The notes below the pieces were generated by a model. That model searched no databases. It was not told the DNA's origin and was given only the letters and a program-made list of their open reading frames with translations. DNA of 64,000 bases from Affinundibacterium fentianense (GTDB lineage: Bacteria > Pseudomonadota > Gammaproteobacteria > Burkholderiales > Burkholderiaceae_D). Location: positions 248,001 to 312,000 of the forward strand of contig NZ_JAGSPJ010000001.1 in NCBI RefSeq assembly GCF_018139545.1, given 5' to 3'. The position numbers and the translations under genes were made by a program. Below are positions 1-64,000 of the stretch, piece after piece (position 1 is the first letter of the stretch; each line of letters opens with the position of its first letter).

Positions 1-1
1 G

Positions 2-787
2 GCAGCTGCTATCTGGTCAAGTTCGCCAAAGGACATTTTGGATTTTCCAGCACGAACGTTTTTACGATTTTGTATCAATCACGCCTTACTCCAAGTAAAT
101 GATCGCCCTCAATGGCGTACCGTACAAAATGGCGCGCGTAGTTATGTCAAAAAAATCGCCGCAACTTTACAGGATATTCGTCTCAACAGTCCGGTGACTT
201 CGGTGAAGCGTGATCAGCAAGGTGTGCTGGTAACAAGCAATGGTAAGAGCGAAGTATTTGATCAAGTTATTTTCGCGACCCATGCGCCAGACACGCTGCG
301 TATGTTAACTGATCCAAGTCAAACGGAATTGGCATTGTTATCGAAAGTACGCTACCAGCCAAACACTGCTTATCTCCATACCGACATCACTTTGCTGCCC
401 CGAAATAAAAAGGTTTGGAGCGCTTGGAATTACATTGGAACAAGCGCAGACGCTAGTTCGACAACAGGTGCGACCCAATCAGTATGTGTGAGCTACCTAC
501 TCAATCAATTACAACGTCTCGACACAGAAACCCCTGTGATTGTGACCTTAAATCCTATTCATAAGCCACAGCCAGAGTCGGTGTATGCCCAATTTGAATA
601 CGATCATCCCGTGTTTGATCAAAGTGCGATCGACAGCCAAACCAATTTATCCAGTATCCAAGGTGCAAACAATACTTGGTTTGCGGGTGCTTGGACCGGC
701 TATGGTTTTCACGAAGACGGCTTGAAATCTGCATTACGTGTGGTGAAGCAATTTGATTTGAGTCCTGCTTGGGCTCGCATCGATTAA
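2..787 (+). CDS. FAD/NAD(P)-binding amine-oxidase-like protein, 5' end missing
   Basis: This is the C-terminal part of a flavin amine-oxidase-type protein (predicted NAD/FAD-binding protein, COG2907 type). The frame is open from the first bases of the window (AAAIWSSSPKDILDFPA...), so the gene begins outside and no start here is real. The visible part carries a substrate-domain strand (QVIFATHAPDTLRML) and a closing FAD-contact segment (TWFAGAWTGYGFHEDGLKSA), as expected near the end of this fold. It is followed after 50 bp by the DUF1365 gene and then a Cfa-type methyltransferase. In Rhodobacter and Rhodopseudomonas, homologous clusters act on unsaturated phospholipid acyl chains, so a lipid desaturase or oxidase role is likely but inferred. 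The N-terminal dinucleotide-binding motif is not in the window. Confidence 0.85.
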   Translation, partial: AAAIWSSSPKDILDFPARTFLRFCINHALLQVNDRPQWRTVQNGARSYVKKIAATLQDIRLNSPVTSVKRDQQGVLVTSNGKSEVFDQVIFATHAPDTLRMLTDPSQTELALLSKVRYQPNTAYLHTDITLLPRNKKVWSAWNYIGTSADASSTTGATQSVCVSYLLNQLQRLDTETPVIVTLNPIHKPQPESVYAQFEYDHPVFDQSAIDSQTNLSSIQGANNTWFAGAWTGYGFHEDGLKSALRVVKQFDLSPAWARID

Positions 788-837
788 TCGAGAATGAAAC
801 AACCGTTACGCAAACATAAAGAGAACGAAGATAAACA

Positions 838-1638
838 ATGGCATCGACACTAGTCAACGCTTTAGTAATGCACCAACGACTACGACCGGTCAAGCATCGT
901 TTCGTCTATCCAGTTTTTATGCTAAAGCTAGATATTGATGCACTAAGCCAATCGTCGAAAGACCTTCCAAACAGCGCAATGTTTGGTATCAATTGTTGGC
1001 GTCCGATTTCGATTCATACGAAAGATTATGGTCCACGTGATGGCTCTAGTTTGAAGCAGTGGATACAAAAGGTTCTCAGTTCGCATCAGGTTCAAGAGAT
1101 AGAAAAAATTGAGTTGCTGAGTTTTCCAAGAGTATTTGGTTATGCCTTTAATCCGATAAGCATTTGGTATTGCTACGACAAGCAAACTCAACTTCGTGCT
1201 GTATTGGCTGAGGTGAATAACACTTTTGGCGAGCATCACTTTTATTTATTGAGAGCCACCGAACATGAAGTGATCGAGAAGGACACCGAATTAATGAGTA
1301 CGAAAATGATGCATGTTTCTCCATTTTGTGAGGTTAAAGGGCATTATCAATTTAAGTTCTCCGAAACTACGAATAGATTCAAAGTCAATATCGATTATTA
1401 CGATGGCCAAGCTACATTGCTGCAAACTGCCATCATCGGAAAAACGCAGCAACTGACATCCGGTAACTTATTAAAGGCACTTTGCAAGCAACCTCTACTA
1501 ACCTTTGGCGTGTTCTACCGGATTCATTGGCACGCGCTGATTCTGTGGTTGAAAAAAGTCCCATTTCACCGTCAGGTACACTTCACCAATCAACAGATTT
1601 CGACTGGCAAAACAATAAAACAGGAGCAGATTAAATGA
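838..1638 (+). CDS. DUF1365 family protein
   Basis: A 266-residue protein of the DUF1365 (COG3496) family. Family-like segments are the opening STLVNALVMHQRLRPVKHRF, then RVFGYAFNPISIWYCYD near residue 100 and MMHVSPFCEVKGHYQF near residue 160. No signal peptide or clear membrane span is seen. The biochemical role is not established. The family nearly always sits between an FAD amine-oxidase-like gene and a cyclopropane-synthase-like gene, as here, which points to a step in modifying phospholipid acyl chains. The stop overlaps the next start by four bases (ATGA), indicating translational coupling. Confidence 0.88.
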   Translation: MASTLVNALVMHQRLRPVKHRFVYPVFMLKLDIDALSQSSKDLPNSAMFGINCWRPISIHTKDYGPRDGSSLKQWIQKVLSSHQVQEIEKIELLSFPRVFGYAFNPISIWYCYDKQTQLRAVLAEVNNTFGEHHFYLLRATEHEVIEKDTELMSTKMMHVSPFCEVKGHYQFKFSETTNRFKVNIDYYDGQATLLQTAIIGKTQQLTSGNLLKALCKQPLLTFGVFYRIHWHALILWLKKVPFHRQVHFTNQQISTGKTIKQEQIK

Positions 1639-2876
1639 GTTCAATTCAAACGACATCAAGTGACATGACGAACGATCCGAATGCGATGAAGACATCTGCT
1701 ATACCGACAAGTGCGCAATTGTTTATTCGCATGCTCAACAAAATCAAGCATGGCAATCTCCATCTCGTTACACCAAATGGGGATGTAATGAAATTTGGGG
1801 ATCAGCAACTATCCCAGTCGGTCATTTTAACGATTCACGATTGGCAAGCTTGTCGAAAAATTTTGCAAGGTGGCGACATTGGATTCGCCGAATGTTATGA
1901 AGCCGGATGGATTAGCACGAGTGATTTAACTGCCCTACTTCGCTTGGCAATTCAAAATGAGAATGCCTTGGACAAGGCAATTTTCGGCGGCAAGTTAATG
2001 GGGCTGTGGTACAAACTCAAGCATATATTGCGTCCGAACACACGCAAAGGGAGCCGCAAAAACATCCATGCGCACTACGACATTGGCAATTCCTTTTATC
2101 AATTGTGGCTCGATGCAAGTTGGACGTATTCGAGTGCAATCTTTTACGGTGATTACGACATCAGCTTGCAAGAAGCGCAGTACCGCAAATATCAGCGCAT
2201 TATTGATGTACTGGGTTTAAAAGCGGGAGATCGTGTTTTAGAAATTGGCTGCGGTTGGGGTGGGTTTGCAGAGCATGCTTCGGCGCGCGGGATTCATGTA
2301 CATGGGATCACTATTTCTCCCTCACAATTAGAAATAGCACAGCAAAGAATCCAACAAGCGCAACGACAAGATTTAGTCAAATTGGAATTGTGTGATTATC
2401 GTGATCTAAACGGTAGCTATGATGCGATCGTTTCTATCGAAATGTTCGAGGCAGTTGGCGAAGAATACTGGCCTACTTATTTCAAAACGGTGAATCAACG
2501 TCTGAAGGCAGGTGGCAAGGCACTTATACAAACTATTACGATTGACGAAGCGCGCTTTGAACGCTACCGCAGTGGCACCGATTTTATTCAACAATATATT
2601 TTCCCTGGCGGCATGTTGCCAAGCCCACCTCGCTTTATGCAACTGGCGCAGCAGCATGGTTTGCAAACACGCGATCAATACGCATTTGGCAAAGATTATG
2701 CGGAGACCTTGCGCCGTTGGAATCATGACTTTGAGAATAATATCGATGGCATTCATGGTCTAGGTTTTGGCACTGCGTTCCAACGAATCTGGCAACTCTA
2801 TTTTTCTTATTGCGAAGCCGGCTTCGATGAAGGTCGCACCGATGTTTATCAATTCTTATTACAGAAGAGTGCGTGA
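1635..2876 (+). CDS. cfa: cyclopropane-fatty-acyl-phospholipid synthase family methyltransferase
   Basis: A 413-residue SAM-dependent lipid methyltransferase of the Cfa/mycolic acid cyclopropane synthase family. The N-terminal lipid-binding region ends near NIHAHYDIGNSFYQLWLD (about residues 145-165). The SAM motif is VLEIGCGWGGFAEHA (about 200-215), followed by GITISPSQLEIAQQR and the SIEMFEAVGEEYW segment. Length matches the family (about 380-420). It methylates double bonds of membrane phospholipid acyl chains. Whether the product is a cyclopropane ring or a methyl-branched chain cannot be told from sequence, because UfaM-type enzymes of furan fatty acid synthesis belong to the same family. 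It overlaps the genes on both sides by a few bases. Confidence 0.92.
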   Translation: MSSIQTTSSDMTNDPNAMKTSAIPTSAQLFIRMLNKIKHGNLHLVTPNGDVMKFGDQQLSQSVILTIHDWQACRKILQGGDIGFAECYEAGWISTSDLTALLRLAIQNENALDKAIFGGKLMGLWYKLKHILRPNTRKGSRKNIHAHYDIGNSFYQLWLDASWTYSSAIFYGDYDISLQEAQYRKYQRIIDVLGLKAGDRVLEIGCGWGGFAEHASARGIHVHGITISPSQLEIAQQRIQQAQRQDLVKLELCDYRDLNGSYDAIVSIEMFEAVGEEYWPTYFKTVNQRLKAGGKALIQTITIDEARFERYRSGTDFIQQYIFPGGMLPSPPRFMQLAQQHGLQTRDQYAFGKDYAETLRRWNHDFENNIDGIHGLGFGTAFQRIWQLYFSYCEAGFDEGRTDVYQFLLQKSA

Positions 2877-3445
2877 TGCGTAGCGCTTTTAAAATCCTGT
2901 TATTTATCGCCACGATACTGTTGTATCCGACAGCTAATGCACAGCTATGGAAGCAGCATTTGCCGCAGGCGAAGATCGTAGGTGGAGGAGAATTTCGTTG
3001 GTGGGGTTTCTCGATCTACACCGCACGAATTTGGCAACAAGCTCCAAACAAAGATGGTGGCCTAGACCAAAACGCAAGCTTCGCTTTAGAAATCACCTAT
3101 AAAAAATCCATCAGCCGCGATCGCTTTGTCGATTCCAGTATCGATGAGATCAAGCGTTTGCATGGTGATAAATTTAATGCCGACAAGTTGAAAGTCTGGC
3201 GTCAATACATGGAAAAAGCCTTCATCGATGTTCAATCTGGTGATCAATTAATTGGGGTGTATTTACCCGGGATTGGCTGTCGCTTTTATAGCCAGCAAAC
3301 TTTATTGGCGGAGATCCCCGACGAAACTTTTGCGAATGCTTTTTTCTCGATTTGGCTAGACCCTCGTACTAAAGATAACAATTTACGTCAACAGCTATTG
3401 GGTAACAACAAAGCAGTGACAGCAATAACTGGCTCATCGATGTGA
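2876..3445 (+). CDS. chalcone isomerase-like secreted protein
   Basis: A protein of about 189 residues with an N-terminal signal peptide (hydrophobic core KILLFIATILLY, likely cleavage after ANA) and a chalcone-isomerase-like domain (GGGEFRWWGFSIYTARIW; DVQSGDQLIGVYLPGIGCRF; FANAFFSIWLDPRTKD). Bacterial members of this fold lack flavonoid substrates, and the relatives that have been studied bind fatty acids or haem, so a periplasmic lipid-binding role fits the operon. A GTG at 2873 could start the frame. The ATG at 2876, overlapping the upstream TGA, was preferred. The last codons overlap the next gene. Confidence 0.82.
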   Translation: MRSAFKILLFIATILLYPTANAQLWKQHLPQAKIVGGGEFRWWGFSIYTARIWQQAPNKDGGLDQNASFALEITYKKSISRDRFVDSSIDEIKRLHGDKFNADKLKVWRQYMEKAFIDVQSGDQLIGVYLPGIGCRFYSQQTLLAEIPDETFANAFFSIWLDPRTKDNNLRQQLLGNNKAVTAITGSSM

Positions 3446-4731
3446 AAACTTCTGCATTCATTTTCTATGGTTTACTGGGACTGCCTCTCGCGATGGCAGC
3501 CCTGCCTGTCTATGTGCAGATTCCGAACTATTACACCGCGCAGTTAGGTTTGCCCTTAGCAATCACGGGCTTAGTATTGTTCTTTGCACGTATGTTCGAT
3601 ACGGTGCAAGATCCCTTTATTGGACAACTGGTCGATAAAGTTGGATGTAGCAATCCTAGCTGGATCATTGCATCAGCTGTCATGCTATGCCTTAGTTTTT
3701 CGGGTTTGTGGCTGCCCCCTGCATTCGCACGAGAATCGAATACCTTATTATTGATTTGGCTTGGCGTGATGCTTAGTCTCGCCTATACAGCACATAGCAT
3801 GTTAAACATTGCTTACTTGGCTTGGGGTTCTAGTCTAGAAAATCGAAATTTAAGTGATTCCGCTACCGATACAACATTGCATCAGTTATTAGGCGCATCC
3901 GCTTGGCGAGAAGCATTTGGCATGATTGGCGTCATACTCGCGAGCGTTATTCCAAGCTGGATCGTATTGCAAGATACCAATCAAGCTAGCGCGCAATTAA
4001 GTCAATATGTAGTTGTCTTCACTGGTCTAGTTGGACTCGCGGTCTGTGCCCTTATAGTTGGCGCAACTAAGCCACTAAAACGCAGCGCGCATGCTGTGAT
4101 TGCATTACGCGTACTTCTTAAAAATTCACGCTTTCTCGCGCTGCTTCGAATTTATTTTTTTAATTCTTTGTCGGTGGCGATACCTGCCAGTCTCATTTTG
4201 TTTTTCATTAGCGATCGCATACAAACTCCAGAAAAAACAGCGCTTTATTTATCATCTTACTTTGTCGCTGGTGCATGTGGCTTACCTATCTGGATCAAGT
4301 TAGCTAAGCGAATTGGTCCGCAGCGTGCTTGGCAAATCGGGATGTTGATTGCAGTGCTGAGTTTTGTGAGTGCAAGTTTGCTTGGTGCTGGCGACAGTAC
4401 TGCATTTATACTGGTTTGCATAGCTTCAGGCTTAGCGCTGGGTGCAGATCTTGCATTACCGCCGGTGTTGCTTACCGTGGTGGTGGATGATCAACAAAAT
4501 ATGGGAGCTTATTTTGGTCTCTGGTCGCTCATCGGTAAATTTACCTTGGCCTTAGCTGGCCTTAGTTTGTCGCTTCTTGCGCTACTCGGCTATGAAGCGC
4601 ATCAAACGAACCAAATGAATCATGCCAATAGTTTGTTCGCACTAAGCTTTAGCTATGCCGTTCTCCCTTGCGCCTTCAAACTGATCGCGCTCTTTTTACT
4701 TCGTCAATTTTCTAAGAGCTTTTCATCATGA
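3442..4731 (+). CDS. MFS transporter (sugar/cation-symporter-like subgroup)
   Basis: A 429-residue integral membrane protein with about 12 hydrophobic segments, starting at GTG (GTGA overlap with the upstream stop). The segment FARMFDTVQDPFIGQLVDKVG near residue 50 resembles the RxxDxxxDPxxG loop of the MFS_2 (GPH, MelB-like) subgroup. The substrate cannot be named. Every neighbour in this overlapping operon belongs to a lipid-modification cluster, so a lipid-related or precursor substrate is more likely than a sugar, but this is inference. Similar carriers occur in the related clusters of other proteobacteria. Confidence 0.85.
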   Translation: MKTSAFIFYGLLGLPLAMAALPVYVQIPNYYTAQLGLPLAITGLVLFFARMFDTVQDPFIGQLVDKVGCSNPSWIIASAVMLCLSFSGLWLPPAFARESNTLLLIWLGVMLSLAYTAHSMLNIAYLAWGSSLENRNLSDSATDTTLHQLLGASAWREAFGMIGVILASVIPSWIVLQDTNQASAQLSQYVVVFTGLVGLAVCALIVGATKPLKRSAHAVIALRVLLKNSRFLALLRIYFFNSLSVAIPASLILFFISDRIQTPEKTALYLSSYFVAGACGLPIWIKLAKRIGPQRAWQIGMLIAVLSFVSASLLGAGDSTAFILVCIASGLALGADLALPPVLLTVVVDDQQNMGAYFGLWSLIGKFTLALAGLSLSLLALLGYEAHQTNQMNHANSLFALSFSYAVLPCAFKLIALFLLRQFSKSFSS

Positions 4732-5267
4732 TCAAAAAAATCCTTCTGACTTTAAGCGCAGTGTCGTTCACATTTTTTCTGAGCGCTTGCGCTATCACCG
4801 ATGTGAATCACTATAGAGATGTTAAACCGCAACTCGATTTAGAGAAATTTTTTCTCGGAACAACCGACGCATGGGGTATGTTTCAACAAAGAAACGGCGC
4901 AGTGGTTAAGCGTTTTCATGTTGTCATCGATACCAAGAAAATCGGCGACGAATTAGTCCTAGATGAGAACTTCGTGTATGACGATGGCAGCAAACAACAA
5001 CGCATTTGGCGCTTACGTAAAAATGCCGATGGTCGCTGGGTTGGCAAGGCAGACGATGTGAAAGGAGACGCCCTAGGCGAGCTTGCTGGCAACGCCTTCA
5101 AATGGCAATACACCCTGCTGTTACCGGTCGATGGTAGTGTCTATGAAATGGCGATGGACGATTGGATGTATCTAATCGATGAAAACACCATGGTCAATCG
5201 CGCCAAAATGAGTAAGTTTGGTTTTGAAGTGGGTGAAGTCACTTTATTTTTCCGTCGGAGAGGATGA
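4728..5267 (+). CDS. DUF3833 family lipoprotein
   Basis: A 179-residue lipoprotein. The signal sequence has a lipobox-like FFLSAC with the acylated cysteine near residue 21. The mature part matches the DUF3833 family (DVKPQLDLEKFFLGTTDAWG; ending in the DDWMYLIDENTMVNRA and KFGFEVGEVTLFFRR segments). It is probably anchored to a membrane facing the periplasm. DUF3833 genes recur with cfa, DUF1365 and FAD-oxidase genes. Their function is unknown, though the beta-rich sequence suggests a lipid-binding barrel. It overlaps both neighbours by four bases. Confidence 0.85.
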   Translation: MIKKILLTLSAVSFTFFLSACAITDVNHYRDVKPQLDLEKFFLGTTDAWGMFQQRNGAVVKRFHVVIDTKKIGDELVLDENFVYDDGSKQQRIWRLRKNADGRWVGKADDVKGDALGELAGNAFKWQYTLLLPVDGSVYEMAMDDWMYLIDENTMVNRAKMSKFGFEVGEVTLFFRRRG

Positions 5268-6058
5268 TGCGACTCCCTTTTTTACCACCACTTAATCGTC
5301 CGATTCGTGATTGGAGCGGACAAACGATATGGATCATCGGCGCTTCAAGTGGCATCGGTGCTGCGCTCGCCCAAGCATTGTTGCAGCGTAATGCCAAGGT
5401 GATCTTATCTGCGCGCCGGGTCGATCGTCTCAATGCCATTGCAGGCACCAATCCGAATGCCCATGTATTGAGTTTTGATGCGACGAATCAAGGGGAATGG
5501 AACAATGCGAGTGCGGATTTGCTGGCGCGTTTTCAATATATCGATTTAGTCATCTTTTGCGCCGCTAAGTATCAGCCAGAGCGCAGTTGGGATGTGGATG
5601 CGAATGATGCGGCAACAACGATTAAAATTAATCTTGAAAGCGTCTATCAGGGACTGCAATCGGTCCTGCCACCTATGCTTCGTCGAGGCAGCGGCGGAAT
5701 CGCGATTCTTGCCAGCGTCGCAGGCTATGTTGGATTGCCGAACGCCAGCGTTTATGGGCCGAGCAAAGCTGCATTAATTAATTTAAGCGAGCTTTTGTAC
5801 AGTGATCTGCACAAAAAGAATATCAATGTGTATTTGGTCAATCCAGGTTTTGTACAAACTGAACTAACCAGCAAAAACGATTTCGACATGCCCGCATTAC
5901 AAACGCCAGAACAAGCAGCACAGGCAATACTTGAAGGAATCGCCAACGGAGATTTTGAAATTCATTTCCCTAAGCGCTTCACCTTAGGGCTCAAGCTATT
6001 TCAAATACTGCCTTATCGCTGGCGTTTTGCATTGATTCGGCGCTTTGTCCTTGTCTAA
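5264..6058 (+). CDS. short-chain dehydrogenase/reductase
   Basis: A 264-residue SDR-family oxidoreductase. The cofactor motif is GASSGIG (about residues 27-33), the basic residues in ILSARRVDR favour NADP(H), and the catalytic set is present as the Ser of ILASVAGYVG and the YGPSKAA Tyr/Lys pair. The PGFVQTEL segment after the active site is classical. A GGAGAGG ribosome-binding site precedes two adjacent ATG codons, and the first overlaps the upstream stop. As the last overlapping gene of the operon, it probably reduces or oxidises a carbonyl or hydroxyl intermediate of the same lipid pathway (inference). Confidence 0.88.
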   Translation: MMRLPFLPPLNRPIRDWSGQTIWIIGASSGIGAALAQALLQRNAKVILSARRVDRLNAIAGTNPNAHVLSFDATNQGEWNNASADLLARFQYIDLVIFCAAKYQPERSWDVDANDAATTIKINLESVYQGLQSVLPPMLRRGSGGIAILASVAGYVGLPNASVYGPSKAALINLSELLYSDLHKKNINVYLVNPGFVQTELTSKNDFDMPALQTPEQAAQAILEGIANGDFEIHFPKRFTLGLKLFQILPYRWRFALIRRFVLV

Positions 6059-6141
6059 TACAATCCTTTGAGAAAAAGAATGTCAATGGAAAAAGCGCCT
6101 AATAATAAACTACAGATACGCTCACAGAACACATATTCACC

Positions 6142-6567
6142 ATGCCTACACCACTAGTACAAAAAATTATGGATTGGTACGCAAGCCTCAGTCCGTCTAC
6201 GCTACCGCAAATTACCAGTCTCTATGCAATCGATGCACGATTCAAAGACCCGTTTAACGAGGTCGTCGGAGTAGAAGCCATCGCGAAGATTTTTGAGCAC
6301 ATGTTTGCAAGCACAGAAGCACCGCGTTTCATTTTTGAAGAAGTCATTGAACAAGGACAAAAGGTATTTCTCACCTGGGAATTTCACTTCGGATTGCGGG
6401 GCAAAAATTATGTAGTCAAAGGCGGTTCTATGCTGACATTCAACGAACAAGGAATGATCACCGATCACCGCGATTACTGGGATGCTGCAGAAGAGCTATG
6501 GGAGAAGTTACCGATTGTAGGTACTTTGGTTGGCTGGCTGCGCCACAAATTTAAGGTGCAGACCTGA
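6142..6567 (+). CDS. NTF2-like (SnoaL-type) small protein
   Basis: A 141-residue single-domain protein of the NTF2/SnoaL-like fold. It opens with a helix (VQKIMDWYASLSP), then YAIDARFKDPFNEVVGVEAI, the EWEFHFG-like central strand (VFLTWEFHFGLRG) and ITDHRDYWDAAEELWEKLP at the end. Such proteins are ligand-binding cones or isomerases. Relatives are standard members of clusters with ECF sigma factor/ChrR, SDR and FAD-oxidase genes. Unlike its upstream neighbours it is separated by an 83-bp gap, so it may have its own promoter. I saw no convincing sigma-E/ChrR-type promoter there. A terminator follows. Confidence 0.82.
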   Translation: MPTPLVQKIMDWYASLSPSTLPQITSLYAIDARFKDPFNEVVGVEAIAKIFEHMFASTEAPRFIFEEVIEQGQKVFLTWEFHFGLRGKNYVVKGGSMLTFNEQGMITDHRDYWDAAEELWEKLPIVGTLVGWLRHKFKVQT

Positions 6568-6591
6568 GTCGTATTATCGAACGTAAATAGC

Positions 6592-6634
6592 ATAAAAAAA
6601 CGCCGCGATTTCTTATTCGCGGCGTTCACTTATT
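6592..6634. terminator. bidirectional rho-independent terminator
   Basis: A perfect 10-bp stem (AACGCCGCGA at 6599-6608 with its complement at 6617-6626) has an AT-rich loop, an A-run on the left and a T-rich stretch on the right. It separates two converging genes and can stop transcripts from both sides. Confidence 0.85.
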
Positions 6635-6669
6635 TATACATAGCTTCAAATTTCAATCGTTCGTTTCAA

Positions 6670-8556
6670 TCATTTCCAATCCCCACGCAATTCTTTCACC
6701 TGCTGCTGCAATCCTTCAGGTGATATTTTATCGGGGTCTTGGGGCTCACCGACCACTAATTCCAAACGAGAAAATGGCCCGCGGCGGAATGAGCGATGGA
6801 AAGGATTACCCTTGTCGCGCGACAGCAAACTACCCCAAAGACCGCGTAATGCCATAGGAATCACTGGTACTGGTGTGCGTTCTACGATTTTCATCACACC
6901 GCCTTTAAACTCATTGATTTCACCATCGCGGGTCAATTTCCCTTCTGGGAAAATACACACCAAATCCCCTTCATGTAAGGCTTGCGCCACATCGATAAAC
7001 GATTTTTCCATCAGCCAAGGATTTTCTTTTGCTGGCGCGATGGGAATCGCTTTGGCGGTACGAAATACCCAAGATAAGAAGGGAATCTTAAAAATATTAT
7101 GATCCATCATAAAGCGAATCGGGCGCGGGCTATACGCCATGATGACGATCGCATCCATGTAGCTGACGTGATTACAAACTAAAACTGCTGCACCCTGCTC
7201 TGGAATTTTATCGACATTGATGCCCTTCACTCTATGCACGGTATGAATCAAAATCCAAGCAACGAAGCGCATCAAAAACTCTGGAACGACGCTGAAAATA
7301 TAGATCGCCACCAGTGCATTTAAAATCGCAGTCGCCATAAAAATCTGCGGAATGGTAAATCCTTGCTTCAACATCAGCATCGCAGCTAAAGCAGCGACCA
7401 CCATAAATAAGGCATTCATGATATTCATGCCAGCAATCGTACGTGACAGATGTTTAGGATCGCAGCGAGTTTGAATCAACGCGAACAAGGGCACGATATA
7501 CAAGCCACCAAAAATACCTATCATAAAAATATCGAACAAGATTTTGTAGCTACCGACTTGATCGATAAAACTCATCGCCGTCACTGCCGCAGTGTTGGTG
7601 TACATCAAACTCGACAGATATAAATCGAAGCCAAAGATGGACAAGCCAATTGCGCCGAATGGCACCAAACCAATTTCCACTTTGTGTCCAGATAAACGCT
7701 CACATAGCAAAGAACCAGCACCAATCCCAAAAGAGAAAATCGTCAATAACAAAACAAAAACACTATGGTCACCGTGCAGATAATCTTTGGCATAAAGCGG
7801 AAATTGCGCAAGCAAGATCGCGCCATAAAACCAAAACCAAGAATTGGCTAATAGGGATAAAAAGACGGGACGATTTTTTTTACTGAAGCTTAAATTGCGC
7901 ACGGTTTCAGTAGCGGGATTCCAATTGATTTTTAAATCCGGGACTGGTGCAGGTGAGATTGGAATACGTAAGCTAAACAACCAACCAATAATAGCAATGA
8001 TAATCGTGCCGCCAGCAACTAGCTCTATTCCCCAAGGTTTATGTACCACGAGCATAGCACCTAAAATCTCACCTAACAGTATGCCAACGAAGGTTCCCAT
8101 TTCAATGACACCATTGCCACCAACCAACTCATCGGCATGCAAATGCTGCGGCAAATAGGCGTACTTAACGGGACCAAACAAAGTGGAGTGAATACCCATT
8201 CCAGCCACCGCCGCTACTAATACCCAGATATTGTGTGTCATCCAACCAAAACCTGCGATCAGCATAATGACTATCTCTAGTAGCTTGACATAGCGTGCCA
8301 TACGCCCTTTTTCAAACTTATCGGCTAATTGCCCTGATGTCGCAGAAAACAAAACAAAGGGCAAAATGAACAAGCCTGGAATCAAATTATTCAACAAGCC
8401 TACATCCATCGTGGTCCAAGTTAAGGCATCGTAAGTCAAGATCGTCAGCAAAGCCGTCTTAAACACATTGTCATTAAATGCGCCAAAAAATTGCGTCCAA
8501 AAAAACGGCGCAAAGCGGCGCTCTTTCAATAGGGTGAACTGGCTGTGTTGGCTCAT
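6670..8556 (-). CDS. MFS lysophospholipid-transporter / 1-acylglycerol-3-phosphate acyltransferase fusion
   Basis: A two-domain protein of about 628 residues. Residues about 10-410 are an LplT-like MFS transporter (FFWTQFFGAFNDNVFKTALL; ATSGQLADKFEKGRMARYVK). Residues about 430-620 are a PlsC-type acyltransferase with the NHVSYMDA H-x4-D motif, FPEGKLTRDGEINEFKGGV as the glycerophosphate-binding block, and a proline block (VPVIPMAL). It resembles LplT-Aas without the acyl-ACP ligase domain, and probably imports and re-acylates lysophospholipids at the inner membrane. A TTG at 8574 could extend the frame by six codons, but the ATG at 8556 aligns better with the start of the transporter. Confidence 0.9.
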   Translation of the reverse strand: MSQHSQFTLLKERRFAPFFWTQFFGAFNDNVFKTALLTILTYDALTWTTMDVGLLNNLIPGLFILPFVLFSATSGQLADKFEKGRMARYVKLLEIVIMLIAGFGWMTHNIWVLVAAVAGMGIHSTLFGPVKYAYLPQHLHADELVGGNGVIEMGTFVGILLGEILGAMLVVHKPWGIELVAGGTIIIAIIGWLFSLRIPISPAPVPDLKINWNPATETVRNLSFSKKNRPVFLSLLANSWFWFYGAILLAQFPLYAKDYLHGDHSVFVLLLTIFSFGIGAGSLLCERLSGHKVEIGLVPFGAIGLSIFGFDLYLSSLMYTNTAAVTAMSFIDQVGSYKILFDIFMIGIFGGLYIVPLFALIQTRCDPKHLSRTIAGMNIMNALFMVVAALAAMLMLKQGFTIPQIFMATAILNALVAIYIFSVVPEFLMRFVAWILIHTVHRVKGINVDKIPEQGAAVLVCNHVSYMDAIVIMAYSPRPIRFMMDHNIFKIPFLSWVFRTAKAIPIAPAKENPWLMEKSFIDVAQALHEGDLVCIFPEGKLTRDGEINEFKGGVMKIVERTPVPVIPMALRGLWGSLLSRDKGNPFHRSFRRGPFSRLELVVGEPQDPDKISPEGLQQQVKELRGDWK

Positions 8557-8682
8557 ATCAGTATAGGCTCGCAAGGACGACTATTAATAAAAAAACTAAT
8601 TCTAAAGTAATTAGCTTTGAAATTGGCTTATTTTTCAACCTGGGAAGTTTCAACAACAAAAACAATCTAACTTGCGAGGAAA

Positions 8683-9111
8683 TTACAAGTTTTTGTTCAT
8701 GTGAATATGCTCAATACCTGCTTCGATAAACAGATCACCTTCACGAAGAAATCCTTCGCGCTGATAAAACGGTTCTGCTGAGATTTGTGCATTGAGTTGT
8801 ACTGTTTGCATACCGCGATGTTTCGCTTGCGCCATCAGTTGACGCAATATTTCAGCACCAACACCACAATTGCGTGCCGTGTTCAACACCGCCATACGAC
8901 CGATATGACCATCTGGTAGCAAACGTCCGGTGCCTATCGCTTTGCCTTGCGCGTCGTAGGCAACAGCGTGTAAACATTGCGCATCCATCACATCCCATTC
9001 GAGCGCTGCCGGAATTTTTTGTTCTTCAACAAAGACGGCGGTACGCACTGCTTGTGCATCAGTTTGCAATTCAGACCATTCGCCTAATTTTATTTGTATG
9101 TCGGGATTCAT
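8683..9111 (-). CDS. GNAT family N-acetyltransferase (ElaA/YitI-like)
   Basis: A 142-residue single-domain acetyltransferase. The acetyl-CoA site is seen in GRMAVLNTARNCGVGAEILR (about residues 75-95). It opens with the ElaA-like AVRTAVFVEEQKIPAALEWD and ends with FYQREGFLREGDLFIEAGIEH. The acceptor substrate is unknown. It stands alone in direction with its neighbours, with about 110 bp downstream to the MFS-acyltransferase gene and 45 bp upstream to the reductase gene, so it could be cotranscribed with the latter. Confidence 0.85.
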   Translation of the reverse strand: MNPDIQIKLGEWSELQTDAQAVRTAVFVEEQKIPAALEWDVMDAQCLHAVAYDAQGKAIGTGRLLPDGHIGRMAVLNTARNCGVGAEILRQLMAQAKHRGMQTVQLNAQISAEPFYQREGFLREGDLFIEAGIEHIHMNKNL

Positions 9112-9155
9112 TTATATTCTCACTTTTATCGTCTTCCATCTCATCCATATCGCAA

Positions 9156-10157
9156 TTATGGAATCAAGCGTACTAATTGTTTTCCGAGATTTTTACCTTT
9201 CAATAAACCGATAAATGCCTCTGGCGCTGCCGCTAGATTCGGAGCAATACTCTCTCTAAACTTCAATTTATTTTGCGCAACCAATATCCCTAATTCTCTC
9301 AAGCCTTGCGGCCATAAATCTAGGTGTTCAGAAATAATAAAACCTCGCAAGGTGACCCGCATACTGAGTAACATTCGCGCATTATGGATAGACATGTCGC
9401 CACCATCATAGCCTGCGATCATGCCACAAAGGGCAATCCTTGCAAACGGATTCACGCGCGCCAAACAAGCGTCAAAACTCGCACCGCCCACGTTTTCAAA
9501 AATCGCATCAATGCCATTTGGCGTTGCCGCTGCGAGCTGATCTTCTAGGTTTCCAACTTTGTAGTCGATACAAGCATCAAAGCCCAATTCATTGACCACG
9601 TACGCACATTTTTCTGCACCACCCGCGATCCCAACCGCGCGACAACCGCGTAATTTCGCTAATTGTCCGACCACGCTGCCGACCGCGCCACTGGCAGCGG
9701 AGACGACGATGGTTTCGCCCTCTTTTGCTTGCATAATTTGGGTCAGGCCATACCAAGCCGTCATGCCTGGCATACCTACTGCACCTAGATAGGCAGATAA
9801 GGGAATGTGGGTCGTATCGAGTTTGCGTAACAAGGTTCCATCAGAGACGCCCATTTCCGCCCAACCCATCATACCAATGACTTTGTCACCAATTTGAAAT
9901 TGTGGATTGTTACTAGCGACAATTTCACCTACCGTGCCACCGATCATGGTTTCATTTAAAGCTTGTGGTGCCGCATAGTTCTTCACATCATCCATGCGTA
10001 CCCGCATATAAGGATCGAGTGAGAGAAAATGATTGCGAATTAAGACTTGACCGTCTGCGATAGTCGGCACTGGCACTGTCTCCAGACGAAAATTTTCTGG
10101 TGTGACCTCGCCACTTGGGCGGGAGGCTAAAACGATGCGTTGGTACTGCGCATTCAT
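9156..10157 (-). CDS. curA: NADP-dependent oxidoreductase, CurA/leukotriene-B4-dehydrogenase type
   Basis: A zinc-independent medium-chain reductase of about 333 residues. Diagnostic segments are NHFLSLDPYMRVRM (about residue 50), GMPGMTAWYGL and the NADPH-binding VSAASGAVGSVVGQLAKL (about 155-172). The family (E. coli CurA, PTGR1) reduces activated C=C bonds of enones and enals, giving a role in detoxifying lipid aldehydes. The ATG at 10157 is chosen over an in-frame TTG two codons upstream. The specific substrate is not deducible, so the gene symbol is tentative. Confidence 0.85.
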   Translation of the reverse strand: MNAQYQRIVLASRPSGEVTPENFRLETVPVPTIADGQVLIRNHFLSLDPYMRVRMDDVKNYAAPQALNETMIGGTVGEIVASNNPQFQIGDKVIGMMGWAEMGVSDGTLLRKLDTTHIPLSAYLGAVGMPGMTAWYGLTQIMQAKEGETIVVSAASGAVGSVVGQLAKLRGCRAVGIAGGAEKCAYVVNELGFDACIDYKVGNLEDQLAAATPNGIDAIFENVGGASFDACLARVNPFARIALCGMIAGYDGGDMSIHNARMLLSMRVTLRGFIISEHLDLWPQGLRELGILVAQNKLKFRESIAPNLAAAPEAFIGLLKGKNLGKQLVRLIP

Positions 10158-10185
10158 ATTCAATTTTCCCTGTTAATTAGTTCTG

Positions 10186-10277
10186 TTTTTGTAGGGCGGG
10201 TGCAACCCGTGCCGCACGTAAATCGGTCTCGCTTACACTATGTTCTGGCGGCGCGGGTTGCACCCGCCCTACGAAAC
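10186..10277. repeat. extragenic palindrome with GTAGGGCGGGTGCAACCCG arms
   Basis: Arms at 10191-10215 and 10248-10272 are inverted copies (19 bp identical, then one mismatch, then GCCGC). Around them the flanks (GTTTTTG / CGAAAC) also partly pair. The central 32 bp is unrelated. This has the form of a REP-like or MITE-like extragenic repeat lying between two minus-strand genes. RNA from either strand would fold into a strong hairpin. Confidence 0.75.
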
Positions 10278-10293
10278 TATGAAACTCTCAAGC

Positions 10294-10782
10294 TCAATCA
10301 CTGCCGCCCATTTTCACTAGACCAGCTTTAGATTTCAGGCTACGTAAATACTTATACGTTCCCATCGCTTTCGCCACCAATTTATCACCGCTCCAAATTT
10401 CACCATCACAAAAACACATGGTCGTCGATTGATGAAAAGCGACACTGCACGCTTCAAGGCGTCCACCTACGACACCACCTGGTTGCAAGAACGTGGTTTT
10501 CATCTCGACAGTGACAACACCTTTTTGATCATCATGTAGAGAACGTCCAGCCATTGCCATCACCACATCAAGCAAGGTCATCAATACGCCACCATGCGTG
10601 ATTTGCCAACTATTCATGTGGTGATGATGTAGGTCTAAAAACAAATTGGCTTTACCGTCTTTCATCTCGCCCGAAACGATGCCGAGATAGTCGAGGAAAG
10701 GATTTTCAATTTGCGAAATCACACTAGAATTTTGGGTGGAACTTGGGGTGGACTTTATGGGGAAATCAGACATCTTATTCAT
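10294..10782 (-). CDS. PaaI-type hotdog thioesterase
   Basis: A hotdog-fold acyl-CoA thioesterase of about 162 residues. The family signature is ITHGGVLMTLLDVVMAMAGR near residue 75 and VTVEMKTTFLQPGGVVGGRLEA following it; HMNSWQ precedes the catalytic-loop histidine/glycine. It lies 2-30 bp downstream of a thiolase and is almost surely cotranscribed with it, so it probably hydrolyses acyl-CoA thioesters in the same pathway. The start is uncertain: GTG at 10809, ATG at 10782 and ATG at 10773 are all in frame and none has a clear ribosome-binding site. Confidence 0.85.
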   Translation of the reverse strand: MNKMSDFPIKSTPSSTQNSSVISQIENPFLDYLGIVSGEMKDGKANLFLDLHHHHMNSWQITHGGVLMTLLDVVMAMAGRSLHDDQKGVVTVEMKTTFLQPGGVVGGRLEACSVAFHQSTTMCFCDGEIWSGDKLVAKAMGTYKYLRSLKSKAGLVKMGGSD

Positions 10783-10811
10783 CACTAAAAATGGGGCTAT
10801 GCCAATCACGT

Positions 10812-11990
10812 TTATAAAACTTCAAACAATCCAGCAGCGCCCTGCCCGCCGCCTATGCACATGGTGACGACTACATATTTAACGCCGCGACGTTTGCCTT
10901 CTAACAAAGCGTGTCCAGTGAGACGTGCACCAGAAACACCATAAGGGTGACCAACGGCAATTGCGCCACCATTCACATTTAATCTATCCATAGGAATACC
11001 TAGTTTGTCGGCGCAGTACAATACTTGCACAGCGAACGCTTCATTCAGTTCCCACAAACCGATATCATCAATGCTTAAGCCTGCACGTTTCAGCAATTTA
11101 GGAATCGCAAATACTGGTCCGATACCCATCTCGTCTGGCTCACAACCTGCAACGGCAAAACCACGAAACACACCTAATGGCTGTAAGCCTTTACGTTCGG
11201 CGACCCGAGCATTCATGACGATAGTCATCGCTGCGCCATCTGAAAATTGGCTGGCATTGCCTGCTGTAATAACACCGTCGGGCAATGCCGTTCTGATTTT
11301 CGATACTGCTTCCAATGTAGTGCCTGCGCGTATGCCTTCATCCGCATTAATAGTCACTTCACGCACCTGATGTTCGCCCGTGTCTTTGTCGGTCACGCGC
11401 ATCATGGTCGTTACAGGAATAATCTCAGCATCAAATAGCCCTGCCGCCAAAGCAGCACTCGCACGTTGTTGACTGCGCACGCCGTATTCATCTTGCCGTT
11501 GACGTGAAATTTGATAACGCTTCGCAACGATTTCAGCGGTTTCTAGCATAGGCATATATACCTGAGGCATATGCTGTACTAACCAAGGATCACTCAGCAT
11601 GTGCTGATTCATCTCGTTTTGCACACATGAAATCGATTCGACACCACCTGCACCGACAATATCTAGCTCGCCAGAAATCACGCGTTGCGCCGCTAATGCG
11701 ATGGATTGCAAACCAGATGAACAATAACGATTGATCGTCATGCCCGGCACTGTCACTGGGCAGCCCGCACGCAAGGCGATTTGACGTGCGATATTGCGGC
11801 CATTAGCTCCTTCGGGAAAGGCACAACCGACCATCACATCATCTAGCTCGGCTGGTTCTAATTGAGCGCGACGCAACACAGCTGCTAAGGTAGGCGCTGC
11901 CATGCTGGCACTATGTGTCATGTTAAATGCGCCCTTCCATGATTTGGCTAAACCAGTACGTGCGGTCGCGACGATCACTGCGTCTGTCAT
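10812..11990 (-). CDS. acetyl-CoA C-acyltransferase (thiolase)
   Basis: A 392-residue thiolase II-type enzyme. Active-site elements are all present: the acylated cysteine in [16 protein letters not shown] (about residue 90), NEAFAVQ, the [10 protein letters not shown] histidine (about 350) and the second cysteine in [13 protein letters not shown] (about 380). It works in beta-oxidation (FadA-like) or in condensing acetyl-CoA. Because the PHA locus in this window has no phaA, this enzyme is one candidate for supplying acetoacetyl-CoA, but sequence alone does not separate the two roles. A GGAGA ribosome-binding site sits five bases before the ATG. Confidence 0.92.
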
Positions 11991-12068
11991 ATTGTCTCCG
12001 TATTTCTTTATGTGTGAATGCGTTTATACGTGTATGTGTGCGTGTGCGAGTCGAGGTGAAGTATTGAA

Positions 12069-12992
12069 TCAATATTCTGCAGACAAGGATACTTGCGTGC
12101 CGCTTACCCTCAAGCGCGCGTGCGAACCTTGCATTAAGCTAGCTTTGTCGTCGCAATGACCAAAAGGGAGCCCAGTGATGACGGGCGTGGCGATTGTCGA
12201 ACGCAAAAATTTCAACATCGCTGCAAAGTCATAGCCATTGTCTTGTGGTGCTAAGCGATAAGCGGAAAAATTCCCTAAGACGATCGCCTTTTGTTTTTTC
12301 AATATGCCAGCCATGTGAAGTTGCAGCAGCATACGTTCAACACGATAAGGATGTTCAGCGATATCTTCAACAAACAAGATACCTCCTTCGATCTGTGGGA
12401 AATACTCGGTACCTAGTAAATGACAAATCATTGCCAAGTTACCGCCCCATAGGGTTCCTTCCAGCTCAAGATCATGTGCAAAGCTGTGATCTGATTCAAA
12501 TTCGAGCTGGGTTTTCCGTTCACGCAAAGCGCTTAAAAACTGATCTTGTGTAAATGGGCTTAATACTTCACGAGTAAAATCATTGCACAACATCGGACCG
12601 CATAAACTAGCCGTGCCGGTCTTTGCTAACATCGCTAATTGCAAAGCATTGAAGTCACTGTAACCGACCAGCCATTTGCCACTATTGGCAATTTTTTGTA
12701 AATCGATATCAGGCAATATGCGCGACAAGCCATAACTGCCGCGTATTCCCATCACGATATCCACTTCGTCATTGTCTATAGCTGCATGTAGTTGCGCCAA
12801 ACGTTGTTGGTCAGTCGCGCCAAATCGTTCAAAACGATTTGCATGTTGGTAGTAATTGATGACTTTAAATCCGGCATTCTCTAGAGACTGCAAACCAGCG
12901 TCTAAATTGGTCTCATCTAAAGCAGCGCCACTAGGTGCAACAATGGCGATACAAGGATGCGTTGGTAGCGTTTTGGGAAAGGAAATTGGCAT
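12069..12992 (-). CDS. ldcA: LD-carboxypeptidase (muramoyltetrapeptide carboxypeptidase)
   Basis: A 307-residue S66-family peptidase that trims D-Ala from murein tetrapeptides during cell-wall recycling. The nucleophile serine lies in WLVGYSDFNALQLAM (about residue 110), the glutamate in ILFVEDIAEHPYRVERML (about 210) and the histidine in GLPFGHCDDKASL (about 280). AIVAPSG near the N-terminus is typical. No signal peptide is present, which agrees with a cytoplasmic recycling enzyme. It lies about 80 bp downstream of the thiolase start region and 43 bp from tadA. Confidence 0.9.
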   Translation of the reverse strand: MPISFPKTLPTHPCIAIVAPSGAALDETNLDAGLQSLENAGFKVINYYQHANRFERFGATDQQRLAQLHAAIDNDEVDIVMGIRGSYGLSRILPDIDLQKIANSGKWLVGYSDFNALQLAMLAKTGTASLCGPMLCNDFTREVLSPFTQDQFLSALRERKTQLEFESDHSFAHDLELEGTLWGGNLAMICHLLGTEYFPQIEGGILFVEDIAEHPYRVERMLLQLHMAGILKKQKAIVLGNFSAYRLAPQDNGYDFAAMLKFLRSTIATPVITGLPFGHCDDKASLMQGSHARLRVSGTQVSLSAEY

Positions 12993-13035
12993 CGCTAAAA
13001 ACTCGTCTTGAATAATCAGCGATCGATAGCGGCTA

Positions 13036-14014
<979 letters not shown>

Positions 14015-14085
14015 GTATTGCCTGTGAATATAAGGTCAAACAGAACGTCATAGTCACGTTATGTCGACAGCTAATAAAAAATTAT

Positions 14086-14721
14086 TTAAGGAATCTGCAG
14101 CAATTTATGTGTTTGCAAACTCAATTTCCATTTTGGATGCGCTTTGCAATAATCGATGGCTTTATGCAGATTGTCCTGCAATAAAGGCCCATCCATTGCT
14201 TGCAAATAATGATGGGTGAAATCGAGCGCCTCGTACGCCTTTAAATCCTGTCCCAACTGCGGAATCACGACCTTCAGCTCATCGCCTTTGCGCACCACAA
14301 GTTGCGAACCCATTTTCGGGCTGACACAAATCCAATCCACGCCAGTCGGCACTTCTATCGTGCCGTTGGTTTCTATCGCAATTTCAAAGCCCACATCGTG
14401 CATCGCATCGATTAAAGCTTCATCGAGTTGCAGTAATGGTTCGCCGCCGGTAAAAACCACAAACTTACTTGCCTCGTGCGTCTCTGGCCATAAAGCATTA
14501 ATTCGAGCGGCAACAGCTTGTGGCGTCTTAAACTTGCCACCGCCATCGCCATCCGTTCCAACGAAATCGGTATCGCAAAATTGGCATACTGCCGAGTTAC
14601 GGTCTTCTTCACGCCCGGTCCACAAATTACAGCCAGCAAAACGACAAAACACAGCGGGACGCCCAGCATGGGTACCCTCGCCCTGTAAAGTATAAAAAAT
14701 TTCTTTAATGCTGTAGCTCAA
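14086..14721 (-). CDS. queE: 7-carboxy-7-deazaguanine synthase
   Basis: A 211-residue radical SAM enzyme making CDG from the QueD product. The cluster cysteines follow the proteobacterial QueE variant with a long insertion: the first at CRFAGCNLW (about residue 27) and the last two in AVCQFCDTDF (about 47-50). FTGGEPLLQLD is the GGEP SAM-binding motif. It is six bases downstream of the guaA stop on the same strand, so it may be cotranscribed with guaA. Confidence 0.93.
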   Translation of the reverse strand: MSYSIKEIFYTLQGEGTHAGRPAVFCRFAGCNLWTGREEDRNSAVCQFCDTDFVGTDGDGGGKFKTPQAVAARINALWPETHEASKFVVFTGGEPLLQLDEALIDAMHDVGFEIAIETNGTIEVPTGVDWICVSPKMGSQLVVRKGDELKVVIPQLGQDLKAYEALDFTHHYLQAMDGPLLQDNLHKAIDYCKAHPKWKLSLQTHKLLQIP

Positions 14722-14727
14722 AAGAAA

Positions 14728-16320
14728 TTACTCCCACTCGATTGTCGCCGGTGGTTTTCCGGAAATATCGTAGACAACACGATTAATTCCACGCACTTCA
14801 TTGATAATGCGATTGGAAACTTTACCCAACAATTCATGTGGCAAATGTGCCCAATGCGCGGTCATGAAGTCTTGTGTTTGAACAGCACGCAAAGCCACCA
14901 CATATTCATAAGTACGACCATCACCCATCACGCCAACCGATTTGACAGGTAAGAACACAGCAAATGCTTGGCTAGTCGCGTCATACCAAGTTTGTGGTTT
15001 TTCTGCGTTCGGATCAACGTAAGTATTACGTAATTCTTCGATAAAAATCGCGTCAGCACGGCGCAATAAATCGGCGAAATCTTTTTTGACTTCACCCAAA
15101 ATACGCACGCCCAAACCTGGGCCTGGGAATGGGTGACGATACACCATGCTATGTGGCAAACCTAAAGCCACACCCAATTTACGCACTTCATCTTTGAACA
15201 ATTCTCGCAGTGGTTCTAATAATTTCAGATTCAAAGTATCTGGCAACCCACCGACATTGTGATGGCTCTTAATTGTATGTGAGCCTTTTTTGCCTTTGCC
15301 TGCGCTTTCAATCACGTCAGGATAAATCGTGCCTTGCGCCAGCCATTTTGCGTTCTTAAGTTTGCCAGATTCTGCTTGGAATACTTCGACAAATTCACGC
15401 CCGATGATTTTGCGCTTGGCTTCTGGATCAGTAACGCCCGCCAAATGCCCCATGAACTGTTCTGTGGCATCGACATGAATCACCTTCACACCTAGATTGT
15501 TCGCGAACATTTCCATGACCATCTTGCCTTCATCGAGGCGCAACAGACCGTGATCGACAAAGACGCAAGTCAATTTGTCGCCAATAGCGCGATGGATCAA
15601 TGCCGCCGCGACGCTACTATCGACACCACCGGATAAACCGAGAATCACTTCATCGTCGCCAACTTGGGCGCGAATCGACGCTACTGCTTCAGAGATGTAA
15701 TCTGGCATATTCCAGTCAGACTTGCAGCCACAGATATCATGCACAAAGCGACCAATAATCGCTTCACCTTGAATCGTGTGCGTAACTTCTGGATGGAATT
15801 GCACCGCATAAAAACGACGATCTTCATCCGCCATTGCCGCGATTGGGCAATTGTCGGTCGATGCCATCAACTTAAAGCCGGCTGGCATTTCATTCACTTT
15901 ATCACCGTGGCTCATCCATACCTTGAGCATGCCGTGACCTTCTGGTGTCACGAAATCGTTGATGCCTTCTAATAATTTGGTATGACTGCGCGCACGCACT
16001 TCAGCGTAACCAAATTCACGTACCTTACCATTTTCAACTTTGCCACCAAGCTGCTCAGCCATGGTTTGCATACCATAGCAAATTCCCAAAACTGGCACGC
16101 CAGCATCATATACAGCCAACGGTGCACGTGGGGTATCGCCTTCAGTCACACTACTTGGGCCGCCAGACAAAATAATCCCAGCTGCGCCATAGTTGCGAAT
16201 GAATTCATCGCTGACATCGTAAGGATAAACTTCAGAAAATACGCCAGCATCACGAACACGGCGAGCGATCAATTGGGTAACTTGGGAACCGAAGTCGAGG
16301 ATAAGGATTTTTGAATGCAT
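14728..16320 (-). CDS. guaA: GMP synthase (glutamine-hydrolysing)
   Basis: A 530-residue enzyme that aminates XMP to GMP. The class I glutaminase domain has nucleophile Cys in [17 protein letters not shown] (about residue 83) and the His-Glu pair in [10 protein letters not shown] (about 175). The ATP pyrophosphatase P-loop is [13 protein letters not shown] (about 230), and the dimerisation domain ends in [11 protein letters not shown]. It is the last step of the pathway begun by guaB upstream on the same strand, with a GGDEF-like gene between them. Confidence 0.95.
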
Positions 16321-16406
16321 AATTCGAGTCTAATCATTAATGATCGTTAAAATTCAGGGCTTTACAGTTAAGAATGGCGAAACAATAAAATTATTTACAC
16401 CTTACT

Positions 16407-17456
16407 TTAGAGGCTAATATCAGGCTGTTCCGGTTTTGCCTGAACAATATGATTGCCATTCAATTTTCGTGCAGTCAGCAAGGCTTTTTCCGCGTGGGCA
16501 ACCAAGGCTTCAGGAACCACGTTTGGAAATACACTACTCGAAGCAATACCGACGCTTATCGAAATTTCCAAAGTATCCTGTTCGACAGTCTCAGATCGCG
16601 ATACGATAGCTAGTCTGATGCGCTCTGCAACAGCCGAAGCGACGAGATTTGATGCGCCAGGCAGCACGATGAGGAAGGCATCACTCTCGAATCGTCCCAA
16701 AGCATCAAATGGACGAATACAGGATCGCATACGACTAGCTACTTTGAGTAAAAATGCATCGCCGACACTGCCACCAAATCGCTCTTTTATTACTTGGTAT
16801 TGATTGATGCTGATATAAAGCAATGATAAGGGTTTCTCCGCTTTATGACATCGCTCCAACTCAAGTCCTAAAGAACGCGCTATTGCGGCCCGATTCCACA
16901 TTCCTAATACGGGATCAAGTAAGGCATCACGTTTTAGATTGCGAACTTGCCTGACCAACTCACTGTACTGTGCCTTGATCGCATTCATTACTATCTCTCG
17001 TTCGACCATGACCGCCAAGTCTGCCAATAAGAGCCGAGACACATCATCAAAATCTCTTTCGAGATAATCGATCAAGTAGATATTTCCAATGCACTGATTT
17101 GCGCTATCAAAAATTGGATGCTGGGCGCAAAAAACAATATGGGGTTCCCCTTTAACAGAGGGATGAGTCGCCAAATCATTTTCAAAATTCAAATTCGTAA
17201 AAACACGAATTTCGTCACTAAACCCCAATGACTCGCAAAACCCAGCCTCCATAACAACCATCGATTGTTCACTTCGATCAAAACGTTCGCGTAAATTGCC
17301 AAAACTCACAATGCAATTTGCGACGTCAAATAATCGAACTCCTAATCGTTCAAAACGAGCTATTTTTGCTTCGAATTTTTCTGTATCAACACGTACCGAT
17401 ACGGAACCATCCGAAAACAAATCCATACGACTGGCACCTTCTAGTGGTGTTGCCAT
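16407..17456 (-). CDS. GAF plus degenerate GGDEF domain protein
   Basis: A 349-residue cytoplasmic protein with an N-terminal GAF-like sensor (about residues 25-155) and a C-terminal GGDEF-fold domain (about 180-345, LLDPVLGMWNRAAIARSL to EISISVGIASS). The GGDEF signature reads ESDAF (257-261), and the usual DxDxFK metal site reads SINQYQ (216-221). Both metal ligands and the signature are therefore lost and it should not make cyclic di-GMP. The fold may instead bind GTP or another ligand. A GGAG ribosome-binding site precedes the ATG. It sits between guaB and guaA, in the pathway that makes GTP. Confidence 0.85.
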   Translation of the reverse strand: MATPLEGASRMDLFSDGSVSVRVDTEKFEAKIARFERLGVRLFDVANCIVSFGNLRERFDRSEQSMVVMEAGFCESLGFSDEIRVFTNLNFENDLATHPSVKGEPHIVFCAQHPIFDSANQCIGNIYLIDYLERDFDDVSRLLLADLAVMVEREIVMNAIKAQYSELVRQVRNLKRDALLDPVLGMWNRAAIARSLGLELERCHKAEKPLSLLYISINQYQVIKERFGGSVGDAFLLKVASRMRSCIRPFDALGRFESDAFLIVLPGASNLVASAVAERIRLAIVSRSETVEQDTLEISISVGIASSSVFPNVVPEALVAHAEKALLTARKLNGNHIVQAKPEQPDISL

Positions 17457-17510
17457 CCATTGCTCCGTTTTGAAAAGTTGTTGCGTACTTCAACTAAAAG
17501 AAGCTCATCC

Positions 17511-19026
<1,516 letters not shown>

Positions 19027-19106
19027 GTTCCATGTAAAACTGCACCTAAATTATTCAAAAATAATTCAATAAAAAATGTAATTTCAGAAACCAAACTGAG
19101 TAAATC

Positions 19107-19604
19107 ATGCAAAAAAGTCGCTCCATTTTGATATCTAGCTTCGCCCTATCCATCCTTGTTTCACAATCGGTGTTAGGTCAATACGTTTGGTTAAACGAGA
19201 AAGGCGTCAAGCAATATTCGGATTCACCTCCACCTAAAAGTGTTCCTCGAGAAAAAATCATCAAGAGTCCGGGTAATGCACCAAAAGCTACCGAAGTTGC
19301 TACAGTGTCTGAGAGGAATGAATCAAATAAACTTGAAAAGCCTGCAACGATCGCAAGCAAAAATGAAGATTTCAACAAACGTAAAGTAGCCCGCGAAGAG
19401 GCTGAGAAAAAGGCAGAATCAGATAAGCAACAAGCGGAAGATAAGGAAAAAAATTGCACCCGCGCAAAGGCTTACAAGCAATCTTTGGACGAGGGGCAAC
19501 TGCTGATGACGCGAGACAAAAACGGTGAACGAACCGTTTTAGACGAATCTCAGAGAACAAAGGAAATGGCAGACGTAAAACGCGTGCTGGCAGAGTGTAA
19601 ATAA
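19107..19604 (+). CDS. DUF4124 domain secreted protein
   Basis: A 165-residue protein with a signal peptide (cleavage probably after VLG) followed directly by the DUF4124 motif YVWLNEKGVKQYSDSPPPK. The rest is a Lys/Glu-rich helix (about residues 60-125) with one cysteine at NCTRAKAYK and one at the C-terminal AECK that could pair in the periplasm. DUF4124 proteins are common in betaproteobacteria and of unknown function. It converges with rnfH with only a 10-bp gap and no visible terminator. Confidence 0.8.
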   Translation: MQKSRSILISSFALSILVSQSVLGQYVWLNEKGVKQYSDSPPPKSVPREKIIKSPGNAPKATEVATVSERNESNKLEKPATIASKNEDFNKRKVAREEAEKKAESDKQQAEDKEKNCTRAKAYKQSLDEGQLLMTRDKNGERTVLDESQRTKEMADVKRVLAECK

Positions 19605-19614
19605 CGAAGCGCCC

Positions 19615-19923
19615 CTACATTTTGCCTGATTTATGTTCGCGCTTAGCTCGATGCCGACGTGCACTCATCGGGTCCGCTATGAGTGCGGCACACAACTCTA
19701 GGCGGTCACCGTCACGCAAGCAGTAGGCTTCCGTCTTTTTTTTGCCAAATACAGCCCAAACTGCATTGCGCTTCAATTGAATGTCGATTTCAGCAGCCAT
19801 TTCGACTGGAAGTTTGGCTATGAATTGTTCAATAGAACAAGTTGGCGAGACATGGAATTCAATAAGAGTCGGTTTGCCAGCATGAGGGCAATAACATAAC
19901 TGAACGTGAATCAATGCGCTCAT
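19615..19923 (-). CDS. rnfH: RnfH family ubiquitin-like protein
   Basis: A 102-residue beta-grasp protein of the RnfH/UPF0125 family (HVQLCYCPHAGKPTLIEFHV; RDGDRLELCAALIADP). The C-terminus is basic (ARRHRAKREHKSGKM). Its role is unclear; the usual partner is ratA, as here, where the two genes overlap by four bases. No Rnf electron-transport genes are present in the window, so the family name should not be read as a function. Confidence 0.88.
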   Translation of the reverse strand: MSALIHVQLCYCPHAGKPTLIEFHVSPTCSIEQFIAKLPVEMAAEIDIQLKRNAVWAVFGKKKTEAYCLRDGDRLELCAALIADPMSARRHRAKREHKSGKM

Positions 19924-20360
19924 GGTTTTTGACCATAGACATGATCAGCACGCGAGCAAAATGCATCAACGAAGCTGTTTGTGATTTTCCCAAAAACTGG
20001 ACCAATTAAATGTTCAAGTAATTTACTTGAAAACTCATAACGCAAATGAAATTCGATCTTGCAGGCGTCTGAACGTAAAGACGTGAATGTCCATACCCCA
20101 TGTAACTGCTTGAAGGGACCGTCAACCAAAGTCATTTCCATTGTGTGCGGTGGCTTATTTAAGTTTTGCGTCGTAAAACTTTGTTTAATGCCATGGTAAT
20201 TGATGGATAATGTAGCTTTTAAAGTTTGCTCCGATCGTTCTGCGACATGCACGCCTCCGCACCAAGGTAAAAAAAGTGGGTAGTCTTCAACCTTTTCAAC
20301 AAGCGCAAACATTTGTTCAACACTATAGTGAACGAGAACATTTTTTTGAACAACTGCCAT
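19920..20360 (-). CDS. ratA: RatA/Coq10-type START-like protein
   Basis: A 146-residue polyketide-cyclase/START-fold protein. The family segments are VVQKNVLVHYSVEQMFALV at the start, YPLFLPWCGGVHV (about residue 30) and GPVFGKITNSFVDAFCSRA near the end. The family includes mitochondrial Coq10 (ubiquinone binding) and E. coli RatA, reported to interfere with ribosome subunit joining. Both functions remain possible here. It is divergent from smpB across a 120-bp gap, as in many proteobacteria. Confidence 0.88.
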   Translation of the reverse strand: MAVVQKNVLVHYSVEQMFALVEKVEDYPLFLPWCGGVHVAERSEQTLKATLSINYHGIKQSFTTQNLNKPPHTMEMTLVDGPFKQLHGVWTFTSLRSDACKIEFHLRYEFSSKLLEHLIGPVFGKITNSFVDAFCSRADHVYGQKP

Positions 20361-20480
20361 TATTTCAAGTCATTTGATATGATCACAACCTCGATTTTAA
20401 CTGAAACACCGACTTGTTCCGCAATTAATCAAAAATTTGCGTCTTTCCTCAGCAAGTCATTACACAAATAAAAGTACAGC

Positions 20481-20930
20481 ATGAGTATCGCCGACAATAA
20501 AAAAGCCTTTCATGATTTTTTCATCGAAGACCAATATGAAGCAGGGATCGTTTTACAAGGCTGGGAGGTAAAGGCTATTCGTGCTGGACGCGTTCAGTTA
20601 AAAGAGGCGTATGTCATCATCAAGAATGGCGAGATCTTTCTATTTGGTGCGCACATCGGCGCTTTACCGACAGCATCAACGCACATTCACCCAGACTCAG
20701 TACGCACCAGAAAATTACTCCTGAACGCAGAAGAAATTAAGAAATTAATTGGGAAAGTGGAACGTTCTGGCTACACGATGGTGCCACTCAACATGCACTA
20801 TTTGAATGGCCGTATAAAATGTCAAATCGGGCTCGCAAAAGGCAAGAAACAACACGACAAACGCGAAACAGAGAAGGAACGTGATTGGCACCGAGAGCAA
20901 CAAAAAATAATGAAACAACATCGACGATAA
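20481..20930 (+). CDS. smpB: SsrA-binding protein
   Basis: A 149-residue partner of tmRNA in rescuing stalled ribosomes. Typical segments are [20 protein letters not shown] at the start, [19 protein letters not shown] (about 27-45) and the C-terminal basic tail from [16 protein letters not shown] onward, which enters the ribosomal mRNA channel. The ssrA gene itself is not in the window. Confidence 0.95.
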
Positions 20931-21012
20931 GTGGCGGACGATGATTTTCTCGCCCCGCCCGCCCGCGCGCGTTAGGCGGATCGCTTGTGAATCGCAAATG
21001 TTGTGACCGGAA

Positions 21013-21381
21013 TTACCGTCGAAGATAGATTTCCTCACGCGCCTCGCGAATTTGTCGACGCAAAGCCATTCTTTCTTCTGGGCTTAATCGATTCATTTTA
21101 GCAAATGGTTTCTCGCCCTTCTCATCGATAGGAGGCAAGTTTGGGAATTCGCGCTTCAATGGACGGATAGGCTCACGATCCGCATTCCGCTCCATTTTGT
21201 CGTTTTGCCGTTCCAATTTGCGGGCGGCACGGAATTCTTGGAAATCACGAATAATTTGCCGACGATTTTCGACTCTCGCTCGATTGTCCTGCTCGCGTTG
21301 TTGCGCAATAGCACTCGCCTGTCCACTCACAATGAACACACTAGTTAGCGAAAACAAAATCAAACGACGTAAGCTACTCAC
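21013..21381 (-). CDS. small secreted Arg/Glu-rich protein of unknown function
   Basis: A protein of about 122 residues. After a signal peptide (hydrophobic ILFSLTSVFIVSG, cleavage likely after ASA) it is a highly charged helix rich in Arg, Glu and Gln, ending in NRLSPEERMALRRQIREARE. That ending resembles the LTxEER motifs of periplasmic metal-sensor-like helical proteins. No ATG is available. GTG at 21381, about eight bases after a GAGTGG site, is preferred, while TTG at 21399 or 21390 is possible. It is divergent from the ompR/envZ-type pair. Confidence 0.65.
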   Translation of the reverse strand: MSSLRRLILFSLTSVFIVSGQASAIAQQREQDNRARVENRRQIIRDFQEFRAARKLERQNDKMERNADREPIRPLKREFPNLPPIDEKGEKPFAKMNRLSPEERMALRRQIREAREEIYLRR

Positions 21382-21656
21382 AATAGGCAATCCACTCAAT
21401 CTTCCATCACACTATCCAATACAAACTATCCATCCCACCGTTGCGACAGATGACAACCCTACGCAATCTACTCTGACAGCAAAATAATAAAAAGTTCCTC
21501 AATGACTAAGGTGTATTTTAAATGTCAGACATAAAAAAGTAATCGGTTTTTTATGTAAGGTCTGTAACACTTTGTAATCATGTCGAAAGAATCAGCGCAT
21601 CTTCGCAATTTCACAGTAAGATTCGAGCTTTGTTAACCCAAAAGAAGAGCGGCAAA

Positions 21657-22382
21657 ATGACGGATATCAAAGCAAGAATTTTGGTCGTAGACGACGACTC
21701 AAGACTACGAGATCTACTACGACGCTATCTAAGCGAACAAGGGTTTCAGGTCGTCGTTGCAGAGAGCGCTCAGGCAATGAATAAACTATGGATACGCGAG
21801 CGTTACGATCTGTTGGTATTAGATTTAATGCTTCCTGGTGAAGATGGATTGTCGATTTGTCGACGATTGCGTGGTGGTGGCGACAATACGCCCATTATCA
21901 TGTTGACCGCGAAAGGCGAGGAAGTCGATCGTATTATCGGTTTAGAAATGGGCGCTGACGATTATTTGCCGAAGCCTTTTAATCCACGTGAATTGCTTGC
22001 GCGCATCCATGCCGTATTGCGCCGAAGAGTACCCGAAGAAGCACCTGGTGCACCAGCTGAACAAGGGCAGAGCTTCCAATTTGGTGACTTTGTGCTAGAT
22101 CTTGCAACACGACACTTGAAGAAAAACGGTGAGAATATCAGTTTAACGACTGGCGAATTTTCTGTTCTGAAAGTGTTCGCAAGACATGCAAGACAGCCAC
22201 TGTCGCGTGAAAAACTAATGGAGCTCGCTCGGGGCAGAGAGTATGAAGTGTTTGACCGTAGTCTCGATGTACAAATTTCTCGCCTACGCAAATTAATTGA
22301 GATCGACCCAAGTAATCCCCAATACATACAAACGGTTTGGGGATTAGGCTACGTATTTATTCCAGATGGACAAGGCAATTAA
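21657..22382 (+). CDS. ompR: OmpR-family response regulator
   Basis: A 241-residue regulator. The receiver domain has the acidic pair in ILVVDDDSRLRDLL, the phosphorylated Asp in LLVLDLMLPGEDG (about residue 57), the Thr in IIMLTAKGEE and the Lys in YLPKPFNPREL. A winged-helix DNA-binding domain follows (GEFSVLKVFARHARQPLSRE to VWGLGYVFIP). The ATG at 21657 is chosen because AAGAAGAGCGG lies just upstream; an earlier TTG at 21630 has no such site. The kinase gene follows after eight bases. Close similarity in layout to OmpR suggests control of envelope genes. Confidence 0.9.
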   Translation: MTDIKARILVVDDDSRLRDLLRRYLSEQGFQVVVAESAQAMNKLWIRERYDLLVLDLMLPGEDGLSICRRLRGGGDNTPIIMLTAKGEEVDRIIGLEMGADDYLPKPFNPRELLARIHAVLRRRVPEEAPGAPAEQGQSFQFGDFVLDLATRHLKKNGENISLTTGEFSVLKVFARHARQPLSREKLMELARGREYEVFDRSLDVQISRLRKLIEIDPSNPQYIQTVWGLGYVFIPDGQGN

Positions 22383-22390
22383 TCCGAATC

Positions 22391-23770
22391 ATGATGCGAA
22401 ACTTTTTTCAACGTCTCGCTTGGTACAATAGTGGGCTGTTTTGGCGCACTTTTTTGCTGCTTGCCGCTTTGATTGTTGCCAGTATGTCTGCGTGGTTTAT
22501 TAGCATTAAGCTACTTGAACGCAAACCACGTGCGCAACAGCTATCTGGTCAAATCATTTCAGTTGTCACCATCACTAGCGCTGCTCTGACGCATTCTGCG
22601 TCAGATAAACGCCGAGAACTGCTCATTGACTTAGCACGCAACGAAGGTATTCGTATCTATCTTTTGGAGGAAAACGATCAAATTGAACCCGCTGACGAAA
22701 ATCCTATATTTGTTGAAATAAGAAAATTAGTACAACAAAAATTGGGAAGCCAAACGCGATTTGCTAAAAGTGTCAATGGCGAAATCGGCTTTTGGGTGAG
22801 TTTTAAAATCGACGAAGACCAATATTGGCTGCAATTAGAGCAAGACCGATTGCAAACGGAATCAGGGTGGCAATTTCTCGGTTGGGCAACCATCAGCATG
22901 GTTTTCGCTTTGATCGCAGCAATCTTCATTTCTCGTAGGATCAACCAGCCCCTTTCTAATTTAAGTGCCGCTGCAAGGCTACTTGCACAGGGCAAGCAGC
23001 CAAATCCTCTAAGTGAATCGGGCGCTCGGGAGATTCGTGAAACGAACACCAGTTTTAACCAGATGATGCAAGATTTGGCAAGAATTGAATCTGATCGCAC
23101 GGTGATTCTTGCTGGTATTTCACATGACCTACGTACCCCACTCACCCGCTTACAGCTAGAGCTGGAGATGGCGGCACTTGATCCAGAGACGCGCAACGCG
23201 ATGTATGCCGATCTCCAACAAATGGATAGCATCATCCAACAGTTTCTCGACTACGCTAAACCTTTACATGAATCAACATTTAATGGAATACCCATAAGCG
23301 AGTTGTTAGAGCGAATATGTGAAGAATTGAGGAATCACCCTGAAATTGAACTTAGTTCAGAAATCGAACCTGATTTATATCTAACAGGCCTAGAGATCGA
23401 ATTTCAGCGTTTAGTTAATAACTTAGTTCAAAACGCGCTACGCTACGGGCGCAGAGATTTCAATGAGAAGGTCGTGATTGAAATTTCCTGCATGGCCCAG
23501 AATTCAGGACCGCTCAGCGGAATCGTCCTTATATTTAGAGACCATGGACCTGGCGTTCCTGAGCACGATATTCCACGTCTATTGCGGCCATTTACACGCG
23601 GTGAAGTCGCGCGAAGCCAAGCAAACGGATCAGGTTTAGGACTGGCTATCGTTGACCGAATAATCAAGCGTCATGGAGGGCACTTGAAAATGCGGAACCA
23701 CGAACAAGGCGGCCTTGAAATTCGCATTGAATTTCAACATGGTAAAAAAATGCCACGACTCGCTATCTGA
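22391..23770 (+). CDS. envZ: EnvZ-type sensor histidine kinase
   Basis: A membrane kinase of about 459 residues. TM1 is around residues 13-38 (FLLLAALIVASMSAWFISI), a periplasmic loop of about 110 residues follows, then TM2 (TISMVFALIAAIFIS) and a HAMP region. The phosphorylated His is in ILAGISHDLRTPLTRLQLE, and the ATPase boxes are NNLVQNALRYG, FRDHGPGVPEHDIPRL and GSGLGLAIVDRI. The two adjacent ATGs at 22391/22394 follow the ompR stop. A longer frame starting inside ompR is rejected. Its stop codon lies in the loop of the terminator hairpin. Confidence 0.9.
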   Translation: MMRNFFQRLAWYNSGLFWRTFLLLAALIVASMSAWFISIKLLERKPRAQQLSGQIISVVTITSAALTHSASDKRRELLIDLARNEGIRIYLLEENDQIEPADENPIFVEIRKLVQQKLGSQTRFAKSVNGEIGFWVSFKIDEDQYWLQLEQDRLQTESGWQFLGWATISMVFALIAAIFISRRINQPLSNLSAAARLLAQGKQPNPLSESGAREIRETNTSFNQMMQDLARIESDRTVILAGISHDLRTPLTRLQLELEMAALDPETRNAMYADLQQMDSIIQQFLDYAKPLHESTFNGIPISELLERICEELRNHPEIELSSEIEPDLYLTGLEIEFQRLVNNLVQNALRYGRRDFNEKVVIEISCMAQNSGPLSGIVLIFRDHGPGVPEHDIPRLLRPFTRGEVARSQANGSGLGLAIVDRIIKRHGGHLKMRNHEQGGLEIRIEFQHGKKMPRLAI

Positions 23771-23788
23771 CGGTCGTGGCATTTTTCT
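23744..23788. terminator. bidirectional terminator between envZ and the giant coiled-coil gene
   Basis: A nine-base stem (TGCCACGAC at 23751-23759 with GTCGTGGCA at 23773-23781) is flanked by an A-run on the left and TTTTT on the right. The envZ TGA lies within the loop. It can end transcripts arriving from both converging genes. Confidence 0.85.
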
Positions 23789-23821
23789 GCGCAAAGTTTG
23801 AATGTGAAGTGTTGTCTAGTC

Positions 23822-26800
23822 CTAGTTACTGCTTCCCATTTTTGCTTGCAATTGATAACTCATTTTCAAATCTTCCATGCGTTCGACAAGTTGATTTTGC
23901 TGCGCAGTTTCTTTTGCTTTAGATTGAACAACATGTTTTTCTGAAATGGCAATATTACTTGCCTGTGCTTGTAACATGCCCCAGCTTGCCGCACCAACCA
24001 TTCCAATACTCATTAAGACACTAAACAAAACCGGCGAGCGCAAGCCACGGCGTTTCGCGATCGGAGTTATGTCATTCGTCTCAACTTCAACTGTCGCATC
24101 ATTTAAGATTTCTTTAGCGCGATCGCACCATTGTTGATGTTTGCCTTGCTCGAGTGTGAGTCGGTCTAATAATTCTTGCGTTAACGCTTCTGCCGCTTGC
24201 TTCTCTGCTTCGATGCGTTGTTGCATTTCTTCTGCTGATTGCTTCTGTTGCTGCACTTCATTGCGCAAAGTCATTTCCAATTGCTTTGCATGATCCAGTA
24301 ATGCTTGCTCCTCCAGGACCTTTGCCTGCGCTAACTCTCGACCGGCCTGCTCTTGCGCTAAGCGTTCTTGCATGAGTGATTTTGCCGCTTCTTCATGTTG
24401 AAGACGTTCCTTATTCACTTGACGTACATGCTGCGCTTCAAGAATTTGCTCCGCCAATAGTTTTGCAATACGTTCCTCCATTTGTACGTTATCACGATTC
24501 AATTGAACAATTTGTTCTTGCTCATCGCGATGCGAATCGAGTAACTCTGCTGCCAATTCATCTTGTTCTGCTTTGGCGTTTGCGGCCAAGGTATAAGCCA
24601 ACTCCGCTTCGAATTTGGTTTGCTCACGCTCACTCGCTTGACGCTCAGCTTCTAAGCGTTGTTGCGCCTGAACTAAAGCTTGATGTTCGAGTTCCGCGCG
24701 ACGTTTTGATTCTTCTAAGATCAACGACTCTGCTTCCAATTTCAATTCTACATCTCGCAATGCCGCTTGGTGACTTGCGTACAATGCTTCTTCGAGAGCA
24801 ATTTGTTCCTCCTGTTTACGTGCCAACTCGGTTTCCACTTCGAGACGATTCATTTGCGCTTGTTGCAGCTGCAAACTTTCATTCACATTCTCTTGCGCGG
24901 TGTTCGCTAGCGCTTCGTTTAACTGAATCTGTTGCTGTGCCAAAACCAGCGCCTCATTCTCTGCAGCGAGGCGATTTTGGATGGCGATTTTTGCTTCCTG
25001 TTCGGCTAAAACTCGGCGCTCACATTCCTCTAAATAGGCTTGCTCGGTTGCAATACGCTTATTCATTTCTTCCGCTAAAATCTGTTCTGCGACGACTTTT
25101 TGTTGAATTAAACGAAGCTCATCAGACTCTAGGCGTATTCTTTGTTCCTCAAGCGATTTCAGTTCTTCCGCTTGGCTTAAACGTGATTCAACAATGCTTA
25201 ATGCTGTTTTCTGTGCAGCAGAATGTTCACGAGAAGCAAGCAATAGCGCATTTTCAGCCTCAAATTTTTGCTGAATCAATTGATTCGCCAATTCTTCTTC
25301 CTCGGCGCGTTGTGATTCTGTTTCGGCTAACATGGCTTCGTAGCGCAGACGCTCATTGAGAGCGATGATTGCGCGCTGCTCATCTTCAATTTTTTGTTGA
25401 ATCTGCGCATTTAATTGCGCCTCTAATTGTGCTTGCTCTTCGGCAGCAGCAATCGATTCTGCTAGAGATTGATTTTTCAACTCTAATGCTGCAGTTGCAT
25501 GTTCACGTGCTTTACTTTCTTTCGCAGCTAAATTTAAGTAATTTTGTTCTTCCGCATTTAATTGCGCCAACTCGAAGTTCGCCTGTTCATCTTGCTTTTG
25601 CCGCAGGATCGCCAATGCCATTTTTTCTTCTTCTAATTTCTGCAAACGTTCCGCCTCGTCAATCGCATTTTTTTCCGCAATCTGAGAGAATTCCAATGCA
25701 CTTAAGGCAGCTTTCTCTTTCTCAATTCGTTCCTGATGCAAGCTATGTAGTTTTAGCTCTTCATCGACTCGTTGCTGCATCATATCGGCAAAAATTTTCT
25801 GCGCGTCTGCATTCGCTGCCAATGCTTCATGTAAGGCAAGCTCTTTGCTCAACGCAAACTGCGCATGTTCCTCTGCTTGCGCAGCGACTTCGAGATTAAT
25901 TGTTGCATTTTTCAACGCTACTTTTTCAATCTCTTGCTGTTCTTGGATCGTCTTGAGTGCCTCTTGCTCGATGATTACCTTTTCTTGCGTACTGGCGATT
26001 AGAGCTAAGTCGGCGGCGTGACGCTCTTGCGCAGTTTTTTCCAGCTCCGCAATTCGCTGCTTTTTTAGCATCACAGCCTGCCGTGCTTGATCCTGCAAAT
26101 CAGCGTAAGCGTGCGCTTTGGCATGCAATTCTTGTTCAAATTGTTGTTTCTCCGCTGCGAGTTGCTTCGCTTTTGCTTCTGCATTTGCGCGCTCTTCAGC
26201 CAATTTGGCATTTTCTTGCTCCAAGGCGAGTTTCGCCTCTGCTTCTGCCGCAGCGATCCGTTCTTGTTCAAGCCGTTGCTGCTTCAACTGCTGATCCAAT
26301 ATCGCAGCCTCTTTTTGTTGCAACTCCAAGCTAGTGATTTCCTCTAGCGTCTTTAGGGCATTTTGTTGCGCCAGCAATTTCGTTTTTTCAATATTAGCCA
26401 ATTCACATGCACGTTGCGCACGCAATTCGGTTGCTTCTTTGATCTGAGCTTCAAGTTGGACTTTTTCTTGGTTTTGCTTGATCAACTCTTGCTCGGCGCG
26501 GGCCCTATCCTCTATGGTTTGACGGATTTTTTGTTCGGATTCTAACCGCTCTTGTTGCAAACGAATTTCATTTTGTTCAGCTTCCACCTTCGCCGTTAAT
26601 TCCGCGATTAAAGTCTGTTCAAGATCCTTTTTTTGTTCGATGAGCGCTAATTTGCGAGCTTCTTCCTTGCTTCGTTGACGCATTAATTTTGTCAATTCAA
26701 TCGCTTCATTGGCTTTCGACTTCGCAACGCTTGCGGTTTGCCGTTGCAACTCTGCGTGTTCAGTCATCTTTTGAAAACGTAGTTGCTCCGCCTCTAAAAG

Positions 26801-28912
26801 TTGCTGACGAACTATTTTCGATTCTTTTTCTTTTTCTTGACGCGCAATGAGCATCTGAGCATGTTCTCGATCTGCTTTTGCTCTGGCCAAGACCTGCTCT
26901 GCCGCGGCGCGCTCGGCCTCTAATTTCTCTTGATTTGCCATTGCAGCATTGCGTTCAGCCTCGAGGCGAAGTTGTTCTGCTTTCGTCATCTCAACAACTT
27001 GACGTGCCTTTAATAATGCCAATGCAGCTGCTTTGCGCTGCAACTCTGCCTGTAACTGTGCTTGTTCGATTGCTTGACGTTCAGCAACGCTGCATTCTTC
27101 CAATGCTTTTTGTTGCTCCCACTCCAGTTTCTCTTTTTCCGCGGCCAATGCGATCGCTGCTTCTTCAGCCTGTAAGCGTGCGGCTGCAGCCTCTTCAGCG
27201 TCTTTCTCACTCGCCAGTCTCTCTTGCGATGCCAGCAGGAGCTTTTCCGCAGAGTCTGCACGACGCTGCTCAGTGAGTAATTTCTCTTGAATCAATTCTA
27301 GTGCTTTGGCTTCAGCTTCGACGCGATTTTGTTGCGCTTCCAACAGTGCTTGGGTATCTTGATTTTTTTGTACAGCCAATTGCGCCAACTGCTGACCGAG
27401 CTTGACGTTCTCTACAGTTTGTTCGAGCGCGATTTTTTCCGCAACAACTTTGGTCTCTTGCGCGATACGAATTGCTTGCTGCGCCTGTAATTGCATGCTC
27501 AAGACTTCGGCTTGCGTCGCTTCGGTTTTGGCAATCGTCTCAGCTTCTTCCTTTACTTTATTCTCCACCTCCACCTTCGCTTGAATCGCCTGCGCAGCAC
27601 GTTGTTCGGCTTCCGCACGCAATTTCTCAGCTTTCGCCAATTCAATCACGCTTTTGGCTTTAGAATTCGCTGCTAGATTCGCCTGCTTTAAATATTCTGT
27701 TTGCTTCGCGAGCGCATCCAAAGCTTGCTTTTCAGCGTCAGCTTTCTCTTTTGCGAGTTGCACAGCTTCGCGCTCTAACGCAATTTTTTCTTTCGCATAT
27801 TTTTGCGCACGCTCCTCTTCTTCTCGCCGCTGCTTGGCGATGGATGTGGCTTCCATTTCGGCAGTGCGCCGGCGTTTAGCTTCCTCGTTGGCCTGCTCTT
27901 CTGCCTCCAAGCGTGCACGCGCGTTTGCATCGGCATGTTGCTCCGTTTCGACGCGCATCAGTGCTTTCGATTGCAATTCTTTCTCTGCTTGAATTCGTGA
28001 TTCTGTCGCGTAGCGAATCTTTTCCTCGGCCTCGCTACGTGCTTGTGCCGCTTCTGCAGCTGTTTTTTCAGCCAATTCACGACGTGAAGCAGCTTGGAGA
28101 AGTGCCTCTTCTGCCTGTAGACGCAATTGAATTGCGTCAGCTGCCCGACGTTCTGATTCCACGCGCGCTTGAGCAATCGCTTCATATTCTTTTTCTAAAA
28201 TGGCGCGGCCACGTGCTTCTTCTCGCGCCCGAATTTCCAATGGTGTTCGACTTAAGGAAACTTCTAGGGCAATCGCTTCGGCTTGATCACGCTCGCGATT
28301 AATTTGCTGAGATTCAGTGCGAATTTTTGCCAACCGTTCCGCATTCAAACGCGCTTCACGCTCTTGCCGTTCACGTTCTCTCGCCTGTTCTGCGATTTTT
28401 GCGTCGACACGCGCACGCTCTATCGCCTCTTGTTTTGCCGCATAGGAGGCCGCAGCACGTTCTGCGGCCCATTGTTTTGCATTTTCAGTTTCAATGGCTA
28501 GTTGATCAGCCTCAACTTTTGCTTTGAAATTCAATTGGGTGTCAATTTTGATCTGTTCAAGCACCATTTTCTTCGCTTCTTGCTGGTTGCGAGCACGTAA
28601 TCCTGCTTGAAACTTTGCTTCTTCCTGAAGCATTGGATCTATTTCGATTGTTTCTTCTTGAAGTATTGTTGCGGCTTCGGGTGAATTCAAAGCCGTTGAT
28701 TCTTGATGACTGAGCGTTTGTTGACTCACCTCGGCACGTGCTTCGGCTTCTGCTTCTACTCTCGCAATCGCCGCACGTATTCCCTGAACATCAATGCGAG
28801 CGTGATGCGCAAAGTTTTCGTCATTTACGATATCTCCACCATCCATTTGATGGTCAGCAAGGCCCGCAGGCCCCATTGAGAGTCGGTTCAGAATCATTTG
28901 ATTGTCATTCAT
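23822..28912 (-). CDS. giant coiled-coil protein with C-terminal membrane anchor
   Basis: A 1,696-residue protein of no family I recognise. Residues 1 to about 110 are mixed sequence. About 110 to 1600 are an almost unbroken Ala/Glu/Gln/Arg-rich coiled coil with a 14-residue repeat (for example QARVESERRAADAI, QLRLQAEEALLQAA, SRRELAEKTAAEAA in succession), nearly free of Pro, Gly and aromatic residues. About 1628-1651 is one hydrophobic span (VLFSVLMSIGMVGAASWGML) preceded by AKRRGLRS, so the long N-terminal rod should be cytoplasmic and the last 45 residues periplasmic. A strong GAGGTG ribosome-binding site lies five bases before the ATG. The uninterrupted frame of more than 5 kb, despite its repetitiveness, argues for selection. 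A scaffold or cytoskeletal role is only an inference. Confidence 0.85.
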   Translation of the reverse strand: MNDNQMILNRLSMGPAGLADHQMDGGDIVNDENFAHHARIDVQGIRAAIARVEAEAEARAEVSQQTLSHQESTALNSPEAATILQEETIEIDPMLQEEAKFQAGLRARNQQEAKKMVLEQIKIDTQLNFKAKVEADQLAIETENAKQWAAERAAASYAAKQEAIERARVDAKIAEQARERERQEREARLNAERLAKIRTESQQINRERDQAEAIALEVSLSRTPLEIRAREEARGRAILEKEYEAIAQARVESERRAADAIQLRLQAEEALLQAASRRELAEKTAAEAAQARSEAEEKIRYATESRIQAEKELQSKALMRVETEQHADANARARLEAEEQANEEAKRRRTAEMEATSIAKQRREEEERAQKYAKEKIALEREAVQLAKEKADAEKQALDALAKQTEYLKQANLAANSKAKSVIELAKAEKLRAEAEQRAAQAIQAKVEVENKVKEEAETIAKTEATQAEVLSMQLQAQQAIRIAQETKVVAEKIALEQTVENVKLGQQLAQLAVQKNQDTQALLEAQQNRVEAEAKALELIQEKLLTEQRRADSAEKLLLASQERLASEKDAEEAAAARLQAEEAAIALAAEKEKLEWEQQKALEECSVAERQAIEQAQLQAELQRKAAALALLKARQVVEMTKAEQLRLEAERNAAMANQEKLEAERAAAEQVLARAKADREHAQMLIARQEKEKESKIVRQQLLEAEQLRFQKMTEHAELQRQTASVAKSKANEAIELTKLMRQRSKEEARKLALIEQKKDLEQTLIAELTAKVEAEQNEIRLQQERLESEQKIRQTIEDRARAEQELIKQNQEKVQLEAQIKEATELRAQRACELANIEKTKLLAQQNALKTLEEITSLELQQKEAAILDQQLKQQRLEQERIAAAEAEAKLALEQENAKLAEERANAEAKAKQLAAEKQQFEQELHAKAHAYADLQDQARQAVMLKKQRIAELEKTAQERHAADLALIASTQEKVIIEQEALKTIQEQQEIEKVALKNATINLEVAAQAEEHAQFALSKELALHEALAANADAQKIFADMMQQRVDEELKLHSLHQERIEKEKAALSALEFSQIAEKNAIDEAERLQKLEEEKMALAILRQKQDEQANFELAQLNAEEQNYLNLAAKESKAREHATAALELKNQSLAESIAAAEEQAQLEAQLNAQIQQKIEDEQRAIIALNERLRYEAMLAETESQRAEEEELANQLIQQKFEAENALLLASREHSAAQKTALSIVESRLSQAEELKSLEEQRIRLESDELRLIQQKVVAEQILAEEMNKRIATEQAYLEECERRVLAEQEAKIAIQNRLAAENEALVLAQQQIQLNEALANTAQENVNESLQLQQAQMNRLEVETELARKQEEQIALEEALYASHQAALRDVELKLEAESLILEESKRRAELEHQALVQAQQRLEAERQASEREQTKFEAELAYTLAANAKAEQDELAAELLDSHRDEQEQIVQLNRDNVQMEERIAKLLAEQILEAQHVRQVNKERLQHEEAAKSLMQERLAQEQAGRELAQAKVLEEQALLDHAKQLEMTLRNEVQQQKQSAEEMQQRIEAEKQAAEALTQELLDRLTLEQGKHQQWCDRAKEILNDATVEVETNDITPIAKRRGLRSPVLFSVLMSIGMVGAASWGMLQAQASNIAISEKHVVQSKAKETAQQNQLVERMEDLKMSYQLQAKMGSSN

Positions 28913-29203
28913 TGCACACCTCGTGAATTAGTCGGTTCAGAGAGCTCGTTTCATCTTAACTCTTAGGTGAGACGGCTTTTACCTGACTAGCATTATCGAC
29001 ATAATTGCGTAAATCGATTCTTCAATAAGAATAGGTATTTGCCCGTATTTCGAGGTTTGAATTTAACTTGAATGCTAAATGTGGTGTGCAGGAATGAGCA
29101 TATGCATAGAGAATCTAATTGATTGACTTTATCGGCAACTAATCAAAGGTAAAATCCTCATATTACCGATACAAAGAGTCTATCCATTGAACCAATATCA
29201 CAA
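28913..29203. other. divergent intergenic region, 291 bp
   Basis: This AT-rich gap must hold the promoters of the giant coiled-coil gene (leftward) and the aminotransferase gene (rightward). Apart from the GAGGTG ribosome-binding site at its left edge I see no full-match -35/-10 pair, RNA gene or convincing small gene in it. Confidence 0.5.
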
Positions 29204-30349
29204 ATGATTGAATCAAAATTACCAAAAGTTAAAACAACCATATTTGCCACTATGTCGGCACTGGCTCAGCAACATCGTGCCATTAACTTAGGACAAGGAT
29301 TTCCAGATTTTCACTGCGATCCTAAGCTGATTGAAGAGGTCAATCGGGCAATGCTGGCGAACTGCAATCAATATCCACCCATGCCAGGTATAGAGCCACT
29401 GAGGAGCGCGATTGCGAAAAAGACCTATACTTTGTACGGTGCCAATTATGATGTGGATCATGAGATCACCATCACAGCAGGTGCAACTCAAGCCATTATG
29501 ACGAGTATCTTGACAGTTGTTCGCCCTGGCGACGAGGTGATCGTGATTGAACCAGCCTATGATAGCTACATTCCGAGCATAGAGTTAGCCGGTGGAATTC
29601 CTGTACTCTTCAGTATGTCTTTACACGAAGGTCAATTTTCAATTGATTGGGATTTACTGTCCAAACAAATCAATAAGAAAACGCGATTAATCATTGTCAA
29701 TTCCCCTCACAACCCCACCGGTGTGACACTCGAAAAATCGGATTATGAACAACTCGCTAATCTACTGCGCGGCACAAACATACTCTTGATATCCGACGAA
29801 GTGTATGAACACATGGTTTTTGACGGCAAGGCACATTACTCGGTCGCATCACATCCAGAACTTGCACAACGAAGCTTCATCATCTCCAGCTTTGGAAAGA
29901 CCTATCATGTAACTGGTTGGAAAGTGGGTTACGTATTAGCGCCAAAGGCTTTAACTAAAGAGTTCAGAAAAATTCACCAATTCAATGTATTTACTGTCAA
30001 CACTCCTATGCAATATGGTTTAGCTGCCTATATGAATGATGAAAGAAAATACACCGAGCTTTCGGACTTCTATCAAGAAAAACGCGACTTCTTTCGAAAC
30101 GGACTAAGTGAAAGTAGATTTAAATTACTCCCGGTTCAAGGTACCTATTTTCAATGCGTTGATTATTCTGCTATTTCAAATGAAAGCGAATTGGAGTTTG
30201 CAAGTTGGCTGACAAGCGATATTGGCGTCGCCGCCATTCCTGTTTCTGCGTTCTATCAAGAGCAGAAGCAAAATCATCTTATACGATTTTGTTTTGCAAA
30301 ACAGAAGACAACTTTAGAGCGAGCCTTGGAGCGGCTCATTAAAATTTAG
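29204..30349 (+). CDS. PLP-dependent aminotransferase, methionine aminotransferase (YbdL)-like
   Basis: A 381-residue class I/II (fold type I) aminotransferase. It has INLGQGFPDFHCDP near residue 30, ITAGATQAIMTSIL for cofactor phosphate binding, VNSPHNPTGV with the conserved Asn, and the PLP lysine in IISSFGKTYHVTGWKVGY (about residue 235). The opening SKLPKVKTTIFATMSALAQQ is typical of the YbdL/kynurenine-aminotransferase-like group, active on methionine and some aromatic amino acids. Substrate choice is inferred from subfamily resemblance. Its last four bases overlap the end of the converging small secreted protein gene. Confidence 0.88.
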   Translation: MIESKLPKVKTTIFATMSALAQQHRAINLGQGFPDFHCDPKLIEEVNRAMLANCNQYPPMPGIEPLRSAIAKKTYTLYGANYDVDHEITITAGATQAIMTSILTVVRPGDEVIVIEPAYDSYIPSIELAGGIPVLFSMSLHEGQFSIDWDLLSKQINKKTRLIIVNSPHNPTGVTLEKSDYEQLANLLRGTNILLISDEVYEHMVFDGKAHYSVASHPELAQRSFIISSFGKTYHVTGWKVGYVLAPKALTKEFRKIHQFNVFTVNTPMQYGLAAYMNDERKYTELSDFYQEKRDFFRNGLSESRFKLLPVQGTYFQCVDYSAISNESELEFASWLTSDIGVAAIPVSAFYQEQKQNHLIRFCFAKQKTTLERALERLIKI

Positions 30350-30756
30350 ATTGATTCCCCATTTTGTGGGACTGGTTTTTCTGCCCTTTGCCTTCGCAAA
30401 AAGGATTTTGCTTCAATGCTAATCCGACGCAATATCTCCTGCGATTCGCGTCGTTTTAGCTGCAGCTTCTGTAAACATGCGTTAGTGAAAAATTCGTCGA
30501 GGCAACTTGCCTCGCCTGACAGCATGCTTTGTTGCAACTGGGCTTGTATTGGCGCTAATTTAGATAATGCCAGTTCTGCAATTGTACGGCTTTGAATACT
30601 GCCAAAAGAAAATTCTTTGTCGAGAGATTCAATTACCTCATCGATTTTTGGCCCGTTCTGTGCAGCTGCGGACCCAAATGATCCTAGCAAAAAAGCAAAC
30701 AAAAATCCACAAAGCAATCGCCACATGATTTTTTTGGAGTAGATCAATTTGTGCAT
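30346..30756 (-). CDS. small secreted protein of unknown function
   Basis: A 136-residue protein with a signal peptide (hydrophobic LLCGFLFAFLLGSFGSAAA, cleavage near AAA-Q). The mature part is helical and charged and has two cysteines about 11 residues apart (SCLDEFFTNACLQK) that could form a disulfide in the periplasm. I do not recognise a named family. An inner ATG at 30726 would still give a workable signal peptide. It lies 13 bp downstream of the zapE stop on the same strand, so the two may be cotranscribed. Confidence 0.7.
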   Translation of the reverse strand: MHKLIYSKKIMWRLLCGFLFAFLLGSFGSAAAQNGPKIDEVIESLDKEFSFGSIQSRTIAELALSKLAPIQAQLQQSMLSGEASCLDEFFTNACLQKLQLKRRESQEILRRISIEAKSFLRRQRAEKPVPQNGESI

Positions 30757-30769
30757 GTCGTTATGTCAA

Positions 30770-31876
30770 TCAGTGTTTAGTCTCGAGCATTGTTGTGATT
30801 TCACGTTGATCAGCGCGCATATAGTCTTTTGACTGCATTTCTATTATGCGTGACACGGTACGATGAAACTCATTGGACAAGGTTCCTTGCATATAAAGCA
30901 ATTCTGGCGCGACTTCAGCCGACATAATTAATTTCACTTTATTGTCGTAAAATACATCAATCAACCACGTAAATCGTCTCGCCTCTGAAGACATACCCGC
31001 TGACATTTGTGGAATCGATGACAAAATGACTGTATGGAAGCGACTGGCAATTTCTAAATAATCATTTTGAGAACGGGGTCCGCCGCATAAGGTTGCAAAA
31101 TCGAACCAAATTGTGGTGCCTGCTCGTCGCAACGACTTAAGCCGACGACCTTCAATGTCAACATGGGGATCTTCGTCTTTCGTTTCTGCCAATTTCGCAT
31201 AGGCGGCCCTCAAGGCATCATCAGTCGAAGCACCAAGGGGCGTCAAATATGCCTCGACTTGCTCCAAAGCGCGCTTGCGATAATCATTGCCTGAATCAAC
31301 ATTCATCACATCAAGCCGCTCGTGCAGCAGCGCTATTGTTGGCAACATTCTGTCTCGATGGAGGCCATCTGGATAAAGCGTGTCAGGATGATAATTCGAT
31401 GTCATGACAAATGATACGCCATTATCAAACAAGGCTTTCATCAAGTTGTAGAGCAACATGGCATCTGCAACATCGGACACATGGAATTCATCAAAGCAAA
31501 TCAAACGATATTTCTTAGCAATCCTCGACGCTACCTCATTTAATGGATCGGCAACACCTCGGAGCTCATCAAGCTCCCGGTGGACAGCACGCATAAATTC
31601 ATGAAAATGTAATCGGGTTTTTCGTACAACGGGTACAACGGAATAAAAACTATCCATTAGGAAAGATTTACCGCGACCAACGCCACCCCACATATAGACA
31701 CCACGTGGGACTTCAGGGCGACTAATGAGTCGGATCAATCGATTTGAACGCTTTGATTTAAATTCAACCCACTCGTCATAAGCTTGTTGCAAGCGATCCA
31801 CCGCACGTTTTTGCGCAGCATCGGCTTGAAATCCTCGCTCGGAGATAGCATGCTGATAGAACTCGTTGACATTCAT
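30770..31876 (-). CDS. zapE: cell division ATPase ZapE (AFG1-like)
   Basis: An AAA-type ATPase of about 368 residues. Walker A is WGGVGRGKSFLMDSFY (about residue 65), with HFHEFMRAVHREL and the Walker B LICFDEFHVSDVADAML (about 135) following. FTWLIDVFYDNKVKLIMSA lies near the C-terminus. ZapE associates with the division ring in E. coli and is linked to growth under low oxygen. The ATG at 31876 (MNVNEFYQHA) is used. A longer frame reading through the upstream palindrome is rejected because that stretch is a repeat. Confidence 0.9.
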   Translation of the reverse strand: MNVNEFYQHAISERGFQADAAQKRAVDRLQQAYDEWVEFKSKRSNRLIRLISRPEVPRGVYMWGGVGRGKSFLMDSFYSVVPVVRKTRLHFHEFMRAVHRELDELRGVADPLNEVASRIAKKYRLICFDEFHVSDVADAMLLYNLMKALFDNGVSFVMTSNYHPDTLYPDGLHRDRMLPTIALLHERLDVMNVDSGNDYRKRALEQVEAYLTPLGASTDDALRAAYAKLAETKDEDPHVDIEGRRLKSLRRAGTTIWFDFATLCGGPRSQNDYLEIASRFHTVILSSIPQMSAGMSSEARRFTWLIDVFYDNKVKLIMSAEVAPELLYMQGTLSNEFHRTVSRIIEMQSKDYMRADQREITTMLETKH

Positions 31877-31900
31877 TTGATTACACAGAAAAGGAATTAC

Positions 31901-31975
31901 ACAAACCGCAGAGGCGCAGCGCACGCCGAGAAATCAATTAATTTTCTCGACGTATGCTGCGCCTCTGCGGCTGAA
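31901..31975. repeat. long palindrome with CCGCAGAGGCGCAGC arms
   Basis: Arms at 31906-31920 and 31956-31970 are perfect 15-bp inverted copies, and the pairing continues inward with interruptions (GAGAAA / TTTCTC), leaving a small AT-rich loop. It lies between lpd and zapE on the minus strand, 30 bp upstream of the zapE start. As RNA it would be a strong hairpin that could end lpd transcripts or alter zapE expression. It has no T-run next to the stem, so it is not a standard terminator, and it may be an extragenic mobile-type repeat. Confidence 0.75.
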
Positions 31976-32013
31976 CTTTTTTCTAAGGAATTAGAAAAAA
32001 TTAAAACAAATTA

Positions 32014-33441
32014 TCAGAAGTTCAAAGAGCGCTTATCAACTGCTAACGCAGCTTCTTTCGTCGCTTCGGACAAAGATGGGTGTGCATGGCAAATACGTGC
32101 GATATCTTCGGAAGAAGCACGGAATTCCATTGCCACAACGGCTTCAGAAATCAATTCAGATGCCATAGGGCCAACAATATGAACGCCCAAGATTTCATCT
32201 GTCGTTGCATCAGCCAAGAATTTCACCATACCAGAGGTATCACCTAATGCGCGTGCACGACCATTCGCCATGAACGGGAATGTACCTGCTTTGTAAGCAA
32301 CACCATCCGCTTTCAATTGCTGCTCTGTGCGGCCAACCCATGCGATTTCTGGTGAAGTGTAGATGACCCAAGGAATCGTATTGAAATTGACGTGACCATG
32401 TTGACCAGCGATACGTTCCGCGACGGCAACGCCCTCTTCTTCCGCTTTGTGTGCGAGCATAGGTCCGCGAACAACGTCACCCACCGCCCATACATTTGCC
32501 AAATTCGTTTTGCAATCACCATCGACAGCGATGAAACCACGTTCATCCAAAGCCAAGCCAACTGCTTCTGCATTCAAACCATTGGTGTTCGGCGTACGAC
32601 CAATCGAAATGATTAGTTTGTCGAATACGGCCTTGTGCTCTGTGCCTTTATCATCGGTGTAATTGACTGTGACATCATTTGCACCTTTAACGATTTCGCC
32701 GATCTTGACACCAAGATTAATAGACAATCCTTGTTTGACGAACAATTTGTGCGCTTCTTTCGCGATTTGCTCGTCGACCGCGCCCAAGAATGTTGGCAAT
32801 GCTTCGAGCACGGTGACTTCAGCACCGCATCGACGCCAAACGCTACCCATTTCCAAACCAATTACGCCGGCACCGATCACACCCAATTTTTTCGGTACTG
32901 CTGAGATTTTCAATGCACCGTCATTCGACAAAATCAATTCTTCATCAAACGCTGCACCTGGTAAAGAACGTGCATTCGAACCTGTTGCAACGATAACGTG
33001 TTTACCCGTAATCGTCTCTTCCGCCTTGCCCGCCACTTTGATTTCATAAGCGCCATCAGCAGCTTTCACAAACGAGCCATGACCGTGGAAGAATGTCACT
33101 TTATTCTTTTTGAATAAGTAGACGATCCCGTCATTGTTTTGCTTCACGATGGTGTCTTTACGTTTCAGCATTTTCGCTACATCTAACTCCAAGCCACTCA
33201 CACTGATACCGTGATCGGCAAAAGCGTGACCAGCGTGTTCATAGTGCTCTGAAGATTGCAACAATGCTTTTGACGGAATGCAGCCGACATTAGTACAGGT
33301 ACCGCCTGGTGCAGGACCACCTTTGTCGTTAGTCCACGCGTCGATACAAGCTGTTGAAAAACCTAATTGTGCCGCGCGAATCGCAGCGATATAACCACCA
33401 GGACCGCCGCCGATAACGACGACATCAAATTGTTTGCTCAT
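32014..33441 (-). CDS. lpdA: dihydrolipoyl dehydrogenase (E3)
   Basis: A 475-residue flavoprotein that reoxidises lipoamide of the 2-oxoglutarate dehydrogenase complex. FAD motif [19 protein letters not shown] at the start; redox disulfide in [16 protein letters not shown] (about residues 45-60); NAD motif [17 protein letters not shown] (about 185); the second FAD contact in [16 protein letters not shown] (about 320); and the active-site His-Glu in [15 protein letters not shown]. Downstream of odhA and odhB on the same strand, it completes the complex. Confidence 0.95.
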
Positions 33442-33536
33442 AGTCTTACCTTGTCAGGTTTACTTTTCAATAAATAATGGGGAATGAGCGCAGTCTGTTT
33501 TTATCTAACAAAACTTCTGCGCTCATTAAAACGAAC

Positions 33537-33884
33537 TTAGTCTTCTTCTGGAATAAAGATCCACGCCAGCAAATAGAAAATAATGCCGAAACCAAAGCAG
33601 GCAACGAAGATCACAAAAACCAAACGCCAAATCCATGACTGCATGCCAGTGAATTTACCGAGGCCGCCGCAAACGCCACCTATCCATTGGTCTGTTTTTG
33701 AACGGCGTAAATCATTCAACTGCGCGAATGGATTTTCCGCATTTGAATTGCTAGCCGAATTTCCGGTATTACCCGCATTCAATCCAGCTAATAATTTTTC
33801 TTTGGCCTGTGCAAACTCAGCATCAGTCAGTGCGCCCGACTGATGCAGTTTGTGCAGACGATCAATTTCGTCAGCAATATTCAT
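33537..33884 (-). CDS. SHOCT-PspC domain membrane protein
   Basis: A 115-residue protein. Residues 1-35 form a SHOCT motif (IADEIDRLHKLHQSGALTDA then EFAQAKEKLLAG). An Asn/Ala linker follows, then a PspC domain from about residue 60 (DQWIGGVCGGLGKFTGMQSW) with a transmembrane helix (LVFVIFVACFGFGIIFYLLA) and the end FIPEED. PspC domains are tied to envelope stress sensing. The surprise is the place, between odhB (25 bp) and lpdA (95 bp), within the 2-oxoglutarate dehydrogenase genes. No pspA or pspB is nearby. Confidence 0.88.
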   Translation of the reverse strand: MNIADEIDRLHKLHQSGALTDAEFAQAKEKLLAGLNAGNTGNSASNSNAENPFAQLNDLRRSKTDQWIGGVCGGLGKFTGMQSWIWRLVFVIFVACFGFGIIFYLLAWIFIPEED

Positions 33885-33909
33885 AGGGTGCGGGCTCTTT
33901 ATCGAGAGA

Positions 33910-35157
33910 TTAGAGGTCTAACAACAAGCGCGCTGGATCTTCCAGTGCTTCTTTCATCGCGACCAAACCAAGAACCGCTTCACGACCGTCGATGATACGG
34001 TGATCGTAAGACATTGCTAAGTAGTTCATAGGACGAACAACGATTTGACCGTTTTCAACCACAGCGCGATCTTTCGTCGCATGCACGCCCAAGATAGCGG
34101 ATTGTGGTGGATTGATGATCGGTGTCGATAACATGGAGCCGAAAGTACCACCGTTGGAGATAGAGAAAGTACCGCCAGTCAAATCGTCCAAAGTCAATTT
34201 ACCGTCTTTTGCTTTAGCTCCGAATTCACCGATTTTCTTTTCAATTTCAGCAATCGTCATTTGATCTGCATTACGCAAAATTGGTACCACCAAACCGCGT
34301 GGTGAACCTACTGCGATACCAATATCAAAGTAGCCGTGGTACACGATGTCATTGCCATCAACCGACGCGTTCAAAATTGGATATTTCTTCAAAGCGGCAA
34401 CTGCTGCTTTAACGAAGAAAGACATAAAGCCCAATTTCACGCCGTGTTCTTTTTCAAACTTGTCTTTGTACTTGTTACGCAAGTCCATGACTGGCGCCAT
34501 ATTGACTTCATTAAATGTCGTCAAAATCGCATTTGTTGACTGTGATTGCACCAAACGCTCTGCAATACGTGCACGCAAACGGCTCATAGGAACGCGTTCT
34601 TCTGGACGATCGCCAAGATTAGCAACCGCTGGCGCTGCAACTTGTTGCAAAGCTGGTTTCGCTGCTACGGGAGCGGCCAAAGGCGCAACCGCTGGCGCCG
34701 CTTTACCTGCAACCGCAGCCAATGCATCACCTTTTGTTACGCGACCATCTTTACCCGTACCATCAACCGCACCGGCAGACAAATTGTTTTCTGCCAAAAT
34801 TTTTGCAGCAGCAGGCATTGCGATACCCGCAGCGGAACTTGCGCTAGCAGCAGCGACTGGGGCTGCTGCGACTGCGACTGGAGCGGCAGCAGCAGGAGCG
34901 GATGCACCAGCACTTGCTTCCGTATCCAACATCGCAATCACTTCACCAGCAACGACTGTACTGCCATCACCTTTGATAATTTGTGTGATTACGCCTGCGC
35001 CTGGCGCCGGTAATTCCAGCACCACTTTGTCCGTTTCAACGTCAACTAAATTTTCGTCGCGGCTAACTGCTTCACCGACTTTTTTATGCCAAGAGAGCAA
35101 AGTCGCTTCAGCGACAGATTCAGATAACTGAGGAACTTTTACTTCGATAATTGCCAT
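33910..35157 (-). CDS. odhB: 2-oxoglutarate dehydrogenase E2, dihydrolipoyl succinyltransferase
   Basis: A 415-residue E2 subunit. One lipoyl domain (about 1-78) has the lipoylated lysine in [14 protein letters not shown]. After an Ala/Pro linker comes the E3-binding domain ([19 protein letters not shown], about 118-150) and the catalytic domain (about 185-415) with [16 protein letters not shown] holding the catalytic His and Asp. It transfers the succinyl group to CoA. Gene order odhA-odhB-(pspC)-lpdA supports one complex. Confidence 0.95.
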
Positions 35158-35232
35158 GTTTATTCTCCGTGTAGGATGTCTATGTCTAATTCGGCACTGC
35201 GCTTTCTTTATTATTGGCAGTGCCGCCTAGGA

Positions 35233-38088
35233 TTATTTGGTCAAGATATAGCCCTTGAGTTTTGAAAAGGCTGCATCAAGCAATGCTTTTTGTTGCGCAT
35301 AGTGCTTGTCGTAGTAACCGACTGCTGGCGATGCACTCGCAGGACGACCTGCGTAAGCAAGCTTCTGACCTTCATCCAAACTTTCAAAGATATTGTGTTG
35401 AATTTGGAACCATGGGCCTTGATTTTGTGGTTCATCTTGTGCCCAAACCAATTCCACCATGTTCGGGAATTTCTTCAATTCCGCGACAAAACTCTTATGT
35501 GGGAATGGGTAGAGTTGTTCCACACGAATAATCGCAGTATCAGTTTGAGCGCGCTCTTTACGTGCGTTGACCAAATCATAGTAAACCTTGCCGGAACAAG
35601 CGATCACGCGTTTGACTTTCTTCGCATCGATAGACTCATCCACTTCACCAATCACCGTATGGAAACTACCTTTTGCCAATTCTGACAATGGAGAACCTGC
35701 ATCCTTATTACGCAACAAAGACTTTGGTGTCATGATGACCAAAGGCTTACGGAATTGACGGATCATTTGACGACGCAACAAATGGAAAATCTGTGATGCT
35801 GTCGTTGGTTGAACGACTTGCATATTATTGTCTGCACACAATTGCAAGAAACGTTCTGGACGAGCAGAAGAATGTTCTGGACCCTGACCTTCATAGCCAT
35901 GTGGCAGCATCATCACGAGACCGCAAGCACGACCCCACTTCACTTCGCCGGAGCTAATGAATTGATCGATAACGACTTGCGCGCCATTCGCGAAGTCACC
36001 GAATTGCGCTTCCCAGATGGTCAAGGTATTTGGCTCTGCACTGGAATAACCATATTCAAACGCCAATACCGCCTCTTCTGACAAGACAGAGTCAATCACA
36101 GTGAATGGTGCTTGTTTATCAGAAATGTTTTGCAAGGGGATATAAGTACCAGCGTCCCAACGCTCACGTTTCTGGTCATGCAACACTGCATGGCGATGAA
36201 CGAAAGTACCGCGACCTGCATCTTGACCAGTTAAACGAATCGCGTAACCTGAAGACACCAAAGAAGCAAAGGCCAAATGTTCGCCCATACCCCAATCAAG
36301 ATTCATCTCGCCACGGCCCATTGCTGCGCGATCTGCCAACACTTTTTCAACCAAGCTGTGTGGTTTAAAGTCAGCTGGGATAGTCGTGATGCGTTCTGCC
36401 AAACGTTTCAGTTCAGTAGCTGGAACCGCAGTATCTGCCGCATCAGTCCATTTTTTGTTCAGGAATGGAATCCAATCAACTGCAAATTTATTCTTGAAGT
36501 TGGAAATAACCGGATCAACTGTATGCTTACCTGCATCCATCGCATCACGGAAAGCTTTCACCATATCATCACCAGCTGCTGCTCCGATGGTGCCTTGCGC
36601 TGCCAACTTATCGGCATACATCTTACGTGTGCCAGGATGTTGTGCAATCTTTTTGTACATCAAAGGCTGTGTCAATGCTGGTGTATCTTGTTCGTTATGA
36701 CCCAATTTACGGTAGCAGATAATATCGACCACAACGTCTTTCTTGAAAACCATACGATAATCAAGCGCAATTTGCGTTGCCAAGACCACGGCTTCAGGAT
36801 CATCTGCATTCACGTGCAAGACTGGCGCTTCGATCATCTTAACAACGTCTGAGCAATACAAAGTCGAACGTGCATCACGTGGATCAGATGTCGTGAAACC
36901 AATTTGATTATTGATGACGATATGCACGGTACCACCAGTACCGTAGCCGCGTGTTTGCGCCAGATTCAAGGTTTCCATCACGACGCCTTGACCTGCGAAC
37001 GCAGCATCACCGTGTACCAAGATAGGCAACACTTGCGCGCCATCTTTATCGCCACGACGTTCCATACGTGCTTTCACGGAACCTTCAACCACAGGATTGA
37101 CGATTTCCAAGTGAGACGGATTGAATGCTAATGACAAATGAACTGGACCGCCTGGGGTTGACACATCAGAGGAAAAACCTTGATGGTATTTCACGTCACC
37201 GGCAGGTAAGTCATCACCATGTTTACCTTCAAATTCAGCAAACAAATCTTGCGGCATTTTGCCCAAAGTATTGACCAACACGTTCAAACGACCGCGATGC
37301 GCCATACCGATCACGATTTCTTCCACACCGCGCTCACCTGCGCGTTGAATCGTTTCATCAATGGAAGCGATAAAACTTTCGCCGCCCTCTAAAGAGAAGC
37401 GTTTTTGACCAACATAACGTGTATGTAAATAACGTTCCAAGCCCTCTGCTGCCGTCAAGCGTTCCAGAATATGTTTTTTCTTTTCGGCTGTGAAGTTTGG
37501 TGTGGAGCGGATTGATTCTAATTTTTCTTGCATCCAGCGCTTTTCGGCTGGATCACCGATGTACATAAATTCGGCGCCGATAGAACGACAGTAAGTATCA
37601 CGCAAGGAATTGAGCAGGTCGCGTAAAGAGGCGGTCTCTGTCCCAAAATACGTATTGCTGATATTGAACTGCGTATCCATATCCGCGTCAGTAAAGCCGT
37701 AAAAACTTGGCTCTAACTCTGGAAGTGGTGGACGTTCTTGACGTTGCAAAGGATCGAGGTTTGCCCAACGGCTACCCAAGAAACGGTAAGCGGCGATTAA
37801 TTGCTGAGCGGCGACACGTTTGCGTCCCATTTCAGCATCACCAGCAGCACTTACGGTACGAATTGGACCTTGTTTTGCACGTTCGGCAAATGAGGCGATG
37901 ACTGGCGCGTGAGCCACATCGGGTTTGGCAGAACCATCAACTGCGGGAACGTGTTGCATGGCGTCGAAATACGCACGCCAATTGTCCGGAACGGAGCCAG
38001 GATTGTTGAGATACGACTCATACAGTTCTTCAACATACGGCGCATTGCCGCCGAACAGATACGAGTTAGCGTTTTGTTGTTGCATCAT
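35233..38088 (-). CDS. odhA: 2-oxoglutarate dehydrogenase E1
   Basis: A thiamine-diphosphate enzyme of about 951 residues that decarboxylates 2-oxoglutarate in the TCA cycle. N-terminal E2-binding segment NSYLFGGNAPYVEELYESYL; IGMAHRGRLNVLVNTLGKMP (about 255-275); VHGDAAFAGQGVVMETLNLA with the Mg/ThDP Asp (about 360); C-terminal VWAQDEPQNQGPW. The ATG at 38088 is used because AAGGT lies seven bases upstream; a GTG three codons earlier is less favoured. The start of a three-part operon with odhB and lpdA. Confidence 0.95.
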   Translation of the reverse strand: MMQQQNANSYLFGGNAPYVEELYESYLNNPGSVPDNWRAYFDAMQHVPAVDGSAKPDVAHAPVIASFAERAKQGPIRTVSAAGDAEMGRKRVAAQQLIAAYRFLGSRWANLDPLQRQERPPLPELEPSFYGFTDADMDTQFNISNTYFGTETASLRDLLNSLRDTYCRSIGAEFMYIGDPAEKRWMQEKLESIRSTPNFTAEKKKHILERLTAAEGLERYLHTRYVGQKRFSLEGGESFIASIDETIQRAGERGVEEIVIGMAHRGRLNVLVNTLGKMPQDLFAEFEGKHGDDLPAGDVKYHQGFSSDVSTPGGPVHLSLAFNPSHLEIVNPVVEGSVKARMERRGDKDGAQVLPILVHGDAAFAGQGVVMETLNLAQTRGYGTGGTVHIVINNQIGFTTSDPRDARSTLYCSDVVKMIEAPVLHVNADDPEAVVLATQIALDYRMVFKKDVVVDIICYRKLGHNEQDTPALTQPLMYKKIAQHPGTRKMYADKLAAQGTIGAAAGDDMVKAFRDAMDAGKHTVDPVISNFKNKFAVDWIPFLNKKWTDAADTAVPATELKRLAERITTIPADFKPHSLVEKVLADRAAMGRGEMNLDWGMGEHLAFASLVSSGYAIRLTGQDAGRGTFVHRHAVLHDQKRERWDAGTYIPLQNISDKQAPFTVIDSVLSEEAVLAFEYGYSSAEPNTLTIWEAQFGDFANGAQVVIDQFISSGEVKWGRACGLVMMLPHGYEGQGPEHSSARPERFLQLCADNNMQVVQPTTASQIFHLLRRQMIRQFRKPLVIMTPKSLLRNKDAGSPLSELAKGSFHTVIGEVDESIDAKKVKRVIACSGKVYYDLVNARKERAQTDTAIIRVEQLYPFPHKSFVAELKKFPNMVELVWAQDEPQNQGPWFQIQHNIFESLDEGQKLAYAGRPASASPAVGYYDKHYAQQKALLDAAFSKLKGYILTK

Positions 38089-38097
38089 ATTGCTCAC

Positions 38098-38398
38098 CTT
38101 TCTTCGCGCTTCGCGAGATTAGCGGGTTAATCTAACCTTCCGCGACACGGCCTGACCGGTTAGCGGATTGCACATCAAGTTGTGGGGAAGGACTCATTCG
38201 AAATTCTATTTTCAACCGGAGATTTGACACGGCACTTCAGGAAATACCACTTCAAACAAAAGGAAGAATCTTGATTTTCAACATCAAACGCGAGAATAAC
38301 ATATTTCGCCATAAAAAAAGCGAGCATTTTCTACTCGCTTTTATAAAATATATTTAATCTCTTAAATAATAATTATTATTTAATCTAATTAATTTTGC
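38098..38398. other. gltA-odhA intergenic region, 301 bp
   Basis: On the minus strand this holds the gltA terminator (right end) and the presumed odhA promoter and leader. I see no RNA gene or small gene in it and no copy of the 18-bp palindrome found near the GntR gene. Confidence 0.5.
38310..38346 (-). terminator. rho-independent terminator after gltA
   Basis: On the minus strand AAAAGCGAG (38342-38334), a nine-base loop and CTCGCTTTT (38324-38316) form a hairpin followed by a longer T-run. It lies about 55 bp after the gltA stop and separates gltA from odhA. Confidence 0.8.
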
Positions 38399-39703
38399 TT
38401 AACGCTTATCGATTGCTGGCACATCACGTTTTGGAGAGCCAACGAACAATTGACGTGGTCGACCAATTTTTTGCTCTGGATCAGAAATCATTTCCTTCCA
38501 TTGTGCGACCCAACCTACTGTACGCGCCAAGGCAAAAATACCCGTGAACAATGCAGTCGGAATACCTAGTGCACGTTGCACGATGCCGGAATAGAAATCA
38601 ACGTTTGGATACAACTTACGTGATACGAAGTATTCATCTTCCAACGCAATTTTTTCCAACGCCATAGCTAATTTAAACAACGGATCGTCTTGCAAGCCTA
38701 ATTCATTCAAGACTTCGTAGCATGTTTCGCGCATTAATTTTGCGCGTGGATCGTAGTTTTTATACACACGATGACCAAAGCCCATCAACTTCACGCCAGA
38801 GTTTTTATCTTTGACTTGCTCGATGAAACGAGGAATGTTGTCGACAGAACCGATTTCTTCCAACATGCTCAATGCCGCTTCATTCGCGCCACCATGAGCC
38901 GGACCCCATAAGCAAGCGATACCAGCCGCGATACATGCAAATGGATTCGCACCGGAAGAACCTGCCAAACGTACAGTTGATGTCGATGCATTTTGTTCAT
39001 GATCTGCATGCAAAATCAAAATACGATCTAAGGCACGGACCAACACTTCATTGACCTTGTATGGCTCGCAAGGATTCGAGAACATCATGTACATGAAGTT
39101 CGCGCTATACGACAAATCATTGCGTGGATAAACGAATGGTTGGCCGATAGAATATTTGTAGGCCATAGCAACCAAAGTTGGCATTTTCGCGATCAAACGA
39201 ATTGCCGATACTTCGCGGTGGTGTGCGTCATTGATATCCAAAGAATCGTGATAGAACGAAGCTAACGCACCAACGGTACCAACCAATACGGACATAGGAT
39301 GCGCATCACGACGGAAGCCACGGAAGAAAAATTGCATCTGTTCGTGCACCATCGTGTGCTTGGTCACTGTATCGACGAATTTTTGCTTCTGCTCAGCATT
39401 AGGCAATTCACCATTTAACAACAAGTAGCAAGATTCTAAGAAATCACCACCGTTTTGCGCCAATTGTTCAATTGGATAGCCGCGATACAACAATTCACCT
39501 TTATCACCATCGATGTAGGTGATGGAGGAATTACATGCCGCAGTCGACATGAAGCCTGGGTCATAAGTAAACTTGCCAGTGGCACCGTACAGTTTACGAA
39601 TGTCGATCACGTCAGGTCCGATCGAACCCTTGTAAATTGGCATTTCAATCGATGGGGAGCCATCAGAAAATGATAGCGTTGCTTTTGTTTCAGAGTTGGT
39701 CAT
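38399..39703 (-). CDS. gltA: citrate synthase, type II (hexameric)
   Basis: A 434-residue enzyme condensing oxaloacetate and acetyl-CoA. It opens with the beta-sheet domain typical of Gram-negative NADH-sensitive enzymes ([20 protein letters not shown]). Catalytic residues are in [17 protein letters not shown] (His), [15 protein letters not shown] and [16 protein letters not shown]. An AAGGAAGAG ribosome-binding site is close to the ATG. It lies downstream of sdhE with a 102-bp gap. Confidence 0.95.
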
Positions 39704-39805
39704 GGCTCTTCCTTCGTTGCAGGTGAGTCGTTAATAAAAAGTGAGAAAAAAATGAGAGAAAACCGAGCGAATTAAAGTGCGTCCATTCGCGTTCCACATA
39801 CAATC

Positions 39806-40087
39806 CTATGCTGCGCGCAAACGCGTCAACAGTGCTTTCACATGAGGCAAATCGAGCTGATCTTCCGGCTCTTTTTTCCCCATCAACAAATCCATTAATG
39901 CATTGTCAGAGATGTCCATCAGGCGACTAAAAGCGTCGACCTCTTCATCTGACATAGTTTCTTCATGCGCATCCAAAAAGCGCGTGAGTATCAAATCATT
40001 TTCCAACAAGCCACGGCGCGCACGCCAACGCAATCTTGCTCGATTCACTGGATCGCTTTGATGCAAACCAGACATCACACCCGACAT
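39806..40087 (-). CDS. sdhE: succinate dehydrogenase FAD assembly factor
   Basis: A 93-residue small helical protein of the SdhE/DUF339 family. It carries the conserved RARLRWRARRGLLENDLIL stretch around residue 20, with the RGxxE motif used to attach FAD covalently to SdhA. A TAGGA ribosome-binding site precedes the ATG. It follows sdhB after about 146 bp that contain a hairpin (separate entry), as expected for a maturation factor encoded with its target. Confidence 0.93.
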   Translation of the reverse strand: MSGVMSGLHQSDPVNRARLRWRARRGLLENDLILTRFLDAHEETMSDEEVDAFSRLMDISDNALMDLLMGKKEPEDQLDLPHVKALLTRLRAA

Positions 40088-40108
40088 GATTTTTCCTATC
40101 TCTTAAAC

Positions 40109-40159
40109 TGGTCAGAGCCTTCTATCCAATCTTCTGCATTAAACCGAAGACTCTGACTC
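40109..40159 (-). other. hairpin in the sdhB-sdhE intergenic region
   Basis: GTCAGAGCCTTC (40111-40122) pairs with GAAGACTCTGAC (40146-40157) with one mismatch and a 23-base loop. No T-run follows on the minus strand, so a processing, stabilising or attenuating element within the sdh transcript is likelier than a terminator. Confidence 0.55.
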
Positions 40160-40233
40160 AGGAAGCGCTAATACGTTCATTCATTCTCGCCTAACATCAC
40201 ATTGCAACGACGAGAAATAAACGTTGAGTGTCA

Positions 40234-40944
40234 TTACACTGCGCGACGAACCATCAATTCCTTAATCTTACCGATTGCTCTTGTTGGGTTCAAACCTTTA
40301 GGGCAGACATCAACGCAATTCATAATCGTATGACAGCGGAATAAACGATATGGATCTTCCAAGTTATCTAAGCGCTCACCAGTAGCCTGATCGCGTGAAT
40401 CCGCGATAAATCGGTATGCTTGCAACAAACCTGCTGGACCAACAAATTTGTCTGGATTCCACCAGAATGAAGGACATGAAGTTGAGCAGCATGCACACAA
40501 AATACATTCGTACAAGCCATCCAATTCTTCACGTTCTGTTGGCGATTGCAAACGTTCTTTTTCAGGCGGAATACTGTCATTAATCAAATAAGGTTTGATC
40601 GAATTGTATTGCTTGAAGAATTGCGTCATATCGACGATCAAATCGCGGATAACTGGCAGGCCAGGCAATGGACGTAGAACGATAGGCTCAGTCAATTCAT
40701 TCAAATTGGTAGTACACGCCAAACCGTTTTTACCATTGATATTCATTGCATCAGAGCCGCACACACCTTCACGGCATGAACGACGCAACGCCAATGAATC
40801 ATCAACGTCTGCTTTAATGCGTTGCAAAGCATCCAACAACATTTTGTCGGTGTCTTGCAATTCGACTGTCAAGTCTTGCATGTAAGGCTTCGCATCCTTG
40901 TCCGGATCGTAGCGATAGATTTTAAATTTTAATGTACGTGCCAT
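40234..40944 (-). CDS. sdhB: succinate dehydrogenase iron-sulfur subunit
   Basis: A 236-residue subunit carrying three Fe-S clusters: the [2Fe-2S] cysteines in [14 protein letters not shown] and GLACTTNL (about 57-77), and the [4Fe-4S] and [3Fe-4S] cysteines in [17 protein letters not shown] (about 145-162) and [17 protein letters not shown] (about 205-220). It passes electrons from SdhA to ubiquinone. It starts 10 bp after sdhA. Confidence 0.96.
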
Positions 40945-40954
40945 AGTGATCTCT

Positions 40955-42730
40955 TTAGAATGTACGTGCTTTAGGTTGGAAAGTTTCCACCGTGAGCGGC
41001 TTAGTTACAACTGGTTTGTAATCTAAGCGATTACCCTCTGAATACCACAAAGTGTGCTTCATCCAGTTTTCATCATCACGTTTTTCATAATCACGATGTG
41101 CATGAGCACCGCGCGATTCTTTACGTGCATTTGCTGATGTGATCGTTGCTTTAGCGGTTTCGATCAAGTTATCCAATTCCAGCGCTTCTACGCGCGCTGT
41201 ATTAAATACTTTGGACTTATCTTTGAAGGAAACGTGCTTACGACGCTCATCCAATTCCATAATCTTGCCCAAACCTGTTTGCAACAATTCATCGGTACGG
41301 AACACACCGCAGTATTGCTGCATCGTGCTACGAATCGCATTTGCCACGTCTTGTACGCGCTCAGTACCAGTGCTGTTTTCCAACTTAGCCAAGCGAGACA
41401 TTGCCAAATCTGCAGCATCTTTCGGCAAATCTTTATTGCTGCGCGCTTTCAAATTGCTTGCAACAACGTGGTTACCTGCTGCGCGACCGAAGACGATCAA
41501 ATCGAGCAAGGAATTTGTACCCAAACGATTCGCACCATGCACGGAAACGCAAGCGCATTCACCGATTGCATACAAGCCATTCACCACTTCATTCACGCCA
41601 TTCTTTGTCGTGACGACTTGACCGTGAATATTGGTTGGAATACCGCCCATTTGGTAATGAATCGTTGGAACGACTGGAATTGGCTCTTTAGTCGCATCCA
41701 CATTAGCAAACTTGTGGCCGATTTCCAAAATCGATGGCAAACGCTTTTGAATCGTATCCGCGCCGATATGACGCAAATCGAGCAACACGTGATCTTTATT
41801 CGGACCGCAGCCACGACCTTCTTTGATTTCCTGATCCATAGAGCGGGAAACGAAGTCACGTGGCGCCAAGTCTTTGAGCGTTGGCGCATAACGCTCCATA
41901 AAGCGTTCGCCTTGGCTATTCACCAAAATACCACCCTCACCGCGTACGCCTTCAGTAATCAAAACACCCGCACCTGAAACGCCTGTTGGGTGGAATTGCC
42001 AGAACTCCATATCTTGCAAAGGCAAGCCAGCACGCGCTGCCATACCCATGCCGTCACCGGTATTAATAAATGCATTGGTCGATGCTGCGAAAATACGCCC
42101 TGCACCACCTGTTGCGAAAATCGTTGTTTTCGCTTCCAACATCATCACTTCGCCCGTTTCCATCTCGAGCGCAACGACGCCCAACACGTCTCCAGACGCA
42201 TCGCGAATCAAATCAATCGCCATCCATTCGACGAAGAAATGGGTGCGTGCACGCACATTACGTTGGTACAGTGTGTGCAACAGCGCGTGACCAGTACGAT
42301 CTGCCGCAGCGCAAGCGCGCTGAACTGGCTTTTCACCAAAATTCGCAGTATGACCGCCGAATGGACGCTGATAAATAGTGCCATCCGCATTACGGTCAAA
42401 TGGCATACCGAAGTGTTCTAATTCGTAAACCACTTTCGGTGCTTCGCGGCACATGAATTCAATTGCATCTTGATCACCGAGATAATCGCCACCTTTGACC
42501 GTGTCAAACATATGCCAGAACCAGTTATCTTCGGACATATTACCCAGGGAAGCACCGATACCACCCTGTGCAGCAACCGTATGAGAACGGGTTGGAAATA
42601 CTTTAGACAGAACAGCCACATTCAGGCCAGCTTCTGCCAACTGCAAGGATGCGCGCATACCGGAACCGCCGGCACCAACGATGACCGCATCAAAGCGACG
42701 AGAAGGAATTGCTGATTTAATCGCAGCCAC
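40955..42730 (-). CDS. sdhA: succinate dehydrogenase flavoprotein subunit
   Basis: A 591-residue flavoprotein that oxidises succinate. FAD motif [20 protein letters not shown]; the FAD-attachment His in [15 protein letters not shown] (about residue 45); substrate segments in [20 protein letters not shown]; the end is [20 protein letters not shown]. The GTG at 42730 is chosen: GGAGAG lies seven bases upstream and the start falls just after the sdhD stop, giving the usual length. A 39-codon longer frame overlapping sdhD is rejected. Confidence 0.95.
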
Positions 42731-42732
42731 GG

Positions 42733-43101
42733 TTACACTCTCCACAAAATTTGTGCTGCATAACCAGCACAAGCGATCAACCACACAATAGTAGCGACCT
42801 GTAAAATCAAACGTAACACTACTGAATGTGTTACATAATCCATCCAAATATCACGAACTCCCACCCAAGCGTGATAAAGAAGTGCAACGATCACTGTGAA
42901 TGTCAACAACTTAAACCATTGCATACCAAACACAGAAACCCAAGACGTGTAGTTAAAACGCGTACCCGTCAAAAACAAGAATAAAATAATAACGGTATAG
43001 ATTGCCATTAAGATCGCTGTAACGCGCTGCGCAAGCCAATCTCTCATCCCGTAACCAGCGCCAACCACCAGCCGTTTTGGACCAATATTATTGTTCGCCA
43101 T
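42733..43101 (-). CDS. sdhD: succinate dehydrogenase membrane anchor subunit D
   Basis: A 122-residue anchor with three membrane helices ([54 protein letters not shown]). The [13 protein letters not shown] segment around residue 70 carries the haem/quinone-site His and Asp typical of SdhD. It follows sdhC with no gap. Confidence 0.93.
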
Positions 43102-43509
43102 TTAAAACACTCCAAATAATTTCAAGCCAACCACGAAGGTTAAGCCAAGACTAAATACCAAAACTGTCACAGCACTACGACGCCCTGATTCTTTATCCAA
43201 GCCGAAGTGAAAATCCATAAACAAATGCCGAATACCTGCAGTGAAGTGATGCAAGTACGCCCAAACCAAAACCAACAGTACCAATTTAACGATCATCGAA
43301 GATGCAAAATAATGCAACATCGCAAATGAAATCTCTGATTGCAAGCTTTGCTCGAACAAATACAAGACGAATGGCAACAAACCAAACATCAATACACCAC
43401 TAATACGATGCAAAATGGATACAAAGCCAGCTAAGGGTAAGCGATAACCTAGCGCATCGGTTAAGCGCATTACACCAAAACGCTTCTTGTTTTTAACGAC
43501 TTCTGACAT
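43102..43509 (-). CDS. sdhC: succinate dehydrogenase cytochrome b556 subunit
   Basis: A 135-residue anchor with three membrane helices. The conserved SILHRISGVLMFG (about residue 30) lines the quinone site, and LHHFTAGIRHLFMDFHFG (about 85-100) contains the haem ligand His. A very strong GGGGGAG ribosome-binding site lies eight bases before the ATG, as expected for the first gene of the sdhCDAB operon. The GntR-type regulator gene is immediately upstream on the same strand. Confidence 0.94.
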   Translation of the reverse strand: MSEVVKNKKRFGVMRLTDALGYRLPLAGFVSILHRISGVLMFGLLPFVLYLFEQSLQSEISFAMLHYFASSMIVKLVLLVLVWAYLHHFTAGIRHLFMDFHFGLDKESGRRSAVTVLVFSLGLTFVVGLKLFGVF

Positions 43510-43668
43510 AAATAAACTCCCCCAAAATAACTCAGTACGACAACTTCATAATTTTCGCCTATTTTGATGCATTGCACCAACAGATTTGACGGTTTTCTGA
43601 AAATTAATCTTAGATTTGATCAAGATTTAAGCAAATATCTTGGTTCAAACACCTCGGTTCGGCGCGGG

Positions 43669-44469
43669 TCAACTCAACTCATTCCGATAATGATGCGCAT
43701 TCGTTAAGTACAACCCCCTACGCAACTCCACTGCGCGATCACCATAGGTGTATGAAATTCGTTCGACATTTAAAAGTGGCACACCCACCTCAATTTGCAA
43801 CAAATCACCAACATCTTTATCAGCACAAACAGCCCGAATTTCCTCATGTGCGCGAATCATATGAGTACCAAACTCTGACTCAAACAAGGCATACATCGGC
43901 CCTTTATACTCATTTAGTCGCTCCATGGTTAAGCCTTTAAATATCGCCCCCGGCAACCAAAGCTCCTCCAGAATAGTCGGCACACCAGAAAAAAATTGTA
44001 CACGCTTTAAAAAGACAACGGATTCCCCGGCCTTCATTTCGAGCAAACGCGCGACTTCGGCCGGCGCACGCAGCCGCTTTACTTCAATAATTTTATTCTC
44101 AGGGTAGACTCGCTCACCATTGTCAGGCACGAGACGTAGAAATCGGAATTGTGATCGCGCCTCGTGGTGTGTCGCAACAAAGGTCCCCTTCCCTTGTCGA
44201 CGAACGACAAGATTCTCAGAGGATAATTCATCAATCGCTTTACGCACCGTACCCTGACTAACTTTAAAACGCGCAGCCAATTCCATTTCACTTGGAATTA
44301 ACTCTCCAGGCTTCCACTCCCCGGATTGCAAACTTTGGGTGATCAGGGCTTTGATCTGTTGATAGAGAGGGCTAAATGTCGGCGCGGCAGAAGAATACGA
44401 GTCCCCATCGGAAGCTGGCAAACTTTTCGACTCATTTGACTGCATAATGGATGGCACCGTTGAATTCAT
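43669..44469 (-). CDS. GntR-family regulator with UTRA domain (HutC subfamily)
   Basis: A repressor-type protein of about 266 residues. The winged-helix domain (about residues 28-95) reads PLYQQIKALITQSLQSGEW, SEMELAARFKVSQGTVRKAI and VVRRQGKGTFVATH. The UTRA ligand-binding domain runs to the end (VVFLKRVQFFSGVPTILEEL; VERISYTYGDRAVELRRGLY). It is upstream of sdhCDAB on the same strand and divergent from mdh. A perfect 18-bp palindrome about 60 bp upstream of the start is the likely operator, so it probably controls itself, the sdh operon and perhaps mdh. The ATG at 44469 is chosen over GTGs at 44487/44484. Confidence 0.9.
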   Translation of the reverse strand: MNSTVPSIMQSNESKSLPASDGDSYSSAAPTFSPLYQQIKALITQSLQSGEWKPGELIPSEMELAARFKVSQGTVRKAIDELSSENLVVRRQGKGTFVATHHEARSQFRFLRLVPDNGERVYPENKIIEVKRLRAPAEVARLLEMKAGESVVFLKRVQFFSGVPTILEELWLPGAIFKGLTMERLNEYKGPMYALFESEFGTHMIRAHEEIRAVCADKDVGDLLQIEVGVPLLNVERISYTYGDRAVELRRGLYLTNAHHYRNELS

Positions 44470-44528
44470 AGTTCGCAATTTCACCACAAAAGCATGACCA
44501 AAGTCCAGTGCAAAGTAAAAAACTTAAC

Positions 44529-44546
44529 ATGTCTTATATAAGACAT
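44529..44546. promoter_or_regulatory. perfect 18-bp palindrome, likely GntR operator
   Basis: ATGTCTTATATAAGACAT reads the same on both strands. It lies about 60 bp upstream of the GntR/UTRA gene start and ten bases before the -35 of the rightward promoter. HutC-type regulators bind short AT-rich palindromes as dimers, so this is the obvious operator candidate. I found no second full copy in the window. Confidence 0.65.
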
Positions 44547-44556
44547 AAGATATCGA

Positions 44557-44585
44557 TTGACACAATCTAGACAGCGCAATAAACT
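44557..44585 (+). promoter_or_regulatory. predicted sigma-70 promoter toward mdh
   Basis: A perfect TTGACA (44557-44562), a 17-bp spacer and TAAACT (44580-44585, four of six to the -10 consensus) point at mdh. The leader would be about 255 nt, unusually long, so a second promoter nearer the gene is possible. Confidence 0.5.
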
Positions 44586-44846
44586 TGCGCACGCAAGGAT
44601 GATTTAGCGCAAAAATGTTTGCAATATAAGTTGAAATGATTCAGAGCGATCAGCACAATAAAAAATTTAACCGATTGCATTTGTTATTCAGCGTTATTAT
44701 TTCAGTTGACCATTCATTTGTACTAAATTCCCAGCAGATTCATGGTTAAGCTGGACATGAGTCAAATTTAGCTAAACTGAAACCCCAATTTTATTCTCGG
44801 TTTAAAGCATTACAATATTATTTTTACACCACTGCGGAGAAATACC

Positions 44847-45836
44847 ATGTCTAAATCCCCTATGCGCGTTGCCGTCACTGGCGCAGCTGGCCAAATCGGC
44901 TATTCCCTCTTGTTCAGAATCGCCAATGGCGACATGCTGGGCAAAGATCAGCCAGTTATTTTGCAATTGTTAGAGATTCCTGATGAGAAAGCTCAAAAAG
45001 CGCTGAAAGGCGTGATGATGGAAATCGACGATTGCGCCTTCCCATTGTTGGCTGGTATGACTGCGCACAGCGATCCAATGACAGCATTCAAAGATATCGA
45101 CGTTGCTTTGTTGGTTGGCGCACGTCCACGTGGCCCAGGCATGGAACGTAAAGATTTGCTCGAGGCGAATGCGCAAATTTTCACAGTTCAAGGTAAAGCA
45201 CTAGATGCAGTTGCATCACGCAATGTGAAAGTCTTGGTCGTTGGTAATCCAGCCAATACAAATGCATACATCGCGATGAAATCCGCGCCAAACCTGCCAT
45301 CTAAGAACTTCACAGCGATGTTGCGCTTGGATCACAACCGTGCATTGTCACAAGTTGCGGCTAAAACAGGCAAAGCAGTGGCTGATATTGAAAAATTGTG
45401 CGTTTGGGGTAACCACTCTCCAACAATGTACGCGGATTATCGTTTCGCTACTGTTGCTGGTCAATCAGTCAAAGACATGATCAACGATCAAGAATGGAAC
45501 AAAGACGTATTCTTGCCAACAGTAGGCAAACGCGGCGCTGCCATTATTGAAGCGCGTGGCTTGTCTTCAGCAGCTTCTGCTGCAAACGCGGCGATTGATC
45601 ACGTACGTGATTGGGTCTTGGGTACAAACGGCAAGTGGACAACTATGGGTATCCCATCAGATGGTTCCTACGGCATCCCAGAAGGCACGATGTTTGGCTT
45701 CCCTGTTACAACAGAAAACGGCGAATACACGATTGTTCAAGGTTTGGAAATCGATGAATTCTCTCGTGAGCGTATCAATGTCACACTCAAAGAATTGCAA
45801 GAAGAGCGTGATGGCGTGAAACACTTAGTTGGCTAA
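44847..45836 (+). CDS. mdh: malate dehydrogenase
   Basis: A 329-residue NAD-dependent enzyme of the cytosolic/betaproteobacterial MDH type. NAD motif [19 protein letters not shown] at the N-terminus; substrate Arg loop in [20 protein letters not shown] (about 90-110); [23 protein letters not shown]; and the catalytic His in [15 protein letters not shown] (about 190). A GGAGA site precedes the ATG. It regenerates oxaloacetate for citrate synthase encoded across the control region. Confidence 0.96.
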
Positions 45837-45850
45837 TTTGTTGTAATAAA

Positions 45851-45889
45851 GACGTCGATGGTATGAAGGTATCTTATATCATCGACGTA
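45851..45889 (+). other. hairpin after mdh
   Basis: ACGTCGATGGTAT (45852-45864) pairs with ATATCATCGACGT (45876-45888) with a single G-T type mismatch and an 11-base loop. There is no T-run, so it is at best a weak or factor-dependent terminator. The stem-loop contains TCTTATAT, the same eight bases as half of the palindrome near gntR. Confidence 0.6.
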
Positions 45890-45938
45890 CACGGAATTCG
45901 TGGAAAGTAAATAAGAAAAGCGTTACAAGTGCGGCGCT

Positions 45939-45960
45939 AAAAGTGCGTGAAAAGTGCGTG
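45939..45960. repeat. tandem 11-bp direct repeat
   Basis: AAAAGTGCGTG occurs twice with no gap in the mdh-CitE intergenic region. It is short and has no evident function. Confidence 0.6.
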
Positions 45961-46098
45961 AGTTTTTTCACAATACGATTTTAGTCGATTTGCGCTCTTT
46001 ATTATGCTCAAGATATTGTTTATCAAGGGCACACAATTTCATTTTCGTCGTCTAACAATTTGTTTTCCCTAAACGATTCGCCATTGATTTCTCCAAAG

Positions 46099-47076
46099 AT
46101 GCATCCATCACAGGCTTTATTCGAAGATCAACTCGCACCAATTTTCTTACCAGCATGCGACCACTATGCCGGATCAGAAAAATTGATGCTGAAATCCTTG
46201 AATCTACAGAACGATCTTGGGCCTATCTTTGACATCACATTCGACTGTGAAGATGGTGCAGCCATTGGAAATGAATTGGCTCACATACAAATGTTAGCCA
46301 GTCTTATTGGTTCTGATGACAATCAATTTAATCGTATTGGCGTGCGAGTCCACCATAGCCAACATCCGAGTTTTCAGCAAGACTTACAGGAGCTTTTACG
46401 GACAGAAGCGACCTGCAAAAAATTAGCCTATATCGTTTTGCCAAAGATTAATTCTGTCGAAGAAGTCAACGCGGCAATCGACCACATCAACCAGCTATCA
46501 TTAGCGCAGGGGCGTGCTCAGATTCCCATTCACGTCTTGATTGAAACTCAAGCTGCGCTGGCACAAGTGCAATCATTAGCAGCGAATCCGCAAGTTGAAT
46601 GTTTGTCGTTTGGCATTATGGATTTTGTTTCATCCCACTGGGGCGCAATTCCTGCGAGCGCCATGCGTTCACCGGCGCAATTTACCCATCCGCTCGTAAC
46701 ACGAGCCAAATTAGAAATTTCTGCAGCATGTCATTTGCACGGCAAAGTTCCCTCACATAGTGTCACTACCGATTTTAAAGATCCGTCAGTGACTCTTAGC
46801 GACGCGACGCGTGCCAACCAAGAGTTTGCCTACACACGAATGTGGAGCATACATCCAAGCCAAATTAAGCCCATCTTGAAAGCCATGGCACCACGCAGTG
46901 CGGAAATCAATGAGGCAAGTGCTATTTTGCTCGCTGCGCAAGCTAATCAATGGGGGCCGATAGAAATGCACGGTCGTTTACATGATAGAGCTAGTTATCG
47001 CTATTATTGGACTGTCTTAAAGAAAGCAAGTATCAGTGGCGTCAATCTGCCTGAAGGTGCACAATGTTTGGTCTAG
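46099..47076 (+). CDS. CitE-like HpcH/HpaI aldolase family CoA-ester lyase
   Basis: A protein of about 325 residues of the citrate lyase beta/malyl-CoA lyase superfamily. Metal-site acidic residues are in DITFDCEDGAAIG (about residue 55) and HVLIETQAALAQV (about 150), with MDFVSSHWGAIP following and RMWSIHPSQIKPIL near residue 265. The ATG at 46099 (MHPSQALFEDQ) fits the family start; a TTG at 46060 is rejected. It probably cleaves or forms a malyl- or citramalyl-type CoA ester, but no CoA ligase, CitD or CitF is nearby, so the substrate is open. It lies between mdh and acnA. Confidence 0.85.
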   Translation: MHPSQALFEDQLAPIFLPACDHYAGSEKLMLKSLNLQNDLGPIFDITFDCEDGAAIGNELAHIQMLASLIGSDDNQFNRIGVRVHHSQHPSFQQDLQELLRTEATCKKLAYIVLPKINSVEEVNAAIDHINQLSLAQGRAQIPIHVLIETQAALAQVQSLAANPQVECLSFGIMDFVSSHWGAIPASAMRSPAQFTHPLVTRAKLEISAACHLHGKVPSHSVTTDFKDPSVTLSDATRANQEFAYTRMWSIHPSQIKPILKAMAPRSAEINEASAILLAAQANQWGPIEMHGRLHDRASYRYYWTVLKKASISGVNLPEGAQCLV

Positions 47077-47169
47077 ATCGGACAATTGATTAGGATAATT
47101 CATTTGAATAATGAATTTAGAAATTGAGAGAAACTGTAATTCGTTTATTTTGGAATTTTTGAGGGCACT

Positions 47170-47682
47170 ATGAATCGTTCACTCCCCGCAACACAAACAA
47201 TCGCAAGAATAGTGATGAGTTTGTGCGTTTTTGCATTGTCTGCCTCGTCTGTAACAGCTAATGCTGCGGAGGGGGCTGCCAGCCCCAAGAAGTCCAGCAT
47301 CGCCGGCAAAGCGAAATCAAGCAAGCACGCCAAAGCGGATGCCAAAGCAAGTGAAATTGATAATATAGAGCCAGAGCCAAGCATTGAACAAAGTGATGAC
47401 ACTGAATACAAGTGCGAGTTGGGCAATTCACTTGTGATGTATGCACATCCTGAAGATAATCAAAGTATCGCAATGCGTTGGAAAAATCGTTTATATAAAT
47501 TGACACGCGTGGAAACCTCCACTGGAGCACATCGTTACGAAAATCAAAAGGTCGGTTTGTTGTGGATCAATATCCCATCAAAAGGAATGTTGTTAGATTC
47601 TCGTCGGGGCCATCAACTTGCGAATGAATGCAAGAGCACAAAAGTTGCTAGCCTAGGTACCACTGAGACTCAGGTTAAATAA
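47170..47682 (+). CDS. secreted basic protein of unknown function
   Basis: A 170-residue protein with a signal peptide (IVMSLCVFALSASSVTANA, then AEG). A Lys/Ala/Ser-rich stretch (about 40-70) is followed by a compact domain with a Cys pair (YKCELGNSLVMYAH near 83 and ANECKSTK near 158), HPEDNQSIAMRWKNRLYKL and GLLWINIPSKGMLLDSRRG. The Cys pair suggests a disulfide. A GAGGG ribosome-binding site lies upstream of the ATG. I do not recognise a named family. It sits between the CitE-like gene and acnA. Confidence 0.75.
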   Translation: MNRSLPATQTIARIVMSLCVFALSASSVTANAAEGAASPKKSSIAGKAKSSKHAKADAKASEIDNIEPEPSIEQSDDTEYKCELGNSLVMYAHPEDNQSIAMRWKNRLYKLTRVETSTGAHRYENQKVGLLWINIPSKGMLLDSRRGHQLANECKSTKVASLGTTETQVK

Positions 47683-47818
47683 GACTCAAAGATAAACACC
47701 GTATGCCCTAAAGCGCAGCAACTTCATTACATTATTTTTTAGTTTGTTTTTCTAATTTTTTCGTTTTAAATTCGTATCACCTCACTTCATTGTTCATCAT
47801 CGAATATAAGGAACAGCC

Positions 47819-50554
47819 ATGAGCCAAGCCAACTATCAAGACGCGTTTAAAACGCTGAAAGATTTTAAAATCACTGACACCAAGAAAGGTAAATTCTTTT
47901 CTTTGCCAGCACTCGAAAAAAATCTGGGCGTAAAAATTTCACGTTTACCAGTGTCCATTCGTATCGTGTTGGAATCCGTCTTGCGTAATTGCGACGGCAA
48001 AAAAGTGACCGAAGAACACGTCAAACAATTGGCGAACTGGGGTGCAACAGCGGCTCGCACTGACGAAATTCCTTTCGTTGTGTCACGCGTCGTTTTGCAA
48101 GATTTCACTGGCGTTCCTTTGTTAGCTGACTTAGCGGCGATGCGTAATGTCGCTGCAAAACAAGGTAAGAATCCAAAAAATATCGAACCATTAGTTCCAG
48201 TGGATTTGGTAGTTGATCACTCCGTACAAATCGATCATTTCCGTGAAAAGAAAGCCTTAGATTTGAACATGAAATTGGAATTCTCTCGTAACAACGAGCG
48301 TTACCAGTTCATGAAATGGGGTATGCAAGCATTTGATACTTTCGGCGTAGTTCCTCCAGGCTTTGGTATCGTGCATCAAGTTAACTTGGAATACTTAGCG
48401 CGCGGCGTCCATAAAGCGGCTGATAAAAAGAAAAATGATGTGTACTACCCAGATACATTGGTAGGTACAGATTCCCATACCACCATGATCAATGGTATCG
48501 GTGTAGTTGGTTGGGGCGTTGGCGGTATCGAAGCTGAAGCCGGCATGCTCGGCCAACCGGTCTACTTCTTGACACCTGACGTAGTCGGTGTGAATTTGAC
48601 TGGCGCATTGCGCGAAGGTTGTACAGCGACCGACTTGGTATTGACCATCACAGAAATGCTGCGCAAAGCAAAAGTGGTTGGTAAGTTCGTTGAATTCTTC
48701 GGTGAAGGCACACGTTCTTTGTCTTTGACAGACCGCGCAACGATCGCCAACATGGCACCAGAATACGGTGCAACGATGGGCTTCTTCCCAGTGGATGAAG
48801 CGACGATCGACTACTTCAAAGGTACAGGTCGTACTAAAGCTGAAATCGACGCATTTGAAGGCTATTTCAAAGCACAAAAAATGTTTGGCATTCCGAAAAA
48901 AGGCGAGATCGATTACACCACTGAGTTGACGTTAGATTTGGCTACAGTAGCACCGTCTTTAGCTGGTCCAAAACGTCCACAAGATCGTATTGAAATCGGC
49001 AATGTCAAATCCACTTTCGCCGACTTGTTCAGCAAACCGACTTCTGAAAATGGTTTCAACAAAAAAGCAGAAGATTTGGGCGCGGTCTACACCAATGCGG
49101 ATGGCGTTAAAGTGAAGAACGGCGATGTCTTGATTGCTGCAATCACTTCTTGTACCAATACTTCCAATCCTAGCGTTTTGTTGGCAGCTGGTTTGTTGGC
49201 GAAGAAAGCCGTGGAAGCAGGTTTGAAAGTGCCTACGCATATCAAAACCTCCTTAGCTCCTGGCTCCCGCGTAGTCACCAAATACCTAGAAGCAGCAGGT
49301 CTCTTGCCCTACTTGGAAAAACTCGGCTTCGGCGTCACCGCTTATGGCTGCACAACCTGTATCGGTAACGCAGGTGATTTGACACCAGCGATGAACGAAG
49401 CGATCGTGGCAAACGACATCGTTGCTGCCGCTGTATTGTCAGGCAACCGTAACTTCGAAGCACGTATTCATCCAAACATTCGCTCTAACTTCTTAGCATC
49501 GCCACCATTGGTCGTTGCTTACGCAATTGCTGGTAATGTCACAAAAGATTTGATGACAGAACCTGTTGGCCGTGTCAAAGGCAAAGACATTTTCTTGGGT
49601 GATATCTGGCCAACAAGTGCAGAGATCAACAAGTTGATGAAGCATGCGATGAATTCCAAAACGTTCAAAGAGAACTACGCTGACGTTAAAGGTGCTCCAG
49701 GTAAATTGTGGGAAGACATCAAAGGCGTGGCTGAAGGTGAAGTCTACAACTGGCCAGGTTCGACTTACATCGCTGAGCCGCCATTCTTCGCAGATTTCAC
49801 CATGGAACCAAAGGCAGCAGCAACGGGCATCACTGGTGCGCGCGCATTGGGCGTGTTCGGTGACTCCATCACCACTGACCACATCTCCCCTGCCGGCTCC
49901 ATCAAAGAATCCAGCCCAGCTGGTAAATGGTTGAAAGAAAATGGCGTATTGAAGGCGGACTTTAACTCTTACGGTTCACGTCGTGGTAACCATGAAATCA
50001 TGATGCGCGGTACGTTCGCGAACGTGCGTATCAAGAACTTGATGATTCCTGCGAAAGAAGATGGTTCCCGTGTTGAAGGCGGCGAAACATTATTCCAGCC
50101 AACTGGCGAACAGATGGCAATCTACGACGCAGCGATGAAATACGTTGCTGAAGGTACGCCAACCATGATCTTCGGTGGCGAAGAATATGGTACAGGCTCT
50201 TCCCGTGACTGGGCTGCAAAAGGAACGCAATTGTTGGGCGTCAAAGCCGTTATCGCGAAATCTTTCGAACGTATCCACCGTTCTAACTTGGTTGGTATGG
50301 GCGTCTTGCCATTGCAATTCTTGGGTAGTGACAGCGTTGATTCTTTAGGCATTACAGGTAAAGAATCTTACGACCTGAAAGGTATCGAAAACGATATCAA
50401 GCCACAACAAGAAGTCACTTTGGTGATCAATCGCGAAGATGGCAGCAAACAAGAAGTAAAAGTTTTGTTGCGTATCGATACACCAATCGAAGTTGACTAC
50501 TACAAACACGGCGGCATCTTGCCGTTCGTGTTACGTCAGTTGTTGGCTGCGTAA
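47819..50554 (+). CDS. acnA: aconitate hydratase A
   Basis: A 911-residue monomeric aconitase interconverting citrate and isocitrate. The [4Fe-4S] ligands are in [18 protein letters not shown] (about residue 445) and [10 protein letters not shown] (about 512-515). [20 protein letters not shown] carries active-site residues, [14 protein letters not shown] starts the swivel domain and [15 protein letters not shown] is near residue 785. An iron-responsive RNA-binding role is known for some AcnA homologues and cannot be judged here. A strong terminator follows. Confidence 0.96.
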
Positions 50555-50583
50555 ACTAGAGCGCTAGGACGGCTAGATGAATA

Positions 50584-50621
50584 AAAAGGGACGAAGCTTT
50601 TGGGTTTCGTCCCTTTTTTTG
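50584..50621 (+). terminator. rho-independent terminator after acnA
   Basis: GGGACGAA (50588-50595), a ten-base loop and TTCGTCCC (50606-50613) followed by seven T residues, 33 bp past the acnA stop. Confidence 0.9.
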
Positions 50622-50883
50622 TGATTCGACCGTAAAGGTTCAGTGCAAAGTAGATGTGAGTGCGCGGTAAATTTCTAGCTTGATCGTTTTTTGATAAGTA
50701 ACAAAGACAGGCTGAATTAGGGTGCTAGTATCTAAGAGTAAGTTAGTTAATGGAACAATCCGCCACGAAAATAATAAGTGCTTTTTGTGGCGTCATTTTT
50801 TGCTCTCGCATTATATTTTTTTAAATTACTTGCTTCACCATTTTGCTTAACGCGTTTTGCCCAACAAATATACGGTGCCCGAT
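50622..50883. other. acnA-cupin intergenic region
   Basis: No coding gene is evident here. The only clear element is a second terminator-like hairpin (separate entry) with no gene in front of it. The sequence before it (about 50,640-50,760) could encode a small RNA, but I could not support a promoter. Confidence 0.45.
50761..50801 (+). terminator. orphan terminator-like hairpin
   Basis: CGCCACGAAAA (50761-50771) pairs with TTTTTGTGGCG (50782-50792) with one mismatch, and TCATTTTTT follows. It is a second stop signal about 170 bp after the acnA terminator with no annotated gene between them. Confidence 0.6.
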
Positions 50884-51288
50884 ATGCCACAGCTAGCCTC
50901 AAATTTTATCGTCATCGACGCGAAACAAGCAGCAACCGAGATTCCAGTAACACCTAGCATTTACGAGGAACTCGACGCAAATTTTGAGCAATTTAAAGGA
51001 TGCATGTTGGTGTCGGAATACACGTTTTCATCCGACTGGCCAACATGGGAAATGCATCCCCACGGAGATGAAACGCTTTATCTTATTTCCGGAGAAGCTA
51101 GTTTGTTGTTATACGCTGACGGTGTAGAGCGCCAAATTGAATTAAATACACCAGGGAGTTTCGTCATTGTTCCAAAGGGAACCTGGCACACTGCCCTCGT
51201 GAAAAAGAGTTGTAGGATTTTATTTATTACACCTGGCGAAGGTACGATAAACGGTGTCGATCCACGCCCTCAAACGCTTGGGAGCTGA
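50884..51288 (+). CDS. cupin domain protein
   Basis: A protein of about 134 residues with one cupin domain. The metal-binding His-x-His-x4-Glu set is in EMHPHGDETLYLISGEASL (about residues 58-75) and the second-motif His is in VIVPKGTWHTALVKK (about 110). The substrate is unknown. The ATG at 50884 is used, although GTG at 50875 and TTG at 50857 are in frame and no start has a good ribosome-binding site. It is a single gene between acnA and a small membrane protein gene. Confidence 0.75.
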   Translation: MPQLASNFIVIDAKQAATEIPVTPSIYEELDANFEQFKGCMLVSEYTFSSDWPTWEMHPHGDETLYLISGEASLLLYADGVERQIELNTPGSFVIVPKGTWHTALVKKSCRILFITPGEGTINGVDPRPQTLGS

Positions 51289-51418
51289 TCACTAAGCAGC
51301 CAATACGAAGCTGCTGATTTCTTAGTAACCGGGTTTTATCATCGCCATCGAGATTGCATTAAAACTGTAACACCTAAATTATTTTTCGTTTTTTTAACTT
51401 AGTAAAAGAGGAGTCTAT

Positions 51419-51691
51419 ATGTGGAAAGCACTAGTCGGTTTTTTGGTTTTTGCAGCAATCGCTTTATTCTTTATTTTCAAAGCAGGCGATAAGATGGACA
51501 TGCAGGGCGAAGCGGGTGCGCATTCTGGTGCAGCCTCTGAACACGCTTCAGCTCCGGCAGCATCTGCGTCAGCAAGCGTTGTAGCACCAGTAGTAGAGGC
51601 TTCTGCGACTGCAACTTCATCAGCATCAGCATCAGCAACTGAAGCAACACCTACTGCTAGTTCTGCAGCGGCATCTGCCGCTAGCAAATAA
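51419..51691 (+). CDS. small Ala/Ser-rich membrane protein
   Basis: A 90-residue protein: an N-terminal membrane anchor (residues 3-20, KALVGFLVFAAIALFFIF), a short hydrophilic linker, then about 60 residues of almost only Ala, Ser, Thr, Val and Glu (SASATEATPTASSAAASAAS), which should be disordered and outside the cytoplasm. A good AGAGGAG ribosome-binding site six bases before the ATG supports a real gene. No function can be assigned. Confidence 0.65.
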   Translation: MWKALVGFLVFAAIALFFIFKAGDKMDMQGEAGAHSGAASEHASAPAASASASVVAPVVEASATATSSASASATEATPTASSAAASAASK

Positions 51692-51926
51692 TCAAGACCT
51701 TGTTATTTGAGAAGAGGTGATTTTCCACATAGAATTTTACCTCTACTCGATCGGCGATACTGATCATTGAAAAATTCCTGCACTGATTCATTTTATCAGT
51801 TCAATACTCGTCTAATTTCCAGCTAACTTTGGCAGCATTTTTTCGCACGAAGCGTATGAATGTCACACCTAACAATTAAAGTGTTAGCATTTTGATGTAA
51901 TGAATATTGTCTACGTTGAGCACCAA

Positions 51927-52406
51927 TCAAGACTGCGCAAAATGGATTAAATCATCACCGGCCAAACGATATTTAACCCACTCGGCTTGCGCCTTTGCAC
52001 CAACAGAGTCATAGAAATCAATCGCAGGTTGATTCCAATCCAAAACACTCCATTCAAAGCGTCCACATCCCTCTTCCACAGCAACTTGAGCAAGGTGGCG
52101 TAAGAGGAATTTGCCTGCTCCCAAACCACGATGTTTTGGTGAGACATACAGATCTTCTAAATACAGACCTTTTTTGCCTTGCCACGTAGAGTAGTTGTAA
52201 AAATACACGGCGAATCCAATGGGTTCGCCATCTTTCTCACAAATCAATGCTTTTGCAGGAGAGTCAGAAGAAAAAATACTGCTTTCAATTTCTGCGATGC
52301 TAGCTTTTACTTCATGCTCTGCTTTTTCATAGATCGCTAATTCCAGAATAAAGCCATGAATAGTGGATGCGTCGGATGGAGCTGCTTTACGAATACGAAT
52401 TGTCAA
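51927..52406 (-). CDS. GNAT N-acetyltransferase, diamine/SSAT-like
   Basis: A 159-residue acetyltransferase. It opens with RIRKAAPSDASTIHGFILEL, has YNYSTWQGKKGLYLEDLYV, and its acetyl-CoA loop is SPKHRGLGAGKFLLRHLAQV (about 90-108) followed by CGRFEWSVLDWNQPAIDFYD (Asn and Tyr of the active site). The layout is that of the SSAT (spermidine/thialysine acetyltransferase) group, so a polyamine or lysine-analogue acceptor is likely but unproven. The start is TTG with a GAGG site seven bases upstream; no ATG is available. Confidence 0.85.
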   Translation of the reverse strand: MTIRIRKAAPSDASTIHGFILELAIYEKAEHEVKASIAEIESSIFSSDSPAKALICEKDGEPIGFAVYFYNYSTWQGKKGLYLEDLYVSPKHRGLGAGKFLLRHLAQVAVEEGCGRFEWSVLDWNQPAIDFYDSVGAKAQAEWVKYRLAGDDLIHFAQS

Positions 52407-52435
52407 AATGAGCCTCGGTTTATTTTATAAATTAA

Positions 52436-53608
52436 TTACAGTTGATCTAAAGACTGCGCTATATCGGCGATCAAATCATCGACATCTTCTAGTCCAACAT
52501 TGAAACGCACTAAAGTCCCCTTCTCGCTCCAATTTTCGCGCATGGTTTCGATACGATAAGGAACACAAAGACTATGGGAGCCGCCCCAGCTAAAGCCTAT
52601 TTTAAATAACTTCAATTGATTCACGAATTGATCGGTTTGCTCCTCCGAAAATTTCTCGTGAAATAGTACTGAGAACAAGCCCCCTGCCCCAGTGAAGTCA
52701 CGCTGCCAAATCGCATGACCAGGACAATCTTCCCACGCTGGATGTAATACTTTAGCGATTTCAGGTCGTGTCTTTAGCCAAGCCGCAAGCTTACGCGCAG
52801 CAAGATCGTGTGCTTCAAAACGTAATTTCAAACTTTGCAGACCACGTAAAACCAAATACACATCGTCCATACCCACGCCCAAGCCGAGACGCATGTGGGT
52901 CATCAACAAGCGATTATTCAGCTCTTGATCTCGGGTAATCACCGCCCCCATCAAGACATCAGAACCACCGCTTTGATATTTCGTTAGTGCCTGCATGGAA
53001 ATATCGACACCATGCTCAAACGGTTTGAATGCGAGCCCAGCGGACCAGGTATTGTCTAGGGCGACCAATACACCTTTACCATGCGCTGCATGACAAATTG
53101 CCGGTATATCGGCCACTTCCATCGATACCGATCCAGGTGCCTCTGCCCAAATCAATTTGGTGTTTGGCAAAATCAAATCCGCAATCCCTGCGCCTATCAT
53201 TGGATCATAAAACCGCACACTAATACCAAAGCTTTGCTTTAACCAAGCGCCCAATTCTTTATTGGGGCCGTAGGCATTATCGGGAATTAGTACATCATCG
53301 CCAGTTCCAAGAAAACTCAAACTCACCAAGGTAATCGCCGCCAATCCGCTTGGTGCAAGCACACAATAGGAACCACCTTCAATCTGAGCAATTTCGGCCT
53401 CAAGTTGAAAACTCGTTGGCGTGCCATGCAAGCCATAGGTATAAGTCGACTTATTCAGCCAACTCCGTGCGCGCATTGCAGCGACATCTTTAAACAGCAC
53501 CGTTGATGCATGGTGAATCGCGGTTGGAAATGCAGAAAATCCTTCGGGTGCTTTAAAACCGGAATGGACAATCGCGGTATTAGTTCCTTGAGTCTTTTTA
53601 TTCATCAT
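52436..53608 (-). CDS. metC: cystathionine beta-lyase-type PLP enzyme
   Basis: A Cys/Met-metabolism PLP enzyme of about 390 residues. The tyrosine segment is STYTYGLHGTPTSFQLEAEI (about 50), cofactor Asp lies in GVLVALDNTWSAGLAFKPF and the PLP lysine is in ISMQALTKYQSGGSDVLMGA (about 210). Proteobacterial MetC-type lyases have this spacing, and the reaction would be cystathionine to homocysteine, pyruvate and ammonia. Adjacent ATGs at 53608 and 53605 are preferred over a TTG at 53620. It is single, behind a 178-bp leader region downstream of the rimO terminator. Confidence 0.85.
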   Translation of the reverse strand: MMNKKTQGTNTAIVHSGFKAPEGFSAFPTAIHHASTVLFKDVAAMRARSWLNKSTYTYGLHGTPTSFQLEAEIAQIEGGSYCVLAPSGLAAITLVSLSFLGTGDDVLIPDNAYGPNKELGAWLKQSFGISVRFYDPMIGAGIADLILPNTKLIWAEAPGSVSMEVADIPAICHAAHGKGVLVALDNTWSAGLAFKPFEHGVDISMQALTKYQSGGSDVLMGAVITRDQELNNRLLMTHMRLGLGVGMDDVYLVLRGLQSLKLRFEAHDLAARKLAAWLKTRPEIAKVLHPAWEDCPGHAIWQRDFTGAGGLFSVLFHEKFSEEQTDQFVNQLKLFKIGFSWGGSHSLCVPYRIETMRENWSEKGTLVRFNVGLEDVDDLIADIAQSLDQL

Positions 53609-53798
53609 CTCTTCAATCAATTATTCCATCAATTTATTGGACTGACGCAAAACCATCTCTGACGGCGTTGCAATCAGGAAGTTACTTCCCTTCGCACTGG
53701 CAGAGCAACCTGGGCATAAGCTAATCAAGAGCCAGCGATAGTAGGGGCTGTTGTGCGCAGTTCTTATTTATTCCTAATATAACTATCAAAATTTTTCG
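53609..53798 (-). other. possible structured leader upstream of metC
   Basis: The region between the rimO terminator and the metC start has several potential stems on the minus strand: CGCA/TGCG next to CTGGC/GCCAG, a GGAAGTAACTTCC palindrome near 53690 and ACGC/GCGT. It does not match the SAM-I or SAH riboswitch cores I know. It may be a leader RNA or just promoter sequence. Confidence 0.3.
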
Positions 53799-53824
53799 TA
53801 AAAAAAGGGCGATAACGCCCTTAA
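53797..53824 (-). terminator. rho-independent terminator after rimO
   Basis: On the minus strand AAGGGCG, a four-base loop and CGCCCTT (stem 53805-53811 with 53816-53822) followed by a run of T residues. It lies about 125 bp after the rimO stop. Confidence 0.85.
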
Positions 53825-53946
53825 TTAAAGCTCACCAAAATCAGACTTGCGCAATATAACATCGTCCAGGCTTTGATTTAAACCAAGAAAATCCTGATTA
53901 AAAAGTAGCGCAGTCAACATCATTATTGCGAAAATCTTTCGGGTGA

Positions 53947-55329
53947 TTAAATCGCTTCACCCCATAGATCGTGTGCATCTGCTGCGGTAATTGTGACGTC
54001 CACAAATTCACCGACTTTCAATTTACGATGAGGTTCAAATGGTGGCTTAACATACACAACACCATCAATTTCTGGCGCGTCAGCAGCACTTCGTCCTACA
54101 CCGCCACTGCGATCCAAACTATCGATCAATACGCGCATCGTTTTGCCCACTTTGGCTTGCAAGCGTTTCTTTGAAATTGTTTCTTGCAATTCCATGACGC
54201 GACGACGGCGATCTTCCCTCACCTCATCTGGCAACTGATTCGCCAATTCATTTGCAGTCGCTCCTTCAACTGGTGAATAGGCAAAACAGCCTAGGCGGTC
54301 AATCTCTGCTTCTTTCAAGAAGTCGAGAAGATATTCAAATTCTTCTTCTGTCTCACCAGGAAAGCCTGCGATAAAGGTGGAGCGTATCGTAATTTCTGGA
54401 CACATCTCACGCCATGCCTTGATTCGTTCGATATTTTTTTCGCCGCTGGCTGGACGTTTCATACGTTTCAATACGTCGGGATGCGCATGTTGTAAGGGCA
54501 CATCGAGATACGGCAACACGTGACCGTTGTTCATAAACGGAATAATTTGATCAACGTGTGGATACGGATAGACGTAGTGCAGACGCACCCAAGCATCGTA
54601 GCGTTTTGCCAATTCACCGAGTGCCTCGACCAATTGCGTCATATGCGTCTTAACCGGCTTACCATCCCAGAATCCTGTCCGGAATTTCACATCGACGCCG
54701 TAGGCGCTGGTATCTTGAGAAATGACGAGTAATTCTTTCACACCCGCCTTAAATAAATTCTCAGCTTCGACCATCACTTCGCCGATTGGACGCGAAACGA
54801 GATCACCACGCATAGAAGGGATAATACAAAAACTACAGCGATGATTGCAGCCTTCGGAAATCTTGAGATAAGCAAAATGTTTAGGGGTGAGTTTGACGCC
54901 CTGTGCTGGTACCAAATCAATGAAAGGTTCATGTGGTTTTGGTAAATGCTCATGCACCGCACTCATCACTTCTGTCAATGCATGTGGTCCAGTCACCGCC
55001 AATACTTTAGGATGGATACTCTTAATCAGATCATTGCCTGCAGCGTCTTTTTTGGCGCCCAAGCACCCCGTGACGATCACTTTCCCATTTTCATTAAGTG
55101 CTTCCGCAATGGCATCTAAGGACTCTTGCACAGCTGCATCGATAAATCCACAGGTGTTGACCACGACCAAATCGGCTCCATCATAGGATTTCGCCGTCTC
55201 ATAGCCTTCAGCGCGGAGTTGAGTGAGAATTTGTTCTGAATCGACTAAGGCTTTCGGGCACCCGAGGGATACAAAGCCTACTTTTGGCGATGTATTTGTC
55301 GATGCAGATTGAGGAGTTTCGTTGGACAT
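53947..55329 (-). CDS. rimO: ribosomal protein S12 methylthiotransferase
   Basis: A radical SAM enzyme of about 460 residues that methylthiolates an Asp of ribosomal protein S12. The N-terminal cluster cysteines are in [32 protein letters not shown] and VTGCLGAKK; the radical SAM triad is [20 protein letters not shown] (about 165); a TRAM domain ends the protein ([19 protein letters not shown]). The ATG at 55329 ([10 protein letters not shown]) is used, and a longer frame to 55392 is rejected as not matching the family start. Confidence 0.94.
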
Positions 55330-55440
55330 AATAAAAAAGGATACAAAGCAATTCGCTATTGTACCCTTTCTACACGACTTACTAAAGCGCAAGAATGCAG
55401 ACTAAATTCGCCTTAAATTCAATTCAAGCGTTTGAATTAA

Positions 55441-55992
55441 TTACTTTTTCTTGTCATCTGAGGCGAACGGAAATCCAAACATATTCTTAGACTGATTTTG
55501 CATTTGTTCTTGCATTTGAACAAATAAATTTTTGCTTTGGTCAATGTAATTGCCCATCATACCCTGCATCATTGGCCCTTGCACATTCATGAACTGTGTC
55601 CACATTTCGGGACTAAACGCCTTCCCATCAATGCCACCTGCCGCACCTTCAGTTAATTTATTTTGAATATCTATAAACGCTTGAATATTTTTTTCCAAAT
55701 ACGAGCCCATCATGCCCTGCATGGCATGTCCGTAATAACGGATGATCTGTGCCAATGCAACACTAGAAAACATAGGCGCACCGCCAGCTTCGGCTTCCAA
55801 AATAATCTGCAATAAAATACTACGCGTCAAATCCTCGCCTGTTTTTGCATCCACCACTGCGAAGTCGTCGTTCTCCATGACAAACTGTTTGACGTCCACC
55901 AAAGTGATGTAACTACTGGTTTGGGTATCGTATAAGCGACGATTTGGGTATTTCTTGATCAAATGCTTGCTTATTTTTTTTGTACTATTCAT
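55441..55992 (-). CDS. phaR: polyhydroxyalkanoate synthesis repressor PhaR
   Basis: A regulator of about 183 residues. The N-terminal DNA-binding domain is highly conserved (IKKYPNRRLYDTQTSSYITL then TGEDLTRSILLQIILEAEAG), and the C-terminal half, rich in Met/Gln, has two repeats of the PHB-accumulation type (MMGSYLEKNIQAF; MMGNYIDQSKNLFVQMQEQM). It senses PHA granules and represses phasin and its own genes. The ATG at 55992 has GAG upstream. It is the distal gene of the phaC-phaB-phaR group. Confidence 0.93.
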   Translation of the reverse strand: MNSTKKISKHLIKKYPNRRLYDTQTSSYITLVDVKQFVMENDDFAVVDAKTGEDLTRSILLQIILEAEAGGAPMFSSVALAQIIRYYGHAMQGMMGSYLEKNIQAFIDIQNKLTEGAAGGIDGKAFSPEMWTQFMNVQGPMMQGMMGNYIDQSKNLFVQMQEQMQNQSKNMFGFPFASDDKKK

Positions 55993-56172
55993 TGCATTCT
56001 CGTTTAAAAACGTCATTTAAAATCGAATCAAAAGGTGTTCGATAGCCTTTTGGATTAACGAACACCTCTGGTGAATTTTACGGTATCGCTTGTGCTGCAA
56101 ACCATATGCTGCAGAACAGCATTATACTTAGTGCAAAATTCTTGGGAATAGTTCAACCGCAATAGCGATCAA

Positions 56173-56913
56173 TTACCCCATATGTAAACCACCGTTGATA
56201 GAGAAGTCCGATCCGGTTGCATAACCGCCCTCTTCAGAGGCAATCCAAGCAACGATCGATGCAATTTCTTCAGGTTCAGCCAAACGTTTTACAGGAATAC
56301 CTGCCACAATTTTTTCCAATACATCGGGACGAATTGCTTTTACCATGTCTGTACCAACATAGCCAGGTGATACTGTGTTTACAGTCACACCTTTGGTCGC
56401 GACTTCTTGCGCCAAAGCCATTGTAAATCCATGAATCCCCGCTTTTGCAGTGGAGTAATTTGTTTGACCGAATTGTCCTTTTTGGCCGTTCACTGAAGAG
56501 ATGTTAATGATACGTCCCCAACCGCGGTCAACCATGCTCTCTATCACTTGTTTCGTGACATTAAACAAGGAATTCAAATTTGTATCGATGACGGCATCCC
56601 AATCTGCTTTACTCATTTTGCGGAATTGACCGTCGCGGGTGATCCCTGCGTTATTGACTAAAACATCAATCTCACCGATCTCAGCACGCACTTTTTCAAA
56701 TGCAGCACGAGTTGACTCCCAATCTGAAACATTGCCTTCGGAAGCATGGACGTCGTAGCCTTCTGCACGCATATCCGCCAACCATTTGTCTTTACGTGGA
56801 GAATTTGGACCACAGCCGGCAACGACTGTATAGCCATCCTTGCACAAACGTTTACAGATTGGTGTCCCGATTCCACCCATACCACCAGTTACATAAGCAA
56901 TTCGCTTTGACAT
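56173..56913 (-). CDS. phaB: acetoacetyl-CoA reductase
   Basis: A 246-residue SDR enzyme reducing acetoacetyl-CoA to (R)-3-hydroxybutyryl-CoA with NADPH. Cofactor motif AYVTGGMGGIGTPICKRL; NNAGITRDGQFRKM with the NNAG and PhaB substrate segment; catalytic Ser in IINISSVNGQKGQFGQTNYS and the YSTAK Tyr/Lys; end FSINGGLHMG. It is 56 bp from phaC. Confidence 0.94.
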   Translation of the reverse strand: MSKRIAYVTGGMGGIGTPICKRLCKDGYTVVAGCGPNSPRKDKWLADMRAEGYDVHASEGNVSDWESTRAAFEKVRAEIGEIDVLVNNAGITRDGQFRKMSKADWDAVIDTNLNSLFNVTKQVIESMVDRGWGRIINISSVNGQKGQFGQTNYSTAKAGIHGFTMALAQEVATKGVTVNTVSPGYVGTDMVKAIRPDVLEKIVAGIPVKRLAEPEEIASIVAWIASEEGGYATGSDFSINGGLHMG

Positions 56914-56969
56914 TCTTCATCTCCAGAGTTTTTTTGAAAGACCCAACTTATTACTACAATCGTATTACT

Positions 56970-58703
56970 TCAATCGGCACGAACTTGAACATATCGCCCT
57001 GGTGCATGCTCAATCTCACTATACCCTACCGCCCCGACTTTGGCGGGGGCTTTTATCATTTTTCCACCATGATCTGCCAAAAATGTTGCCCATTCAGGCC
57101 ACCAACTACCGGGACGCTCCTCTGCATGATCTAGCCATGTTTGCGGATTCGCATCTAATTTTTCATTGATCCAGTAATTACGTTTATTCTTCGAGGCCGG
57201 ATTAATTACCCCAGCGATATGACCTGACGCACCTAAAACAAATCGATTGCGGTTCGACTTCTTTGGATTGAGTATTGAACAAGAGGCGTACGCTGCTTGC
57301 CACGGCACAATATGATCCTCCCTTGACCCATAGATAAATACAGGCGCGTCGATCTTCGATAAATCCACTGCACTTCCCGCCACCTGCAATTTGCCAGGCA
57401 CACGCAAGCTATTTTCGAGGTAGGTGTGACGCAAATACCAACAGAACATCGGTCCCGGCAAGTTAGTACTATCTGAATTCCAATATAAGAGATCAAATGC
57501 TGGTGGTTTTTGCCCTTTTAAATAATTCGATTGAACATAATTCCACACCAAATCATTCGGACGCAAACTTGAGAATGTACTCGCCAAATCTCGTCCCGGC
57601 ATTAACCCACCATGCCCTAAGGTCTGCTCTCGCATACTAACTTGAAGTTCATCGACGAAGACATCCAAGACGCCTGTATTTGAAAAATCCAATAAAGTTG
57701 TCAACAAAGTCAAACTACTTGCTGGATGATTGCCTCGATTGGCGAGTACGGCCAAGGCTGTTGAGACGATCGTTCCCCCTACGCAAAAGCCAAAAACATT
57801 CAACTTATCTTGCTTTGTAATCCGCTGTACAACTTCAATCGCTTGAATCGCGCCCAATTCAATATAGTCGTCCCAAGTCAGGTCGGCCAGAGAGAGATCA
57901 GGATTTACCCAAGAAACAAGAAATACAGTGTGCCCTTGTTCAAGAGCATATCGGACCAAAGAATTTTCTGGTTGCAGATCTAAAATGTAGTACTTATTAA
58001 TACAAGGAGGAACCATCAATAGTGGGCGTTGATGCACTGTTTTTGTTAATGGCTTGTACTGAATCAATTGGAATAAACGATTCTCAAACACCACGGATCC
58101 TTCGGTCGTGGCGACATTTTTACCCACTTGAAAAGCAGCTTCGTCCGTCAGAGAAATTCTTCCTTTTTTGAGGTCCTCTAACATCTGCGTAATTCCTTGC
58201 ATCAAACTTTCGCCTTTTGTTTCAATTAGCTTTGCTTGTGCCTCGGGATTTGTCGCTAGAAAATTCGCCGGTGATGCCGCATCAATGATTTGCTGAACTG
58301 CAAATCGTATTTTCTGTTTTTTCTTCTCGGTGGTTTGGACGGCTTCGGTCAATAAGCCAAGAAAACGCGCATTTAATAAATAGATTGCGACGTTATACGC
58401 ATGGGTTGCTTGTTGGTGCCAATCATTCGAAGCAAAGCGACGGTCACTGAACTCAGGAAGTTTTGAAGTCAAAAAATCCTGCCAAAGTTGTCCAAGCTCG
58501 ACAAGATATTCTGATTGCAAACGGCCCAAAACCTGAGGATCGATTTCAGCACCAAGCTCTTTAAGCATTCCAAGTATGGACGAGTCAGCACCAAAAAGAT
58601 TTGACGTATTTGCGCTTTGCTTTTGCATCCATTCGTTCCACGGATTGTGCTGCAACAGTTGTTGCATCCAGTTCGTATACATCGCTTGCGTATTTTCACT
58701 CAT
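56970..58703 (-). CDS. phaC: class I polyhydroxyalkanoate synthase
   Basis: A 577-residue polymerase that adds 3-hydroxyacyl units to PHA. The N-terminal domain has the PhaC_N region (RFASNDWHQQATHAYNVAIY). The lipase-like box with nucleophile Cys is VFGFCVGGTIVSTAL (about residue 310), and the catalytic Asp and His are in YGSREDHIVPWQAA (about 470) and GASGHIAGVINPAS (about 500). The ATG at 58703 is supported by GAGGA upstream; a 31-codon longer frame is rejected. No phaA thiolase lies in this group. Confidence 0.94.
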   Translation of the reverse strand: MSENTQAMYTNWMQQLLQHNPWNEWMQKQSANTSNLFGADSSILGMLKELGAEIDPQVLGRLQSEYLVELGQLWQDFLTSKLPEFSDRRFASNDWHQQATHAYNVAIYLLNARFLGLLTEAVQTTEKKKQKIRFAVQQIIDAASPANFLATNPEAQAKLIETKGESLMQGITQMLEDLKKGRISLTDEAAFQVGKNVATTEGSVVFENRLFQLIQYKPLTKTVHQRPLLMVPPCINKYYILDLQPENSLVRYALEQGHTVFLVSWVNPDLSLADLTWDDYIELGAIQAIEVVQRITKQDKLNVFGFCVGGTIVSTALAVLANRGNHPASSLTLLTTLLDFSNTGVLDVFVDELQVSMREQTLGHGGLMPGRDLASTFSSLRPNDLVWNYVQSNYLKGQKPPAFDLLYWNSDSTNLPGPMFCWYLRHTYLENSLRVPGKLQVAGSAVDLSKIDAPVFIYGSREDHIVPWQAAYASCSILNPKKSNRNRFVLGASGHIAGVINPASKNKRNYWINEKLDANPQTWLDHAEERPGSWWPEWATFLADHGGKMIKAPAKVGAVGYSEIEHAPGRYVQVRAD

Positions 58704-58797
58704 TATGCAAATTCCTCGTTTTAGAGTATTGTCGCGTCTATCTAATTCCAAACGCACCACGTTTTCTTTATTGATAACGTCACTTATTTGAATCAAT

Positions 58798-59004
58798 ATG
58801 GCTTTTTTGTATCTTATCGCAATCGCATGGATTTATGTCGTATTACTGATGTCTCTGGCTGAATCATCGGCAATTGCTGGTGTCATGACTTTTATTTTTT
58901 ACTGCGTTATTCCGTTAACATTGGTGTTATATATACTTAGTTCGCCCGCTAGAAAACGAAAAATTCGTGAACTTGAACGCCAATCGCGAGAGAAATCAAA
59001 TTAA
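58798..59004 (+). CDS. small two-helix membrane protein
   Basis: A 68-residue protein with two hydrophobic spans (about 3-20 and 28-48) and a basic C-terminal tail (PARKRKIRELERQSREKSN) predicted to be cytoplasmic. Its start is 95 bp from the divergent phaC start, and its stop directly abuts the pgeF stop. Similar small proteins accompany these genes in related bacteria as far as I recall, but no function is known. No strong ribosome-binding site is seen, so this is a moderate call. Confidence 0.6.
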   Translation: MAFLYLIAIAWIYVVLLMSLAESSAIAGVMTFIFYCVIPLTLVLYILSSPARKRKIRELERQSREKSN

Positions 59005-59790
59005 CTAAGTGATCCAAATCCAGCTTGCCATCCTGCCTGTGATTTGTTCTCGCCGAAACGAATAAAACAACTCTTTCTGTGTGAACGTACAAAATTCACC
59101 GCCTGCAATACTTTTTATACCTTGCTGTTGGAGCACAATTCTTGCCAAACCGTATAGGTCAGCCAACCACTTACCCTGTTTTGGCGTATCCACAAAACAG
59201 GGGCGAAAGCGACTCGATTTCGAAACGAATGCGTGAAATACATCCTCTCCAACTTCGAATGCCTGCGGTCCAATTGCTGGCCCCAACCAAGCAGTGACTG
59301 CGCTTGCTCCTGCGTGACGCATCGACTCGACCGCCGATTCGACCACCCCGTTGAGTAGACCGCGCCAACCTGCATGAACTGCACCAACAGCAAATCCATC
59401 TAGAGAAGCCAACAAGATGGGCAAACAATCGGCTGTCAATACAGCGCAGGTTAAGCCCGCTTTTGTCGTATAGATCGCGTCAGCAGCTGGCACATCATTT
59501 GGCGGGACATGCTCGCCATTGACACATATGATCCCATGCTTTTGTGATAAGAATGTGACAGGTGCAGGCATAAAATCGCCAATGCATTGTCGATTCGTCT
59601 GAACTGCATTGGGTTGATCACCAACATGATCACCCAAATTTAAACCATTATCGCCATCAATATCGCCATAGGGTCCGTGACTAACCCCGCCTATTCGCGT
59701 ACTGGAATAAGCCATGACATTTGAAGGGCAGTCTGGCCAGTCGGGTCGAATTAGTGTTAGCCCTGTTTCATCGTCGCAGATCAAACTCAT
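59005..59790 (-). CDS. pgeF: peptidoglycan editing factor PgeF (YfiH/LACC1 family)
   Basis: A 261-residue multicopper-oxidase-like fold protein of the YfiH family. Metal-binding Cys and His residues are in TADCLPILL (about residue 125) and GAVHAGWRGLLNG (about 140); CIGDFMPAPVTFLSQKHG precedes them. In E. coli it prevents misincorporation of other amino acids in the stem peptide, and homologues show purine nucleoside phosphorylase/deaminase activity. It overlaps rluD by four bases, the usual pairing. Confidence 0.92.
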   Translation of the reverse strand: MSLICDDETGLTLIRPDWPDCPSNVMAYSSTRIGGVSHGPYGDIDGDNGLNLGDHVGDQPNAVQTNRQCIGDFMPAPVTFLSQKHGIICVNGEHVPPNDVPAADAIYTTKAGLTCAVLTADCLPILLASLDGFAVGAVHAGWRGLLNGVVESAVESMRHAGASAVTAWLGPAIGPQAFEVGEDVFHAFVSKSSRFRPCFVDTPKQGKWLADLYGLARIVLQQQGIKSIAGGEFCTFTQKELFYSFRREQITGRMASWIWIT

Positions 59791-60815
59791 TGTGCTGGCA
59801 TACCCGCTTGACTAATCAATTCAACAAAATCGGCCTCTAGAGGAATGCTCCATTCCATGGCAGATCCGGAAATTGGGTGAATTAGACCTAGCTTTCTCGC
59901 TTGTAGAGCTTGGCGCGCAAAAAATCTTGCCAAATGTTGTTTACCATAAAGCGTATCGCCGACGAGGGGAAAACCAAGTGAAGCCATGTGGACCCGAATC
60001 TGATGAGTTCGACCCGTTTCTAAGTGACAAGCAACCAAACTAACTGGAAAACGTTCTAGCATTCCGGTTGCAAGCCTGTCATAGTGGGTGATTGCGGGCT
60101 TCGCCAATACACTATGCGACACCGCCATCTTTAGCCGATCACGGGTGTGCCTTGCCATCGCAGCGTCAATCGTCCCATGACTGCTTGGCGTGCCCCAAAC
60201 CAATGCAGCATATTCTCGTTTAACAGTCCTAGCTTGCAATTGACGCACTAATTCGGTTTGTGCAATTAGGGTCTTCGCGACCACCATTAAGCCTGAAGTG
60301 TCTTTATCAAGTCGGTGCACGATCCCCGCGCGAGGTACCATCGCGAGAGCTGGTCGATGAAATAGAATACCGTTTAATAAAGTACCCGACCAATTTCCAG
60401 CGCCTGGATGCACAACCAATCCAGCCGGTTTATTAATCACCATGATTGCATCATCTTCATACACGACATTGAGAGGAATATCCTCCGGCGCGAACGCATT
60501 CTCATCGGCTGCGGCTTGCGGTTGAACCTGCACCACTTCCCCGCCTAACATGGTTGTCTTGATTTTTGATACTTTTCCATCCACGAGCACATGCCCTTGC
60601 TCAATCCACTGCTGAATTCGACTTCTCGAATAGTCGGGAACCAGTGTGGAAAGTACTTTATCTAAGCGCTGTCCGCAGATACTATCCGGCAACTTAATTT
60701 CAATCTTTTGTAATGTTGATCCCTTGAAATCTTCGCCCCCATGGTCAATTTCATCGAGATCTAACTCAGTATCGGTTAAAATCATTTCGTCTTTTGGTAT
60801 AACATTAATTGCCAT
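59787..60815 (-). CDS. rluD: 23S rRNA pseudouridine(1911/1915/1917) synthase
   Basis: A 342-residue RluD. The S4 RNA-binding domain is ICGQRLDKVLSTLVPDYSRS and VLVDGKVSK (about 45-95). The catalytic Asp is in GIVHRLDKDTSGLMVVAK (about 165), with GRTHQIRVHMASLGFPLVGD (about 270) following. The N-terminus has an acidic 40-residue extension. It is divergent from bamD across 42 bp, a conserved arrangement. Confidence 0.94.
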   Translation of the reverse strand: MAINVIPKDEMILTDTELDLDEIDHGGEDFKGSTLQKIEIKLPDSICGQRLDKVLSTLVPDYSRSRIQQWIEQGHVLVDGKVSKIKTTMLGGEVVQVQPQAAADENAFAPEDIPLNVVYEDDAIMVINKPAGLVVHPGAGNWSGTLLNGILFHRPALAMVPRAGIVHRLDKDTSGLMVVAKTLIAQTELVRQLQARTVKREYAALVWGTPSSHGTIDAAMARHTRDRLKMAVSHSVLAKPAITHYDRLATGMLERFPVSLVACHLETGRTHQIRVHMASLGFPLVGDTLYGKQHLARFFARQALQARKLGLIHPISGSAMEWSIPLEADFVELISQAGMPAQ

Positions 60816-60819
60816 CGGC

Positions 60820-60825
60820 TATAAT
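60820..60825 (+). promoter_or_regulatory. -10 box upstream of bamD
   Basis: A perfect TATAAT 32 bp before the bamD ATG, in the short gap between the divergent rluD and bamD starts. No good -35 at standard spacing was found, so the call rests on the -10 alone. Confidence 0.4.
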
Positions 60826-60857
60826 CCGTTCATTATTCTCATGCACTTGCGAAGCTT

Positions 60858-61655
60858 ATGCACATTAAATACATAAAATTGTTTGGTTTGGCTCTATCGA
60901 TATCGCTGGCTGGCTGTGGCATTTTCGGCGATAAAGTAGAGGAAAGTAAAAATTGGTCCGCTGAGAAATTATACGCTGAAGCAAAGGACGAACTTGCTTC
61001 GGGTTCTTATGAACGCTCGGTTCAACTGTTTGAAAGACTTGAATCAAAGTATCCATTTGGAACTTATGCTCAACAAGCACAATTAGAAATTGCCTATGCT
61101 CACTACAAGCAAGGAGATCAAGCGCAAGCTCTTGCCGCAGTTGATCGCTTTATAAAATTACATCCAAACCACGCGAATGTTGATTACATGTATTACTTAC
61201 GAGGCTTGATCAACTTTAATGATGACATGGGCTTTTTCAGTTTTATTGCGAACCAAGATATTACCGAACGTGACCCTAAAGCCACCCGTGATTCATTTGA
61301 TGCCTTTAAAGAACTCGTCACGCAATTCCCAAATAGTAAGTATACGCCAGATGCGATTGCTCGTATGAAATATTTAGCAAATGCATTAGCGCAGTACGAC
61401 TTGCACGTTGCTAAATATTATCTGCGTAGGAATGCCTATGTAGCAGCCGCAAATCGAGCACAGTCTGCAATAAAAGAATATCCTGATGCGCCGGCAATTG
61501 AAGAAGCCTTGGTGGTACTCATTAAGGCCTATGATGCGATGGGGATGATCGAATTGCGAGATGATGCGAAGCGTGTGTTCACGATGAATTTCCCCAAGAG
61601 CAATTTAATTGAGACTTATGGAAACAAAAAGTCATGGTGGAAATTTTGGAGCTAA
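60858..61655 (+). CDS. bamD: outer membrane assembly lipoprotein BamD
   Basis: A 265-residue lipoprotein of the BAM complex. The lipobox is SLAGC (Cys at about residue 20). The mature part has TPR-type helices: YAEAKDELASGSYERSVQLF, YAQQAQLEIAYAHYKQGD, HPNHANVDYMYYLRGLINF and AVDRFIKLHP. Length and the terminal basic segment fit the family. It sits on the inner face of the outer membrane and helps insert beta-barrel proteins. A terminator follows. Confidence 0.94.
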   Translation: MHIKYIKLFGLALSISLAGCGIFGDKVEESKNWSAEKLYAEAKDELASGSYERSVQLFERLESKYPFGTYAQQAQLEIAYAHYKQGDQAQALAAVDRFIKLHPNHANVDYMYYLRGLINFNDDMGFFSFIANQDITERDPKATRDSFDAFKELVTQFPNSKYTPDAIARMKYLANALAQYDLHVAKYYLRRNAYVAAANRAQSAIKEYPDAPAIEEALVVLIKAYDAMGMIELRDDAKRVFTMNFPKSNLIETYGNKKSWWKFWS

Positions 61656-61671
61656 GTAAACTGAGCTCATA

Positions 61672-61708
61672 AAAAAACAAAAAAGCTGCAATTTTGCAGC
61701 TTTTTTGT
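61672..61708. terminator. terminator between bamD and yaaA
   Basis: AAAAAGCTGCA / TGCAGCTTTTTT inverted arms with an ATTT loop (61680-61706), with A-run to the left and T-run to the right. Bidirectional for the converging bamD and yaaA genes. Confidence 0.85.
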
Positions 61709-61738
61709 TTGACGATTTTCAAACTGCAAGTTAAACCC

Positions 61739-62518
61739 TCAAGAATTGTTTAATTTTCGACGAAAAATCCAAGCCGAAGCAGAACTTTCTTCTTCGATGA
61801 AGCGGTAACCATCACGATCAAAAGTTTTTATCTGTTTAGCTTCAGTAATATTATTCTCAGCACAAAATCGCACCATCGCACCACGGGCCTTCTTCGCAAA
61901 AAAAGAAATCACTTTATATTGGTTATTTGAGTAATCCTGAAAGATAGGTTGAATCACGGGAAACCCCAAAAGCTTGAGCTTTGCAGCTTTCGCATACTCA
62001 TCCGAAGCGAGATTCAATACGCATTTTGCATTAATAATTTGCATATCCTCTTTAATTTGCCCGAGCAACTTATGGCCCCAATAGGCGTATAAATTGGTAC
62101 CAGCCACGTTATTCAACGGGGTGCCCATTTCCAAACGATAGGCGAGAATCTTATCTAAGGGCCTTAATAAGCCATACAGGCCAGATAATATACGCAAATG
62201 TTTTTGCAGGTAGCTAACTTCTTTTCTGAGCATAGTACGAGCCTGAAGGCCATCGTACACGTCACCATCAAACGCAAAAACAGCCTGTCGCATCGACTTC
62301 CCATTCCAATCACTAGCAAGCTCTTGAAAACGCTTCACATTCAATTCTGCTAACTCAGGTGATATTTTCATGAGTGTTTGCAAATCTGCGGACTCTAAAT
62401 TGGAAGCCAATTGAGCTAGGTATTCGACTTCCGGTAAGAAGCGAAGTTCAGTTGAAGTTTTTAAAGGGATCGGCGAGGTGAAATCAAGACTTTTTGCGGG
62501 AGACAACAAAATCAGCAT
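61739..62518 (-). CDS. yaaA: peroxide stress protein YaaA
   Basis: A 259-residue DUF328 protein. It opens with MLILLSPAKSLDF, has YDGLQARTM and SGLYGLLRPLDKILAYRLEM (about 115-135) and ends with FDRDGYRFIEEESS. YaaA limits DNA damage by reducing free iron during hydrogen peroxide stress in E. coli. A single minus-strand gene, divergent from the PIN-domain gene. Confidence 0.92.
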   Translation of the reverse strand: MLILLSPAKSLDFTSPIPLKTSTELRFLPEVEYLAQLASNLESADLQTLMKISPELAELNVKRFQELASDWNGKSMRQAVFAFDGDVYDGLQARTMLRKEVSYLQKHLRILSGLYGLLRPLDKILAYRLEMGTPLNNVAGTNLYAYWGHKLLGQIKEDMQIINAKCVLNLASDEYAKAAKLKLLGFPVIQPIFQDYSNNQYKVISFFAKKARGAMVRFCAENNITEAKQIKTFDRDGYRFIEEESSASAWIFRRKLNNS

Positions 62519-62597
62519 AAAATGAAATAATCAAAATGATCAAATAAAGGAATATAAAGCTCGCTTCAAGAAAAGTATTGGGCTTTCAATAAACACT

Positions 62598-63044
62598 ATG
62601 AAACTAAAGATTGTAATCGACACCAATGTTTGCTTGGATCTTTTCGCGTTCAAGGATCAACGTTGGCAAGCGATGTTCGAAGCTTTACAAAGAGGCGAAT
62701 TGTACGCGATTAGTCGTTCAGACTGCCGCGAAGAGTGGTTGGCGGTTCTGCATTACTCACATTTACCCATTGACGACAAAACTAGGCCGGGAATTGCACT
62801 ACTTTTTGACCAATATATAAGAGTCGAGACACCTGCACCGACCTTAGAACGATTACCAATTTGCAGTGACAAAGACGATCAAAAGTTTTTGGAAATCGCG
62901 CGCGACGCGAGGGTCGATGTATTGATTACAAAAGATAAAGCACTGTTGAAATTAGCAAGAAAAATTCGTCACATGAATTTATTCTCAATCGAGACACCAG
63001 AGAGATTTTTGCTGAGACTAGTTGCAAATTCGCAAGCTTTGTAA
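62598..63044 (+). CDS. PIN-domain protein (COG1569-type putative toxin)
   Basis: A 148-residue PIN-fold nuclease candidate. Acidic metal ligands are in KIVIDTNVCLDLFAF (about residue 8), SDCREEWLAVL (about 45), CSDKDDQKFLEIARDARVDV (about 95) and ITKDKALLKLA (about 118). The family is labelled as a toxin component, but no antitoxin gene lies on either side, so it may be a solitary RNase. It is divergent from yaaA. Confidence 0.82.
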   Translation: MKLKIVIDTNVCLDLFAFKDQRWQAMFEALQRGELYAISRSDCREEWLAVLHYSHLPIDDKTRPGIALLFDQYIRVETPAPTLERLPICSDKDDQKFLEIARDARVDVLITKDKALLKLARKIRHMNLFSIETPERFLLRLVANSQAL

Positions 63045-63267
63045 ATAAATTCACTAAATGCACAATAAAGTGATGACAAATTTTGTTGCTCAGGGTTATC
63101 CTTACGTCATGCAAGTCAGGTTGCCATGAGTAAAGTTTTTATCATTTCGAGAAGTTAGTCAGGCGACTTTAGGCACCCATGTTGAGTTGAAATGCCCTAA
63201 TTTGCACAAACTATATTTCAACCGACAGCAGCGCATCAAAATATTAGAATTAGGAGAGAGAACCATT
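63045..63267. other. PIN-cheZ intergenic region, 223 bp
   Basis: No gene is seen. It carries the cheZ leader with an AGGAGAG ribosome-binding site. A TAAAG (63131-63135), 15 bp, GAAGTTAG string loosely resembles a sigma-28 promoter but matches the -10 poorly. Confidence 0.4.
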
Positions 63268-64000
63268 ATGACTGATTCAGCAGATGATCTAGATGCATTG
63301 TTTGAAGAGATGTCCAATCAACGTGAGGTCACTGCACCTTTGACAGCTTCAAGCGCCCCGCAAGAAGAAACGCATATTGACACCCAGCACAACAAACTTT
63401 CGTTGATGCTTGATAGCGAGCAGGCTGGTAAGCCCATGTTTGATCGGCTTGGTGGGCTTGTCAGGATGATGCATGACTCGATGCGGGAACTGGGCTATGA
63501 CCGATCACTTTCTGATGTGGCGTCGCAAATATCCGACGCACAAGGTCGACTCGAATACGTCGCTACGCTGACCGAGCAAGCCGCGAACAAAGTGCTAAAC
63601 GCAACCGACGTTGGGATTCCCGAACAGGACCAACTTGCAAAAAATGCGAAAGATGTCGAAGATCGATGGAATACCTTATTCGCCGGAAAAATGAGCGTTG
63701 ACGAATTCAAATTGCTTGCATCCGACTCTAAGTCTTTTGCGAATAAAGTAATCGCTTCCACCGATGCAGAAAAAGCGCGTCTGCTAGACATTATGATGGC
63801 CCAAGACTTTCAAGATCTAACCGGGCAACTGATCAAGAAGGTATTGGTCATAACTCAGTCGGTCGAGAGAGAATTGGCACAGATTTTATTGGACAACGCC
63901 CCGACTGAGCTCAAAGAAAAAGCGATAGAATTGATGGAAGGACCGTCCGTGCCAAATGCAGCCTTAGAGCAGGATGACGTAGATAATCTACTTGATAGCT
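63268..64000 (+). CDS. cheZ: protein phosphatase CheZ, cut by the window end
   Basis: The first 244 codons of CheZ, which dephosphorylates CheY-P in chemotaxis. The catalytic Asp/Gln helix is present as IMMAQDFQDLTGQLIKKVL (about 170-188), inside a long helical protein. The last visible residues QDDVDNLLDS match the conserved CheY-binding C-terminal tail, so only a few codons are missing. AGGAGAG lies nine bases before the ATG. No cheY is upstream in the window; the usual order is cheY then cheZ, so the rest of the chemotaxis or flagellar genes, if linked, must be to the right. Confidence 0.9.
   Translation, partial: MTDSADDLDALFEEMSNQREVTAPLTASSAPQEETHIDTQHNKLSLMLDSEQAGKPMFDRLGGLVRMMHDSMRELGYDRSLSDVASQISDAQGRLEYVATLTEQAANKVLNATDVGIPEQDQLAKNAKDVEDRWNTLFAGKMSVDEFKLLASDSKSFANKVIASTDAEKARLLDIMMAQDFQDLTGQLIKKVLVITQSVERELAQILLDNAPTELKEKAIELMEGPSVPNAALEQDDVDNLLDS

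Follow-up and report, generated by a model that had tools for sequence, protein, structure and literature searches.

A conserved family of membrane-anchored coiled-coil rod proteins in Oxalobacteraceae, with a possible role in organizing peptidoglycan trimming

The rod protein of the freshwater bacterium Affinundibacterium fentianense, a predicted membrane-anchored coiled coil, belongs to what sequence comparison indicates is a real, conserved, and undescribed Oxalobacteraceae family, which occurs throughout Undibacterium and is under purifying selection. Its gene lies in a window of 64,000 nucleotides, the whole stretch of DNA that was analyzed. The protein is tentatively read as a single-pass inner-membrane scaffold that would organize periplasmic peptidoglycan trimming through its tail and thereby set cell shape. 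This wall-editing role, to which we give somewhat less than even credence, is the best supported of several readings, and we infer it from gene neighborhood, co-occurrence, and topology. The computed basis consists of a heptad rod, an indel-free core, growth mostly by heptads, topology, a tail motif, and the co-occurrence and neighborhood of a TPR-NTF2 gene and an enzyme gene. The dN/dS values and the PDB matches of the enzyme lend the reading further support.

The rod gene begins with ATG and has zero internal stops over its 1,696 codons, which bears out the unbroken frame of more than 5 kb reported in the initial annotation. A Shine-Dalgarno-like GAGGTG directly before the ATG likewise agrees with the claim that the gene has its own ribosome-binding site. 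A promoter scan of the minus strand upstream of the gene found no sigma-70-like site. The terminator said to be shared with envZ stands in part: a hairpin flanked by T-runs folds at -26.2 kcal/mol (z -6.7), whereas a consensus scan that allowed loops of 3-8 bases listed no terminator at this boundary.

The source genome comprises 4.23 Mb in 65 contigs. On one side, the rod gene is flanked by convergent envZ-ompR and smpB, and on the other by an aminotransferase gene and a ZapE-like gene. Neighbor names were judged from the sequences, and only the aminotransferase (PF00155) and a DUF4124 protein were named by searches. The latter is a small protein (PF13511) encoded at 19107-19604 of the window, adjoining an IMPDH-like gene. 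At gathering score, the window has a single Rfam match, a SucA RNA motif (RF01070) at 38091-38173, upstream of a sucA-like gene. A second rod copy in the source genome was considered and rejected; the candidate, a 47-bp match on contig C52, falls at the start of a TolC-like gene and was taken as chance.

Table 1. Features of the rod gene and its product, with positions in the window.
Feature	Position	Strand	Basis
Whole CDS, membrane-anchored coiled-coil protein of 1,696 aa	23822..28912	-	Reading frame and orthologues
GAGGTG, Shine-Dalgarno-like stretch	28917..28922	-	Seen directly in sequence, just 5' of ATG
Residues 1-38, N-terminal stretch, variable after a conserved start	28799..28912	-	Alignment and model
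Residues 39-56, conserved cap motif RIDVxGIRxAIARVEAEA	28745..28798	-	Alignments and predicted helix
Residues 93-1605, helical rod	24098..28636	-	Heptad periodicity; helix at both modeled ends
Residues 240-1460, 1,221 columns without indel in 18 Undibacterium proteins	24533..28195	-	Alignment and register check
Residues 573-984, most distinct traces of degenerate 98-residue modules	25961..27196	-	L081-module profile without composition correction; suggestive only
Residues 1595-1603, juxtamembrane W1595 to L1603	24104..24130	-	Conservation across genera
Residues 1620-1622, KRR before span	24047..24055	-	Sequence; family counts
Residues 1628-1651, transmembrane span	23960..24031	-	Hydropathy 1.70 at 1628; helix in model
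Residues 1652-1696, 45-residue tail	23825..23959	-	Periplasmic by positive-inside rule
Residues 1682-1688, LKMSYQL, conserved tail motif	23849..23869	-	Pattern counts in 68 tails
Hairpin flanked by T-runs, extending into the 3' end of convergent envZ	23744..23788	-	Folding energy

The N-terminal stretch is modeled by AlphaFold2 as a helix at residues 3-11 with low confidence at 14-37. It is followed by the cap, in which R39, I40, D41, G44, I45, A48, I49, A50, and E53 are invariant in 19 Undibacterium rows. A core of I, A, I, R, and E is invariant in 19 rows drawn across genera. The cap is predicted as a helix (residues 42-75) that gives way to a low-confidence linker, and the rod just behind it contains the most conserved stretch of the protein, residues 151-400. 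AlphaFold2 models cover residues 1-300 and 1558-1696 only. They contain a single helix from 93 to 299 at the front and, at the back, a helix at 1559-1605, a loop, and a helix at 1628-1660.

Ala, Glu, Gln, Arg, Lys, and Leu make up 76.0% of residues 111-1600; the bias is strong, as first described, though the wording "almost only" overstated it a little. Between residues 105 and 1600, proline occurs once (224) and glycine four times (235, 506, 1524, and 1590). Hydrophobic residues recur with periods of 3.50 and 7.00 residues. All 21 windows along the rod have a heptad phase from -34 to -113 degrees (power 0.9-10.6), and a phase held within ~80 degrees is more than composition alone would yield. 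The rise of a helix is 0.1485 nm per residue. At this value the rod would measure ~225 nm if continuous, in line with the earlier estimate of more than 200 nm.

The central part of the rod is free of indels in Undibacterium. At pairwise identities of 31-99%, zero indels were found in the 1,221 core columns across 153 pairs. Indels in the 18 proteins fall in the N-terminal linker, in residues 1470-1555, and in the tail, and one sequence has others near 137-205. In a register check of 8,721 windows, 196 scored better after a shift of at most 18 residues. Seven of the 12 shift examples printed involve L048, the most distant sequence, for which some shifts may be real. Shifts concealed by the alignment are not widespread in the core.

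Control proteins encoded at the same loci as the rod, which differ from it in identity, gave 0.37 indels per 1,000 aligned residues for EnvZ (14 rows, mean identity 0.62), 2.13 for the aminotransferase (13 rows, 0.68), and 21.2 for a small neighbor (4 rows, 0.42). SMC gave 0.15 (12 rows, mean 0.84), whereas the full-length rod, ends included, gave 4.77 in those 12 genomes. SMC was set aside as a control since, at 73-99% identity, it is too conserved for a fair comparison. Because identity is unmatched and resistance to indels is expected of coiled coils, the core is best described as a sign of constraint rather than as a unique property.

Across genera, rod length changes mostly by whole heptads. 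Of 39 rods chosen across genera, 35 were aligned, and the four missed by the cap pattern were dropped; the first 100 and last 170 positions were left out of the count. Among 1,452 pairwise indels, which share ancestry and are thus non-independent, 835 are multiples of seven and 339 are of size 7n+4, against ~207 per class for an even spread. The commonest sizes are 77 and 4, and the series 21, 119, 217, 315, and 413 advances in steps of 98. The distance from cap to span is 1,119-1,130 residues in the Herminiimonas group (7 rods) and 1,557-1,775 in Undibacterium (19 rods). It ranges from 1,001 to 1,597 in the Noviherbaspirillum group, with 5/10 rods at 1,296-1,300.

Modules of 98 residues are plain in Noviherbaspirillum-group rods, one of which is an open array, and leave only traces in Undibacterium. 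Self-comparison at lag 98, scored against shuffles of 14-residue blocks, gave 47% identity and z 19.1 for L081, followed by L098 (z 10.7), L145 (7.2), and L131 (5.7). The Undibacterium values were 6.0 for L040, 3.2 for L035, 3.0 for the window rod, and 2.2 for L048; in the window rod, lag 42 (z 5.8) is stronger than lag 98. Eight modules align in L081, and two of them are 89-90% identical to an adjoining third. The axial stagger of myosin is also 98 residues. A myosin-like stagger was rejected, as charge interaction plotted against stagger in 7 rods had no common peak and 98 was not special.

A C-terminal span with hydropathy of at least 1.4 is present in 68/68 distinct long members of the family and in 0/24 short ones, the highest of which reaches 1.35. 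In the window rod the hydropathy peak begins at residue 1628 and 45 residues follow 1651, matching the single span and tail of the initial annotation. K1620, R1621, and R1622 precede the span, and Lys and Arg in the 15 residues before the span outnumber those after it in 67/68 long members, with one tie. These charges support the predicted topology of a cytoplasmic N-terminus, one span, and a periplasmic C-terminus, as had been proposed from the KRR, and led to the rejection of a periplasmic rod. In the juxtamembrane stretch, W1595 is invariant (22/22) and L1603 is conserved in at least 90% of the same 22 rows across genera.

The tail is of low confidence and without strand in the AlphaFold2 model of residues 1558-1696. 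A strict pattern, [LMF]x[MLF][ST][YF]x[LI], occurs in 56/68 tails, with a mean of 0.0 (maximum 1) in shuffled tails. A loose pattern near LxMSYxL occurs in 67/68, with a shuffled mean of 2.8 (maximum 8). Both patterns were composed after the alignments had been seen, and the tails share ancestry.

The claim that the protein matches no known family holds for Pfam, for NCBIfam (none at E 0.1), and for PDB sequences (0 phmmer matches to PDB chains at 1e-6). Other rod members gave one Pfam match far below the cut-off, PH_29 in L085 (E 0.091), and a PDB search with the cap profile returned only E 0.29-0.96, taken as chance. In the open-access literature searched, no description of the family or its morphology was recognized.

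Absent or broken orthologues in close relatives had been named as a sign of decay. Instead, an N-terminal protein query matched 22/25 Undibacterium genomes, the source genome included, and the cap profile matched 19/19 of those listed. The three genomes without an N-terminal match have completeness of 65, 89, and 99% and consist of 460-880 contigs. In the wider family, the cap profile matched 119/255 genomes at one place each. By open frame these are 65 long (at least 900 aa), 46 short (505-842 aa), and 8 fragments, which were excluded. The figure of 119 is a lower bound, as another profile finds rods in G051 and G058, which the cap profile leaves unmatched.

A scan of named genomes gave 79 loci, mostly from Undibacterium, Herminiimonas, Noviherbaspirillum, Massilia, Duganella, and other Oxalobacteraceae or Burkholderiales. 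Span-less relatives of ~750-820 aa with a similar cap are found in Massilia and Duganella. The anatomy table holds 120 loci, of which one has no rod frame, seven are cut by a contig end, and one (L034) is broken. Removal of 19 copies, identical throughout or over the last 200 residues, left 92 members (68 long and 24 short). The L034 rod, on contig C1 of G014, ends early at 1,476 aa. The genes for SMC and the YkuD-NTF2 enzyme are likewise split in this genome of one contig, a pattern that points to assembly base errors and not to genuine loss.

Six pairs of long-type members gave dN/dS values of 0.033, 0.042, 0.048, 0.054, 0.073, and 0.096, and another pair gave no value because synonymous sites were saturated. 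One pair of short members gave 0.227.

An order-wide search at 1e-6 matched 28/399 genomes, including 9 from the same family. Among ten order-wide loci, L244 and L252 combine a cap with a span-like C-terminus (hydropathy 1.33 and 1.39, below the 1.4 line), L253 has a span (2.02) with no clear cap, L247 has no rod frame, and L245, L246, and L250 end at a contig edge. The coiled-coil proteins of L245, L246, and L248-L251, from other Burkholderiales families, match the cap profile and have no clear span in their visible part. A wider superfamily of cap-bearing coiled-coil proteins may exist.

The commonest neighbor of the rod gene outside Undibacterium encodes a TPR protein with a Cds6_C (NTF2-like) domain. 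This gene lies directly behind the rod on the same strand at 7/20 loci, and at 6 of those 7 a YkuD plus Cds6_C enzyme gene then follows. By profile, the enzyme gene is present in 27/27 anatomy-table rows that have the TPR gene, some rows being copies of one genome. The TPR gene is directly behind the rod in 29/65 long-rod genomes, all 29 among the 46 outside Undibacterium. It is distant on the same contig in 14 others and on another contig in 20, and 2 have no match. In Undibacterium the two never adjoin (0/19), and 12 genomes with both on one contig have them 68-339 kb apart. The distance in the source genome is ~218 kb, where the TPR gene lies among cyclophilin, accA-like, and tilS-like genes. 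At several loci in other genera that lack an adjacent rod, the TPR gene has neighbors of similar sizes, so the place away from the rod is probably the older one.

At E 1e-40, the TPR profile matches 63/65 long-rod genomes versus 9/46 genomes with short, span-less rods. It also matches 6/8 fragment genomes and 55/136 family genomes with no rod match; outside the long-rod set, the cap and TPR surveys were matched by hand. The enzyme gene was surveyed in Undibacterium only (41/43). In a 52-row enzyme tree, three changes suffice for the 24 rows labeled adjacent, compared with a shuffled mean of 17.5. L206 carries the non-adjacent label on this tree, yet it has a truncated rod-like frame at the position expected for the rod. 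Adjacency probably arose once and was inherited in several genera. Short-rod genomes come mostly from a few genera, and their contrast with long-rod genomes may reflect a single joint loss.

Both partner proteins begin with a hydrophobic stretch that resembles a signal peptide by eye. In the enzyme, a YkuD catalytic domain precedes the NTF2 domain. The source-genome enzyme matches PDB entry 7O21 (Bd1075) best (7.4e-34), then Csd6 and Pgp2, with 4XZZ at 3.1e-17. Six aligned enzymes read SSDGCVVL, with Val two residues after the Cys, and Bd1075 has V158 where most LD-transpeptidases have Arg, as reported (PMC8938487). The partner enzyme resembles LD-carboxypeptidases in sequence and is a candidate enzyme of that kind. 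Enzymes are ~585-615 aa long in part of Undibacterium, including the source genome (L188:9348-11117), versus ~420-457 aa elsewhere. A further gene, L254:1788-3719 (minus strand, source-genome contig C52), matches the NTF2 part of the enzyme profile at its C-terminal end. We take its product to be TolC-like, of the outer-membrane-channel type with an NTF2-like tail.

Genes for hybrid histidine kinases or response regulators flank the rod on its opposite side at 6/20 loci, in two clusters of three (L079, L080, and L081; L083, L087, and L092). Pfam confirms one member of each cluster (L083:697-2802 and L080:633-2579). These recurring genes may hint at regulation or signaling. A single conserved cytoplasmic partner gene was sought in the 20 loci of other genera and none emerged.

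The initial annotation's idea of a membrane-anchored cytoplasmic scaffold is supported by the predicted topology, the steady heptad phase, and the core without indels. The polarity marker or filament that it also raised is unproven, and the gene neighborhood in relatives points to peptidoglycan trimming instead. In the proposed mechanism, the N-terminus and the ~225-nm coiled-coil rod would lie in the cytoplasm, and the C-terminus would cross the inner membrane to expose the short LxMSYxL tail in the periplasm. Rods would pair and possibly bundle into an extended cytoplasmic structure. The tails would gather the NTF2-tagged L,D-carboxypeptidase-like enzyme together with the TPR-NTF2 protein, both of which would be exported. 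Peptidoglycan peptides could then be trimmed at chosen places, and the shape of the cell set.

Several observations weigh against this reading. The TPR gene never adjoins the rod in Undibacterium, the few changes on the enzyme tree could represent one inherited event, and the contrast with span-less rods is concentrated in few genera. The TPR gene is found in many rod-less genomes of the family, the enzyme counts come from Undibacterium alone, and the reading makes no use of the recurrent kinases. The tail motif is of low confidence in the model. The NTF2 domain of Pgp2 is reported to bind peptidoglycan and to be required for a helical shape (PMC8038945), so an NTF2 domain need not bind the tail. 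The literature searched contained no morphology data tied to the rod gene.

A cytoplasmic filament of the intermediate-filament type, anchored by its span, could instead stiffen or bend the cell alone, with the peptidoglycan pair incidental. The long heptad rod and its steady phase suit such a filament, as do the span-less relatives with a similar cap and the requirement for the coiled coil crescentin in the Caulobacter crescent, as reported (PMC10873595). This alternative is unlikely but serious; the motif in 67/68 tails suggests a periplasmic binding partner, and the span-bearing type tracks the TPR gene. A polar, nucleoid, or signaling organizer, or a golgin- or polar-hub-like capture tether, would keep cargo in the cytoplasm at a fixed distance from the membrane. 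Nine invariant cap residues, the strong conservation of residues 151-400, the kinases and regulators of the two clusters, and the adjoining envZ in the window all fit a cytoplasmic task of this kind. It is nevertheless rated as unlikely, slightly more so than the filament, given that the TPR gene (7) and the enzyme (6) are the commonest neighbors in the 20 loci, that kinase genes are widespread, and that the two clusters are unlike each other.

The nature of the rod itself bears on two further alternatives. A stable single alpha-helix would suit a sequence rich in E, K, R, and A, and single helices of 98 residues have been obtained by design. Such a helix is very improbable here, as hydrophobic residues follow a 3.5/7 period with steady phase, indels favor multiples of seven and 7n+4, and K, R, D, and E make up only ~35% of the rod. 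A decaying repeat expansion with no function would account for the biased composition and internal repeats, but it is close to refuted by dN/dS of 0.033-0.096, the indel-free core, and genus-wide presence. A bolder and improbable proposal is a molecular ruler. A membrane-rooted rod would fix the distance or spacing between the cytoplasmic cap and periplasmic sites at which the NTF2-tagged carboxypeptidase is docked via the tail motif. The rod would have grown by tandem duplication of a 14-heptad, ~14.6-nm module, and its length would later have been frozen in some lineages.

The ruler, if true, would explain physically how editing is directed to one side of the cell wall. If the wall-editing scaffold gathers a Bd1075-type enzyme, environmental bacteria offer a way to test the matter. 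The family also offers a good natural example of how coiled coils evolve in length, combining mostly whole-heptad changes, 98-residue steps, and a long indel-free core. The core, these length steps, the family-wide span and tail motif, and the link to the TPR-NTF2 and enzyme genes are new.

Some known systems resemble the rod protein in layout. Golgins are eukaryotic tail-anchored tethers in which a long cytosolic coiled coil ends in one C-terminal membrane span; the likeness is one of layout only and implies no homology. FimV/HubP polar hubs have a long cytoplasmic part, one span, and a periplasmic N-terminal part with a LysM domain. The rod protein has the opposite topology and lacks LysM (0 Pfam families). 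The same Pfam search found no ATPase heads of the SMC/Rad50 type, and SMC is a separate gene in the source genome.

Bd1075, Csd6, and Pgp2 are related to the partner enzyme only, through its YkuD and NTF2 domains, and not to the rod. Bd1075 (7O21) is reported to be an LD-carboxypeptidase that generates curvature in Bdellovibrio and depends on its NTF2 domain for placement at the convex face (PMC8938487). The source-genome enzyme differs from these proteins in its 589 aa frame with two Cds6_C stretches, and its activity is predicted.

In Helicobacter pylori, the transmembrane protein Csd5 is reported to bind the bactofilin CcmA through its cytoplasmic N-terminal region, joining cytoskeleton to wall (PMC9507126). 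The rod protein shares this predicted layout of a cytoplasmic N-terminus, one span, and a periplasmic C-terminus. Csd5 is reported to bind peptidoglycan by an SH3 domain, whereas the rod protein has a 45-residue tail with a short motif and carries its rod in the same chain. Pfam found no periplasmic SH3 domain in it, and the low-confidence tail model has no strand.

Crescentin resembles the rod in being a long cytoplasmic heptad coiled coil with a possible role in curvature. No sequence relation was detected (0 phmmer hits at 1e-6 among PDB chains, which include crescentin entries). Crescentin constructs are reported to number to residue 457, compared with ~1,500 rod residues and a C-terminal span. 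Crescentin needs its first 27 residues for membrane attachment, as reported (PMC10873595), whereas the rod family is predicted to attach at the opposite end, by a C-terminal span present in 68/68 long members.
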